From an uncultured Lactobacillus sp. (GTDB lineage Bacteria > Bacillota > Bacilli > Lactobacillales > Lactobacillaceae), in contig NZ_CANBCP010000001.1 of the NCBI RefSeq assembly GCF_947367085.1, positions 1 through 64,000 of the forward strand: DNA of 64,000 bases, written 5' to 3'. Position 1 is the stretch's first letter. Each line of letters begins with the position of its first letter. Below, one piece after another: positions 1 to 64,000 of this stretch. The position numbers were made by a program, and so were the translations under genes. The notes beneath the pieces are model-generated. The model made no database searches and had not been told where the DNA came from. It saw only the letters and a program-made list of their open reading frames with translations.

Positions 1-20
1 CAGATGTGTATAAGAGACAG
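1..20 (+). other. Nextera (Tn5 mosaic end) sequencing adapter remnant
   Basis: Positions 2-20 read AGATGTGTATAAGAGACAG, the 19-bp Tn5 mosaic end; the preceding C matches the Nextera Read 1 adapter (...GCGTC-AGATG...). Confidence 0.97.
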
Positions 21-150
21 CATATTTCTTGCAACCAAGAATATGAGCTTTTTAATTTAGCGATAGGTTTTCTCTTGCTTTTTTAATTTTAAGTAGTATC
101 ATTTTCATTAATATTCCATAATATTAATACATGATTAATAATGTAAAGGA

Positions 151-720
151 GTGAGCCTATTGGACGAACATGAACATTACAAACAATGGATGAAGAAAAG
201 AAAATTTACCTTTTGGGTTTTATTTTTGCGCTTGCCATTAGGTCTTGCTATCATTCCTTTGTTTCTAACTAGTATTTCAGCCTTTATTTGTTTAATCGCA
301 GTATGTGCAATTGTTTATTTCTGGGTTGATTTGGGCGAAGATCTTAAGGGAGACGATGTCCTCACTAAGTCGATAACAATCGGTTTAATAATTACTGGCA
401 GCTTGTATCTGATGGCAGCATTAATTATGGCCTACAACAGTGTTTTTTACGCCTGCATCTTCATTGCAATTTCAACCGTAGCCTATGTCTTTTTCAAAAT
501 GTATCGGCTATATGCTAATGGGATTAAAAACAAAAAGTTAGTTCCACAGACTGGTATTCTCTTTTTCGCTTCGGGCTTGATTTTGGCTACTACCTTATTT
601 TTCGTTAACCAAATCTTTCTTGGATACTTGGTCGCAGCGGCATTAATCACTTATGGACTAAGTGATACTGTTGTGAAGTTTGTCGTTGAAAAAGACGATA
701 CAAATAGAATACTTAAATAA
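151..720 (+). CDS. hypothetical multi-pass membrane protein
   Basis: 189-aa ORF with GTG start and several hydrophobic segments. Confidence 0.6.
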   Translation: MSLLDEHEHYKQWMKKRKFTFWVLFLRLPLGLAIIPLFLTSISAFICLIAVCAIVYFWVDLGEDLKGDDVLTKSITIGLIITGSLYLMAALIMAYNSVFYACIFIAISTVAYVFFKMYRLYANGIKNKKLVPQTGILFFASGLILATTLFFVNQIFLGYLVAAALITYGLSDTVVKFVVEKDDTNRILK

Positions 721-758
721 GCACAATAAAGAGGTAATCTGTATCAAGATTGCCTCTT

Positions 759-1625
759 TTACTTTGTCCTTACTTTATCTAATTCTCGTCTCATCAATTC
801 GCTAAGATTAGTGACACCCCCTAACTCCATACTTTCAATTAGCACCCGACATTTATTCAAATGAACCTTATTTTTGTCTTGGTGATAAGCAATGAGCTGA
901 GCATAAAATTCAATATGCAGCTTATACAATAATCCCGTTGCCGAAGACGGAATCGTTTTTGCAAAGTCGATGAAGCTTGTAGCTTCACTGTATTTTTCCT
1001 CTTTGACTGCCTCACCCAGCAAATTAGAAATAATGGCAAGAAGCACTGTCTGAACCTCTCTACTTTGTGCAAGGTGGAACTGCTTAATAATTTGTCTGAC
1101 TATTTCTTGATTGGCATCAAAATCATAGAAAGACATAAAATTTGTGTACAGAGTTAACTTGTATATGTCAAATTCTGGCATCGAAAAAAGTTTTTCTTTA
1201 ATCTTGAGTCTCACCTCATTATCAAAACTTGCCAGCTCTGTTTTTAATGTTTCTATGAGTCCATCCGCAATTAATATTAATTCTTCCTTCCGGTCATCAT
1301 TCAAATCAGCCTGCTTTACTTGTTTCTTAAAGCTGGTAAGGTTTTTTTCAATATTTTCTGAATAAAAGGCTTCATCCAATTTATCAAACAACTTATTCAT
1401 CGTTTGAATTTGAACTTGATTAGGATCTGTTGCAAGCCTTGCAAAAAAGTCAGAAACGGATATCTTATTGTGAGCTAAGATAGCTAGCAAGTCTTCAGCT
1501 GTAATGCGATGGATATTTTTTTCAACCTTGGAGTAATAAGAAGGGCTGACAATTCCAGCCGCAAAGTCTTTTTGCCTTTTATTTTGCTTAATTCTGTACT
1601 GCTTGAGCAATTCCCCAATCGTCAT
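759..1625 (-). CDS. Rgg/MutR-family transcriptional regulator
   Basis: N-terminal HTH (GELLKQYRIKQNKRQKDFAAGIVSPSYYSKVEKNIHRI) plus helical C-terminal domain. Confidence 0.85.
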   Translation of the reverse strand: MTIGELLKQYRIKQNKRQKDFAAGIVSPSYYSKVEKNIHRITAEDLLAILAHNKISVSDFFARLATDPNQVQIQTMNKLFDKLDEAFYSENIEKNLTSFKKQVKQADLNDDRKEELILIADGLIETLKTELASFDNEVRLKIKEKLFSMPEFDIYKLTLYTNFMSFYDFDANQEIVRQIIKQFHLAQSREVQTVLLAIISNLLGEAVKEEKYSEATSFIDFAKTIPSSATGLLYKLHIEFYAQLIAYHQDKNKVHLNKCRVLIESMELGGVTNLSELMRRELDKVRTK

Positions 1626-1680
1626 TTAATCACCTTCAATTTCGAATACGACATTTTTAAAAACAATTTTAATTCCTTGC

Positions 1681-1699
1681 TAAGATTAAATCAATCTTA
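1681..1699. promoter_or_regulatory. candidate operator, 7-bp inverted repeat TAAGATT-N5-AATCTTA
   Basis: Perfect inverted repeat in the divergent rgg/MFS intergenic region. Confidence 0.4.
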
Positions 1700-1720
1700 A
1701 AACAAAAGGAGTTAACCATT

Positions 1721-2998
1721 ATGAACGTATTTCTTAAAAATAGCGGCTACAGACGCTTTTCAATTGCCAGTTTTCTTTCTAGCGCAGGCGACATTCTTTT
1801 TTACTTGGCCTTTATGACCTATGCAAGTAAGTTGCACAACTACTCTTTAGCACTTTCATTAATTGCGATTTCTGAATCCGTGCCAAAGCTATTTGAAATT
1901 TTTGGTGGCTACCTAGCTGATAAAACTAAGAAAAAATTCAGAAATATTTTCTTAATGGCGCTAGCTCGTTTTATCTTATATGCAATCGTAGGAATTTTAT
2001 TTGCTAGCCATATTTCAGATTGGACTTTAGTTATTGCCGTAGTAATTATTAATTTGATTTCCGATACATTTGGCTCTTATTCCGGCGGCTTAGTTGCACC
2101 CTTAATAGTAGACTTAGTGGGCAAAGATGAATTCGGTGAAGCTACTGGATTTACTAGTGGGATTTCTCAAATTATCAACATTACTGCTCAATTCATCGGC
2201 TCGGGTCTTCTTTTATTTATGTCATATTCTAACTTAGCGTTTTTGAACGCTGCTACCTTCTTAGCAGCTGGAGCTCTATACGCTAGTGTCGGTTTAAAGC
2301 AAAATAAAACCCGCGATGCACAAGTTGAAAAAGAAGTCGAAGTTAACGATCAAAAATTCTTTGCGACAATGAAGTCTTCATTTTTACAAGTTAAAAAACA
2401 AGCCGGATTGCTTACTATTGTGTTAGTGGTAGCACTATTAAACGGAGCCTTGAATTCCATGGAATCTTTAATTTCAATCGTGATGGCAGCTAATAAATCT
2501 ACTATGATTATTTCTAGCTACAGCTTCACAATCGCAATTATGGGTGTAGTTGTAGCCGCTGGTGCCGCATTAGGCAGTATGTTTGGTCCGCAGGTATTTA
2601 AAAAGACTTCTGTTTTTTCAATAATTCTTACTGCAATTATCTTCGCACTCGCAACCACGCTTGCAGCACTTTTTGCCAATATCTATGTCATTTTACCTTG
2701 TTACTTCTTACTTGCTATGACTGCCAGCTTAGGCTCGATCAAGTTAACTCAGTGGCTAGTAAACACCGTTGACCAAAAAATCTTAGCTTCTAGCGTTGGA
2801 TTATTGAATACTATCTTAATGGCAACTGCACCGCTATTAACAACTATTTTGACAACGATCTCAGGTACTACAAATGTTCACTACGCCTTATTTGCTTTAT
2901 TAGCTGTCGAAGCGCTGGTCCTAGTCACTACAATTAAAATGAGTATTAAAGTAGTTCGCAACAAGAAGGAAAAAGATCCCCACGTAGCTATTACTTAG
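1721..2998 (+). CDS. MFS transporter
   Basis: 425 aa, 12-TM-like, MFS loop ADKTKKK. Confidence 0.85.
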   Translation: MNVFLKNSGYRRFSIASFLSSAGDILFYLAFMTYASKLHNYSLALSLIAISESVPKLFEIFGGYLADKTKKKFRNIFLMALARFILYAIVGILFASHISDWTLVIAVVIINLISDTFGSYSGGLVAPLIVDLVGKDEFGEATGFTSGISQIINITAQFIGSGLLLFMSYSNLAFLNAATFLAAGALYASVGLKQNKTRDAQVEKEVEVNDQKFFATMKSSFLQVKKQAGLLTIVLVVALLNGALNSMESLISIVMAANKSTMIISSYSFTIAIMGVVVAAGAALGSMFGPQVFKKTSVFSIILTAIIFALATTLAALFANIYVILPCYFLLAMTASLGSIKLTQWLVNTVDQKILASSVGLLNTILMATAPLLTTILTTISGTTNVHYALFALLAVEALVLVTTIKMSIKVVRNKKEKDPHVAIT

Positions 2999-3008
2999 AA
3001 GAATTAAA

Positions 3009-3041
3009 AGGCATTACCCAAGGTTTAGGTAATGCCTTTTC
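3009..3041 (+). terminator. Rho-independent terminator
   Basis: AGGCATTACC...GGTAATGCCTTTTC hairpin. Confidence 0.75.
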
Positions 3042-3137
3042 TTCATAAGCAAAAAAATATCCACTATCCGCAAGAATTTATCTTATAAAGTAAATTTTGA
3101 TACAATATAGATATAATTTTATTTATGAGGTAAAAAC

Positions 3138-4343
3138 ATGAAACCTGAATTAATTGATCGTCCCGACTATTTAAAAAAGTTAACTGATTTTAAAGATACA
3201 GAGTTTATTAAAGTTCTTACAGGTGTTAGAAGATCAGGAAAATCTTATTTGTTACTGCTTTATCGCCAATATCTTTTAGATCAAAATATTGATAAGAAGC
3301 AGATAATTTATTTATCATTTGAAGATTTTGATAATATCGATCTTTATGAACCAAAAAAACTTTATGCCTATCTTAAGCAACGATTTATTCTAAACAAAAA
3401 AATGTATATTTTACTTGATGAAATTCAATATGTAAAAGAATGGCAGAAGATCCTTAATAGCTTACGCTTAAATCAAAATTTAGACTTAACTATAACTGGA
3501 AGTAATTCTGATCTTTTGAGTGGAGAATTAGCCACACTTCTTTCTGGACGCTACATTGAAATTAAGGTCTACCCCTTATCATTTAAAGAAATGCTAGCTT
3601 TCAATAAGAAAGATTCCCCTTCTGAAAAAGAAATTAACAATCTATATCAAGAGTATGTGCAATACGGTGGTTTCCCCGCAGTCGTATTAGCTAAAGAAGA
3701 ATTAAAACAAACTATTTTATCTGGCATTTACAACACTATTCTTGTTAATGATGTTGGTTCAAAGAATGGTTTACGTGAGCCTGAACTAGTAACTTTAGTT
3801 GCAAAATATTTATCTAGTACTGTTGGACAACTGGTAAATCCCAACAAGATCGTTAATACTCTTAAGTCTGCTCATTTCAACATTTCTTATAATGCTGTTC
3901 AACGCTATTTAAAATATTTTGAAGATGCCTATCTTTTTTATAAAGCTGATCGTTATGATATTAGTGGTAGAAAAATACTAGCTTCACAAGGCAAATACTA
4001 CTTAGTTGACACTGGTTTAAGAACTCAAGCTTTAGGCGAGCGAATTAATGACCGAGGAAGTATTTTAGAAAATATAGTCTACATTGAACTGCTTCGCCGT
4101 GGTTATCAAGTTCAAATTGGTAAACTTGCTGATAAAGAAATTGATTTTATTGCTACTAAACCACATGACAAAGAATATATTCAAGTAACTTATACTTTAC
4201 CTGAAAATTCAACTAGAGAAACTGATAATTTACTTCAAATTCCAAATAATTATAAAAAAATTGTCATTACAGGGCGATATGAAGAAAAGGAAATGATTGC
4301 AGGCATCCCTATCATTAATATCAAAGATTGGTTACTCAATTAA
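3138..4343 (+). CDS. AAA family ATPase with DUF4143-type C-terminus
   Basis: Walker A GVRRSGKSYLL, Walker B ILLDEIQ, C-terminal nuclease-like region KEIDFIAT. Confidence 0.85.
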   Translation: MKPELIDRPDYLKKLTDFKDTEFIKVLTGVRRSGKSYLLLLYRQYLLDQNIDKKQIIYLSFEDFDNIDLYEPKKLYAYLKQRFILNKKMYILLDEIQYVKEWQKILNSLRLNQNLDLTITGSNSDLLSGELATLLSGRYIEIKVYPLSFKEMLAFNKKDSPSEKEINNLYQEYVQYGGFPAVVLAKEELKQTILSGIYNTILVNDVGSKNGLREPELVTLVAKYLSSTVGQLVNPNKIVNTLKSAHFNISYNAVQRYLKYFEDAYLFYKADRYDISGRKILASQGKYYLVDTGLRTQALGERINDRGSILENIVYIELLRRGYQVQIGKLADKEIDFIATKPHDKEYIQVTYTLPENSTRETDNLLQIPNNYKKIVITGRYEEKEMIAGIPIINIKDWLLN

Positions 4344-4359
4344 AGAGGTGAGAAATTTT

Positions 4360-5412
4360 ATGTTTGAAGTATTTTATTGGTGTCTTGGGCTCTTTTTAGC
4401 AAGTCTAGCCATATTTATTTTTGTTTTAACTCATGAACGCCGCTCGATGTGGGCTGGCTTCACCTTAACAACCACCTTGATGTTTCTTGGATTTTTAGCA
4501 ATAGATACTATTATCATTATCGACACTAAATTTCCCAAGCAGCATCAGCTAATCTCACAGATTGTGCTCTTACTAGCTGTTGGAGTGGCCCTACTGATTT
4601 TTGCCTTCGTCATTTTGTTGATTTTGATGTTTCTTTATGATGGCATCAAGATCTTACTTAAAGAAGGCACCAAGTGGACAAACTTCCTCTCGCTAGGGAT
4701 GGCAGCTGCAATCATTCTCTTGATTTTTGCTTATCCCAGACTTGGTCGCCTTACAGTAACTCCTTGGTTTCGCTTCATTTATCTTTTCTTGTCATTAAGT
4801 ATCTTTTACCTAATTTTCATCATGGTGATGTACACGCTGACTTCTTGGCTCAATTTAATCAATATTCGCCAAAAGCCGCTCAATTATGTTGTTGTTCTCG
4901 GAGCTGGCTTAATAGGCAAAAAAGTGACACCGCTACTTGCTAGCCGCATTAATCGCGGAATTGAAATCTACCGGCGCAATCCTGGATCAAAGCTGATCAT
5001 GTCTGGTGGTCAAGGTCCTGATGAAGAAATTCCAGAATCTCATGCTATGGCTGCTTATACCGAAAAACGCGGTGTACCAAAATCTGATATCTTGATTGAA
5101 GACAAATCCAAAACAACAAATGAAAATCTCAAGTTTTCACACCGATTAATGAAGCCTAACACTAGCTTTTGCTTGGTCACTAATTCTTACCACGTCTATC
5201 GCGCCTTAGTATTGGCTAAGCGACAAGGCTTGCAATGCATCGGCTATGGTGCAAAAACCAAGTGGTACTTTACTTTGAATGCATTTATTCGTGAATTTAT
5301 TGCTTATCTAGTAATTACGAAGAAACTGCAAGCCACGATGATTGCTTCAATTGGAGGTATGACATTACTTTTAGCTGGGATGTATTATTTATCTAGTATT
5401 TTGAATTTGTAG
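4360..5412 (+). CDS. YdcF/SanA-like DUF218 membrane protein
   Basis: VVLGAGLIGKKVTPLLASRI and MSGGQGPDEEIPESHAM motifs after N-terminal TM helices; RBS GAGGTG before ATG 4360. Confidence 0.85.
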   Translation: MFEVFYWCLGLFLASLAIFIFVLTHERRSMWAGFTLTTTLMFLGFLAIDTIIIIDTKFPKQHQLISQIVLLLAVGVALLIFAFVILLILMFLYDGIKILLKEGTKWTNFLSLGMAAAIILLIFAYPRLGRLTVTPWFRFIYLFLSLSIFYLIFIMVMYTLTSWLNLINIRQKPLNYVVVLGAGLIGKKVTPLLASRINRGIEIYRRNPGSKLIMSGGQGPDEEIPESHAMAAYTEKRGVPKSDILIEDKSKTTNENLKFSHRLMKPNTSFCLVTNSYHVYRALVLAKRQGLQCIGYGAKTKWYFTLNAFIREFIAYLVITKKLQATMIASIGGMTLLLAGMYYLSSILNL

Positions 5413-5674
5413 AAAAATAAAAAAAGCTAACCACAAAGGTTAGCCACTTCCGGTCGTATCGAGTTACGTTTGGAGTTAGTGAATTGCAGTCACTAGCTCC
5501 TTTTCTTTTACAATTATATTATCTTATTTTTGAAAGATCAAGAACCAGCGATGCTCTCTTCATTAATAATTACTATATTAAGCTCTGTAAATTTATAATT
5601 TGACTAATAAATAATTAAAATTACTGTTGACTTTTAATTTTTATCACTGTAATATTATGATCAACAAAAAATAA

Positions 5675-5946
5675 TAACGGCTTTGATAAGGAAAGTAAGT
5701 TTTACTGAAGTACTACAGAGAGTTTCTGGTTGGTGCGAAGAAACAACGAAGGTTTAGCTGAAAATCACCTTTGAGCAGAAATTACGAATTGAGTAGTTTC
5801 AGGGAACGCCCTTTACAGCGTCGACGTATCGCTCTTTTTGAGCCGCACGTGCAACGAGGCTGGGTTTATGTCCGGCGAACATAGGTGGTACAGCGCCCAA
5901 AGCGCCCTATTAGATCAAAATAATTGGTCTGGTAGGGCGCTTTTTT
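5675..5946 (+). ncRNA. T-box riboswitch leader, specifier likely ATC (Ile)
   Basis: Stem I elements (AGGAAAGTAAG, CAGAGAG...GGTTGGTGCGAAGAAAC), specifier region GAAA-ATC-A-CCTTTGAGCAG (ATC at 5764-5766), T-box core AGGTGGTACAGCG at 5883-5895. Confidence 0.85.
5901..5946 (+). terminator. T-box-controlled terminator
   Basis: AGCGCCCTA...TAGGGCGCT followed by a T run. Confidence 0.9.
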
Positions 5947-5979
5947 CTTTAGTAAGGCTGTTTGATAGAGGAAATCATT

Positions 5980-6264
5980 ATGGGTAAATTTAGTAAGTTA
6001 ACAGCATCCCTTAAAAAGTTTTTCAAATGGTTATTTGGATTGTTAATAATTAATCTTGCAGGCTTAATACTAATTACACTTTATTCAGCTTATTACAGTT
6101 TTGGCACTATGATTTTTGGAGTTCATACTGAAGCCGCCATAAAGGATTTTTGGAATACTGAATTTATTACTGCAATTCCTTTTGTTATTGGTGTGAATTT
6201 ACTTGCAATTACCACTGCACTCTTTCGAATGTATAAGAACAAGAAGAAAGAAAAGACTTCTTAG
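5980..6264 (+). CDS. small membrane protein, unknown function
   Basis: ORF with two hydrophobic segments; likely start MGKFSKLT at 5980. Confidence 0.55.
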   Translation: MGKFSKLTASLKKFFKWLFGLLIINLAGLILITLYSAYYSFGTMIFGVHTEAAIKDFWNTEFITAIPFVIGVNLLAITTALFRMYKNKKKEKTS

Positions 6265-6446
6265 TTTGACAACTCATTATAAGCTATATTTCGAAAGATA
6301 CAATCACTGAATATAGATATATAGATGATAATAATCTTATGAGAATAAAAGAATTATTATGAAAAAAGATATTGAAAGAACACCTATATTACAGTGAAAA
6401 ATATCGGGATATTCACGATAAGTATCCCAATAAGGAGGGAAGATTG

Positions 6447-7256
6447 ATGACCGTTGGAGATTTACTTAGATATTATCGCGTTAATCAAAATAAAACCTTG
6501 AAAGAATTTGCAGGTAACATAATAGATCGTTCTTATTACAGTAAAGTAGAAAAGAATATCCACCAAATCTCAATCAATAATTTGATCGATTTACTTAATT
6601 ACAACCAAATTAATGCTACAGAATTTATAGGAAAACTAGATCCTAATTATGAAAACTACCAAAGTAAACTTCAGACACAAAGAAAGCTCATGGAAGAAGC
6701 ATACTATCAAGTGGATAAGGATAAGCTACAAGAAATAAAAATGATGGTTTCAGAAAGTGATTTCTCTGAAAAGGATAAAGAAATGCAAGCTTTAATAGCT
6801 TCCGGCTTCATAGAACTTTTAAGTCCTGATAATCCTAATCAAAAACTTAGAGATAAGATTAAAAAGCAAGTTTTTGAAATACCTAATTTCAATAGCACTA
6901 AATTCATGCTTTATTGCAATTCGATGCGATTTTATAGTCTTTCTGATAATAAAACAATAGTTAAAAGGCTTATCGAGCAATACAAAGATAATAAGTCTAA
7001 ATTCATTCAAAAATCGCTTATTTCATCAGTAATAAATATTTTGATTCTTTCCATTGAAGAAAGTAACTTCGACGATATTGATGACTATATTTCCTTTGGA
7101 AACAATATTCCTACTAACCCTGATATTTTCTTCTATAAAAATATAATGAAATTCTTTACATGCTTTATTCAATACAAAAATAAAAACGATGAATCTGCAC
7201 TAAAATATTGCAATCTGATAATTGAAAATATCACCATTGCTGGTATGCCAAAATAG
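6447..7256 (+). CDS. Rgg/MutR-family regulator, possibly C-terminally shortened
   Basis: MTVGDLLRYYRVNQNKTLKEFAGNIIDRSYYSKVEKNIHQI parallels the 759..1625 protein; RBS AAGGAGGGA upstream. Confidence 0.75.
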   Translation: MTVGDLLRYYRVNQNKTLKEFAGNIIDRSYYSKVEKNIHQISINNLIDLLNYNQINATEFIGKLDPNYENYQSKLQTQRKLMEEAYYQVDKDKLQEIKMMVSESDFSEKDKEMQALIASGFIELLSPDNPNQKLRDKIKKQVFEIPNFNSTKFMLYCNSMRFYSLSDNKTIVKRLIEQYKDNKSKFIQKSLISSVINILILSIEESNFDDIDDYISFGNNIPTNPDIFFYKNIMKFFTCFIQYKNKNDESALKYCNLIIENITIAGMPK

Positions 7257-7345
7257 GCTCAAGAACTTTCAGAATTCAAAAAGAAGTACCAATAATGTAA
7301 TAAAGGGCAAATACGCCCAAATTTATGTATTTCACTCTCTTATAA

Positions 7346-7570
7346 TTTAAACTTAATCTAAATAAAAATTTAACCCAAGCCGTTGCAACTGGAGCTGTTG
7401 GTGGTGTAGGAACACTTATTGCTAGCTATGTCACAGGAGGGGCCGCTACTTTTGCAGTAGGTGCAATTAGCTCATCGGTAGGTGTATTAGTTACAAATGG
7501 CATTAAGGGTGGAGTTTGGGTAGATTATAATTTCTTCACAGGAACTGTAAATGGATTTGGATGGCAATAA
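7346..7570 (+). pseudogene. bacteriocin-like Gly/Ala-rich peptide remnant without start codon
   Basis: Open frame reads FKLNLNKNLTQAVATGAVGGVGTLIASYVTGGAATFAVGAISSSVGVLVTNGIKGGVWVDYNFFTGTVNGFGWQ*; in-frame ATG at 7325 is separated by TAA at 7343. Confidence 0.45.
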
Positions 7571-7574
7571 TCTT

Positions 7575-7739
7575 ATGAAAAGAAAGCAATTAATTTTATA
7601 TTTTATTTGTTTAACATTGGTAATTGAACTTTATAATTTTCTAATTGCCCCATATATTTCAAATTGGTTTTTGAATATTATATTAAGTGCAATATGCGGA
7701 GGACTAACTACTTTAGTAGTTTATAAATTAAGCAAGTAG
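7575..7739 (+). CDS. small two-TM protein, candidate bacteriocin immunity protein
   Basis: MKRKQLILYFICLTLVIELYNFLIAPYISNWFLNIILSAICGGLTTLVVYKLSK, directly after the bacteriocin-like frame. Confidence 0.5.
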   Translation: MKRKQLILYFICLTLVIELYNFLIAPYISNWFLNIILSAICGGLTTLVVYKLSK

Positions 7740-7791
7740 GGTTTAATTTAGTAGTAGAGTTTTTTTACTTATATAAAATTTATTTTGCTTT

Positions 7792-7882
7792 CAATTAACA
7801 CTGCACTATTTCGAATGTATAAGAACAAGAAGAAAGAAAAAATTCTTAGGTTGATAGCTTATTGCAGGCTATGTTTCGGAAG
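7792..7882 (+). repeat. diverged partial copy of 6206-6297
   Basis: Shared CACTGCACTnTTTCGAATGTATAAGAACAAGAAGAAAGAAAA...CTTAG and similar downstream sequence. Confidence 0.9.
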
Positions 7883-7933
7883 GACCCTTTTTATCAAAGC
7901 TGTTGAGTATAGACTAATCGGAGGAAAATTATT

Positions 7934-8176
7934 ATGAAAAAATTAGTGCTAACCTTTGAAGTAGCATTGGCAATCGTTCCTTTTGTACCACTTCTTTCAG
8001 ATGTTATTTTTAAAACCAACCTTCATACTTCAATTATGGATGCGACCATGCAGTGGCCAATGTGGATCAAGATTCCGCTTTTACTCATCTGCATTTTATT
8101 ATATCTGTATTTTTGGTACACCCTTATTAAAGAAAGTAAGAAATTAGCCTATGAAGACTCTAAGACGCCTCACTAA
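7934..8176 (+). CDS. small membrane protein
   Basis: 80-aa ORF with hydrophobic segments and an upstream GGAGG-like RBS. Confidence 0.55.
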   Translation: MKKLVLTFEVALAIVPFVPLLSDVIFKTNLHTSIMDATMQWPMWIKIPLLLICILLYLYFWYTLIKESKKLAYEDSKTPH

Positions 8177-8414
8177 TAATTACGACGTAACAATAACTTT
8201 TACCTTGCTATCTATCCTAAATCTAACGTCATGGTGGGGAAATTTATCTTATCGTGTGGTTATGGTGTTAATGAATCTAGTTATTGGTGCTAGCATGGAA
8301 TATTTAGTTAATAGATATTCTTCGACAGAAAAGAAAAATTTATATAAGGGTCTAACAGCCTTAGGACTGCTATTTACAAATATAGTTTGGATTTTAGTCA
8401 CCCTTCTTAAATAA
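8151..8414 (+). CDS. small membrane protein
   Basis: 87-aa ORF overlapping the previous CDS (translational-coupling-like). Confidence 0.5.
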   Translation: MKTLRRLTNNYDVTITFTLLSILNLTSWWGNLSYRVVMVLMNLVIGASMEYLVNRYSSTEKKNLYKGLTALGLLFTNIVWILVTLLK

Positions 8415-8427
8415 AGGCGGTGTTAAT

Positions 8428-8610
8428 ATGAAATCATTAAAGCAAGAAGTAATGGATTTTGTCATCACCTATCTACTACTATTCGCTTACTTTTTTATGG
8501 ATATGCGCATGATAAATATGCAAACTTTTATAAGGCCACTGCTATTGAGCATAGTCTTAATTGCAGCTGGACAATTGGTGGGCTATTTTTATAATAAAAG
8601 CAAAAAATGA
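8428..8610 (+). CDS. small membrane protein
   Basis: 60-aa ORF with RBS AAAGGCGG. Confidence 0.5.
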   Translation: MKSLKQEVMDFVITYLLLFAYFFMDMRMINMQTFIRPLLLSIVLIAAGQLVGYFYNKSKK

Positions 8611-8665
8611 TCTCCTCAAAACGCAAAAAGAATCCCAAGCGGGATTCTTTTTTAATACAAATATT

Positions 8666-10147
8666 CTATTCTTCCATTTCACTCATCATAGCCGCTTCGC
8701 GTTTTGCTTCACGCTTACGAAGTAATGGTAAAACAAATCCAAGACCAAACAATACTACAACTGTAATAATGTTCATCCATAGTTGGTGATTGAAGGCTGG
8801 TGTACCAAGTTCTACGTTTTGTGGGATAAATCCTAAAGTTGCGCAGACAAAAGTAAAGATCAAGCACCAAAAACCAACTGCCAAAGCACCAGTCTTATTC
8901 TTAATGAAGACATAATCTGAGTGGTATTTTTCTTGGTGCATTCTCATTGCTACAAAGGCAAAGAATACCCAACAAGTCTTGTATGGTGAAATAATTCCGT
9001 TAACGTTCAACAGCCAGTTATAAATGGTGTTGATGTTAGGTAATGTTCCTGTCAAAAGAAGCAAGAATAAGCTAAGTCCTACAGTAAAAGTGTAACTGTG
9101 AATTGGGCGACCATTTTTGTTTTTCTTGGTAAGCCATTTTGGCATGAACTTTTCGCCAACATCCCCAGCAAATACACGACTTGATGCATCGAGCAGCACT
9201 GCCAATTGTGCCATCATGAAGATTGCTTGCACAACTGCAAAGATGTACATTAAGACTTTACCCATTCCTAAACTTTCACCCAAAAGCTGGAAGGCGTAGT
9301 AAGGACCGTTCATCTTAAAGTCATGCGGAATATGATGTGCGTTAAAGAACATTGCTAAAGCAAGCGTTCCAAAGATAGTCAAAAATCCTGTCATGATTGC
9401 CAGCATCCACATTGCCTTAGGAAAATCACGCTTAGGATTCTTCATCTGTTGCACGTATGGTGCAGCTAATTCCGCACCAGACATAGCGAAGATCAAAAGT
9501 CCGGTAGTTGAGAAATAATTCAAGCTAAATGAAGGCTTAAATGCGCCCCAATTAAATGGTTGAGTTGCAATGTGGTGTCCATGCATCACTGACCACGCAG
9601 CAAGCAATACAAAAAGCATCGACATAATGAACATAGCTCCCCCACCAATTAAAGAAAGGATTTCTAGTGAGTTGCGCAATTTGTTTTCTAACAAAATAAA
9701 GATCAGTATGATCACAAATGTCAAAATTCCGAACCAGAAAGTCGACATCTTCTTATCCAAGCTATTGTTTCCGAAAATCATCCAGCTAAACGACACGATA
9801 ACTGAGTTAGAAACGTCAACAATATAAGGCACACTCTGCACCCAATACATCCACGAAGTCCAATATCCTAAAGTATCATTCGTACTTCTTCTTACCCAAG
9901 AAGCGAGTCCTCCATCTTGATTATCAAAGGTCAAACTCATTTGACTACTAATCAATGCGTAAGGAATCACATATGAAAACAGTAAGAAAATCCAAGAAAT
10001 AACTACCGACAATCCCTGATTTTGGAAGGGATAGAAAATATTTTCAAAACTAATAATCGTTACAAAGTCAATTAAGGCAATGACTGGCCAACTCATATAG
10101 TGCTTTTTATTCGGTTCTAAGCTATCTAAGATATCTGGTTTATCCAA
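8666..10147 (-). CDS. APC-superfamily amino acid permease/antiporter
   Basis: 493 aa, about 12 TM, APC-like fold; divergent from ornithine decarboxylase. Confidence 0.85.
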   Translation of the reverse strand: MDKPDILDSLEPNKKHYMSWPVIALIDFVTIISFENIFYPFQNQGLSVVISWIFLLFSYVIPYALISSQMSLTFDNQDGGLASWVRRSTNDTLGYWTSWMYWVQSVPYIVDVSNSVIVSFSWMIFGNNSLDKKMSTFWFGILTFVIILIFILLENKLRNSLEILSLIGGGAMFIMSMLFVLLAAWSVMHGHHIATQPFNWGAFKPSFSLNYFSTTGLLIFAMSGAELAAPYVQQMKNPKRDFPKAMWMLAIMTGFLTIFGTLALAMFFNAHHIPHDFKMNGPYYAFQLLGESLGMGKVLMYIFAVVQAIFMMAQLAVLLDASSRVFAGDVGEKFMPKWLTKKNKNGRPIHSYTFTVGLSLFLLLLTGTLPNINTIYNWLLNVNGIISPYKTCWVFFAFVAMRMHQEKYHSDYVFIKNKTGALAVGFWCLIFTFVCATLGFIPQNVELGTPAFNHQLWMNIITVVVLFGLGFVLPLLRKREAKREAAMMSEMEE

Positions 10148-10381
10148 TTTTATTTCCTCCTAAATTTAATCGCCATTATCTATGCGAAAAAATTTGGAGG
10201 TTTCAATACGATAAGCAAAGTATTTAAAACCACTTGTCTATAACCTCAATAAGTAGATATAATTTATGCCGTAACATCCTTATATTTATTTGAGATGAAA
10301 AAACATCCGCCAAAAATTATAAGGATTTATGAAGCTTTTGCAAGGCTTTTTTGAAAATAATAGGGAACATAAGGTGAAAAA

Positions 10382-12475
10382 ATGAATTTTCTAAAAATTG
10401 CTGTCGACAGCACAATTAAAAATGCGCAATTTTCCGATTGGGACACTGCGCACCTTAATCAAGATATACAGGCAAGTAGCCTAGCCGCGATTGTTGTAGC
10501 GAGCGAAAATGGCTTAAAAACTGCTCACGATCTTCAAAAAACTTCTGGTCTTGGCATCCCTATTATTAAAGTTTCACGTGAAACGATTTCTCAAGACGAA
10601 AAAGATCAAATTCTGCGCAAAGCTAAAGCTTATACAAATGAAATGGTCCCGGGATTTTTAAGTGATCTAGTGAACTTTGCTCAAGATCGGCCCGTTAGTT
10701 TTACAACTCCTGGTCACCATAATGGACTTTATTATGAAAAACACCCTGCTGGTGTTGTCTTCAACCGCTTTTTTGGCGAGAACTTGATGTTTGCTGATAC
10801 CAGCGACACAGTCGCTGAGCTTGGCGACACGATGACTCACGAAGGAACACCCCTAACTGCTGAACAAAAGGCAGCTGAAACTTACAATGCCGACAAGGTC
10901 TACTTTTGTACGAATGGAACAACCAGTGCTAACTCCATCTGTGCTAGTGCGCTTTTAACTGATGGGGACTTAGTTTTATTTGATCGTAACAACCACAAGT
11001 CTTTATATAATAGTGCCTTGGTCATGAGCGGAGCTAAACCGGTTTATATTCCGACTGACCGTAATGCTTTAGGATTAATTGGAGAAATGGATCCTGCTGC
11101 TTTAGATGAAGAAAATCTACGCCAGCAAATTGCTAAAGTTGATCCTGAAAAAGCTAAGGCTAAGCGGCCGTTTAGATTAGCAATTATCCAATCAGAAACT
11201 TACGACGGTTTATTTTACGATGCCAAATGGATGATCGATAAAATAGGCAAGTTATGTGACTACATTTTATTCGATTGTGCTTGGGGCGGCTTTGAACAAT
11301 TTGTTCCAATTATGAAGCACCTATCTCCTCTGTCGCTTAATTTTGGACCAGATGATCCGGGAATTTTAGTTACTCAATCATTGCACAAACAGCAAGCTGG
11401 GATGGGACAAGCCTCCCAAATTTTGAAAAAAGATAGTCACCTCAAAGGCCAAAAACGCTATGTTGACCACAAGCACTTCAATCATGCCTATCTCAAATTC
11501 GTAACTTCTAGTTATTCTTACCCACTATATGCCTCTCTGACTGTGAACTCATATTTAACTGCTGGAAGCGGCAATAAAAAATGGTGGGATGAAATCTTAC
11601 GTTTAGGAATTGAATGGCGCAAGACACTGCTAGCAAAATCTAAGCTCTTTAAACCACTAGTTCCTGATAATTTTGCAAAAATTTCTACTGAAGAACTGGC
11701 AACTAATGCTAAATACTGGGAATTTAACCCTACTGACAATTGGCATGGCTTTAACAAAATTGCCAAGGGCGAAGCTATGCTTGATCCACTTAAAATCACC
11801 GTCAAAACTCCAGGGATCGATGTTAAAAACTCACGCTATGAAAAAGATGGTATCCCCGGACCAGTCGTTGCTGAATTTTTAATGGAAAAGCGGATTATTC
11901 GCGCTAAAGATGATCTGAATTCATTACTATTTTTGCTCACCCCTGGTGACACAAAGAAAGAATTAGACATTTTACTGGATGCCTTTTTAGAATTTGAAAA
12001 ATTCTATGATGAAGATGCGCCATTAAGCAAAGTTTTGCCTAAATTAAGCAAGGTTTATCCAGAGCGTTATAAAGGTTATACTTTAAGACAGTTATGTGGT
12101 GAGATGCACAATTACTACCGTAAAAATAAAACTTTCACCTTGCAAAAAGATTTGTTTGCCAAAACTAACATGCAAGACTATGTCATGACGCCTGAAGCTG
12201 CGAATCAATTATTCATGAAAAACGAAAGTGAATTGGTTGATTTAAATGATGCTGCAGGACGAATTGCGGCCGAAGGAGCCCTCCCTTATCCACCTGGGGT
12301 CTTTATCGTGGCACCTGGTGAAAAATGGGGTCAGATTGACAAGCAATATTTTGAGGTTTTAGTAGGTGCAATTGAACGCTTCCCAGGCTTTGTGCCAGAG
12401 ATTCAAGGTGTTTATTGGGACCAAAAGTCAGATGGCAAAATTAAGGTTCAAGCTGAAGTACTGAAGGAAAAATAA
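10382..12475 (+). CDS. Orn/Lys/Arg (ornithine-type) decarboxylase
   Basis: PLP motif SLHKQQAGMGQAS, TTPGHHNG, full-length 697 aa. Confidence 0.93.
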   Translation: MNFLKIAVDSTIKNAQFSDWDTAHLNQDIQASSLAAIVVASENGLKTAHDLQKTSGLGIPIIKVSRETISQDEKDQILRKAKAYTNEMVPGFLSDLVNFAQDRPVSFTTPGHHNGLYYEKHPAGVVFNRFFGENLMFADTSDTVAELGDTMTHEGTPLTAEQKAAETYNADKVYFCTNGTTSANSICASALLTDGDLVLFDRNNHKSLYNSALVMSGAKPVYIPTDRNALGLIGEMDPAALDEENLRQQIAKVDPEKAKAKRPFRLAIIQSETYDGLFYDAKWMIDKIGKLCDYILFDCAWGGFEQFVPIMKHLSPLSLNFGPDDPGILVTQSLHKQQAGMGQASQILKKDSHLKGQKRYVDHKHFNHAYLKFVTSSYSYPLYASLTVNSYLTAGSGNKKWWDEILRLGIEWRKTLLAKSKLFKPLVPDNFAKISTEELATNAKYWEFNPTDNWHGFNKIAKGEAMLDPLKITVKTPGIDVKNSRYEKDGIPGPVVAEFLMEKRIIRAKDDLNSLLFLLTPGDTKKELDILLDAFLEFEKFYDEDAPLSKVLPKLSKVYPERYKGYTLRQLCGEMHNYYRKNKTFTLQKDLFAKTNMQDYVMTPEAANQLFMKNESELVDLNDAAGRIAAEGALPYPPGVFIVAPGEKWGQIDKQYFEVLVGAIERFPGFVPEIQGVYWDQKSDGKIKVQAEVLKEK

Positions 12476-12485
12476 GGAGGAAATT

Positions 12486-13751
12486 ATGTCATTTTCATGG
12501 AAAGAAGATTTACCAGCGGAATTAAAAGAAAAAGTTGAAAAGGTTGATAAAAAAATTGCTGGACGCTTAAACGAAATCGATGAACAAGTTTTATACAACC
12601 AACAACGCGTACTAGAATTATTTAGAAAACACCGTGTCGGTGAAGAAGATTTGGTCCCATCAACTGGTTACGGTTATGACGATATGGGTCGTGATAAGAT
12701 CGAAGCCATTTATGCGGACTACTTTAAAACCGGTGATGCTTTGGTGCGTCCACAATTTTCTTCAGCAACACAAGCTATTTCAGTTGGCTTATTCAGTATG
12801 CTTCGCCCTGGCGATACCCTTTATTATTTAACGGGAATGCCATATGATACTATTCAAGAAGTTATTGGCTTAGCAGGAGACAAGCCTGGCAATATGAAAG
12901 AATGGGGCATTAACTTTAAGCACACTGACTTATTAGACAACGGTGAAGTTGATTATGAACAAGCTAAAAAAGACTTGCAAGATAAGTCTATTAAGGTCGT
13001 AACCATCCAGCGCTCACTAGGATATGCTGTCCGCGCCAGTTTTACTATGGAAAAGATTAAAAAGATGCTTAAGTTCATCAAGGAAGTTCGTCCTGATGTG
13101 AAGATCTTCGTTGATAACTGCTATGGCGAATTTTCTGAAACTGAAGAGCCAACTTTTTATGGTGCAGATATGCTAGCTGGCTCACTTTTCAAAAATGCTG
13201 GTGCTGGAATTGTTAAAGGCGGCGCATTCTTAGCTGGTAAAAAAGAATTAATTGAAGGTGCTGGCTCTCGCCTTAACGTACCGGGTGCTGGTAAAGGCGA
13301 AGGTGCAACATGGGGATATTTACGTGATATTTACCAAGGATTCTTCATGGCACCTCACACTACCGGAGAAGCAATCAAGGGCATGATTTTTACAGCAGCT
13401 TTGTGTGAAGAAATGGGCATGAAAGTTGCGCCTAAATGGGATGATCCAAGAACTGATATCGTTCAAACTGTAACTTTCGGTAAGCCTGATCCAATGGTTA
13501 AATTCTGTGCTGCAATTCAGCACTATTCTCCAATGAACTCATTCGTTGACCCAATTCCATACCACCAAGATGGCTACGAAGATGATGTTGTCATGGCTTC
13601 AGGTAGTTTTACTGAAGGTTCAACAATTGAGCTTTCTTCTGACGGTCCATTGCGTGATCCATACCGTCTTTATATTCAAGGTGGCCTTTCTTATGCACAC
13701 GACAAGATTGCCATTACCCACGCTGTAGAAGAAACTTTTTATAAGAAATAA
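12486..13751 (+). CDS. methionine gamma-lyase/aluminium-resistance family PLP protein
   Basis: SSATQAISVGLFSMLRPGD, FVDNCYGEF, AGSLFKNAGAGIVKGGAFLAG. Confidence 0.85.
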   Translation: MSFSWKEDLPAELKEKVEKVDKKIAGRLNEIDEQVLYNQQRVLELFRKHRVGEEDLVPSTGYGYDDMGRDKIEAIYADYFKTGDALVRPQFSSATQAISVGLFSMLRPGDTLYYLTGMPYDTIQEVIGLAGDKPGNMKEWGINFKHTDLLDNGEVDYEQAKKDLQDKSIKVVTIQRSLGYAVRASFTMEKIKKMLKFIKEVRPDVKIFVDNCYGEFSETEEPTFYGADMLAGSLFKNAGAGIVKGGAFLAGKKELIEGAGSRLNVPGAGKGEGATWGYLRDIYQGFFMAPHTTGEAIKGMIFTAALCEEMGMKVAPKWDDPRTDIVQTVTFGKPDPMVKFCAAIQHYSPMNSFVDPIPYHQDGYEDDVVMASGSFTEGSTIELSSDGPLRDPYRLYIQGGLSYAHDKIAITHAVEETFYKK

Positions 13752-13803
13752 ACAGAATTAGTCAAAAAACAAAGGACACGGCATTTTCACTGTGTCCTTA
13801 TTT

Positions 13804-14454
13804 TTATTCATTAATTGTAATTACTTTCTTATTTACCTCGATCTTATTCTCTTTTACTAATTCTTTGAGCTTACGGCTAAAAGTCTCCGGGGTAATTCCT
13901 AGATAGCTTGCTAAATCTTTCTTTTTTAATTCGAGCTTGACTTGATTGCTGCCCTGCTTTTTAGATAGGTCATCTAGATATGCTAGTATCCTTTGCTTAG
14001 CATCCATTGAATTACGACGGACTGTATTTTGCTCGGCTGTTACTAGTTTTTGACCAAAATCATTCAGTAAGCTCAAGGCTAAATCTGGCGTTTGTCTAAT
14101 CAAATTTTGAAAATCACGTCTAGTCATCGAACATACCCAGGTGTCAGTAGTTGCTTGGACAAAATTTTCGCGAGAATTACTGGAAAATAAGTGTTCTTGG
14201 CCTTCTGAATCACCAGTAGTTAAAGTACCTAGAATCGTCTCTTTCCCATCTTCATTCAAGCTATAGACTTTGGCATTTCCCTTATCCATGACTAGCATCC
14301 CATCTTTTCCATCCATTGGCTGGCGAATCAAGCTGCCTTTAGGGAAATATTCTTGGTGCGCTGATATCGGGACTAGTTTTTTTCTCAAAGATTCTGGCAA
14401 GTCCTTAAAAAGAGCCGCCTTACTTAAACAGGCAAGTGGCGAATGTTTTGGCAT
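13804..14454 (-). CDS. Crp/Fnr-family transcriptional regulator
   Basis: cNMP-binding-like domain plus C-terminal HTH (KKDLASYLGITPETFSRKLKEL). Confidence 0.9.
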   Translation of the reverse strand: MPKHSPLACLSKAALFKDLPESLRKKLVPISAHQEYFPKGSLIRQPMDGKDGMLVMDKGNAKVYSLNEDGKETILGTLTTGDSEGQEHLFSSNSRENFVQATTDTWVCSMTRRDFQNLIRQTPDLALSLLNDFGQKLVTAEQNTVRRNSMDAKQRILAYLDDLSKKQGSNQVKLELKKKDLASYLGITPETFSRKLKELVKENKIEVNKKVITINE

Positions 14455-14595
14455 TTTTATTCTTCTTTCTTGATTTAAATCAATTTTATTATACTACATC
14501 CGCCTATAATTAAAGATATAAACGTTAAAAAATTATTCTTCAGTTTATCGATTTCGATAAAGCTAAAGCGTGACTTAAAAGAAAGGATCTTAACT

Positions 14596-15153
14596 ATGAC
14601 TAAATACATTGCTCACATCAAGCCACTTAACTCTGAAAAAATCGGCTGCAAGCCTCATGGAACCGCTGAATTTACTGAAAATGGTGACACGCTCCACATC
14701 AAAGTTGAAATGTTTGATACTCCAAAAAATATCGAACACTGGGAACACTTCCATGGTTTTGCGGACGGTAAAACTGCTCAAGCTGCAACTATGGCCCAAG
14801 ATGTTAACCACGATGGCTTTGTCGATTTACCAGAAACTGAACCAGTCTCAGGAACTACGATGGTACCCCTTGACGCCGATCCTGCCAAAATGAATATTCC
14901 TAACAACACTTATCCTGTTGCCGACAGCAAAGGATATTATGAATATGAAATCGACGTACCAATGGCAGAATTACAAGCTAACTTTAAAAAGGCATTTGGC
15001 TCTAGCGACTTACAATTAGATAAGCGCGTGGTATACGTTCATGGCGTCCCTAAAACCATGGAATTACCTGACAGTGTTAAAGGCTGCGTAATGGATTACG
15101 ATGCTCACACCACATTACCAATTGCCGCTGGCAATATCGAAAAGCAAAACTAG
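14596..15153 (+). CDS. CHRD-like hypothetical protein
   Basis: 185-aa intact ORF with HWEHFHGFADGKTAQAAT and VVYVHG segments. Confidence 0.6.
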   Translation: MTKYIAHIKPLNSEKIGCKPHGTAEFTENGDTLHIKVEMFDTPKNIEHWEHFHGFADGKTAQAATMAQDVNHDGFVDLPETEPVSGTTMVPLDADPAKMNIPNNTYPVADSKGYYEYEIDVPMAELQANFKKAFGSSDLQLDKRVVYVHGVPKTMELPDSVKGCVMDYDAHTTLPIAAGNIEKQN

Positions 15154-15203
15154 TTAAAATTGGATACGCAATTGCTTGCTGCTAAAAAATGATCCAACTA
15201 GGA

Positions 15204-15562
15204 TCATTTTTTCTTTTCGTCAATGCGATATATAGTCTGAGAAAATTTATATAGATTGGTAACATCCTGTCCAATTCTGGGATAATCTTTTAACAAATCT
15301 AAGTTTTTAGATGTCAGTCCAACATATTTTTGAATAGTGATATCTGATATTTGCAATTCTTTTTGCCAATAATTAATCGACTCTTCACTTTTCAAATTTT
15401 GCCTTCATGTCAGCTTCATCAGCCCACTCGTCATCTTTAAAATCATCAAAACTACGTTCAATAAGGTCTCTATCATGCTTGATATCACTGGCTTTAAAAT
15501 TCAAGATTATTTCATGTCTTTTAGAATCAATCTTGTATTCTACTAGCGAGCCCACTTTGCAT
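15204..15562 (-). pseudogene. remnant pair of small overlapping ORFs
   Basis: ORF 15204..15395 preceded by an overlapping frame ...GSLVEYKIDSKRHEIILNFKASDIKHDRDLIERSFDDFKDDEWADEADMKAKFEK* (stop at 15385) with no clear start. Confidence 0.3.
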
Positions 15563-15659
15563 GAAATCCGATAATTTGTTAGGGTGGATATAGTTACTAT
15601 ATTTTTACAAGCAATTTTAAGGAGTGATTTTTACAGAGACTCTTTTAAGGTCTCTTTTT

Positions 15660-17000
15660 ATGAGTGAGCAAACAAATAATTTAAACGAAGTGAAACCAAA
15701 GAAGAATTATAAAAAAGCACCACTGATGCCAATTCATGTTCGAGTGTTAGTAGCTGTAATCCTAGGTCAAATTGCCTGCGGTTTTTCCTTGGGTATTTCT
15801 GGGACCGCCTTATCTAATGCGGCAAAGTACTTAAACATCAATGACCTTTGGACAGGTCTTATTGGAGCTGGTTCATTAATTGGACTTGCTGGCAGTATCG
15901 TAATTGGCAGAATTTCTGACAAGATTGGTCGTCGAAAATTACTCATGATCAATATGTACATCTTGGGTGTTTTTTCATTATTGCAATTGTTAACCGCCAA
16001 TTTTGTCCTAATTTTTATCATCAGAGTCATTATTGGGCTGATGATTGCCGTCGACTACACAGTTGGTAATGCCTTGCTTACCGAGTGGCTGCCAGCTGGT
16101 GAAGATAGCAAGCGCCAGAGTCATTTATTGATTTATTGGACAATTGGTTTTATTGCATCATATTTAACTGGGACATTTGTCACAGGCTTTGGTTCTTATA
16201 CTTGGCAAGTTATTTTAGCTACTGGTGCAATTCCTGCATTTATTGCCGCAATTTTCAGGTCAATTTTCCCATTACCTGCTTCTCCAAGCTGGCTCGCTAG
16301 CCGAGGTAAAGTTAAGAAAGCAAATAAAGTTATTAAAAAGCACATGGGACGCAAGTGGGGTCTTCCCAAACGTTTAAAAAAGGCGAAACCAGTTAAAGAA
16401 GTTACGTGGAAAATTCTCTTTTCTAAAAAATACTTGCGTCGCACTTTAGTTGGCGGATTATTCTATGCCTGCCAAGCCTTCGCTTTCTTTGGCATCAGTA
16501 TTTTCTTGCCAATCTTACTTCAAGGTATGCATGTAACTGATCAAAAAGTATCCGGAATTATTTACAACGGCGGTATGTTTGTTGGAGTCATCCTTGGAAT
16601 CTTAATTTTTAACAAGATCAGCCGTCGTGCATTTTTAATCTCCAACTTTTTACTTTCAGGCACATTAATCGGCATTTTAGCTTTCGCTAAAAACATCCCA
16701 ACCAGCCTGCAGTTAACAATCTTTTGCTTATTCGCAATTATTCTATCATCAGGCTTAGTTTTAGATTACCCATATCCAACCGAATTATTCGATATTAAAG
16801 TTCGTGGAACTGGAGTTGGGACTTGTATTACAATCAGTCGAATTGGTGCTGCTGCGGGAACATTCTTACTGCCTGTTTTAACTAATCAGGGTGGTTCAAG
16901 TTTATCGATGCTTGTATGTGCAATTGTGCTGCTCGCAAGTTTTATCATCTGCCTACTTTGGGCACCTGAAACTTCACCCCAATTCAAACAAAATAATTGA
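15660..17000 (+). CDS. MFS transporter (sugar/metabolite:H+ symporter-like)
   Basis: MFS signatures GRISDKIGRRKLL. Confidence 0.88.
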   Translation: MSEQTNNLNEVKPKKNYKKAPLMPIHVRVLVAVILGQIACGFSLGISGTALSNAAKYLNINDLWTGLIGAGSLIGLAGSIVIGRISDKIGRRKLLMINMYILGVFSLLQLLTANFVLIFIIRVIIGLMIAVDYTVGNALLTEWLPAGEDSKRQSHLLIYWTIGFIASYLTGTFVTGFGSYTWQVILATGAIPAFIAAIFRSIFPLPASPSWLASRGKVKKANKVIKKHMGRKWGLPKRLKKAKPVKEVTWKILFSKKYLRRTLVGGLFYACQAFAFFGISIFLPILLQGMHVTDQKVSGIIYNGGMFVGVILGILIFNKISRRAFLISNFLLSGTLIGILAFAKNIPTSLQLTIFCLFAIILSSGLVLDYPYPTELFDIKVRGTGVGTCITISRIGAAAGTFLLPVLTNQGGSSLSMLVCAIVLLASFIICLLWAPETSPQFKQNN

Positions 17001-17053
17001 TTCGATTCTACTTTTTCTTAAAATTAAGTTTAGAAAGGATACGGTTGATTCCT

Positions 17054-17452
17054 ATGATAAAAATGATAATTAGCCAAGAAGCAATCGACTTTCTTATAAA
17101 TCGCGGTTATAACAAACATGAAATACTTTTGATTGTTGATGGCGGTGGTGGCGACTATTCAATTGAAGGTGGGTCATGTAATATCGGAATGGATTATTCA
17201 TTGATCTCGCTTGATACGATGAAACACGATCCACGCTACTCTGTAAAAATTGAAAATAATGCTAATTTTGAAATTTATACTTCAGACTACGATTTAGCGT
17301 TTCTTGGTAATAACTTAATTCTTGATGTTCACGATACTACTTTACGTCTGCGTAACGATTCTGGTATCTTAACTGGAGCCGTTAAAATAGCAAAAGCGAG
17401 CTTTTTAGCAGAACGCGCTAAAGAAGGAATTACTGATCAAAAAAATTGTTAA
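17054..17452 (+). CDS. HesB-like iron-sulfur biosynthesis family protein
   Basis: MIISQEAIDFLINRGYNKHEILLIVDGGGGDYSIEGGSCNIG. Confidence 0.7.
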   Translation: MIKMIISQEAIDFLINRGYNKHEILLIVDGGGGDYSIEGGSCNIGMDYSLISLDTMKHDPRYSVKIENNANFEIYTSDYDLAFLGNNLILDVHDTTLRLRNDSGILTGAVKIAKASFLAERAKEGITDQKNC

Positions 17453-17764
17453 TAAATAACTTTTACTCTCAAATATAATTTTGAGAGTTTTTATTTGCTT
17501 TAAATATATCCTAAAAGCATGTTTCGCAATCTTTTTATTCTTAATATTCTTATATCCTACTATAAAAATAGTGCTATACACTTACCTATTCACCTCTCAC
17601 CTAGTGATTTTTTCTAAAAAATGTTATATCATTAGAATCAATAATTTAGAAAAGGACATATTTGCTATATGATGCTAATTGTATTTTAGTCTCAAGGGAC
17701 TAATCTACTTTCCCTTGAGAAAACCAACTTTAAATTCTATTTTCTTAAGGAGAAAAATAAAAAA

Positions 17765-19627
17765 TTGAATAATACTGACGAAATCGAATTTTCACGTGTA
17801 CGCAAACTTGTAGCCCGCTATGCCGTTTCACCAGAAGCTAAGGAACAAATTTTAGCTCAGCCACTTACAACTAACTTAGTTAAGGCAAATGCTTTATTAG
17901 ATGAAACTGAAGAAATGGTCTGGATTTTAGAGCATGGTCTACACATTCCTTTTATTAATTCAGATGCTTTCACGCCAATCATAAATAAGGTAAACAAGGG
18001 ATATATCTTAAATCCCGGAGAACTAGAACAAGCTGCAGACTTTATCAGAGTTAGCCGCTTATTAGTGCGCTTTTTTGATAAGCAAAGAAATAATACTCCA
18101 ATTATTGCTAGCTATGGTGATACGTTAATTATTCTAGATAAATTAGAAGAAATAATTTATCTAGATATTGAACGTGGACAAGTTTCAGACCGGGCTGATA
18201 AGGAGCTGGCTAAACTACGCCAAAGAAATAACAAATTAAATACGACTATCAAAGAGACCTTACAGAAATACCTGCAGACAAAAAAATATCAATCAATGTT
18301 GCAAGATTTTCAGATTATTCAAAAAGATAATCATTATACTCTGCCTATTAAGGCAAGTTTTAAGCATACTTTTGGTGGGAATATTATTGATCAATCTAAT
18401 AATGGATCCACCGTCTTCATTGAGCCAACTAAGATAATTCATCTTACTCAAGAAAAAAATGCAGTCGAAAATCAGATTTACTTGATTGAATCTCAAATTT
18501 TGGGAAATTTAACAGCAAAAATCTATGATGAGCTAGATCATTTTAAAGCCAATCTTAATGTAATCGTTGATCTTGATTGTATCTTAGCCCGTGCAAAATA
18601 TTCGCAGGCTATTGGTGGCAAACGACCAATTTTAAATGAGCAAAATGAGCTTCAATTGCACGCAATGAAGCATCCCTTATTAACTAATCCCGTTCCTCTA
18701 TCTCTTAAATTAGATGCAACTAAACATGGCTTAATTATCACTGGGCCAAACGCAGGTGGTAAAACTGTTACACTTAAAACGGTTGGTTTGGCCACCTCAA
18801 TGAGTGAATTTGGTCTCTTCTTACCTAGTACCGATACTTGTTCAATTCCACTCATGACAAAAATCTATACTTCAATTGGGGATCATCAAGACTTAGATAA
18901 CTCACTTTCAACATTTTCTGCTGAAATGAAAAAGATGGCAGACATTGTTCAAAAAGCAACTAAAAATAGTCTAATTTTGTTAGATGAACTCGGTAGTGGA
19001 ACTGATCCAAATGAAGGTGCAGCACTCGCTATTGCTCTTTTACAAACCCTCCAACTGAAAGGTTGCCTAGTCTTAGCAACCACCCACTATAGTGCCATAA
19101 AAGATTATTCAACTAAAAATCCTGCTTTTATTACAGCAGCAATGGATTTTGACTTAGAAACTCTACATCCCACATATAAACTACTTTTAAATCAAGTGGG
19201 AGCTAGTCGTGCTCTCTGGATTGCAGAAAAAAGTGGGATGCCAGAAGATGTACTGTCGGAAGCCAAAGATTTCTTAAATACTGGTGTCTTTCCTCTAAAG
19301 CAAGCTAATATTGAATTTAAAAACAAACAGAAAAAAGTTAAGTCTCTACCATCTTTTAAAAAAGGTGATCGAATCAAAGTGCCAAAATATCACCAAGAAG
19401 TTCTCTTCTACGAGAACTCTGACATAGCTAATCAGATTGTGATTTTCGTTAATAAGACTTTTGAAACTGTACCCTTAAAAGGAGCAAAATTAGTTCGAAA
19501 AGCTGAAGAACTTTATCCTAAAGGCTATAATCTCGATTTATTATTTATTCAAGATTGGCAAGAATATAAATTAAACAAGGATTTAGATCGCGGTTCTAAA
19601 AAGGCCTGGAAGAAGTTGAAAAAGTAG
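17765..19627 (+). CDS. MutS2-like ATPase without Smr domain
   Basis: ITGPNAGGKTVTLKTVGL, LILLDELGSGTDPNEGAALA; 620 aa. Confidence 0.88.
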   Translation: MNNTDEIEFSRVRKLVARYAVSPEAKEQILAQPLTTNLVKANALLDETEEMVWILEHGLHIPFINSDAFTPIINKVNKGYILNPGELEQAADFIRVSRLLVRFFDKQRNNTPIIASYGDTLIILDKLEEIIYLDIERGQVSDRADKELAKLRQRNNKLNTTIKETLQKYLQTKKYQSMLQDFQIIQKDNHYTLPIKASFKHTFGGNIIDQSNNGSTVFIEPTKIIHLTQEKNAVENQIYLIESQILGNLTAKIYDELDHFKANLNVIVDLDCILARAKYSQAIGGKRPILNEQNELQLHAMKHPLLTNPVPLSLKLDATKHGLIITGPNAGGKTVTLKTVGLATSMSEFGLFLPSTDTCSIPLMTKIYTSIGDHQDLDNSLSTFSAEMKKMADIVQKATKNSLILLDELGSGTDPNEGAALAIALLQTLQLKGCLVLATTHYSAIKDYSTKNPAFITAAMDFDLETLHPTYKLLLNQVGASRALWIAEKSGMPEDVLSEAKDFLNTGVFPLKQANIEFKNKQKKVKSLPSFKKGDRIKVPKYHQEVLFYENSDIANQIVIFVNKTFETVPLKGAKLVRKAEELYPKGYNLDLLFIQDWQEYKLNKDLDRGSKKAWKKLKK

Positions 19628-19749
19628 CCAAGTAATTATATTTACGGAAGCTATATAAAAAGCCCTCAAACTTAATTTAACGCCTCAATCTTGAGACTTT
19701 TTCTTTTATGGTTCATAATATTCCTAATTATTCGTTAAGGAGATAAATT

Positions 19750-20301
19750 ATGACTCAAGAAGCACTCTTAATTATTGATTACACCAATGACTTTGTAGAT
19801 GATCACGGCAGTCTAACTTGCGGAAAACCAGCTCAAGAAATAGAAGATGAGATCGTGAATTTGGCAGATAATTTCCTAAAAGAAAATAAATGGGTGATAA
19901 TTCCAACCGATTTACATTTCCCGGGAAATAAATTCCATCCAGAAACCAAATTATTCCCACCACATAACTTGCCTAATACTTGGGGTCGCAAGTTATATGG
20001 AAAACTCCAGACTTGGTATGATAAAAATAAAGATAATGATCACGTCATCTTTATGGACAAGACTCGTTATTCTGCTTTTGCAGGTACTAACTTAGATATA
20101 ATTTTACGCGAACGTAAAGTCGATACACTTCATTTAACTGGTGTCTGCACCGATATTTGTGTACTGCATACAGCAATGGATGCTTATAATCGCTGCTATA
20201 ATTTGGTAATTCACAAGGACGGCGTTGCTAGTTTTGACAAAAATGGACATAACTGGGCGCTGAATCATTTTAAAACCTGTCTAGGTGCAACTATACTTTA
20301 G
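19750..20301 (+). CDS. isochorismatase-family cysteine hydrolase
   Basis: LLIIDYTNDFV, TGVCTDICVLHTAMDA. Confidence 0.9.
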   Translation: MTQEALLIIDYTNDFVDDHGSLTCGKPAQEIEDEIVNLADNFLKENKWVIIPTDLHFPGNKFHPETKLFPPHNLPNTWGRKLYGKLQTWYDKNKDNDHVIFMDKTRYSAFAGTNLDIILRERKVDTLHLTGVCTDICVLHTAMDAYNRCYNLVIHKDGVASFDKNGHNWALNHFKTCLGATIL

Positions 20302-20355
20302 ATATCAAAAAATAAGCCTACTAGCTTTATTTTGCTAACAGGCTTATTTATCTGC

Positions 20356-20807
20356 TTAGTTTAAGATCATTTTCTCATCTGAATATTTTTTAGGATCCAT
20401 TAAATCCCACTGCTGCCATTTAACTTCTTGGCTGACAAAGCCTAATTTGCGATATAGGCTCTTAGCCTTCTCATTTTCTACAAATACATCTAGAGTAACT
20501 GGGCGCTCCAGATTAAGGAGTGCTTTTTTAGCAAGTGCAAAGCCGATTCCGTTGCCTTGAAAGTCGGGGTGCACATAAATGTACGTCAATTCGTGTGGAT
20601 GAACTGCGACAAAACCAACAGTTTGTTCAATTACCTTCGCAACCCATATCGTGCAACTCCAAAAATCATCTTTATATATTGCTTTTTCTAAAGGCTTAAA
20701 GTATTTTTGCGCCCCACCTATTTCAAGCTCTTGTTTACGTGCAAGATCATGAATTTGACATACATCATCATAGTCGCAAGATAATCTTTAATATTAATTT
20801 TTAACAT
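20356..20807 (-). pseudogene. GNAT N-acetyltransferase with 5' frameshift
   Basis: Main frame ...DYDDVCQIHDLARKQELEIGGAQKYFKPLEKAIY...TYIYVHPDFQGNGIGFALAKKAL; N-terminal MLKINIKDYL (ATG at 20807) is in another frame. Confidence 0.75.
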
Positions 20808-20960
20808 AAATTGCTCGCTTTCTATATTTGAATTGATTTTAGAAAGCTACTAAACGTAATCTCATTCTTATCTCCTTTTAATAATTTATTAAATTATTCT
20901 ATCATATAAAAAATAAGCCTGTCGAGCTTTTGAGTTCAACAGACTTATTATATATTTAAA

Positions 20961-22514
20961 TTATCCGTCTAATTCTACACCTTGCAGTTTTTTAATTGCA
21001 TCATAAACTTGTCCGCGGCGATTTTGATCGACGGCTAAAACTAGTAAATCTCCAGCCGCAATCACGGTATCACCATGCGGAATAATATCTTGGCTGCCGC
21101 GATGAATCACCTTAATCAAAGTATCATCCGGCCATTTAATATCTTCAACTTTTTCGTCGACTAATTTACTACTTTCATACACCGGGATCGAAATCTGATC
21201 TTCTTCGCCGCACAAGCCCTTTTCACTAGGAGCAGGCTCCATAGCTGCAGCCAATGAATCATAAATTGGACGTCCACCAAGTAATTGATCGACTAATAGT
21301 GCGATAAAAGCGACCACTGCTAATGGCATCAAGTGAAGCAGCGATCCAACCATTTCGGTAATCAAAATAATTGCCGTAAAGGGTGCGCGAATAATTGCGG
21401 CAAAATAACCTGCCATCGAAAAGATAATCAAGTTAATGACTAACTTTTGTGGCAGTAACCCTAATTGCACCATGAATAAGCCATAAGTTGCGCCAATTAA
21501 AGCTCCCATTGTTAAGATTGGCAAGAAAATACCACTAGGCAGACCTGAGTCGTAAGAAACAATTGAAAAAGCAATTCTAATTACGTAAAAAACTGCTAGC
21601 ATCCCCACCAAATTCCAGCTGCTATAAGCAATTGATTTTGGTAGCGACAAAATCAACCGATTGCCTGGTCCGGTAATTAAGGGTAAGTAATACATAATCG
21701 GGACCAAAATCACCAATGGAATTAATCCATGTAGCCAGCGTGGAATAAAAGTAATCTTGGCATAAACCTTTTTAAAATTAAATAATCCCCACTTATACAA
21801 ATGACCAAGAAAACCTAAAATCAATCCTAAAACTATCAAATGCCAATATAGCGGTATTGGGAAAGAATTATTATATTCTAGTGCTAAAGCTGGTTTTTGA
21901 CCAAATAAATTCGAAACAATAAAATTCGAAGCAATTGCCCCAACTAGTGCATTCATCCAAACGCGTGGTGAAAAGTTGTGAAAAATTTCTTCTAAGACAA
22001 ACAATGCCCCACTCAGTGGTGCCCCAAAAGCTGCAGATAAACCACTTGCAGCTCCTGTAGCAAGTAAGACTCTGGAGTTGGTTTTTGTTTGCTTAAAACC
22101 TTGACCTACTCCTTGTCCAATTGTCGAACCTAATTGCAGCGATGGTCCTTCTGGTCCTAAGAAAAGGCCCGTACCAATTACCATAATACCGCCAATCAAC
22201 TTCCGCCACAGAATTGGCCACCATTTTAAAGTTAGCTTTCCTTGCATCTGCAGTTTAACTTCTGGAATACCTGAACCGCCTACATGCGAATATTGCTTTA
22301 CAAAATAGCCTGCAATTATCCCCGTTAAAGCTAGGCCAATTACAATTGCAATAAACCAGATCGGATTTTGGTGAGATTTTTTAAATAAATCTAGCCAAAA
22401 GGCTTCCATTTTGCCAATTCCAAACCTAAAAAAGCCAACTACTACACCTGCAATTATTCCCACGCATAATGCTTGCAGCATTAACTTGAGATTGCTTTTT
22501 TCCTCGTATCTCAT
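20961..22514 (-). CDS. ClC-family chloride channel/antiporter with C-terminal TrkA-C domain
   Basis: GSGIPEVK, GPEGPSLQLG, GIFLPILTMGA motifs; likely start MRYEEKSN. Confidence 0.93.
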   Translation of the reverse strand: MRYEEKSNLKLMLQALCVGIIAGVVVGFFRFGIGKMEAFWLDLFKKSHQNPIWFIAIVIGLALTGIIAGYFVKQYSHVGGSGIPEVKLQMQGKLTLKWWPILWRKLIGGIMVIGTGLFLGPEGPSLQLGSTIGQGVGQGFKQTKTNSRVLLATGAASGLSAAFGAPLSGALFVLEEIFHNFSPRVWMNALVGAIASNFIVSNLFGQKPALALEYNNSFPIPLYWHLIVLGLILGFLGHLYKWGLFNFKKVYAKITFIPRWLHGLIPLVILVPIMYYLPLITGPGNRLILSLPKSIAYSSWNLVGMLAVFYVIRIAFSIVSYDSGLPSGIFLPILTMGALIGATYGLFMVQLGLLPQKLVINLIIFSMAGYFAAIIRAPFTAIILITEMVGSLLHLMPLAVVAFIALLVDQLLGGRPIYDSLAAAMEPAPSEKGLCGEEDQISIPVYESSKLVDEKVEDIKWPDDTLIKVIHRGSQDIIPHGDTVIAAGDLLVLAVDQNRRGQVYDAIKKLQGVELDG

Positions 22515-22604
22515 ACTTTCCCACTTTCTTATCGATATAAGTACTATTCTAACGCAAAAAGCCACTACTTTCGTAGTGACTTTATAGTTTCACGTGTAAC
22601 AATT

Positions 22605-23993
22605 TTATTTTTCTTCGTACCATTCAGTATGAAAAGTACCTGGACGGTCGTTTCTTTGGTAAGTATGAGCACCAAAGTAATCACGTTGACCTTGAATAAT
22701 ATTTTGAGGTAAACGTGGGTTGAAAATAGATTCCAAGTAATTCAAAGCAGCACTCAAAGTTGGAGTTGGTACACCAGCTTCAGCAGCAACTTGGACGATT
22801 TCTTTCAAAGCATCCATATTTGCGTTCATTACCTTAACAAAAAATGGTGCCTTAAATAAGTTCTTCAAATCAGGATCAGAATTGTAGGCAAACTTAATAT
22901 CATGAAGCATTTGAGAGCGAATGATACAGCCAGCTTCCCAGTTTTGAGCAATAGTTGCGTAGTGAAGCTTCCAATTATATGCATTAGCAGCCATAGTCAT
23001 TTGTTCAAATCCTTGAGCATATGAAACAGCCATTGCTAAGTATAATGCCTTACCTAATTTATCAACCAAATCACTTGGAGCTTTAGCTGGATCCATCTTT
23101 GGAGTTGCGCCATCTCTAAACGTAGCCTTTGACATAAAACGAGCAAGAACAGCTTCGGCAATTACAGTAATTGGTGCACCCAACTTGATGGCGTCTTCTA
23201 ACATCCAATTCCCAGTACCTTTATATGAAGCTTCATTCAAAATATGGTCAATGATATGATCATTAGTTAAATCGTCTTTTTGCTTAAGAACTTTAGAAGT
23301 AATTTCAATTAAGTAAGCTTGAAGTGCTCCTTGGTCCCAGTTAGCAAAAATTTCACTCATTTCATCATTTGAGTAATTTCCAGCAGTACACAAGACGTCA
23401 TAAACTTCTGCAATGATTTGCATAATGCCGTATTCAATACCATTGTGGACCATCTTGACGTAGTGACCACTACCTTCTGGCCCGATATAACCAACACATG
23501 GTTGACCAGTTGGAGTCTTTGCAGCGATAGCTTCCAAAATAGGCGCAACTTCTTCATATGCTTTTTCATCACCACCTGGCATTAAAGCAGGTCCATTTAA
23601 AGCGCCCTCTTCACCACCAGATACTCCCATACCAAAGAAGTGAATACCATGTTTTGCCATTTCATGTGCACGACGGTTAGTATCGTGGAAGTTTGAATTT
23701 CCTCCATCAATTAAGATGTCGCCCTTATCAAGTAATGGAAGTAACTTTTGTAAAGTCTCATCAACTGGCTTACCAGCCATAATTTGAATCAAAATCTTAC
23801 GAGGTTTTTCCAAGGAATTTACGAATTCTTCCCAAGTATAAGTTGGCTTTAAATTTTTATCTTCGTATTTAGCTAAGGCATCAACTTCTGGTTTATCAAT
23901 AGAAAATCCAGATACAGAGAAGCCATGATTTTTAACATTTAATGCAAGGTTTTTACCCATAACTGAAAGGCCAATAACCCCAAATTGTTGCAT
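22605..23993 (-). CDS. gnd: 6-phosphogluconate dehydrogenase, decarboxylating
   Basis: FGVIGLSVMGKNLALN, DGGNSNFHDT, GVSGGEEGA, GPEGSGHYVKMVHNGIEY. Confidence 0.96.
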   Translation of the reverse strand: MQQFGVIGLSVMGKNLALNVKNHGFSVSGFSIDKPEVDALAKYEDKNLKPTYTWEEFVNSLEKPRKILIQIMAGKPVDETLQKLLPLLDKGDILIDGGNSNFHDTNRRAHEMAKHGIHFFGMGVSGGEEGALNGPALMPGGDEKAYEEVAPILEAIAAKTPTGQPCVGYIGPEGSGHYVKMVHNGIEYGIMQIIAEVYDVLCTAGNYSNDEMSEIFANWDQGALQAYLIEITSKVLKQKDDLTNDHIIDHILNEASYKGTGNWMLEDAIKLGAPITVIAEAVLARFMSKATFRDGATPKMDPAKAPSDLVDKLGKALYLAMAVSYAQGFEQMTMAANAYNWKLHYATIAQNWEAGCIIRSQMLHDIKFAYNSDPDLKNLFKAPFFVKVMNANMDALKEIVQVAAEAGVPTPTLSAALNYLESIFNPRLPQNIIQGQRDYFGAHTYQRNDRPGTFHTEWYEEK

Positions 23994-24158
23994 AAATAGT
24001 GCCTCCATTTAATTATTTTATTCATTCAACTACTAGTATACTTTTTTTACTAACTTTTCGCACAGCTTTGCTTACTTTTAATAAAAAAAGAAATGTTTCT
24101 CGTCAACTCGGAAACATTTCTCTCACAGGCGTATCTATTCTTCTATAGTATGACTAAA

Positions 24159-25967
24159 TTAATGTCTTGATGCACCAGAAGAAGTATCAGTTTCTACAAC
24201 TTCTTCCGCACTTGAATCTTCATGTTGTGAAGCCCCACTTGCGGCATCTGCTTCAACACCATATTTTTCTGCAAAGTAGCTAAATGGCTTCAAAGCCTCA
24301 GCTTGGTATTTTTCAACAAAGGCTGGATCATCTAATTGGTTCAATTCAGTTGAGTATGGCATTTCGTGGGTGTACTTGATATCGATAAGCATTGGGCCAT
24401 CCATCTTCTTGAATTCCTTAACTGCTTCTTCGAATTCTCTCTTAGTACGTACTACAACACCCTTGACATTCATACCTTCAGCAACTTTTGCCCAGTTGTT
24501 ATCAGGGATAATAACACCTGACAATGGTTGGTGAGATTCATCTTCTTGTTCTGCTTGGATATAACCTAAAGTTTCATTAGTAAATACCACATTCAAAACA
24601 TGCATATTGTAGCGAGCCATAGTCAACAATTCTTGGCTCATCATAGCAAAGCCACCATCACCAGCTAAGTTCCAAACTTCACGGTCTGGATATACAGTTG
24701 CTGCAGAAAGAGCTGCAGGAGCACCATAGCCCATAGTTGCGTGAAGACCGGAAGTAGTCCACTTTTGATCATCGTGTAAGTTAAGCAAACGACATTGATC
24801 TACGTTAACGTTACCTACATCAATGGCAAAGATTGCGTCATCATCAGCTTCTTTGTTAATTACATCAAAGATTGGTTCTGGACGAACTGGCATTTCATCA
24901 GAATCTCTAAAGCTTGAGTGCCATGCATCCCAATTTTCACGATCTGCTAAAGCAGCCTTATAAAGTGGAGTTTCTGACTTTTCTTCCCCTGCATCAATTA
25001 ATGCACGTAAACTCTTCTTAGAATCAGCAAGCATTGATACATCAACTGAGTGACGCTTACCAAACTTACCTTCATCCACATCAATTTGAATAACTTTAGC
25101 ATCCTTAGTGAACCATAATGATGAAAATGGTGAGTTATTACCAACCCAAACAACTAAGTCTGCGTAACCTTGAATTTCATTAGCTGCCTTTGGCCCAATA
25201 CGACCAATAGTACCCATGTATGCTGGGAATGCATCTTCTACAACACCTTTACCTAAGTAAGATGAAAGAAGTGGCATCTTGTATTTATCAGAAAATTCCT
25301 TTAATTCTTCGCCAGCATCCTTAGCACCGTTACCAAAGTAAACAACAGGATTCTTAGCTTCGTTAATTAACTTAATAGCTTCTTCAACAGAAGTCTTAGT
25401 TGGTGCTGGGTAGTTAGCTTCTGGATGTGCATCCTTGTTAACACGGAAGTTATCTTCAATCTTTTGCCAGCCATAGTCCTTAGGAATAATTAAAACTGCA
25501 GGACCTTTTCTTGCATAAGCTTGACGAATTGCTTCATCAGTTAAAACTGGGATCAAATCTGCAGTCTTAGCTGAAGCACACCAAACACTAGCATCTAAGA
25601 ACCACTTATCTTCATCAAATGCTTGGAAGAAATCAATATCTTGACGACTAGTAGGAACGTTAGCAACGATTGCTACCATTGGAGTCTTATCGTATTTTGC
25701 ATCATATAAACCGTTGAATAAGTGAGCAGCACCAGGACCTGCTGAACCAAAACATACACCCACTTTACCAGTTAATTTATATTCAGCTGAAGCAGCCAAT
25801 GCGCCAGCTTCTTCGTGACGAACTTCAATGAACTTCATCTTATCTCTAAAGTCGTAAATAGCGTTCATACTTGAATCGAATGAACCACCTGGGAAACCAT
25901 AAATGTGGTCAATACCCCAATCATATAGAACTTTTAGCATTGCATCTGAGCCATTAATTTTTGCCAT
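24159..25967 (-). CDS. pox: pyruvate oxidase with C-terminal tail carrying two DxxSGAS motifs
   Basis: ThDP enzyme motifs (FPGGSFDSSMNAIYDF, GDGGFAMMSQELLTMARYNMHVLNVVFTN); tail DAASGASQH...DTSSGASRH. Confidence 0.9.
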   Translation of the reverse strand: MAKINGSDAMLKVLYDWGIDHIYGFPGGSFDSSMNAIYDFRDKMKFIEVRHEEAGALAASAEYKLTGKVGVCFGSAGPGAAHLFNGLYDAKYDKTPMVAIVANVPTSRQDIDFFQAFDEDKWFLDASVWCASAKTADLIPVLTDEAIRQAYARKGPAVLIIPKDYGWQKIEDNFRVNKDAHPEANYPAPTKTSVEEAIKLINEAKNPVVYFGNGAKDAGEELKEFSDKYKMPLLSSYLGKGVVEDAFPAYMGTIGRIGPKAANEIQGYADLVVWVGNNSPFSSLWFTKDAKVIQIDVDEGKFGKRHSVDVSMLADSKKSLRALIDAGEEKSETPLYKAALADRENWDAWHSSFRDSDEMPVRPEPIFDVINKEADDDAIFAIDVGNVNVDQCRLLNLHDDQKWTTSGLHATMGYGAPAALSAATVYPDREVWNLAGDGGFAMMSQELLTMARYNMHVLNVVFTNETLGYIQAEQEDESHQPLSGVIIPDNNWAKVAEGMNVKGVVVRTKREFEEAVKEFKKMDGPMLIDIKYTHEMPYSTELNQLDDPAFVEKYQAEALKPFSYFAEKYGVEADAASGASQHEDSSAEEVVETDTSSGASRH

Positions 25968-26259
25968 AATATATACGCATCTCCTTAAATTCTATTTCTG
26001 TACATTTAAATTAAACCACACTTGTGCAATCTTTGAAAGTGTTTTCATTACCTACTATATAAGGGACACCGCAATTATCAAAATAATTATTTCACAAAGT
26101 TATTTAAAATCACACTATAAGTTCTCTCCTATGCGGTTTTTTTGTGTGATTAATTGATCATAATTTGTTTTTAGCCCTAAATTTTGTAACATTTTTGTAA
26201 TATTTGAGGCAAAAAAAGAAACACTTGTCATTTGACAGTGCTCTTTCTTCAGAAATTAG

Positions 26260-28176
26260 TTATTTATTTTTTCCATAGCCCGGTAATTTAGCAATCTTAC
26301 CCTGTTGGATGTAAGCTGTTAAGATCGCCAGATCTGCTGGATTAACCCCAGAGATTCTTTCAGCTTGGGCAATTGATTCAGGACGAATCTTTTCAAATTT
26401 TTGACGTGCCTCGGTTGCTAGACTAGAAATTGCATTATAGTCAATCCCCTCTGGAATCTTTTTAGATTCTAAGCGGTGCAAACGATCCACCATAACCTTT
26501 TCTTTTTTGATATAGCCTTCATATTTAAGTGCAATTTCGACTTGTTCTTTAACATAGCGATCACTAGCTAATGGATGACCGACCAATTTTTCAATAGCAT
26601 CAAAAGTTACTCGCGGTCTCTTCAAAAAATCAGCCCCACTAACGCCTGCATTTAAACGATCCTGCTTAATTGAAGCTAGATATTCTTGGACTTCATCCGT
26701 TGGGTGAATTTTGACTTGCTTGATTGCTTGCATGGCGTCTTCAATTGCTTGCTTTTTATCTTCAAATTCTTGGTAACGCTCCTCAGAAATTAGCCCCAAC
26801 TTGTGACCTTTTTCAGTCAAACGTAAATCCGCATTATCATGCCGCAAAAGCAGACGATATTCCGCACGGCTAGTTAACAAGCGATAAGGTTCATTAGTAC
26901 CCTTAGTTACCAAATCATCAATTAAAACCCCAATATAAGCTTCATCTCGCTGTAAAGTAAAGCCAGGCTTATTTTGAGCACGCAATGCCGCATTAATTCC
27001 GGCAATTAATCCTTGGCCACCAGCTTCCTCATAACCCGATGTTCCGTTCATCTGGCCTGCTGTAAATAAGTTTTTAATGTTCTTCGTTTCCAAGGTATGC
27101 TTAAGCTGCCATGGTTCAATGACATCATATTCAATCGCATAACCTGGACGCATTAATTCAGCTTTTTCAAGACCAGCTACCGAGTGCACCATTTTTAGTT
27201 GCACTTCTTCAGGCATCGAAGTTGAAAAATCGCCCACATAAACTTCCTTAGTATGGCGTCCTTCAGGCTCTAAGAAAATTTGGTGACGGTCTTTATCCGC
27301 AAATCTGACAACCTTATCTTCAATTGAAGGACAATAACGTGGCCCTACCCCTTTAATTATTCCCGAAAACATTGGAGCACGATCAAGATTTTCACGAATA
27401 ATTTCGTGAGTCTTGGGATTAGTGTAGGTCATATAACATGACATCTGATCTTCGGGCTTAATATAGCTGGCATCACTTGTCGTATAAGAAAAGTGGCGAG
27501 GCTCGCTATCTCCAGGTTCTTCTTCAGTTTTTGAATAATCAACAGTGTTACCATCAACGCGAGGAGGAGTTCCTGTCTTAAAGCGACGTAATTTAAAACC
27601 AAGCTTTTCTAAGTTTTCAGGCAACTTAATAGAAGGCAGGGAATTATTTGGACCAGAAGAATAAGTCAATTCTCCAATAATTATCTTGCCGCGAGCTGCA
27701 GTTCCTGTAGTTAAAACAACACTTTTAGCTAAATAACGCGCACCAGTATTGGTGATGAGCCCTTTACATACGCCATCTTCAACAATTAATTCGTCAGCTA
27801 CCCCTTGGCGCAAAGTCAAATTAGGAGTATTTTCAATCGTATCTTTCATGTGTTCATGGTATTGCCACTTATCTGCTTGTGCACGTAAAGCGCGGACAGC
27901 TGGTCCTTTTCCCGTATTAAGCATCCGCATTTGCACATAAGTTGCATCAATATTTTTACCCATTTGACCACCAAGTGCGTCGATTTCCCGCACAACTATT
28001 CCTTTGGCAGGACCTCCGACTGATGGATTACATGGCATAAATGCGACCATATCCAAGTTAATTGTTAAAAGTAGCGTTTTTTCTCCCATATGAGCAGCAG
28101 CTAAAGCGGCTTCACAGCCAGCATGACCTGCTCCAACAACAATTACATCATATTCACTAGATTCATACGTTTTCAT
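26260..28176 (-). CDS. mnmG: tRNA uridine-5-carboxymethylaminomethyl modification enzyme MnmG/GidA
   Basis: [19 protein letters not shown] and family motifs; adjacent to mnmE. Confidence 0.97.
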
Positions 28177-28183
28177 ACTTATC

Positions 28184-29569
28184 CTACTTTCCAAGACAGA
28201 ATTGGCTAAATAATTGTGTAATTAATTCATCCGGGGCGCTTTCACCTGTAATTTCGCCCAAATCATTCCAAGCATTTGTTAGATCAATTTGAACCAAATC
28301 AAGAGGCATATCGTTATCAACGCCTTCAATAACTTCCGTTAGTGATTGCTTAGCTTTAATTAACAAACTAGCTTGACGCTGATTAGTAACTAAAACTTGA
28401 TCAGCTGAATTTTCAATTCCTTTAAAAAATAGCTGCTCGATTGCTTTTTCTAATTGATCCATATTTTCTTTTTGCAAAATAGAAGTAACAACTATCGGAC
28501 TATCTGTCATTTCTTTAATTTGCTTTGGACTGATCTTTTGGCCCAAATCGCTTTTATTCAAAACAATAATGCGCTTTTTGTCTTTGGTAAAGTCTAGCAA
28601 ATTACGGTCTTCATCAGAAAGTTCGCGACTTGAATCAAGCAATAATAGGACCAAATCAGCTTGCTTAACCGCCTTTTTTGAACGCTCTACCCCAATCTTT
28701 TCAACTTTATCATCAGTTGCGTGAATACCAGCAGTATCAATCAATTTTAACGCTGCTCCTTTAACTGACACATATTCTTCTAACGTATCACGAGTCGTGC
28801 CAGCCACATCAGTCACAATTGCTTTATCATCTTGAGTTAGGTAATTAAGCAATGAAGACTTTCCCACATTAGGTTTACCGACGATTGCTGTTGCTAAGCC
28901 TGAGCGAATAATTTTTCCTTCTTGAGCAGTAGCCAATAAGTCATCGATTTTTTTAGAAACAGAAATAGCTTTTTGTTTCATCTGTTGGCCAGTCATATCG
29001 TCCATATCATATTCAGGATAGTCAATATTAACCTCTTCTTGCGCCATCGTATCCAGTAGCTGCCCACGTAAAGATTTAATCTTAGTCATTAAACCTCCTT
29101 CCAGTTGGTTCATGGCAACTTGTCGAGCGCGATCTGTTTTTGCGCGCACCATATCCATAACAGATTCAGCTTGCGTTAAATCGATTCGTCCATTCATAAA
29201 TGCACGTTTAGTAAATTCACCTGCATCAGCCATTCTCGCACCATTTGCCAAAAGAAGTTGCAAGATGTCATTGGTAACTACGATTCCGCCATGACAGGAA
29301 ATTTCTACTACATCTTCACGGGTAAATGTTTTAGGTGCAAGCATCACTGTAGCCATACATTCATCAATTACTTTGTTTGTTTTCGGATCAACGACATGGC
29401 CGTAATGAATTGTATGACTCGGTACTTTAGTTAAGTTAGCACCTTTAAAAACCTTATTAGCAATTTTGACAGCATCTTCACCAGAAAGGCGGACAATTGA
29501 AATTCCTCCCTCACCTAGCGGGGTCGAAATTGCTGCAATTGTATCAAATTGTGTTAAAACTTGTGCCAT
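28184..29569 (-). CDS. mnmE: tRNA modification GTPase MnmE/TrmE
   Basis: [15 protein letters not shown]-terminal FCLGK. Confidence 0.97.
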
Positions 29570-29676
29570 TTTTTCTCCCTATCTAAAAATTTCAATAAAA
29601 AAAGTGCCCACTCCACCATTGAAACATGATGGACAAAGCACTTTGACTACTTTATCTATATGATTTAGATAATTAT

Positions 29677-30549
29677 TTACTTTTTCTTACGGCCTAACTT
29701 CTTGTAGGTCTTACGTAAACGACGTTCACGCTCACGTTCAGCTTCTTTTTGTTGCTCCATTTCACGTTGATACTTGAATGGATTTTGCAAAATGAAGGTC
29801 TGAACTACTTGGAAAAGGTTGGAAATAACCCAGTAAACTGAAATTGCGGATTGGATTCCAATTGCGGATACCCCAATAATCACAGGCATCACATAGGTCA
29901 TCGACTTCGTCATACCATTTTGGGATGATTGTGGTTGCGACATTTGACTAATATATGAAGCCATAAATGTAAATACCGCAGCTAAAATTGGCATGATGTA
30001 ATAAGGATCGGGACGACCCAAGTCCATCCATAAGAATTTACCATTCATCAATTCCGGAGTCCGGTAAATTGCTTGATACAGTCCCCACATAATAGGTAAC
30101 TGAATTAATAATGGTAAACATCCCACATATGGATTTACCCCAGCTTCTTTATAAAGCTTGCTTGTTTCAGCTTGCAATTTTTGGCGAGTCTCTACATCTT
30201 TACCAGAATATTTCTTACGTAAAGCATCCATCTGAGGCTGAAGCTTTTGCTGCTTGGCCATGCTCTTAATAGACATTGCTTGCAGTGGGAATAAGATAAT
30301 TCTAATAATGACAGTAAAGATAACAATTGCCCAACCATAGGAATTATGAACCCAACTTGCAATCCATAAAATGAATTGTGACAAGTAATAAAGTACATAT
30401 CGATCCCACCAACTGCCGCTGGTATGAGAAATCGGCTGAATATTACCTGAAGTTGGGGCCGCACACCCACTAACAGTGAGCACAAGAGCAACAATTCCTA
30501 ATACTAGTACAAGCCTTTTTAAATTTTTCTTCGTTAAAAGGTCTTTCAC
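29677..30549 (-). CDS. yidC: membrane protein insertase YidC/OxaA
   Basis: Lipobox VSGCAAP and YidC core, adjacent to rnpA. Confidence 0.95.
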   Translation of the reverse strand: MKDLLTKKNLKRLVLVLGIVALVLTVSGCAAPTSGNIQPISHTSGSWWDRYVLYYLSQFILWIASWVHNSYGWAIVIFTVIIRIILFPLQAMSIKSMAKQQKLQPQMDALRKKYSGKDVETRQKLQAETSKLYKEAGVNPYVGCLPLLIQLPIMWGLYQAIYRTPELMNGKFLWMDLGRPDPYYIMPILAAVFTFMASYISQMSQPQSSQNGMTKSMTYVMPVIIGVSAIGIQSAISVYWVISNLFQVVQTFILQNPFKYQREMEQQKEAERERERRLRKTYKKLGRKKK

Positions 30550-30550
30550 T

Positions 30551-30913
30551 CTACTGTTCCTCGGTTTCCGTAGTAGTCAGAATATGTGAAAGCTTCATTA
30601 TATGTTCGAGATTCTTTCTAGTTCTCACCATATTAAAATCTCGAGCATATGGCCTAGCAATCACTAAAAAATCTAAATCAGGTTTGATATTTGGTTTAAA
30701 TTCAGTGAGTGTAGCTCGAATATATCTTTTTAGCCTATTTCTTGCTACAGCTGTGTGACCAACTTTCTTTCCAACAGAAATACCTACACGAAAATGCTTC
30801 TGTCCCTGTTTAGGTAAAACGTAAAGGACAAAGGCACGATTCGCCATAGATTGGCCGTGTTCAAATACAGTCTGAAAATCTTTTTCGGATTTTACTCGGT
30901 AGGATTTTTTCAA
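30551..30913 (-). CDS. rnpA: ribonuclease P protein component
   Basis: [20 protein letters not shown]...RNRLKRYIR. Confidence 0.96.
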
Positions 30914-30960
30914 AACTTTTCATCCTAACTTAGATTAAAAAAACCACTGAGTTCAGTGGC

Positions 30961-31101
30961 TTAAGCAGATAAGACTTTTCTACCCTTTTTACGGCGTCTT
31001 GCTAAAACCTTGCGGCCGTTTGCAGTAGCCATACGCTTCATAAAACCATGAACGCGTGAACGGTGACGCTTCTTAGGTTGGTAAGTTCTCTTAGTGGACA
31101 T
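30961..31101 (-). CDS. rpmH: ribosomal protein L34
   Basis: Read by eye: [46 protein letters not shown]; absent from the ORF track because it is short. Confidence 0.97.
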
Positions 31102-31263
31102 TAATATGCACCTCCGTTTTTAGTACTTTAAGCACAATTTCTAAATTAGGATAGCATATTTATCGCAAAAAACCAAGGTTTTCAGAGAAAAAATCCTTAA
31201 TCAAGACTTGATTTTTTAAAACTTTTGGTGTGGAAAAATTTTAATCCATTTTTTATAAAAAAA

Positions 31264-31464
31264 TTATACACAGGGTAATACGCAGAGTTTTGCACAATTA
31301 ACATGGTGTGAAAAACATAATTCACAGGTTGTGGAAATCTTTTTGAAAATCCCACTTCAAGCTTTGTAAAACAAGAGAAAGTTATGCACAGATATCTTGT
31401 GGATAATGATAAAAATTATAATATTTTTTGTTCTTCTGTGGAAATTGCAAATATTTTATCCACA
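31264..31464. other. oriC: oriC upstream DnaA-box cluster (rpmH-dnaA region)
   Basis: TTATACACA 31264, TTATGCACA 31382, TGTGGATAA 31398, TTATCCACA 31456. Confidence 0.9.
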
Positions 31465-31573
31465 TCCCTGTGGACTTGTTATTTACTGTTATTCACCTGT
31501 GGAAAACCATTCAAAAAAATGCTAGAATTTATTTTGTTTTAAAACGTATACCATCCAATTGGAGGAACTATTT

Positions 31574-32935
31574 TTGTTCGATTTAGACAAATTTTGGCAA
31601 TTTTTTAACTCTGAAATGAAAAAACGTTACAGTGAAGTTGCCTATAACGCTTGGTTTAAAAATACTAAACCCTTATCTTTTGATAAAAATACTAAACAAA
31701 TGGTAATTGCAGTTGAATCTCCGGTTTCTAAGGGCTATTGGGAAAAAAATCTCGCTTCTCAACTAGTTCAAGAAGCATATGCTTATGCCGACATGGAGAT
31801 CTCACCGGTTTTCACTATTGCAGGAGAAGAAGGCCCCGAACACTTTGTAACTCCCCAGCCACGTGAACAGACTCAACCAGTTCATGAAGAAACCCCTGAT
31901 GAATTTACGAAAGATTTACAATTAAACAGTAAATATACTTTTGATACTTTCGTCCAAGGTGAAGGAAACAAGCTCGCTGCTGGTGCTGCTTTAGCTGTTG
32001 CAGATAATCCAGGTAGTTTTTACAACCCATTGTTTATTTTTGGTGGTGTTGGATTAGGTAAAACACACCTGATGCAAGCAATCGGCCATCAAATGCTTTC
32101 TGAAAAGCCAAATGCTAAAGTAGTTTACATTCAAAGTGAAACTTTCGTTAACGATTTTATTAATTCCATCAAAAATAAGACCCAAGATGAATTTAGAGAA
32201 AAATATCGGACTTGTGATCTTTTATTAGTAGATGATATTCAGTTTTTTGCTAAAAAAGAGGGGATCCAGGAAGAATTTTTCCACACTTTTGAAACCCTTT
32301 ATAACGATCAAAAGCAAATCGTTATGACTAGTGATCGTTTGCCAAATGAAATCCCTGCTTTATCGGAAAGATTGGTGTCTCGTTTTACCTGGGGCTTACA
32401 AGTTGAAATTACGCCTCCAGATCTTGAAACAAGAATCGCAATTTTACGTAAAAAAGCAGAAGCTGATGGACTTTCAATTGATGACAATACTTTAGACTAT
32501 ATTGCATCCCAAGTTGACACTAATATACGAGAATTAGAGGGTGCTTTAGTTAAGGTTCAGGCTCATGCAACAATTGAAAAAGAAGACATTAACGTTGATC
32601 TTGCAAAAGAAGCCCTTACTGACTTAAAACTGGTTCAAAAAAATCGAGGCCTACAAATATCTAAAATTCAAGAGGTGGTTGCTAACTACTTCCAAACCTC
32701 GACAGCTGAACTAAAGGGCAAAAAGCGCGTTAAACAAATTGTCGTTCCACGTCAAATTGCTATGTATTTATCGCGTGAGTTAACAGATTCAAGTCTACCT
32801 AAAATAGGTCAAGAATTTGGCGGTAAAGATCATACAACAGTCATGCATGCAGTTGAAAAAATCGATCGTTCCCTAAAAACTGACTCAGATATCAAAGCAG
32901 CTGTGTATGATTTAAAGGCAATGTTAGATCATTAG
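31574..32935 (+). CDS. dnaA: chromosomal replication initiator DnaA
   Basis: LFIFGGVGLGKTHLMQAIGH; GKDHTTVMHA; TTG start at 31574 after GGAGG. Confidence 0.97.
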   Translation: MFDLDKFWQFFNSEMKKRYSEVAYNAWFKNTKPLSFDKNTKQMVIAVESPVSKGYWEKNLASQLVQEAYAYADMEISPVFTIAGEEGPEHFVTPQPREQTQPVHEETPDEFTKDLQLNSKYTFDTFVQGEGNKLAAGAALAVADNPGSFYNPLFIFGGVGLGKTHLMQAIGHQMLSEKPNAKVVYIQSETFVNDFINSIKNKTQDEFREKYRTCDLLLVDDIQFFAKKEGIQEEFFHTFETLYNDQKQIVMTSDRLPNEIPALSERLVSRFTWGLQVEITPPDLETRIAILRKKAEADGLSIDDNTLDYIASQVDTNIRELEGALVKVQAHATIEKEDINVDLAKEALTDLKLVQKNRGLQISKIQEVVANYFQTSTAELKGKKRVKQIVVPRQIAMYLSRELTDSSLPKIGQEFGGKDHTTVMHAVEKIDRSLKTDSDIKAAVYDLKAMLDH

Positions 32936-32949
32936 GAAAGTTAATAACA

Positions 32950-33075
32950 TGTGGATAACTTTTGAATTTATTCACATGTTTTGTACAAGTACTTTTCTTT
33001 CATATCAGTGGATTATTTGACTTTTCAACATAATCCACCGTACCTACTACTACTTCTAAGTATTTAAATATATAA
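32950..33075. other. oriC: oriC downstream segment: DnaA boxes, DnaA-trio-like repeat and AT-rich unwinding region
   Basis: TGTGGATAA 32950, TTATTCACA 32968, inverted GTGGATTAT/ATAATCCAC 33008/33030, CTACTACTACTTCTA 33044-33058, then AT-rich. Confidence 0.85.
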
Positions 33076-33119
33076 TTAAATAAAAAAAGAGTACTTAAAA
33101 AATTAAACGGAGGTAAACA

Positions 33120-34250
33120 ATGCAGTTTACAATAAATAGAAATTTGTTCCTCGATAATTTGAATAATGTTATGCGTGCGATTTCTTCACGTGCTACTATT
33201 CCAATTCTTAGCGGAATCAAACTAGATCTTTCTGAAAATGAATTAATTTTAACTGGTAGTGATACTGATATCTCTATTGAAATTAAAATCCCAGTTAACG
33301 ATGACTTAAGAGTTGAATCAACTGGCTCTATTGTTTTACCTGCACGTTTCTTCAGTGAAATTATTAAGAAGTTACCAGGTAAGGATTTCTCTTTTGAAGT
33401 AAAAGAAAGTTTTCAAACAAAGATTACATCTGAAAATACAGAATTTATGATTAATGGGTTAGATGCCAATAACTACCCACGTTTACCAGAAATTCCAACT
33501 GATGTAGCATTTAAACTTTCGGGTAAGACTTTTAGAGAGGTAATTAATGAAACTGTATTTGCAGTTGCTAACCAAGAAAGTCGTCCAACTTTAAATGGGG
33601 TTAACTTTAATTTCAGTAAGAATGCGATTAAGGCAGTTGCTACTGACAGTCACCGCTTATCTCAAAGAACAATTACTGTAGAAAACGGACCTGAAGTTAA
33701 ATCTAATCTTGTAATTCCTGGTAATAGCTTAGTTGAATTTTCAAGAATTATTGGGGAAAAGGATCCTGAAATTACTGTTAATCCAGGTGATAATCAAGTA
33801 CTTTTTAACATTGGCAATATTGCTTTTTATTCACGTTTATTAGAAGGGTCATATCCTGATACTGATCGTTTAATTCCAACAAGTTCTACAACTGAAGTTG
33901 AATTTGATTTGTCAACTTTGTCACGTTCACTTGATCGTGCTAGTTTACTTACTCACGAAAGTAGAAATAACGTCGTTAAGTTAAACTTAGATACTGATAA
34001 ACAAAGTGTAATTTTAAGAGGACAATCTGCAGAAATCGGAAACGTGGAAGAAGAAATTCCATTTAAGAATCTAGCTGGTGAAAGCTTGGAAATTGCTTTT
34101 AACCCAGATTATTTGAGAGATGCATTGAGAGCCTCAATTACAGATTCAATTGTTATGAAGTTTACTCAACCCCTTCGTCCATTTACTGTTACTCCAGCTA
34201 AAGATGATGTGGACTTTACGCAATTGATTACCCCAGTTCGAACATTTTAA
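33120..34250 (+). CDS. dnaN: DNA polymerase III subunit beta
   Basis: Sliding clamp sequence and gene order. Confidence 0.97.
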   Translation: MQFTINRNLFLDNLNNVMRAISSRATIPILSGIKLDLSENELILTGSDTDISIEIKIPVNDDLRVESTGSIVLPARFFSEIIKKLPGKDFSFEVKESFQTKITSENTEFMINGLDANNYPRLPEIPTDVAFKLSGKTFREVINETVFAVANQESRPTLNGVNFNFSKNAIKAVATDSHRLSQRTITVENGPEVKSNLVIPGNSLVEFSRIIGEKDPEITVNPGDNQVLFNIGNIAFYSRLLEGSYPDTDRLIPTSSTTEVEFDLSTLSRSLDRASLLTHESRNNVVKLNLDTDKQSVILRGQSAEIGNVEEEIPFKNLAGESLEIAFNPDYLRDALRASITDSIVMKFTQPLRPFTVTPAKDDVDFTQLITPVRTF

Positions 34251-34443
34251 AAAAACTTCGAGTACTTTTTATTAGTGCATTAAGCTGAAAAGGCAAATTT
34301 TGCCATTTTCAGCTTTTTTTTGCCATTTGAGTATAGGTATATTAGTTCAACATAAATTAAGTCAAAAGCCCTGATAAGGCGAATGTGAATTGTTTTTAAC
34401 CGTAAAAAACGGTATAATAACAAGGTATAACTAGGTAAATGGG

Positions 34444-34665
34444 GTGAGTAGTATTAAAAATTTCACAATTAAGGGTGAATTTATTACTTTGGCTCAATTT
34501 TTGAAAGAAGAAAGTATTATTTCTTCTGGCGGACAAGCCAAGTGGTATTTAAAAGACAACCCAGTTAAATTGAATGGAGTCTTGGAAGATCGTCGAGGCA
34601 AAAAGCTTCATCCAGGCGATGTGGTTGAAGTTGAAGGTACGAGTTATCAATTTAGTGCGCAATAA
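34444..34665 (+). CDS. yaaA: S4-domain protein YaaA
   Basis: Between dnaN and rec[18 protein letters not shown]...SGGQAKWYL. Confidence 0.93.
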
Positions 34666-34667
34666 TC

Positions 34668-35792
34668 ATGTATCTTGAAAATTTGACTTTGAAAGATTTT
34701 CGCAATTTTTCTAGTCTGCAGACTGATTTTGATCCGCAAATCAATATATTCTTGGGTCAAAACGCTCAAGGGAAAACAAACTTGCTAGAAGCAATTTATT
34801 TTTTGGCACTGACACGATCTCATCGAACTAACAGTGATAAAGAATTAATTCGTTTTGGTAGTAAATTTGCGGGTCTGCAAGGAAAAGTACATAAAAGCCA
34901 AGTAGAAGTAGAGCTTAAAGTACGCTTATCTACCAAAGGAAAAAAAGCCTGGGTTAATCGCTTGGAGCAAAAAAAGTTGTCAAAATATGTGGGGCAAATG
35001 AATGCAATTTTGTTTTCTCCGGAAGATCTGGCTCTAGTTAAAGGGGCTCCGGCTTTAAGGCGAAGGTTTATGGATCTCGAATTCGGGCAGATTAATGCGG
35101 AATATTTGTATTTTTCAAGCCAGTATCGCCAAGTCCTTCAGCAAAAAAATAATTATCTTAAGCAGCTTTCATTAGGCAAGGCGAAGGATAAGCTGTTCTT
35201 AGATGTGTTGTCAGACCAATTGGCTGGCATTGCGGCAGAAATTATTTATCGCAGACTCAATTTTGTGAAACTATTAAATGGTTATGCTCATAAGGCTCAT
35301 AGCCAAATCAGTGCTAATCGTGAAGAACTCGAGATTGTATATCAACCTTCAATCAATGAAATTGAAGCTAATGATCAAGTAAATGACATATATACCAAGC
35401 TTTTAGAGAGTTTTCATAAAAATAAAGCCAACGAGATTCGCAAGGGCACTACTTTGACTGGGCCACATCGTGATGACCTAGTTTTTATGATTAATGGGAA
35501 AAATGCCCATGATTATGCATCTCAAGGTCAGCAACGCACGATTGCTTTAAGCATGAAATTAGCCGAAATCCAGTTAGTTCATCACCTTACAAATGAGTAT
35601 CCCATTTTACTTTTAGATGATGTGATGAGCGAATTAGATCATGATCGCCAGAGCAGTCTGCTCAACTACATTCATGGAAAAACTCAAACTTTTATTACTA
35701 CTACAGATTTAGAGGGAATTTCTTGGGAAATCGTGAAAGCCCCAAAAATTTACTACATCAAGTCAGGAATTATTACTAAAGAGGAGAATTAA
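34668..35792 (+). CDS. recF: DNA replication/repair protein RecF
   Basis: [30 protein letters not shown]. Confidence 0.97.
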
Positions 35793-37760
<1,968 letters not shown>

Positions 37761-37769
37761 GAGAATTAA

Positions 37770-40277
37770 ATGGATAACGATAATCAAATGCAAGATCGCA
37801 GAATACGTAACGTTGATCTGACTCATACGATGCGTAGTTCATTTTTGGACTATGCTATGTCAGTTATCGTAGCGCGTGCTTTGCCAGATGTTAGAGATGG
37901 TTTAAAGCCAGTACAGCGCCGTATTTTGTACGGAATGAATGAATTAGGTGTTACTCCTGATAAGCCATATAAAAAATCAGCCAGAATTGTTGGGGAAGTT
38001 ATGGGTAAGTTCCACCCACATGGAGATTCATCAATTTATTTGGCAATGGCTCACATGGCTCAAGATTTCTCATATCGCTACATGTTAGTTGACGGACACG
38101 GAAACTTCGGTTCTGTTGACGGCGATGAACCAGCCGCAATGCGTTATACTGAGGCGCGTATGAGTAAAATTGCAGTTGAAATGCTTCGCGATATCAATAA
38201 AGAAACTATTGATTGGCAGCGTAACTACGATGACACTGAAAATGAACCTGTTGTTTTACCAGCCCGAATTCCTAACTTATTAGTCAACGGAGCTAGCGGT
38301 ATCGCTGTTGGTATGACAACTAATATTCCGCCTCATAACTTGGCAGAAGTCATTAGTGGAATTCATATGTTGATGGACAATCCAGATGTGACCGTTAAGG
38401 ACTTGATGAAAGTTATTCCTGGTCCTGACTTTCCAACTGGTGGTATTGTCATGGGACGCAGTGGAATTTATCGCGCTTATGAAAGTGGTAAAGGAAACAT
38501 TGTTGTGCGTGCTAAGACCAACATTGAAACTGAAAAAAACGGTCGTGAACGTATCGTAGTCAGCGAAATTCCATATTTAGTTAACAAGGCTGAATTAGTT
38601 AAAAAGATTGCAGATTTAGCCCGCGAAAAAGTAATTGATGGTATTACTGGGGTTCGTGATGAATCTGACCAGACTGGTATGAGAATTACCATTGACATTC
38701 GCCGCGATGCTAGTGCAAGTGTCGTTTTGAATAATTTATTCAAAGAAACCCAAATGCAGGCTAACTTTGGAATCAATATGGTTGCTATTGTTAATGGCGC
38801 ACCGCACTTTTTGACTTTAAAGCAAATGCTGCAATATTACTTGGACCACCAAGAAGATGTTATTACTCGCAGAACCAAGTTTGATTTAAGAAAAGCTGAA
38901 GCTCGTGCTCATATCTTGGAAGGTTTACGAATTGCCTTAGATCATATTGACGAAATCATCAAGATTATTCGTGGATCTAAGACAAGTGACATTGCTAAGG
39001 CACAATTAATTTCTCGCTTTGGCCTAGATGATCGTCAATCTCAAGCTATCTTGGATATGCGTTTAGTTCGTTTGACAGGTTTAGAGCGCGATAAGATCGA
39101 AGCTGAATATCAAGAATTGCAAGCAAAAATTGCTGATTACAGAGACATTTTGGCTAAGCCTGAACGTATTGATAAGATCATTTACGATGAATTGCTTGAT
39201 ATTCAAAAGCGTTTTGGTGATGACAGAAGAACTGAAATTGCAGCCGGTGAAGTGGTTTCTATCGAAGATGAAGACCTAATTGAAAAAGAAGATGTTCTTT
39301 TAACTTTAACTCACAACGGCTATATCAAGAGAATGCCAGCTAGTGAATTTAAAGTTCAAAACCGCGGTGGTCGTGGAATTAAAGGAATGGGAGTTCAAGA
39401 TGATGACTTTATTAACCATCTGATCTTCTCAAGCACCCACGATTTCTTGCTCTTCTTTACTAACTTAGGAAAGGTCTACTCTAAGAAAGCTTATGAGATT
39501 CCTGAATTTGGTCGAAATGCTAAGGGATTGCCGATCATTAACTTATTGCAGTTAGATAAGGGTGAAAAGATCCAAGCTGTAATTAATGTTCCTGAAGGAG
39601 CAGATGATAATTACTTATTCTTTGTCACTCGGTTAGGAACTGTTAAGAGAACCCACGTTAGTGAATTTAACAACATTAGACGTAGTGGTTTGATTGCACT
39701 TACTTTGCGTGACGGGGATGAATTGAACAATGTTTTGACTACGAATGGTAAACAAAACATTTTAATTGGTACTCACTTAGGTTATGCAGTAACTTTCAAT
39801 GAAAAAGACGTCCGTGCAATGGGCCGTACAGCTGCTGGTGTACGCGGAATCAACTTACGTGAAAATGATTACGTAGTTGGGTCTGATATCTTAGAACCTG
39901 ATTCAGAAGTTTTGGTAATTTCTGAAAAAGGATACGGTAAGCGTACTAGTGCTAGTGAATATCCGGTTAAAGGACGTGGCGGAAAAGGTATTAAGACGGC
40001 CAACATCGGTGAAAAGAACGGTCCATTAGCTGGGGTAACTGTAGTTAATGGTGATGAAGACATCATGTTAATTACTAGTGCTGGCGTTATGATCAGATTT
40101 GATGTGAATGATGTTTCTCAAACTGGTCGTGCAACTTTAGGTGTTCGCTTAATTCGTGTTGATGATGGCGCCAAAGTTGCCAGTGTGACAGCGGTACCTT
40201 CTGATGAGCAAGAAAGCCAAGAGGCTTCTCAAGAAGATGCTAGTCAAAACAATAATTCAGAGAATTCTGATGAATAA
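37770..40277 (+). CDS. gyrA: DNA gyrase subunit A
   Basis: [39 protein letters not shown]. Confidence 0.98.
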
Positions 40278-40468
40278 TCTAGAATAAAAATAAAATTACC
40301 AACTTTTCGTGTAATAAATAATGAGCAATTTGCTCAGGATCACGTGAAAAAAGTTTGGTAATTTTTTTGTTTCTGTGATAGAATCAAGGATTGTGAGTAA
40401 TATTATTCATTACTCCTTGTTCTTGATTTTAAACAAGAACCATTTAGTCCATGAGGAGGTGCATTTAT

Positions 40469-40765
40469 ATGGCAAAAACTAAGTACGAAGTTACTTACAT
40501 TATCAAGCCTGACATTGATGAAGACTCAAAGAAGGCTTTGATCGAAAGATTTGACAAGATTGTAACCGACAACGGTGCTCAAGATCTTGAATCTAAGGAT
40601 TGGGGTAAGAGACGTTTCGCTTACGAAATGGATAAATACCGTGAAGGTACATACCACATCTTAACTTTCACTGCTGATAACGCAGATGCAGTTAACGAAT
40701 TTGGTCGTCTTTCACGTATTGATAACCAAATCTTACGTTCAATGACTGTTAAGTTAGACAAGTAA
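40469..40765 (+). CDS. rpsF: ribosomal protein S6
   Basis: [19 protein letters not shown]; rpsF-ssb-rpsR order. Confidence 0.97.
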
Positions 40766-40802
40766 TTATTTTTTCGTGAATTAGGAAAGGAAGGACACTA
40801 GT

Positions 40803-41318
40803 ATGATTAATAATGTTGTACTTGTTGGCCGTTTAACACGTGATCCTGATTTACGTACTACTGGGAGTGGAATCTCAGTTGCTACGTTTACTCTAGCTGT
40901 TGATCGTCAATATACTAATAGCCAAGGCGAGCGTGGCGCTGACTTTATCAGTTGTGTAATTTGGCGTAAAGCTGCAGAGAATTTTGCTAACTTTACTTCA
41001 AAGGGATCATTAGTTGGTATTCAAGGACGTCTTCAAACGAGAACGTACGATGATAAAGATGGTAAGCGTGTTTACGTTACTGAAGTAATTGTAGATAACT
41101 TCTCATTATTAGAATCACGTCGCGATCGTGAAAATCGTCAAAGTAATCCAGGATTTGCACCACAAGCTGGTAATAATGCTGGTGCACCAAGTACAGATAA
41201 CTTTGGTGGCAATAGTGCTCCAAGCACTAACAACAATGCTCCTACAAAGCAACCACAAGATCCATTTGCAGATTCAGGTAATCCTATTGATATCTCAGAT
41301 GATGATCTCCCATTTTAA
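40803..41318 (+). CDS. ssb: single-stranded DNA-binding protein
   Basis: MINNVVLVGRLTRDPDLRTTGSG; C-terminal DISDDDLPF. Confidence 0.98.
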   Translation: MINNVVLVGRLTRDPDLRTTGSGISVATFTLAVDRQYTNSQGERGADFISCVIWRKAAENFANFTSKGSLVGIQGRLQTRTYDDKDGKRVYVTEVIVDNFSLLESRRDRENRQSNPGFAPQAGNNAGAPSTDNFGGNSAPSTNNNAPTKQPQDPFADSGNPIDISDDDLPF

Positions 41319-41344
41319 ATTTTAACTAGAAAGGATCTTTGAAC

Positions 41345-41581
41345 ATGGCTCAACAAAGAAGAGGTGGCCGTCGTCGTCGTAAGGTTGACTACATTGCTGC
41401 TAACCATATCGATTACATCGACTACAAAGATGTTGATTTGTTGAAACGTTTTATCTCTGAAAGAGGTAAGATTTTACCACGTCGTGTCACTGGCACTAGC
41501 GCAAAGAATCAACGTAAGTTGACTGTTGCAATCAAGAGAGCTCGCGTTATGGGCTTATTGCCATTCGTTGCAGAAGACTAA
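41345..41581 (+). CDS. rpsR: ribosomal protein S18
   Basis: [39 protein letters not shown]. Confidence 0.97.
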
Positions 41582-41679
41582 AAACAGATCAAAAAATAAA
41601 AAAAGAGTACCCCAGGGTACTCTTTTTTGTTAGCTATTGCGTTATTATAGTACTGCAAGCTAAAAAAGGGGATTGGACA

Positions 41680-42597
41680 ATGATCATTAAGCAAAGTTTA
41701 CCAGGCCAATATGATTTTCAGTATAAATGGTATGATATCTATAATTTAGATGATCATGATATTCGCATACTTAAATCCAAATTCCATCTAACTTCAGAGA
41801 TTATTTCTTATATCAACGACCTTCATGAACGTCCTCACTTTGATCACGACTACATTACTAATAGTGACTTGTTCGTTTATGATGTGCCAATTTGGCCGAC
41901 GGAAGATGCAGACCACTTTACTACATTACCAATTAAGTTTTTGATGGTTGGCGGCACACTTTTTACAGTGCATACCCCAGATACAACTTATATGATTGAA
42001 GATTTTAGGCAAAAAACAGATGAGACAATTCATAGTGAAAAAGAGTTAGTCTTTGCAATTCTTTTTTCGGTGACAAAATACTTCCAAAGAGCCTTAAGTC
42101 AGCTAAATAGTGAGCGGATTGTGCTCGATAGTCATTTAAGTGGCAGAATTAAAAACAAAGACCTGCAGGCCTTAGCTCAGGTAGAAAAAAGTTTGGTTTT
42201 CTTATCTAGTTCAATTAGGACCAACTTGATGATGCTTGATAGTGTTAAAAATAAGAAGTCTGGCCTTCATATGAACGCATCCGAAGAAGAAATGTGTGAT
42301 GATATTATCATCGAAGTTCAGCAGTCATCGCAAATGGTAAAAATTTATAATGAAGTGACGGAAGAAATATCTAAGACTTCTAACAATATTTTGAACAATA
42401 ACCTAAACAATACTATGCAGTTCTTAACTGTCTGGTCACTACTTTTGACGATTCCAACGATTGTGACAGGATTTTTTGGAATGAACGTTAAATTACCAAT
42501 TTTAAATAGTACAATTGACTGGATTTTAATAACGATAGGGACAGTTTTAGTTATGTTAGTTTTGTTGTGGTATTTGAAAAAACATGACATGATGTAA
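41680..42597 (+). CDS. CorA-family magnesium transporter
   Basis: C-terminal TMs with GMN motif (FFGMNVKLP). Confidence 0.9.
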   Translation: MIIKQSLPGQYDFQYKWYDIYNLDDHDIRILKSKFHLTSEIISYINDLHERPHFDHDYITNSDLFVYDVPIWPTEDADHFTTLPIKFLMVGGTLFTVHTPDTTYMIEDFRQKTDETIHSEKELVFAILFSVTKYFQRALSQLNSERIVLDSHLSGRIKNKDLQALAQVEKSLVFLSSSIRTNLMMLDSVKNKKSGLHMNASEEEMCDDIIIEVQQSSQMVKIYNEVTEEISKTSNNILNNNLNNTMQFLTVWSLLLTIPTIVTGFFGMNVKLPILNSTIDWILITIGTVLVMLVLLWYLKKHDMM

Positions 42598-42784
42598 TAA
42601 AGCGAAAAGAGTGATTCAGAAGAAGGATTACTCTTTTTAAATTTAAAACATATCCACATGTGTATAACTCAGAAACATTGACTGGATTTTATTTTATCCA
42701 CAAATCAGCTTTTACTAGGGTATAATATAAAGTAACGCAGTGTACACTATTTTCTAGATGTTAATGCGATCAGAGAGGATCTTT

Positions 42785-44803
42785 ATGAAAGATTTTTTAC
42801 GAAAATTAGAATTACCTGCATTCATTAAGGATTCAAGATTAACAGCTTCGCTAATTATTATTTTAGTGTTGTCGCTATTAGGAGCTATCATTGGTTTTTT
42901 GATTAGTCCTTTGTATGGCTTAGCGATGTTTTTGCTATTTATCTTGACTTGTGCTTTTGCAGTTTATGGGACCTATGTTTTAGCTGGCAATGCCAACAAC
43001 TATGCCGCTAATTTGTCTTATCGCATCAAGCGTGGTGAACAAGAAGCCATGATTAAGATGCCGCTAGGTATTTTGCTATATGATAATGACCAACAGATTC
43101 AGTGGGTAAACCCATATTTACAGCTTTATTTAAAGGATAAAGACGCAATTGGATCGTCAATTAAGTCAGTTGATCCGCAACTTTATAAGTTTATCAATGA
43201 AGCTATTAACGATAAAACTTCTCAAAATCGAGTAATTACTTGGGGCAATCATAAATTTGAAATGGTAGTTCAAAATAATCTCGGAGTAGTTTATCTCTTT
43301 GATATTACCAAGTATGCAAATATCGAAGAAAAATATAAGCAACAACGTTTGGCAATTGCCTTAATTTTTATTGATAATTATGACGAATTAAGTCAGGCAA
43401 TGAGTGATCAAGATTTAACGGATATGAGTTCTTATGTTCAAAAATCACTCAACGACTATGCTAAAGAATTTCATGCTTATTTGAAGCGAATTGACGAAGA
43501 TCACTTTATCTTGTTGGCTCACGTTTCAGACTTAGATAAAATGGAAGATGATAAGTTTTCTATCTTAGATAAGATTAGAAAAGAGTCAAGTCGTCGTAAC
43601 ACGCCATTGACCTTATCAATCGGAATTGCTTTTGGATCTGAAAGCTTGAATGAAATCGCTGATCAGGCTCAATCTAATTTGGATTTGGCTTTAGGTCGAG
43701 GCGGTGATCAGGTGGTAGTTAAGCAGCCTGGTAAAGATGCCCGCTTTTATGGTGGTAAGTCTAACCCAATGGAAAAACGGACCCGTGTGCGTGCGAGAAT
43801 GGTTTCTCAAGCTCTGGAAGAGTTATTCAAGGGTGTGGACCACGTTTTTGTTCAAGGACACAGGAACCCTGATTTAGATGCAGTCGGATCAGCCATCGGA
43901 ATTGTAAAAATTGCTCAAGTTCATGGTGTTAAAGCAAATGTTGTATTAGATACTGAACATGTTAACTATGATGTTGGCCGATTAGTTGCTAAAATGAAAG
44001 CGGCAGGGATTGATCAAGATATCTTTATTAGTCCCGGGGATGCATTAGATGAGGCAACCGATGATTCATTATTAGTGTTAACAGATCACTCTAAGTATTC
44101 AATTACTTATGATCAGTTACTATATAACAGATTGAAAAATCGTTTAATTGTGATAGACCACCATAGACGTGGCGAAGAGTTTCCTGAAAATCCAATGCTG
44201 GTTTATATTGAACCGTATGCTTCATCAACTTGTGAGTTAGTAACAGAAATGATTGAATATCAGCCGCAAGGTGGTGAGGGAGTTTTAAGTCCGCTTGAAG
44301 CTTCTGCAATGCTAGCAGGTATCACAGTGGATTCCAAGGAATTCTCACTTCGAACTGGAACGAGAACTTTCGATGCAGCAAGTTACTTGCGCTCTATCGG
44401 AGCTGATTCAACTGTTGTGGCTGAGTTATTAAAAGAAAATATCGATAGTTATCTCCAGCGTAACCACCTGGTTTCAACTATTGAAATGATCAAGCCAGAT
44501 ATGGCACTTTTAATGGGTGAAGATGATAAAATCTATAATCCAGTAATTGTGGCTCAAGCAGCCGATACTGCTTTGTCACTTGAGCATGTCGATGCTAGTT
44601 TTGCAATTGCAAGACGTAGTAAGAACACTGTAGGCATTTCTGCTCGTTCAATGGGCGAAATTAACGTCCAAGTTATCATGGAAAAATTGGGCGGAGGTGG
44701 TCACCTCTCTAATGCGGCTACCCAACTTGAAGATGTGACAGTCGAGCAGGCAAAAGATGAATTGCTTAAGGCAATTGATGAATATTTAAAAGAAAATGAA
44801 TAG
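42785..44803 (+). CDS. gdpP: cyclic-di-AMP phosphodiesterase GdpP (DHH family)
   Basis: Two TM, degenerate GGDEF, DHH domain GHRNPDLDAVGSAIG, VIDHHRRGEE; upstream of rplI. Confidence 0.95.
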   Translation: MKDFLRKLELPAFIKDSRLTASLIIILVLSLLGAIIGFLISPLYGLAMFLLFILTCAFAVYGTYVLAGNANNYAANLSYRIKRGEQEAMIKMPLGILLYDNDQQIQWVNPYLQLYLKDKDAIGSSIKSVDPQLYKFINEAINDKTSQNRVITWGNHKFEMVVQNNLGVVYLFDITKYANIEEKYKQQRLAIALIFIDNYDELSQAMSDQDLTDMSSYVQKSLNDYAKEFHAYLKRIDEDHFILLAHVSDLDKMEDDKFSILDKIRKESSRRNTPLTLSIGIAFGSESLNEIADQAQSNLDLALGRGGDQVVVKQPGKDARFYGGKSNPMEKRTRVRARMVSQALEELFKGVDHVFVQGHRNPDLDAVGSAIGIVKIAQVHGVKANVVLDTEHVNYDVGRLVAKMKAAGIDQDIFISPGDALDEATDDSLLVLTDHSKYSITYDQLLYNRLKNRLIVIDHHRRGEEFPENPMLVYIEPYASSTCELVTEMIEYQPQGGEGVLSPLEASAMLAGITVDSKEFSLRTGTRTFDAASYLRSIGADSTVVAELLKENIDSYLQRNHLVSTIEMIKPDMALLMGEDDKIYNPVIVAQAADTALSLEHVDASFAIARRSKNTVGISARSMGEINVQVIMEKLGGGGHLSNAATQLEDVTVEQAKDELLKAIDEYLKENE

Positions 44804-44815
44804 GAGTAATTAGTT

Positions 44816-45271
44816 ATGAAGGTTATTTTTACTCAAGACGTTAGAGGAAAAGGTAAAAGAGGAGAAGTTAAGAACGTTCCAGATGGTTACGCACAAAACT
44901 TTTTGATTAAAAAGGGTTTAGCTAAAGAAGCTACTAGTTCAAACTTGAATACTTTGAAGCGTCTTGAAAAGGCTGAAAAAGATGCTTATGAAGCAGAAAA
45001 AGCCCAAGCACAAGAAATTAAAAAGCAGCTTGAAGACGATAAGACTATTGTTAACTTTAAGTCAAAAGCTGGTACTGATTCACGTTTATTTGGATCAATT
45101 TCTGGTAAGAAAATTGTCGAAGGCTTGGAGCAACAATACGGCATTAAAATTGATAAGCGCAAATTATCATTGCCAGAACCAATCAAAGCCTTAGGATATA
45201 CTAATGTCCCAGTTAAATTATTTAAGGGCGTTGAATCCACTGTTCGTGTTCATATTACGGAGCAAGATTAA
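44816..45271 (+). CDS. rplI: ribosomal protein L9
   Basis: [36 protein letters not shown]. Confidence 0.97.
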
Positions 45272-45277
45272 TAAAAA

Positions 45278-46657
45278 ATGGATAATGTTGTTTCTCAACA
45301 AATTCCTCATGATAGTGAAGCAGAAAAAGCGGTCTTAGGTGCCGTTTTTTTAAACCCTGAAGCTATTATTGAGGCATCAGATATTTTAGAGCCAGACGAT
45401 TTTTATGAACATGCCAATCGTCTGGTTTTTGGTGCGATGATCGATATTGCTGATCGCGGTAGTGCGATTGATGTCGTTACTTTGCAAGATGAGTTAAAAA
45501 AGAAAAATCAACTCGAAGATATTGGAGGAATTGCGTATATTTCTCAATTGGCAATTGCAACTCCAACAGCAGTTCACATTACCTACTATGCTCAGATTGT
45601 TAAACGCAAGGCATTATTGCGTAATTTAATTACGACAAGTCAGCGTATCATCCAAAATGCCATAGAAGGCTCAGACGGCGTCACTGACATCTTAGATAAT
45701 GCCGAAAGCTCAATTATGAATGTCTCTCAAGAAAATGCTTCTGGGGGCTTTAAATCGATTCATGACGTCTTAAATGAAACAGTTGAAGCAATCAATGATA
45801 TTCCTGACGATGGCAATATGGTGACGGGGCTTCCAACAGGTTTTCAAGAATTAGATAAGATGACAACAGGTTTTCATGAGGATGAGTTAATTATCTTAGC
45901 GGCGCGTCCTGGTGTAGGTAAAACTGCCTTTGCCTTGAATGTGGCCCAATTTGTAGGACTTCATACTGACAAAACTGTCGCTATGTTTTCTCTAGAAATG
46001 GGAGCTGATCAGTTAGTGCAAAGAATGCTGGCTTCAGAAGGACTTATTGACTCACAGCACTTGCGAACTGGTCAGTTAACTGAAGATGAATGGCAAAAAT
46101 TGGTAGTTGCAGCTGGATCACTTGATCGGACGAGTATTTATATTGATGATACGCCCGGAATTAAAATGAGCGAAATTCGTGCAAAATCACGTCGCTTAGC
46201 TAAAGAAAAGGGAAACTTAGGCTTAATTGTTATCGACTATTTGCAATTAATTGAAGGTCCACGTAGTGAATCACGTCAGCAAGAAGTTTCTGCGATTTCT
46301 CGTCAGTTGAAAAAATTAGCTAAAGAGCTCCATATTCCAGTTATTGCACTATCACAGTTATCACGTTCTGTTGAACAGCGCCAAGATAAGCGCCCTGTTT
46401 TATCAGATATTCGTGAATCAGGTTCTATTGAACAGGATGCCGATATTGTTGCCTTCTTATATCGTGATGATTACTATCGCGATGAGCAAGAAGATAGCGA
46501 CGAAGGTGAAGTGGAAGCTGAGCAAGATAATGGAGAAGTTGAGGTAATCATTGAAAAGAACCGGTCTGGTAGCCGCGGAACTGTAAAATTAATGTTCTCA
46601 AAGCCGTACAACCGTTTTTCAAACTTAGATTACGCTCACGATACTCCGCAAAGATAG
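45278..46657 (+). CDS. dnaB: replicative DNA helicase
   Basis: AARPGVGKTAFALNVA; LIVIDYLQLI; RESGSIEQDADIV. Confidence 0.97.
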   Translation: MDNVVSQQIPHDSEAEKAVLGAVFLNPEAIIEASDILEPDDFYEHANRLVFGAMIDIADRGSAIDVVTLQDELKKKNQLEDIGGIAYISQLAIATPTAVHITYYAQIVKRKALLRNLITTSQRIIQNAIEGSDGVTDILDNAESSIMNVSQENASGGFKSIHDVLNETVEAINDIPDDGNMVTGLPTGFQELDKMTTGFHEDELIILAARPGVGKTAFALNVAQFVGLHTDKTVAMFSLEMGADQLVQRMLASEGLIDSQHLRTGQLTEDEWQKLVVAAGSLDRTSIYIDDTPGIKMSEIRAKSRRLAKEKGNLGLIVIDYLQLIEGPRSESRQQEVSAISRQLKKLAKELHIPVIALSQLSRSVEQRQDKRPVLSDIRESGSIEQDADIVAFLYRDDYYRDEQEDSDEGEVEAEQDNGEVEVIIEKNRSGSRGTVKLMFSKPYNRFSNLDYAHDTPQR

Positions 46658-46770
46658 TAAATAATATTTTTATTTTGAAAGCACTTACTTTTTAGGGTGA
46701 TCTTTTCTATAATATAGAAGCATGTATGAGATAAAAATCTATATTTTTATATGAAAAAGGGTGAAATGAG

Positions 46771-47661
46771 ATGACACAAAAAACATATCTTGGCAGTATT
46801 GAAGCTGGTGGAACTAAATTTATTGCTGCAGTGCAAGATGCCGAAACTGGTGAAATTGTTGCAAAAAAGAGAATTCCAACTACTACTGCTGATGAAACTT
46901 TAACCAAAACAGCGGAATTTTTTAAAGAGCATCCAGTAGATGCCTTGGGAATTGGAACATTTGGTCCAATTGATATCAATCCTAATTCACGTACTTTTGG
47001 TTATATTTTGGATACTCCAAAACGTGGCTGGTCTGGTACTAATGTAAAAGGATATTTTGAAAAAGAATTAGGCATTCCAGTAGTAATGACAACAGATGTA
47101 AATGCATCTTGCTATGGTGAATATATTGCTCGCGGAAAAGACAACAGCAAATCTTATTTCTACATTACTATCGGAACTGGAGTCGGAGCAGGAATTGTTC
47201 AAGCTGGTAAGTTTGTTGGCTTAAACAACCACCCAGAAATTGGACATACCTTAGTGACTCCATACCCTGGTGATGACTACGAAGGCCAGTGTCCATTCCA
47301 TCAAAACAAGTGTGTAGAAGGGATGGCTGCCGGTCCTTCACTTGAAGCTAGAACTGGCATTCCTGGTGAAAAATTAAGTAGAGACAATAAAGTCTTCACT
47401 TATGTGGCATATTATGTAGCTCAATGCTTGTACAATGCTTACATGACCTTGCGTCCTGACGTTATGGTTGTGGGCGGATCTGTTTTAAATGAAGATGATC
47501 TAATTAAGGTTAGAAAATTCTTTGATCAATTTAACAACAACTATGTTGCTACACCAGATCTAGATGATTTGATTGTGTCGCCAGCAGTTGCAGATAATGG
47601 CTCAGCTACGCTAGGTGATTTTGAATTAGCTCGTGAAGCTTTAAAAAATAAGAATAAATAA
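46771..47661 (+). CDS. ROK-family fructokinase
   Basis: GSIEAGGTKFIAAV; CPFHQNKCVEGMAAG. Confidence 0.9.
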   Translation: MTQKTYLGSIEAGGTKFIAAVQDAETGEIVAKKRIPTTTADETLTKTAEFFKEHPVDALGIGTFGPIDINPNSRTFGYILDTPKRGWSGTNVKGYFEKELGIPVVMTTDVNASCYGEYIARGKDNSKSYFYITIGTGVGAGIVQAGKFVGLNNHPEIGHTLVTPYPGDDYEGQCPFHQNKCVEGMAAGPSLEARTGIPGEKLSRDNKVFTYVAYYVAQCLYNAYMTLRPDVMVVGGSVLNEDDLIKVRKFFDQFNNNYVATPDLDDLIVSPAVADNGSATLGDFELAREALKNKNK

Positions 47662-47692
47662 GTTTAACTAATTTAATATACTTTACTACTCG

Positions 47693-47730
47693 AAAGGGGA
47701 TCGGAAATTTTCCGGTCCCCGTTTTTTATT
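47693..47730. terminator. Rho-independent terminator between convergent genes
   Basis: GGGGATCGGAAAATTTTCCGGTCCCC-like hairpin followed by T run. Confidence 0.8.
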
Positions 47731-47736
47731 TTTGGA

Positions 47737-48663
47737 TTAATGGATAGTTTGTTCTAACGTGATTTCTTGAAAAGTTTTTATTAAGTCTTTGATGGGCTTG
47801 GAATGTTTGCGACCTTGTTTAACGGCAATAAAGAATTTAATCATAATTAAGTCTCGATCAAGTGGTAATAAGTTAACCGGTTGATGGCGCAGACGTTTTA
47901 AAATGCTCGCTGAGGAAATAGTTAAGCCAATGCCATTAACTGCCAGATTAGCAACAGTAATTACACTATTACTTTCCATTACAATATTTGGTTTCACGTG
48001 AAACTTTTGCAGCAAACCATTAACTTGGTGTCGAATCGCTGATTCTGGTTGGCTAAGAACTAGCGGTTGGCTCAAGAGGTCTTTAATATTTAATTCGTCT
48101 GGATTTAAGATAAACTTGTTTGGCTGGAAAAATTTGGAGTTAGAAGGGATGACGATATAGTATTGCTCACCGCCATTGATGAAAAAGTCGAGTCCGCGAG
48201 CAATGGCATCCGGTGTTTGACCAATATAGCAGTCAATTTCTTCGTTTAATAGACGTTTTTCAGTTTTTCTTGGAAAAGCTTCAAAGAGCTGAATTTCAGC
48301 ATTGGGATGCTTTTTAAGAAAGGGCGGAAGAATTTCAGGAAGTAAATAAGAACCCAAGCTTTCTAAAATCCCAATACGAATAACCTCTTTTTCCGGATGA
48401 GTAAATTGGGCAAGCTGGCGTTGCAATTGTTGATCATTATAAGATACATTTTCCAGATATTTATAAAAAATAAGACCTGCTTCAGTCAAAGTAAAAGGCT
48501 GAGAAGTTCGATTGATGATTTTTGCACCAATCTTTTTTTCAATGCGTTTAACCAGCTGGGTTAAATAAGGCTGAGAAATATAGAGTTCGCTAGCCGCTTT
48601 TGTAAAATTGCTTTCTTTTAAAAGTATATCTAGAGTGTGGAGTAATTCTTCTGGGTCATTCAT
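47737..48663 (-). CDS. LysR-family transcriptional regulator
   Basis: N-terminal HTH, periplasmic-binding-like C-terminus; divergent from the flavoprotein gene. Confidence 0.92.
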   Translation of the reverse strand: MNDPEELLHTLDILLKESNFTKAASELYISQPYLTQLVKRIEKKIGAKIINRTSQPFTLTEAGLIFYKYLENVSYNDQQLQRQLAQFTHPEKEVIRIGILESLGSYLLPEILPPFLKKHPNAEIQLFEAFPRKTEKRLLNEEIDCYIGQTPDAIARGLDFFINGGEQYYIVIPSNSKFFQPNKFILNPDELNIKDLLSQPLVLSQPESAIRHQVNGLLQKFHVKPNIVMESNSVITVANLAVNGIGLTISSASILKRLRHQPVNLLPLDRDLIMIKFFIAVKQGRKHSKPIKDLIKTFQEITLEQTIH

Positions 48664-48767
48664 AATATCACCTCAATTTTTTGCGATAACAATTTTATTA
48701 TAGCTTACTTGTAATAAAACTATTTCACTTAAAAATAAATGGTCGATAAAATAGAACTATAAAGTAA

Positions 48768-48781
48768 TGAAAGCGCTATAG
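48768..48781. promoter_or_regulatory. candidate cre-like site
   Basis: TGAAAGCGCTATAG matches most of the CcpA cre consensus, immediately upstream of the RBS. Confidence 0.3.
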
Positions 48782-48795
48782 GAGAAAGATAAATT

Positions 48796-50679
48796 ATGAA
48801 TATGAAGCCCGGAAAATACGAAGTAAAAGCTAAGGGACATGGCTCAAGTTTCATGCCAATGCAAGTAACCTTAGGTGAAGATAAGATCGAAGATATTAAT
48901 ATCGATTCGAGTGGTGAAACCCGTGGAGTTGCGGATGAAGTTTTTAAACGATTACCTAAAGAAATTGTTGATAATCAAACTTTAAACGTGGATAGTGTAT
49001 CAGGTGCGACTATTTCAAGTCATGGAGTAATCGATGGTGTTGCCCAAGCAATTGAAATGGCTGGTGGCGATAGTGATGAATGGAAAAGACGCCAAAAGCC
49101 AGCTTCTCAAAAAGCCCAAGATCAAGAGATTACTACTGATGTGGCAATAGTCGGTGCTGGTGGTGCTGGTTTAGCTGCAGCAGTTCGTTCAATTCAACAG
49201 GGTGAAGATGTAGTTATTTTAGAAAAATATCCTCAAATCGGTGGTAATACTAGCCGTGCAGGTGGCCCAATGAATGCGGCTGAAGCGGATTGGCAAAAAA
49301 AATTCAAGTCTTTAGCTGGTGAAAAGGAAACTTTGGAAGAATTAGCTGCAACTCCAATTGAAGAGATTGATCCTGAATACCAAGAGGACTTTAAAAAATT
49401 ACAAAAACAAATTCAAGATTATGTAGATTCTGGTGCCAGCTATTTGTTTGATTCGACTTTACTTCATGAAATTCAAACTTACTTGGGCGGGAAGAGAACT
49501 GATTTAAATGGTAAAGAAATTCATGGTAAATATGCTTTGGTTCATGAGTTAGTAACTAATGCTTTGGATTCCGTTAAATGGCTAGCTGACTTAGGTGTTA
49601 AGTTTGATAATGAGGAGGTAACTGAACCAGTTGGTGGACTTTGGCGGCGTGGCCATAAGCCAGTTGAACCAATGGGTTATGCTTACATTCACGTGTTAGG
49701 TGACTGGGTTAAAGAACATGGTGCACATCTTCTGACTGAGACGGCTGCTAAAGACTTAATTATTGAAGATGGCGCAGTTAAAGGCGTAGTTGCTCAAAGA
49801 AAAGACGGCAGCAAAGTTACTGTGCATGCCAAGGCGGTCATTTTAACTGCGGGTGGCTTTGGCGCAAATACGAAGATGGTTCAAAAATACAATACTTATT
49901 GGGAAAGTATTGATGACGATATTGCCACTACCAACTCGCCAGCTATTACTGGGGATGGAATTAAGCTGGGACTTGAAGCAGGAGCCGACTTATTTGGAAT
50001 GGGCTTTATCCAATTGATGCCAGTATCTGATCCCAAGACTGGTGAATTGTTTACTGGCTTGCAGACTCCACCGGCTAACTTCATTATGGTTAACCAAAAG
50101 GGAAAACGTTTTGTAAATGAATTTGCTGAACGTGATACTTTGGCAAAAGCAGCAATTGCTAATGGCGGTCTATTTTACTTAATTGCCGATGACAAGATCA
50201 AAGAAACAGCTTATAACACAACTCAAGAATCCATTGATGCCCAAGTTGAAGCAGGAACTTTATTTAGAGCTGATACGTTAGAAGATTTGGCTAAGCAAGT
50301 TGGCATGGATCCAGAAACTTTAGTTGAAACAATAAAAACTTATAACGAAGATGTTGATCGCGGCCAAGACCCAGAATTTCATAAGAACGTCTTTGGCTTA
50401 AAGTGCGAAGTTGCACCATTTTATGCAACACCTCGTAAGCCTGCTATTCACCACACGATGGGAGGATTAGTAATTGATACTAAAGCTCGCGTTTTAAATA
50501 AAGAAGGCCAAGCAATTAAGGGACTTTATAGTGCTGGTGAAAATGCTGGCGGTATTCATGCCGGAAATCGTTTAGGTGGAAACTCTTTAGCAGATATTTT
50601 CACTTTTGGACGTATCGCAGCTGATACTGCTTTTGAGGAAAATAATAGTGATGCCAATAGTGGAGCATCAATGCATTAA
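48796..50679 (+). CDS. FMN-binding fumarate/urocanate reductase-like flavoprotein
   Basis: N-terminal FMN-binding domain with DSVSGAT (48991-49011), FAD motif [16 protein letters not shown]-terminal [15 protein letters not shown]; ends DANSGASMH. Confidence 0.92.
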
Positions 50680-50710
50680 CTTGGATGGAATGGAAAAGAG
50701 TTGAGTCGAA

Positions 50711-51199
50711 ATGTTTTTGAAAAGTCATTTTGGCACAATAATTACCACCGTACTTTCTCTAATTATGGGATTGGTGATGGCAATCGCTGTAGCCTTAGTT
50801 GATAATTTAGGAATGAATTGGACAGTAATTTTTAAATTATGGGCAGAAATTTTCATGATTGTGTTTATGGTTAGTTTATTTGTCCCATACAATGATTGGG
50901 GCAATTGGCTGGCTAATGCAGTAGGACTAAAAGAAGGAACAGTTGGCTTTAATTTGGTACAGGCAATTATTCCGTCTGCAATTTTGAACACTTTCAACAC
51001 CCTAATTTGTAGTGGACAGAGCATTTTTTATAATTCAGCTATTCCTCAAGCTGCAAGAATGCAAACCTGGATTAATGGCTGTTTACATGATTGGTTGATT
51101 TTCTTTATCGTGTCTTATTTTGCATCGTTTATCGCTGTTTGGGCAGGAACAAGAGTCGCAACTATGATTTTAGGTAAACCAGAACCAAAATCAGTTTAA
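50711..51199 (+). CDS. DUF2798-type membrane protein
   Basis: 162 aa, about 4 TM, follows the flavoprotein gene. Confidence 0.6.
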   Translation: MFLKSHFGTIITTVLSLIMGLVMAIAVALVDNLGMNWTVIFKLWAEIFMIVFMVSLFVPYNDWGNWLANAVGLKEGTVGFNLVQAIIPSAILNTFNTLICSGQSIFYNSAIPQAARMQTWINGCLHDWLIFFIVSYFASFIAVWAGTRVATMILGKPEPKSV

Positions 51200-51273
51200 C
51201 TAAATTTTTATCTAAAAAAATAACCTTCTTTTTCAAAGTTGAAAAGGGAGGTTATTTTGTTACACGTGAAACT

Positions 51274-52428
51274 TTATGAACCATCATATGAGTCATCTAC
51301 GATTGGTCCTTTGCTAGAGTCATTGCCCAACGGCTCTAGAATTTTTGCTTTGTTTACAAATGGAATATTGATGTGCTCACGAGCAGTAGCTGCAATATCA
51401 GAAATAATTTCATTTGCAACAAGGCGAACTTCGGGATCTAAAGAAAGATAGGCATGGCTAAATTGAATTGCACCACGAAGCTTGTTAGCAGTTAGTTGGT
51501 TGAATTCAGTGATCTTTTCATTTTCAAGGGCACTGAATAAGGCGAGCCAGAGAGATTCGCGCTTTTCTCGAGGAATTTGCGTATTCCAAGAGATAAAGGA
51601 ATGACGAATGATCCGACTGGAGTTAGTTAAGCCAGGTGCTAAAACAAACCCATTTCGTGCAACACGCCACCTGCGCGGGTCGTGCTGTTTTAACATTTTT
51701 GCATTACTGCGGACGACTAGCGTTCTTTCTGGGTGATCGAGCATCATACCGAAAATTGATTCCTCGGGTACATAAGTGATTAGTTTTGGTAAAACTCTTT
51801 GAAAAGAAGGGCTTGAGTAAGTTGACCGCATAAAGCCTGGTCCATCAAAGCTAAATGCCTTGATAATGCGATCTTGATCAGCAATTGGCAAAGCAGAAGC
51901 AGCGTAAGCCGCCAAATTACCTCCTTTGGAGTGACCAACGGTATAAATGAAATCATGGGGATACTTTTTTGCTACGCTTTTTAAATAATCGGCTGCAATT
52001 GACTGACCGACAATTTGGGGCTGATAGGACATATCGACATCTTCATTTAAACCGATCATCGAACCATCAGTTCCACGAAAAGCAACAATAATCGTATTTT
52101 TATTCAGTCGAGTTGTAGCAGCAGTAAATTGAACTGCCGGCTTTTTTTGCATGTAGTCGGTCCAATCAAGAATTTCCATTTTGCGATAGCGATCACTTAA
52201 TGGCATTAATTCAAGTTCAGTTGTGTCCATTTTGTTAAGTTGGTAAGGTTTAGTTCGCTTGAATAAAAGTCTTTTTGAGGCTTCACCAATCTTGTGACCG
52301 CCTACTGATGAATCATAAGGTAAGTAGATCAAGTGAGCAAATAAAGCAGCGTCGACGCTATTGAAAGGTTCGACTTCGAAACTGAGGTCGCCACGCCAAC
52401 GAATGTAGTCTAATAATTTAGGCATCAA
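51274..52428 (-). CDS. Mbeg1-like (DUF2974) alpha/beta-hydrolase
   Basis: IVAFRGTDGS and lipase-like YTVGHSKGGNLAAYAA. Confidence 0.88.
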   Translation of the reverse strand: MMPKLLDYIRWRGDLSFEVEPFNSVDAALFAHLIYLPYDSSVGGHKIGEASKRLLFKRTKPYQLNKMDTTELELMPLSDRYRKMEILDWTDYMQKKPAVQFTAATTRLNKNTIIVAFRGTDGSMIGLNEDVDMSYQPQIVGQSIAADYLKSVAKKYPHDFIYTVGHSKGGNLAAYAASALPIADQDRIIKAFSFDGPGFMRSTYSSPSFQRVLPKLITYVPEESIFGMMLDHPERTLVVRSNAKMLKQHDPRRWRVARNGFVLAPGLTNSSRIIRHSFISWNTQIPREKRESLWLALFSALENEKITEFNQLTANKLRGAIQFSHAYLSLDPEVRLVANEIISDIAATAREHINIPFVNKAKILEPLGNDSSKGPIVDDSYDGS

Positions 52429-52573
52429 ATACTCCTTTCTTTAAAGTATTTACTCCTATTTTAATATTGTTAATCTAAACTAGATTATTATATCTTAATA
52501 ATGGAACTTTCTTAAAGTAATAGTCAAAAATTCTGATCAAATAGTATTAATGTATAGAATTGAGTGAGAAATA

Positions 52574-52589
52574 ATTTCCCAGGAAATAT
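52574..52589. repeat. 16-bp inverted repeat arm ATTTCCCAGGAAATAT (left)
   Basis: Exact reverse complement of 54582-54597. Confidence 0.95.
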
Positions 52590-52652
52590 AATTTTGCATA
52601 TTTTCTTAACTTGAACAAAAATAAAAGTAGCTAACTAAAAGGAAATACTATT

Positions 52653-54581
52653 ATGAAAAAATTAATTACTGGAATTCTTGCACACGTTGATGCAGGAAAG
52701 ACCACTTTAACTGAAGGACTTCTTTATACCGCTGGCAGCTTACGTAAGCTGGGAAGAGTCGATAATGGGGACGCGTTTTTAGATTCTGATGCGTTGGAGA
52801 AAAAGCGCGGCATCACGATTTTTTCTCACCAAGCCCAGCTTCAAACAGATAATCTTCACTTAACGATCTTAGATACTCCCGGCCACATTGACTTTGCGAG
52901 CCAAACACAGCAAGTATTGACTGCACTGGATTATGCAATTTTGGTTGTTTCAGCTGCAGATGGGATTACCAGCTATACGAAAACTCTGTGGCGCTTACTT
53001 AAAAATCATAATGTTCCAACTTTTATTTTTGTGAATAAAATGGATACTCAAGGCGCTGACAAAGATAAAATTCTAAAAGAAATTCAGAAGTCGCTCAGTC
53101 AAAATGCAGTCGATTTTACAAACAAAGATGATGACTTTTATGAAAATGTCGCAACAAGCGATGAAGAAGTTTTAGAAAAATATCTTGAGCAAGGTGACAT
53201 CGATGACGAAGAAATTCAAAAAATGATAGCTGACCGCAAAGTCTTTCCAGTCTATTTTGGCTCGGCCTTAAAGCTAGAAAATATCGAATTGTTTTTAAAA
53301 GGACTAGAAAAATGGACCATCCAGCCTAGCTATGGTTCAGAATTTGGAGCTCGCGTTTTTAAGATCTCTCATGATGAGAAGGGACAACGGCTAACGCGGC
53401 TCAAAATTATAGGTGGTGAATTAAAAGCTAAAAGCGAAGTATTACCTGGTCAAAAAGTTGATCAGCTGCGAAATTATAATGGTGAAAAATTTGAAATCAA
53501 ATCTGTAGCTACTGCCGGTGTCGTTATCGCGGCTACTGGCTTAAGCTCCACCTATCCTGGCCAAGGATTAGGTAATCAAAAAGATATAATTGAAAATTCG
53601 CTACGACCGGTTTTAACTTATAAACTTAATCCATTAAATAATGATATCCATGTCTGCTTAGAAAAATTACGAATTCTAGAAGATGAGGATCCTAGCTTGC
53701 ATGTCACGTGGTCGGAGCACCTGCAAGAAATACATGTCCAAATTATGGGTCAAGTTCAGCTAGAAATACTAGAACAAATTATGCAAGAGCGCTTCAATTT
53801 AAAAGTTGCATTTGAAGAAGGCAGTATATTATATGCCGAAACTATCACAGATAAAATTGAAGCAGTTGGTCATTTTGAGCCGCTGCGTCATTATGCAGAA
53901 GTCCATTTGTTGCTTGAGCCAGCACCAGCTGGTAGCGGGATTCAATTTAAAAATAAGTGCAGTTTAGAAGTTTTGACTAAAAATTGGCAACATCAAATTA
54001 TGACTGCACTTGAAAGCAAGGAGCATCGCGGCGTCCTCACAGCGTCCCCAATAACTGACATGAAGATCACGCTCATTGGCGGCAAAGGTAGCAACGTCCA
54101 TACTGTTGGTGGAGATTTTAGGCAGGCTGCTTGGCGAGCAGTTCGCCAGGGATTAATGGAATTAAATCTGCGTTCTCAAACAAAGCTGCTTGAGCCATGG
54201 TATGACTTTCGTTTAGAAGTTGGCCAAGATCAAGTGGGCCGTGCGATGAATGATATCCAAAAAATGGGTGGACATTTTGATGCGCCACAAGAAGAGGGCG
54301 AGTACGTAATTTTAACAGGAAGTGCACCAGTTGCCCAAATGAGAGATTACGCCAAAGAAGTGCGCGCTTATACTCATGGTCAGGGAAATCTTGAATGCAT
54401 CGTCAAAGGCTATTTTGATTGTCACAATGCGCAAGAAGTCATTGCCCAAAAAAACTATGATCCAGAATCTGATTTGGAAAATACACCTAACTCTGTTTTT
54501 TGCTCGCATGGGGCTGGTCATACTGTTGTTTGGCAAGATGTGCCCCAAGCTGCTCAATTTCCATACCAATATCCAATTTAA
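52653..54581 (+). CDS. tet(M)-like ribosomal-protection/EF-G-family GTPase
   Basis: GILAHVDAGKTTLTEGLLYTAG, RGITIFSH, DTPGHIDF, FVNKMD. Confidence 0.88.
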   Translation: MKKLITGILAHVDAGKTTLTEGLLYTAGSLRKLGRVDNGDAFLDSDALEKKRGITIFSHQAQLQTDNLHLTILDTPGHIDFASQTQQVLTALDYAILVVSAADGITSYTKTLWRLLKNHNVPTFIFVNKMDTQGADKDKILKEIQKSLSQNAVDFTNKDDDFYENVATSDEEVLEKYLEQGDIDDEEIQKMIADRKVFPVYFGSALKLENIELFLKGLEKWTIQPSYGSEFGARVFKISHDEKGQRLTRLKIIGGELKAKSEVLPGQKVDQLRNYNGEKFEIKSVATAGVVIAATGLSSTYPGQGLGNQKDIIENSLRPVLTYKLNPLNNDIHVCLEKLRILEDEDPSLHVTWSEHLQEIHVQIMGQVQLEILEQIMQERFNLKVAFEEGSILYAETITDKIEAVGHFEPLRHYAEVHLLLEPAPAGSGIQFKNKCSLEVLTKNWQHQIMTALESKEHRGVLTASPITDMKITLIGGKGSNVHTVGGDFRQAAWRAVRQGLMELNLRSQTKLLEPWYDFRLEVGQDQVGRAMNDIQKMGGHFDAPQEEGEYVILTGSAPVAQMRDYAKEVRAYTHGQGNLECIVKGYFDCHNAQEVIAQKNYDPESDLENTPNSVFCSHGAGHTVVWQDVPQAAQFPYQYPI

Positions 54582-54597
54582 ATATTTCCTGGGAAAT
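54582..54597. repeat. 16-bp inverted repeat arm ATATTTCCTGGGAAAT (right)
   Basis: Starts at the base after the stop codon; reverse complement of 52574-52589. Confidence 0.95.
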
Positions 54598-54601
54598 AAA
54601 A

Positions 54602-54638
54602 ATGCCTCTGAAAATTTTCAAAGGCGTTTTTTATCTAA
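54602..54638. terminator. Rho-independent terminator
   Basis: GCCTcTGAAAATTTTCAaAGGCGTTTTTT. Confidence 0.85.
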
Positions 54639-55345
54639 TTCATTCCGCCGCGGCTATAATTTACACGGTGGACATCACTGTTTTTTTCAAGGGCGAGGAT
54701 GATGTCATTTTCGTCCTTACGGTTCCTAATAATGCCATCGACGTTAACAATAATTCGATCACTTGTCACATCGATGATTTTCATTGAGATTTGTTCCACT
54801 TCATTTTTAGAAAGAAAATCTTTTAATTCATCTAAAATTCCGGGATGGTTGTTTGCATCAACTTGAACTGTAAAGCGAACGTGCAAAATGATGAAATTAA
54901 TGAAGGAATCGTCGTGAAATAGAATTTGGATGAAGAACAAAAATACGGTACTGATAATACCAATCAAATACATTCCAGCACCAACAGCCATACCGATGGC
55001 GGCGGTTGCCCAGACGCCAGCTGCTGTAGTTAAACCAGAGATTTGTTCTTTTCTAACTAAAATGGTTCCGGCGCCGATGAAGGAAATACCGGTAACGATC
55101 TGAGCGGCAATTCTTGATGGGTCCAGCGCGATGTCGTGCATGCTGAGCAAGTCGAAGAAGCCGTATTTTGAAACGATCATGAATAATGCAGATGCTACTG
55201 CGACAACCATGTGAGTTCTGATTCCGGCACTCTTGCGCTGAGTTGCTCGCTCATAACCAATTGCGCTGCCACATAATGCAGCAACTAAAATCCGCAGCAG
55301 CCAATCAATTTGAGTGGGTACGCCGACTAATGATGACAATGACAT
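54635..55345 (-). CDS. MgtC/SapB-family membrane protein
   Basis: CGSAIGYERATQRKSAGIRTHMVVAVASALFM; GISFIGAGTI; ACT-like C-terminus. Confidence 0.92.
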   Translation of the reverse strand: MSLSSLVGVPTQIDWLLRILVAALCGSAIGYERATQRKSAGIRTHMVVAVASALFMIVSKYGFFDLLSMHDIALDPSRIAAQIVTGISFIGAGTILVRKEQISGLTTAAGVWATAAIGMAVGAGMYLIGIISTVFLFFIQILFHDDSFINFIILHVRFTVQVDANNHPGILDELKDFLSKNEVEQISMKIIDVTSDRIIVNVDGIIRNRKDENDIILALEKNSDVHRVNYSRGGMN

Positions 55346-55485
55346 ATGAAGATCTCCTATATATAATACTGCTTCATATTTTAGTCCTTTTTGGTGAAAA
55401 AATCTGTGGGTGAGAAAAATTCAATAAACACAAAAAGGTTCAGATCCGTATTAATCTGAGCCTTTAAAATATGTTTGATTTTTAT

Positions 55486-56226
55486 TTATAGCGATAATTT
55501 AGTATTAATTGAACCACTATTACTTTGATCTATATCAATCATGAAATAGTTCTTGTCTCCACGATATGTAGCGATAGAATATTCAAGCTTGTCACCTGAG
55601 GCTGTATAACCCAAAGTATGGAAAAGAAATACGGCTGAAGCGGGTTCAATGTTTAGAAAGGTACTAGCAGTTTTATCGGCATTTTTAACTTCTAATTTTC
55701 TTATGACATGAGTTATACCCAATTTTCTTGAATCTAATTCATCATAAAGAGATCTTTGAGTAAAGTCTACTTTTTTTAAGTTAGGAAGAGGAGAAGCTGG
55801 TAAATATGTAGTAACCAAAACAAGCGGATCATCATCAGCAAAACGTAGTCTGATCAACTTGTAAACTTTTTCTTCCTCGTCTAAATCAAAAGCTTGTCGA
55901 ACTTCTAGCGGGGGAGTAACAAGGTCGAAAAATAAGACTTTTGTTTTAGCTTGGAGACCGTTTTGTTCCATTTCTTCATTGTAACTTTTTATTACATGGG
56001 TAAACTCTTGCTCAATTTTATTTCTTTTTACAATCGTGCCACGCCGTTTTCTTTGTTCAAGGAAACCATCTTTTACTAAATTTTGAATTGCATGATTAAC
56101 GGTGGGGCGACTAACACTATACTTTTTAGCTAATTCAAGTTCTTTGGGAATGATTGATCCAACTGGATAGGTTCCATCTGAAATTTTCTTAAGCAATGTT
56201 TGTTGTATTTCTTCGTATTTCGCCAT
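55486..56226 (-). CDS. GntR-family (HutC/UTRA) transcriptional regulator
   Basis: wHTH (YPVGSIIPKELELAKKYSVSRPTVNHAIQNLVKDGFLEQRKRRGTIV) plus UTRA-like domain. Confidence 0.92.
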   Translation of the reverse strand: MAKYEEIQQTLLKKISDGTYPVGSIIPKELELAKKYSVSRPTVNHAIQNLVKDGFLEQRKRRGTIVKRNKIEQEFTHVIKSYNEEMEQNGLQAKTKVLFFDLVTPPLEVRQAFDLDEEEKVYKLIRLRFADDDPLVLVTTYLPASPLPNLKKVDFTQRSLYDELDSRKLGITHVIRKLEVKNADKTASTFLNIEPASAVFLFHTLGYTASGDKLEYSIATYRGDKNYFMIDIDQSNSGSINTKLSL

Positions 56227-56311
56227 ATAAGTCCACCTAACAATCTTTCAAATTTTGCAAAATCAGTTTAATTGAATTTAGAGTAAAGGTCAATTATATA
56301 GTTAAAGAGCA

Positions 56312-57025
56312 CTAGCGATTGATTTCGATAGAGTCAACATTATCATCTTTCATTCTTTGCTTTAAGGCATTAATGATTGGTATTCCTGCACTACATCCAA
56401 TTCTATCGGCACCTGCACGAATTAAGGCTAAAAATGTATCACTGCTTCTAATTCCACCAGCAGCCTTAACTTTCACGTCGTCTCCTACGACCTCTTTCAT
56501 TAATTTAACATCTTCAACTGTTGCTCCACCAGTTCCGAAGCCTGTTGATGTTTTGATGAAATCAGGTTTTACTTCTTTAGCGATTTCTGCTAATTTCTTA
56601 ATTTCATCTTTAGTTAGATAACAATTTTCAAAGATGACTTTGCAAGGAATGTTGTGCTTATGACAAACCTCTACAAGAGTTTCCATTTCTTTCTTAATGT
56701 AGTCGTAGTCTTTGTCCTTTAACTTGGTGATGTTAATGACATAGTCAATTTCATTTGCACCATTTTTAATTGCATCTTCGGTATCAAACTTCTTGGATTC
56801 AATAGTCTGTTGTCCTAATGGGAAGGCAATTGCAGCTCCGGTATCAATATCAGTTCCCTTAAGTTGCTCAGAACAAAACTTAGATTGACATTGGTTTATT
56901 GCAACCATTTTGAAGTGATATTCTTTAGCTTCATCACAAAGCTTTTTCATATCTTCTTCCGTAGCATCAGCATGTAAGTTGGTGTGATCAATTAAGCGAG
57001 CAAAATCATCTATAGTATATTTCAT
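56312..57025 (-). CDS. deoC: deoxyribose-phosphate aldolase
   Basis: [39 protein letters not shown]. Confidence 0.93.
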
Positions 57026-57048
57026 TTTTTAAATTCCTTTCTTCGAAT

Positions 57049-57062
57049 TATGTATTTACATA
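57049..57062. promoter_or_regulatory. palindromic operator TATGTATTTACATA (deoC side)
   Basis: Matches 57235-57248 except one central base; just downstream of predicted deoC promoter (TTGACA 57104-57109, TATGAT 57080-57085, minus strand). Confidence 0.7.
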
Positions 57063-57171
57063 TTTCTTTTGACACAATTATCATAAAACCTCTTAATTGC
57101 TTTTGTCAATTATAAATTTTAATGCTTCATCGCTTTTTATTTCGCATATTATAGTAAAAAATAAGTATTTA

Positions 57172-57185
57172 ATAAAACGCTCTCA
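57172..57185. promoter_or_regulatory. candidate cre-like site ATAAAACGCTCTCA
   Basis: Matches 12 of 14 positions of the CcpA cre consensus. Confidence 0.4.
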
Positions 57186-57192
57186 AAATCCA

Positions 57193-57222
57193 TTGACTTT
57201 TTATAAAATTCGGAATTATAAT
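57193..57222 (+). promoter_or_regulatory. sigma-A-type promoter for PTS operon
   Basis: TTGACT - 18 nt - TATAAT. Confidence 0.75.
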
Positions 57223-57234
57223 GTGGTTGTCAGA

Positions 57235-57248
57235 TATGTAATTACATA
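57235..57248. promoter_or_regulatory. palindromic operator TATGTAATTACATA (PTS side)
   Basis: Perfect 14-bp palindrome just downstream of the predicted -10. Confidence 0.7.
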
Positions 57249-57268
57249 ATATCAAAAGGAGGGTAAGT

Positions 57269-57688
57269 ATGGTTAATGTTATTGTTACAACTCACAAAGG
57301 ATTGGCGTCGGGCCTTAAGGCAGCATGTGAAATGATTGCTGGGAAAAATGATAATGTAAAAACTTTAGAACTTGATGAAACTGGAATTGATAACTACAAA
57401 AATAAATTAATATCGTTGCTGGATTCAGTTTCTGGCTCAGATAATTTGATTCTATGTGACTTAAAAGGTGGAACCCCTTTTAATGAATCATTTAAATACT
57501 TTCTAGCTCATCCAGATGATTTAAGAGTAGTAAGTGGTGTGAACTTACCGATGCTATTGGAAATTAGTACAAATCTTATGAGTAAAAATCTTGATGAACT
57601 TGCAAATATCGCAATAAAAGCTGGACAAACAGGAATTACTGAAGCTGTAGATGATACAGCTGATGACGATGAGGATATGGATTTTTAG
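57269..57688 (+). CDS. PTS mannose-family EIIA component
   Basis: VNVIVTTHKGLASGLKAACEMIAG; DLKGGTPFNESF. Confidence 0.88.
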   Translation: MVNVIVTTHKGLASGLKAACEMIAGKNDNVKTLELDETGIDNYKNKLISLLDSVSGSDNLILCDLKGGTPFNESFKYFLAHPDDLRVVSGVNLPMLLEISTNLMSKNLDELANIAIKAGQTGITEAVDDTADDDEDMDF

Positions 57689-57699
57689 GAGGAATAAAA

Positions 57700-58191
57700 A
57701 TGACACTTACATTAGTTAGAGTTGATGACAGAGTCATTCATGGACAAACAATGACTAGATGGACAAAGAAATTTCCTGTAGATGGTATTTTGGTATTTGG
57801 CGATGATATCGCCCATGACCAGCTACGTCGTAAGGTTTTAAAGGCTGCAGCTAACGAACTTAAAGTTGGAATTTATACTGTAGAACAAGCTCCTGATAAA
57901 GTGAAAAAAGGAATAGAGTCAAAGAAAAATTTCTTCCTTATCAGTAACTCACCTCAGAACTTTTCTAAATTAGTTGATATGGGAGTTGATTTTGGAAAAA
58001 CTTTAAATATCGGCCCCATGAATATGAGAGATGGTACCAAGATGGTAGGTAAGACTTGTTATATTGACCAAAAAGATTATGAAGCTTTTGAAAATATCTA
58101 TAATCATGGAATTGATATTCAATTACAAATTTTGCCGGAAGACGATATTAAGCATTGGCCTGAAATGAAAGCAAAGTATGATGCACAGTAG
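57700..58191 (+). CDS. PTS mannose-family EIIB component
   Basis: LTLVRVDDRVIHGQTMTRWTK. Confidence 0.92.
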   Translation: MTLTLVRVDDRVIHGQTMTRWTKKFPVDGILVFGDDIAHDQLRRKVLKAAANELKVGIYTVEQAPDKVKKGIESKKNFFLISNSPQNFSKLVDMGVDFGKTLNIGPMNMRDGTKMVGKTCYIDQKDYEAFENIYNHGIDIQLQILPEDDIKHWPEMKAKYDAQ

Positions 58192-58222
58192 ATATTAGAG
58201 TAATTGAAGAGAGGCTTCTATT

Positions 58223-59081
58223 ATGGACACGAGCTTATTTTGGCCAGCGTTGCTGACAGGGATCTTTTGTTATTTGGGCGCTATTGAAACACCTTGGTTA
58301 TTTGGGATGACTGGTGGTTTTTACATTGTGGGTAGACCATTAGTTGCTGGATTATTAGTTGGCTTAGCTTTTGGGGATGTAAAGGCAGGAATTCTGTGTG
58401 GGGGTCGCTGTTCAAGGAGTCTTCATTGCAAACTTATCTACTGGTGGAACAACTAATAGTGAAATTACTTATGCTGCTTATGGTGGTATTGGCTTGGCAA
58501 TGGCTACTACTAAAAATCCAGCGGTAGCGGTTACGCTAGCTATTTTAATTGGTCAAACATTTGGTCTGATTTTCTATAATGCCCGTATGGCTCTTTATTC
58601 ATATTGGAACACTAAAGCTACGGATGCTGCCAGAAGAGTGGACTATAAAGGGATTGTTTGGAATCACTTGTTTGGTCCTCAGATTACTACATTTTTATTT
58701 AGAGCTTTGCCTACATTTTTAGTTATTTTCCTAGGAAAGGGACTAATCAACACCTTGCTTAATAATATTCCGGCAATGGCTACCCATATTATTCAAGTAC
58801 TTGGTGGTGTATTACCTGCTTTAGGTATTGCTTTATTGATGGCAATTGTTATCAAGAATAAGGCTCAATTGATATTCTTCTTAGCCGGATTTGTATTATT
58901 AGCATTTAGTAAGATGAGCATGATTGAAATTGTATTTATTGCTATCTTAGTTGCTTATATTTACTTTATTGCAACTAAAAATGGTAGCAACTCTAGTAAG
59001 GGTGAATCAGCTAATGCTAATTCATCAGATAACGCAACAGTAAATACTGACGATGAATATGAAGACGACGATTTGTTCTAA
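58223..59081 (+). pseudogene. PTS mannose-family EIIC component, frameshifted
   Basis: Two frames join as ...GDVKAGILCG|VAVQGVFIANLSTGGTTNSEI...; one extra G in the G5 run 58400-58404. Confidence 0.9.
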
Positions 59082-59092
59082 GGAGTAGAAAA

Positions 59093-59929
59093 ATGACTGA
59101 AGAGAAGCAGGAAGAAAAAAAGGATCACATTTTAAGTAAAGGTGATCTGAATAAAATTTGGTTGGGATATGGTTTTACACAACTTAGTTCAATGAGTTAT
59201 GAAAAGATTCAAGGGCAATCTTATGCATTTGAATATATACCATTTTGTAAGAAGTTTTATAAGAAAGATAGGGATGCGGCCAAAAGGCTTCTGGTCAGAC
59301 ACTCGATGTTCTTCAATACTGAACCTCAAACTGGACAAATTATAAATGGTATTGTTGCATCCTTAGAAGAGCAAATTGCAATGCATAAAGGCGTTTCAGA
59401 AGAAATGCCAACTAACATTAAAACCACTTTGATGGGACCGATTGCAGGCATTGGTGACTCAATTATTCAGGGTATTATTGTTCCAATTCTATTATCAATT
59501 GGTATGAGTTTGGCAAAAGGTGGAAATATCCTTGGACCATTATTCTATATAGTAGCTTATGCCGCAGTGGGAACTTCGATTTCTTATATTGCATTTCACA
59601 GTGGTTACAAGTTAGGTGTTAATGCGGTTGATAAATTAGTTGGAGATAACTCTAAACGTATAACTGATGCATTTAATATCTTAGGAGTCATGGTCATTGG
59701 AGCTCTAGCAGCTAATACAATTGCACTAAAGACGATAGCTCGTATTCCTTTAGGTGGGAAGAGTCAATCATTGCAAACCGTTTTAAATGGTGTCTTCCCT
59801 GGAATTTTCCCATTAGCAATTGTGCTATTTTCATGGTGGCTGGTATCCAAGAAACAATTAAGTCCAACTAAAGTAATTCTTATCTTAACTGCAATTGTAA
59901 TTGTGGGATGCTTAATTCATCTTTTCTAA
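59093..59929 (+). CDS. PTS mannose-family EIID component
   Basis: LMGPIAGIGDSIIQGIIVPILLSIGMSLAKGGNILGP. Confidence 0.92.
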   Translation: MTEEKQEEKKDHILSKGDLNKIWLGYGFTQLSSMSYEKIQGQSYAFEYIPFCKKFYKKDRDAAKRLLVRHSMFFNTEPQTGQIINGIVASLEEQIAMHKGVSEEMPTNIKTTLMGPIAGIGDSIIQGIIVPILLSIGMSLAKGGNILGPLFYIVAYAAVGTSISYIAFHSGYKLGVNAVDKLVGDNSKRITDAFNILGVMVIGALAANTIALKTIARIPLGGKSQSLQTVLNGVFPGIFPLAIVLFSWWLVSKKQLSPTKVILILTAIVIVGCLIHLF

Positions 59930-60071
59930 AAATTCATAGTATTAAAGATCATTCATATTTTGATTTTGAGATTTGAATGATCTTTTTGTATAAAGGAGTT
60001 AAACAAAAATTCAATAAATACTTGCTAAAAGGGCGACTCTATGGTTAAATTAATAATTGCGTTGAGCAATT

Positions 60072-60144
60072 GCTGACTTAGCTCAGTTGGCAGAGCACGT
60101 CATTAGTAATGATGAGGTCGAAGGTTCGAATCCTTTAGTCAGCA
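60072..60144 (+). tRNA. tRNA-Thr (anticodon AGT)
   Basis: Cloverleaf read by eye: acceptor GCTGACT/AGTCAGC, D-arm GCTC..GAGC, anticodon loop TTAGTAA, T-arm GAAGG-TTCGAAT-CCTTT; no encoded CCA. Confidence 0.9.
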
Positions 60145-60166
60145 TTAGTTAGATTCATTTAATGTG

Positions 60167-60220
60167 ATTAACCTTTATTTATCAACGTTTTACGAAGATA
60201 AGTAAAGGTTAATTTTTTTG
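60167..60220 (+). terminator. terminator downstream of tRNA-Thr
   Basis: ATTAACCTTTATTTATC...GATAAGTAAAGGTTAAT then T run. Confidence 0.8.
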
Positions 60221-60246
60221 TGTAAAAGTAATTTTGGCACAAGATT

Positions 60247-60272
60247 TGGAACACAAATTAAAGTGTGTTCCA
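60247..60272. repeat. 9-bp inverted repeat TGGAACACA-N8-TGTGTTCCA
   Basis: Perfect arms in the intergenic region upstream of the peptide/ThiF locus. Confidence 0.85.
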
Positions 60273-60634
60273 CAAAGTAATTTTTTAAGTGGAATAAGAG
60301 TTGATATGGTGGGCTTTGAGTTCACCTTTTTGTGTTCTGTAAAAGTTATGCATAATATGAACGAGGGCATTGTTAATTAGTATTTAATTATTTTTGTAGA
60401 ACATAAATTAAATTTTCTATCTATTGATATATTAGAAAAAATTCTTTAAATGTTGGATCAAGCTGTCGAAGTGTAGATAAGATATTAGGTTGAAAATTAT
60501 GCTATAAATAAAATACATATATTACTGTTTAAAATAAAATGAAATAAAATTTAAAATAACTATTTACTTTCATAGTCATTAGTTGTATTATAATTAAAAA
60601 TATTAAAAAATAATAGAAAGGGCGGGTGATAATT

Positions 60635-60688
60635 ATGACTTTAGACGGCGATAGAGTAGGCTGGCGTAAAGGCTGCGGCTTACGTTAA
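60635..60688 (+). CDS. candidate RiPP/microcin-like precursor peptide, 17 aa: MTLDGDRVGWRKGCGLR
   Basis: ATG with upstream GGGCGGGTG RBS-like sequence, higher GC than flanks, ends 6 nt before a terminator hairpin, immediately upstream of a ThiF-like gene. Confidence 0.6.
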   Translation: MTLDGDRVGWRKGCGLR

Positions 60689-60694
60689 AGTTAG

Positions 60695-60736
60695 AAAATC
60701 GGTTAGGTCCTATTTTATAGGATTTAACCGATTTTT
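60695..60736 (+). terminator. hairpin terminator/attenuator between peptide ORF and ThiF gene
   Basis: AAAATCGGTTAggTCCTAtttTAGGAttTAACCGATTTTT. Confidence 0.85.
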
Positions 60737-60777
60737 AATTTTAATCATATTTATAAGTAAAAGCGAGGAGGAGCAAT

Positions 60778-61755
60778 ATGAGAAAGTTGAGAATAAAAAG
60801 GACATTACAGCCTTTAGTTGATGGCGATAAGATATTATTCGGTATAGGAAACGTGGGGCTTAGAAGAACTATCCCTAATAATCCTGAAAATATTGAATTG
60901 TTGAAATTCTTAAATGATGAAATACCTAGAGATCAAGTAAGACTTTCTGATGATCAGATAAAGAATAAAATTGATCAATTAAAGGATTTGGGAGTTCTGA
61001 CTACTAATACATATTCTGATGCTCCTAGGTATTCAAGAAATGAAACATTTTTTGAATGGATGGATATGTCTTCAAATATTAATCCATATAAATATCAAGA
61101 AAAGTTGTTTAAATCTAAGGTTGTAGTTTTGGGAATTGGTGGAATAGGTTGTGCTGTTGCTGAACACTTAATAAGAGCAGGTATAAATAAAATTAAATTG
61201 GTTGATTTTGATACAGTAGAGGAATCTAACTTAACTCGACAAACTACGTATTTTGAAGACGACATTGGGAAATCTAAATTAGATGCTTGCAAAAGATATC
61301 TCTTAAAAATTAATTCTGAAATCCACGTAGAGACAATTAAACAAAAAGTTTCTAAATATGAAGATTTAGAAAAAATAATTAATACAAAAGATTCATTAAT
61401 TGTAAATTCTATGGATAAACCTGCAGAATTAGATAACTGGGTTGATACCGTGTCAAATAAGTATAATATCCCAGTCGTTTTTGGAAGCTATGCAGCTACT
61501 GCTACAAATGTTTATCCTAAGACTCCAAATGTTTCGCTGAATTATAGTGATTTTTTAGGAAAGGAGCAAATTACTGAAGATTGTATTATAGATAATACTT
61601 TCCCAATGGGGACCCTATCTTCAGTGACTGCAGTAGCTGCGGGCTTTGTTAGCTATACAGCGATTATGATGTTGACAGGATTACGAATACCTAAAGAAGG
61701 TATTCAAATGGATTTTGACGGCTGGTCCATATATAAATTTCCAAATCAGAGGTGA
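60778..61755 (+). CDS. ThiF/MoeB/E1-like adenylyltransferase with N-terminal RRE-like domain (MccB/PaaA-type)
   Basis: VVVLGIGGIGCAVAEHLIRAGINKIKLVDFDTVEESNLTRQ nucleotide-binding motif; about 85-aa N-terminal extension resembling a peptide-clamp/RRE; AGGAGGAG RBS. Confidence 0.87.
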   Translation: MRKLRIKRTLQPLVDGDKILFGIGNVGLRRTIPNNPENIELLKFLNDEIPRDQVRLSDDQIKNKIDQLKDLGVLTTNTYSDAPRYSRNETFFEWMDMSSNINPYKYQEKLFKSKVVVLGIGGIGCAVAEHLIRAGINKIKLVDFDTVEESNLTRQTTYFEDDIGKSKLDACKRYLLKINSEIHVETIKQKVSKYEDLEKIINTKDSLIVNSMDKPAELDNWVDTVSNKYNIPVVFGSYAATATNVYPKTPNVSLNYSDFLGKEQITEDCIIDNTFPMGTLSSVTAVAAGFVSYTAIMMLTGLRIPKEGIQMDFDGWSIYKFPNQR

Positions 61756-61760
61756 GATAA

Positions 61761-63323
61761 ATGTTAAAAAAATGGATAAAAACGAACCCAGGTAGAATAT
61801 TAGCACTTATATTATTTTCTGTAGTATTGCAAATTTTTTCAACAACTAGTTATTATTTAGTAAATCCAATGCTCAATGCAATCATGGATGGAGAATTTCA
61901 ATTATTTATTATTATAATTATTAGTAAATTTGTTGTTGATCAGATTGCTAATGGAAGTTTAAGTTATGGTACTTATTTGTACGAAGTACAAACGCAGGAT
62001 TTTTACCATAGCTTAAGACAGCAAAACTTAAAGTTTTATGTTAAAAATCCATCAAATCTTAGTGATATGGAAAATGATTTAACTAGTAATTTAGATTTGC
62101 TTGATGAGAACTATTTTATGCAAGTATTTATTGCATTTAATAATTTTCTATATGTAGTATGTGTTTCTCTTGCCCTATTAAGTTATAACTGGATCCTGGT
62201 ATTTTATTCATTTTCTGTAGCAATTATTTCATTGATAGTACCAAAATTCTTTGAAAAATTTTCAACTAAAGCAACAAATCAAATTGCAAAATCTAATAGT
62301 AAGTATTTAGAAAATCTGTATCAATGGATAGTAGCATTAGATGAAGTTCGCCGATACAGAATAGGAAATCAGTTAGTTAGGAACACTAGTGACGTAGGAC
62401 AAAAGCTTGAAGAAAGTGAAATTAATCAGCAAAAGGTTATTACATTTTCTACGTTTTGCCAAAATTTAATTGAATTATTTGGAATTTTTGGTATTCCAGT
62501 GATTGCAGGTATATTATATTTTCAGAATAAAGTTCAATTTGGAACAATAGTTGCAGCTGGTTATTTAGCAAATGGAATATTTAGTTCTTTAGGTGAAGCG
62601 ATATCTGCATTAACTATTGCTCGTTCTACTCATGAGATTAGACAAGAATTAAATAAATATTTTAAAACTAAGTCAGCGTTGCCTATCAATAAGTTAAAAA
62701 CTATAAAAATTAAAAACGGAAAAGTAAAATTTAGCAATAATGATGTATTATCTTATAATTTTGAATTAAATTATGGAGATCATGTTTTGGTTACGGGTCC
62801 TAGTGGTAGTGGAAAATCCACGTTACTAAAAATAATTACAGGACAGCAAAAATTATCTTCTGGTACTATTAAATATTTTGATTTTGAGGATAAGCCTAAA
62901 AAATTCAATTTAAGTCAATTGGGGTATTTACCTCAAGAAAACATATTATTTCCAGGATCAATTTTAGAAAATATTACTATGTTTAATGATAAATTGGATG
63001 CAGAAGCAAAAAAAATAGTTAATGATGTCCAATTGACTAAAGATTTAAGTAAGTTCGATAAGGGAATATATACTAAAATTGATCCAAACAATATAACTTT
63101 GTCCGGCGGGCAAAAACAAAAGATATTTTTAGCTAGAGCTCTGGTACATCCCACTACATTTTTATTATTAGATGAGGCATTAAGTGCGATTGATCCAAAA
63201 ACTTCTACTTTAATTATAAAAAGATTACTAAAGGAAAAAACTGTATTACTTGTAGCTCATAACTTATCACCAAGTCAAAAGAAACTGTTTACAAAAGAGA
63301 TTCATTTATACGAGGAGGATTAA
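61761..63323 (+). CDS. ABC transporter, fused permease/ATPase half-transporter
   Basis: VTGPSGSGKSTLLKIITGQ, LSGGQKQKIFLARALV, LLLDEALSAIDP with N-terminal TM domain. Confidence 0.92.
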   Translation: MLKKWIKTNPGRILALILFSVVLQIFSTTSYYLVNPMLNAIMDGEFQLFIIIIISKFVVDQIANGSLSYGTYLYEVQTQDFYHSLRQQNLKFYVKNPSNLSDMENDLTSNLDLLDENYFMQVFIAFNNFLYVVCVSLALLSYNWILVFYSFSVAIISLIVPKFFEKFSTKATNQIAKSNSKYLENLYQWIVALDEVRRYRIGNQLVRNTSDVGQKLEESEINQQKVITFSTFCQNLIELFGIFGIPVIAGILYFQNKVQFGTIVAAGYLANGIFSSLGEAISALTIARSTHEIRQELNKYFKTKSALPINKLKTIKIKNGKVKFSNNDVLSYNFELNYGDHVLVTGPSGSGKSTLLKIITGQQKLSSGTIKYFDFEDKPKKFNLSQLGYLPQENILFPGSILENITMFNDKLDAEAKKIVNDVQLTKDLSKFDKGIYTKIDPNNITLSGGQKQKIFLARALVHPTTFLLLDEALSAIDPKTSTLIIKRLLKEKTVLLVAHNLSPSQKKLFTKEIHLYEED

Positions 63324-63324
63324 T

Positions 63325-64000
63325 ATGACAATTAGAACATTATTCAAAATTAATCCACTAAGGTTTATAGTTTCATTAATGCTTGAGGGAATATCTGCTA
63401 TGTTGGTAGTACTTGAGACATATTTTCTAACTATTCAGTTTGACAAAATAAAAATTCATGATTATCATGGCTTTTTCCTATTTGCTTTTTTACAAATTAT
63501 TAGTTTTATCTTAAGTAGTGGATTTAAGCAGCTAGGAAATTATCTGTGGACTGTTCAAGTACAGAATGGATTTCATCAAATTAGAAAAAATTTTCTAGAT
63601 AGTTTAGTAAAAAATAAGCAAAGATATCATCCTGATGATGTTCAGAATCAATTAGTTAAGAACTTAAAAATTGTAAAAGAGGGATATACAGATTCAATAA
63701 AAGATGCAGTATACCAAAGTGTTCTATTACTATTTATTACTACTACTTTGTTACAATTACAGTGGGAAATATTTATAATAGCTTTAATTTGGTCTTCTAT
63801 TCAATTGTATCTACCAAAGTTGTTTGAAAAGAAATTAGATATTGCTTATAGTAATTTATCAGAGCAAAATAAAAAGTATCTAAATATATTGAATAATTGG
63901 CTAATTGGCTTGAATGAAATTAGAAGATATACAGCTACAGCGTATTTATTTAAAATTCTGGGACACGCTGGTAAGAACGTTGAAAAGTCTGTTATTAGTA
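63325..64000 (+). CDS. second ABC half-transporter, truncated by window end
   Basis: Open frame from ATG 63325 after GAGGAGG: MTIRTLFKINPLRFIVSLMLEGISAMLVVLETYFLTIQF..., TM-domain-like, no stop before 64000. Confidence 0.85.
   Translation, partial: MTIRTLFKINPLRFIVSLMLEGISAMLVVLETYFLTIQFDKIKIHDYHGFFLFAFLQIISFILSSGFKQLGNYLWTVQVQNGFHQIRKNFLDSLVKNKQRYHPDDVQNQLVKNLKIVKEGYTDSIKDAVYQSVLLLFITTTLLQLQWEIFIIALIWSSIQLYLPKLFEKKLDIAYSNLSEQNKKYLNILNNWLIGLNEIRRYTATAYLFKILGHAGKNVEKSVIS

Follow-up and report, generated by a model that had tools for sequence, protein, structure and literature searches.

The 64,000-nucleotide stretch of Lactobacillus sp. DNA analysed here (the window) ends inside a compact four-gene operon, containing a 17-codon ORF, a hairpin, an MccB-like adenylyltransferase gene, and two ABC half-transporter genes. 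Judged from sequence and predicted fold, this locus would be, with a probability of roughly 70%, a minimal RiPP operon, in which the carboxylate of the C-terminal arginine of a short peptide is adenylated and then trapped, probably as a ring. The clade of enzymes with precursors ending in G-x-R provisionally appears to be undescribed so far, whereas the broad kind to which it belongs is known.

Layout of the operon

The original prediction comprised a 17-codon ORF, a hairpin terminator, an adenylyltransferase with a GxGGxG motif, and two fused ABC half-transporters, and all of these were confirmed in that arrangement, on the forward strand. Upstream of the precursor, a promoter-like site (TTTACT, 17 nt, TATTAT; 60563..60591, +) matches the consensus only weakly, and the region contains 5 sites of this type when compared to 10 in shuffled sequences. 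The precursor peptide MTLDGDRVGWRKGCGLR (60635..60688, +, stop included) is preceded by the extended Shine-Dalgarno (SD) sequence GGTGAT. It is followed by an intrinsic terminator, a hairpin of 20 pairs (-23.9 kcal/mol) with a T-rich tail (60694..60736, +), which separates it from the enzyme gene (60778..61755, +); the region has three sites of this terminator-like type, vs. a mean of 0.5 in shuffles. The first ABC half-transporter, with a membrane domain and an ATPase (PF00664, PF00005), occupies 61761..63323 (+), and the second (63325..64000, +; PF00005 and PF00664 in the full protein) runs on to contig position 64899, approximately 0.9 kb past the window.

Immunity or further tailoring genes had been expected past position 64000. 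In the contig examined beyond this point, no such genes were found further downstream of the second ABC gene; instead, there is a converging, functionally unassigned ORF and then an integrative element, the genes of which are of FtsK-like, replication, and integrase type (functions read from the sequences). The operon was considered as cargo of this element, and the idea was rejected: a repeat of the tRNA end, which would serve as the attachment site, was sought on the other side and none was found. A tRNA-Thr gene (AGT; 60071..60145, +) lies in the flank, outside the operon, and marks on the left where the stretch common to the window and L. corticis begins.

Precursors with a conserved C-terminus

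Enzyme orthologues (approximately 40–50% identical) were gathered from the genus, family, order, Streptococcus, and class. At all nine loci with an intact ThiF orthologue, the window included, an SD-preceded short ORF ending with [WYFH]-R-x(1-3)-G-x-R-stop was found upstream of the enzyme gene, so the conservation of the short ORF beside ThiF homologues, proposed earlier as a check, was borne out. The nine loci come from Lactobacillus, other Lactobacillaceae, Streptococcus, and another Lactobacillales family; L097 (incomplete gene) and L040 (broken gene) were left out of the count. Of the 4241 SD-preceded short ORFs at 92 control loci, not one carried the motif; it turned up in 0–1 of 1000 shuffles for each upstream region, and in one of the 795 SD-preceded short ORFs on both strands of the whole window. 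It was derived from the same sequences on which it was tested, and the test is a contrast and not a discovery; this contrast far exceeds the freedom that comes from defining the motif on the same sequences. On the evidence of its conservation, the 17-codon ORF is real.

The precursors are SD-preceded and lie directly upstream of the intact enzyme genes (METYSNAQWRDGNR in L004, MTTRQWRNGGR in L006, MTEVVELPGGWRWGKR in L037, MDFADLNGSNGHRVGGR in L038, MSSRLPAPKHSSLPPVGFRVGSR in L039, MTAEVVNRPGYRIGGR in L065, MTVVAVQTFPGHRVGGR in L066/L067, MSAVPYSFQGHRLGGR in L068 and L093-L095, and MSAVPCSFQGHRLGGR in L096). With lengths of 11–23 residues, they have their C-terminus in common, where an aromatic residue (or His) is followed by Arg, x, Gly, x, Arg, and the stop codon. 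In the window, the peptide ends with W-R-K-G-C-G-L-R, two residues more than the family spacing x-R-x-G-x-R. The C-terminal Arg is invariant and ends all precursors of the group, none of which ends in Asn as the MccB rule would demand; this had been noted earlier for the window peptide. The Gly at position -2 is conserved, and further upstream the precursors are variable except for the aromatic-Arg pair, the aromatic position of which is taken by His, Tyr, or Phe instead of Trp in part of the group. The candidate modification sites suggested at first were D4, D6, C14, or the C-terminus. The former three are absent from the precursors of relatives, so the C-terminus would be the expected site, and more precisely its carboxylate, since Arg and Gly(-2) are kept while the upstream part, apart from the aromatic-Arg pair, varies.

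A predicted peptide adenylyltransferase

The ThiF-family protein (325 aa; PF00899, E 2.4e-44) carries GxGGxG at residues 119-124. Profile matches to PDB entries place MccB (7.7e-38) and PaaA (1.3e-27) ahead of both ThiF and MoeB. The AlphaFold model, built from 37 alignment rows, has a pLDDT of 93.4 and a pTM of 0.91, and the N-terminus is modelled with high confidence as strands and helices. In the Foldseek comparison, MccB was the best match over its full length (333-349 columns, TM-scores near 0.8), and PaaA was next. The match to MccB takes in the N-terminal domain, which binds the peptide in MccB, and this agrees with the RRE-like N-terminus proposed before. The glycine loop of the ATP site, R154, K167, and D213 are invariant across the precursor-bearing loci; conserved Arg, Lys, and Asp residues were reported as essential in EnfB. 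As originally stated, the window enzyme has no CxxC pair, and the whole group likewise lacks the pairs present in E. coli MccB and IndF. Of the features by which a ThiF-like RiPP system is broadly recognized, an intact ATP site, an N-terminal peptide-recognition domain, and a conserved precursor beside the enzyme are found together, and ATP-dependent modification of the precursor is predicted.

In maximum-likelihood trees, the group forms one side of a branch with support of 100/98-99, apart from MccB and IndF. Its neighbour is a group whose loci include a peptidase-like gene, recognized in the sequence by an HxxEH motif. An acidic residue common only to the two clades with Arg-ending precursors was sought, and nothing clear was found. 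A similar protein occurs in 26 of the 75 genus genomes, and an orthologue, at a minimum of ~50% identity, in four, the own genome included. The scan of viral contigs gave no relatives, the plasmid search gave distant ThiF proteins only (identity up to ~36%), by means of which MccB and a further group were placed, and in the scan of genome contigs the L. corticis remnant was the sole match.

It could be argued that the enzyme is a housekeeping activator of a sulphur carrier, of the ThiF/MoeB type, and that the short ORF beside it is coincidental, as there are NCBIfam matches to ThiF/MoeB models. However, the scores of these matches are all far below the curated cut-offs, no CxxC is present, and both the N-terminal domain and the fold are closer to MccB than to ThiF or MoeB. 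The patchy occurrence in the genus and the presence of the short ORF beside each of the nine intact orthologues also speak against this explanation, the probability of which is close to nil.

The second debatable issue is whether the short ORF is a substrate at all. An ORF followed by a terminator has the layout of an attenuator, and the hairpin with a T-rich tail between the precursor and enzyme gene is present at 9/9 loci; the short ORF might be a leader peptide governing read-through, with the enzyme acting on another substrate. However, the amino-acid motif is kept across genera at the very C-terminus while the remainder varies, and in L068 the motif is retained even with 382 nt separating the ORF from the enzyme gene. 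The MccB-like peptide-recognition domain of the enzyme does not fit this explanation either. In addition, the only orthologue that lacks a precursor, L005, no longer has G121, G122, D145, and R154, so the loss of the substrate and that of the ATP site go together. Regulation by attenuation is therefore considered very improbable, and a modified peptide product remains the preferred reading.

Exporters and a natural deletion in L. corticis

Paired ABC exporters were part of the system as first envisaged. The RiPP type and the dedicated exporters stand, but the group is not characterized by the ABC pair: in the other eight precursor-bearing loci a single MFS-like gene (with a weak Pfam match) takes its place. 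The pair was rejected as a marker of the group, as ABC half-transporters of the same family (~31–41% identity) are common across Lactobacillus; for the same reason, the pair of the window was probably recruited.

A natural deletion is present in L. corticis (L003). This locus retains the upstream region, the promoter-like site, the Shine-Dalgarno sequence, and the first six precursor codons, which differ from those of the window by synonymous changes only; the stretch TTTACTTT...TTGTATTATA is very like the promoter-like site of the window and lies in the same place. The sequence then jumps from the precursor to enzyme codon 293-294, at a GCGAT common to both ends, and hence the peptide core and the enzyme were lost in one deletion, with both ABC genes intact. 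The ABC genes of the window and L. corticis share 91% DNA identity, with dN/dS of 0.08 for the first and 0.12 for the second, although the deletion could be too recent for these values to reflect selection after the loss. The retention of exporters by a strain that no longer has the producer genes suggests a role of the ABC pair in immunity, and the deletion offers a ready test case for whether exporters alone confer it.

The product is most likely antibacterial against related bacteria, by analogy with known systems and given the retained exporters. A modified quorum-sensing signal is the less likely possibility, with a low probability. It draws on the Rgg-like regulators that adjoin several relatives (Rgg_C 1.4e-41 in L068 and 2.1e-11 in L006). 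However, some Rgg loci (L006 and L067) have a separate, pheromone-like ORF, which is PapR-like in L067, no regulator adjoins the operon in the window or L. corticis, and a signal does not account for the exporters kept by L. corticis without a producer. In relatives, the cluster consists of an Rgg-like regulator, the precursor, ThiF, and the exporter; its surroundings differ from locus to locus and no further gene is conserved, which supports the RiPP reading. In L030 and L031, for example, the cassette lies amid unrelated housekeeping genes and no other gene is in common.

Proposed mechanism

In ThiF-like RiPP enzymes, a carboxylate is adenylated and then attacked by a nucleophile (PMC12150305, PMC12250964), and for EnfB and IndF the reported route is C-terminal activation followed by internal trapping. 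A similar path may be proposed here. First, an abundant precursor would be produced from a short transcript ending at the hairpin, and read-through would supply the enzyme and exporters, as the sequence layout suggests. Next, the N-terminal domain would bind the peptide and, with ATP and Mg, the alpha-carboxylate of the invariant C-terminal Arg would be adenylated, which is consistent with the fold and the conserved residues. In the third and least certain step, the activated carboxyl would be trapped, most likely inside the peptide, giving a C-terminal ring. The conserved Gly(-2) could attack through its backbone nitrogen, as in EnfB, or the attacker could be one of two guanidines, either that on the C-terminal Arg itself, leading to a delta-lactam, or that on the conserved upstream Arg; alternatively to a ring, AMP might be retained, as in microcin C. 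An aromatic side chain is unlikely to be the universal nucleophile, because L039 has Phe. Finally, the ABC pair, or the MFS-like exporter in relatives, would export the product and probably protect the producer.

Delta-lactam formation by activated arginine is well known (PMC3597280). Closure of the C-terminal Arg by its own guanidine, or a macrocycle formed via the conserved upstream Arg, is a tentative and rather unlikely variant; if true, it would be a ThiF-type reaction without precedent in the literature searched, and it would explain why Arg is the sole terminal residue.

Relation to known ThiF-like RiPP systems

The proposal of a new subclass stands in part: the clade and its motif are distinct, but the kind itself is not new, as ThiF-like RiPP enzymes, i.e., MccB, PaaA, GrcB, EnfB, and IndF, have been described (PMC12150305, PMC12250964). 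No description of the clade and its G-x-R precursors was found in the literature searched, outside of which lies the survey of Wang et al. 2024 (ACS Omega), and a text search of papers for the precursor motif gave nothing relevant. Each characterized group of these enzymes makes a different bond, and a clade that combines an invariant G-x-R precursor end of its own with the absence of CxxC pairs gives good reason to expect a further reaction.

The system most similar in fold and sequence is MccB of microcin C, which matches over the full length, the peptide-binding N-terminus included, and has a short precursor, a dedicated exporter, and the conserved ATP-site R, K, and D. In mcc, a terminator hairpin also lies between mccA and mccB, and the precursor is transcribed as a short, monocistronic mRNA (PMC6495379). 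It is conceivable that a nucleotide is left on the C-terminal residue and that the processed product, in the manner of a Trojan horse, mimics arginyl-adenylate and blocks arginyl-tRNA synthetase; the very short precursors with no obvious leader, the hairpin, and the transporter genes in the operon would fit. However, the precursors of microcin C have 7 residues and end with Asn, whereas those of the present group have 11–23 and end with G-x-R. The chemistry of MccB requires the Asn side-chain amide, through a succinimide and then a P-N bond. The present enzymes also lack CxxC pairs and occupy a separate branch, and no further tailoring gene adjoins them; in E. coli (L121), MRTGNAN is accompanied by a ThiF gene, the enzyme of which carries two CxxC pairs. 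A microcin-C-like product is accordingly held to be improbable, somewhat more so than a signal, and internal trapping of the activated arginine is preferred.

PaaA of pantocin A shows a fold match over ~340 columns, weaker than that of MccB; its targets are Glu residues inside a longer precursor. The thiolactone GRC system resembles the present one in its ThiF-like enzyme GrcB and its quorum-sensing context, but GrcB depends on a C-terminal Cys and is accompanied by radical SAM enzymes (PMC12250964), and both are absent from the present loci. In the enterofaecin system of Enterococcus, EnfB is a ThiF-like enzyme with an RRE that activates the C-terminal carboxylate, with ABC transporters and quorum-sensing regulators nearby (PMC12250964); the WWIVI C-terminus and leader motif of its precursor set it apart, and the distinction is made by precursors and not by enzyme sequence. 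The IndF enzyme of the Streptococcus indolylamide RiPP (L092) is also ThiF-like, comes from lactic acid bacteria, and acts on the precursor C-terminus, near which IndA has Trp. It belongs to another branch of the tree, has CxxC, and is accompanied by a peptidase in its cluster, and its precursors end with NWYFI, whereas the Trp position is variable in the present group.

Surroundings of the operon and ThiF relatives

Directly downstream of the operon, an integrative element with FtsK-like, replication and integrase genes is located (L002:7316-11897, in the stretch of the same genome past position 64000). An attachment repeat for this element was looked for at the tRNA-Thr gene left of the operon (60071-60145, + strand) and was not found. 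The same genome also encodes, at G000:C78:4388-5947, a paralogue of ABC half-transporter 1 (61761-63323, + strand), with 40% identity.

The ThiF orthologue of L005/L032 (genome G002), which has no precursor and is adjoined by flavoprotein-like genes, retains the clade-specific N-terminal motif; the ATP-site residues G121, G122, D145 and R154 are all substituted. This enzyme is decayed or repurposed. The sister group of the window enzyme comprises L069, L042 and L098, whose enzymes, like the window enzyme, lack CxxC and whose precursors are basic (MKIKK...H or N). Two of these loci, L069 and L042, continue with a peptidase-like gene whose product bears HxxEH, together with a gene of MFS-like type.

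A second ThiF-RiPP group with Arg-ending precursors (MSIKKIATPATVVEGR, MKITKVIAAASTVEGR and MTLTKTTASAVEPSGR, the last as two tandem copies in L043) was observed in L101, L103, L104 and L043 (L043:1222-1354). The enzymes of these four loci contain CxxC and form their own clade. Another ThiF-RiPP group (L099, L071 and L122) has GSC-ending precursors, exemplified by MKKVSEVKVLAHEEKNGSC, which a Lactiplantibacillus plantarum plasmid carries twice in nearly identical form (L122:2616-2801); thiolactone-type products from these precursors are possible.

E. coli ATCC 25922, a strain widely used as a reference, has a 24-kb IncX1 plasmid on which MRTGNAN and a ThiF gene constitute a microcin C operon (L121:2154-3304). 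In Streptococcus, PapR-like pheromone candidates with ...DPGPAN... adjoin ThiF genes (L067:1094-1228 and L073:626-763), and the candidate of L067 is also adjoined by an HTH regulator.
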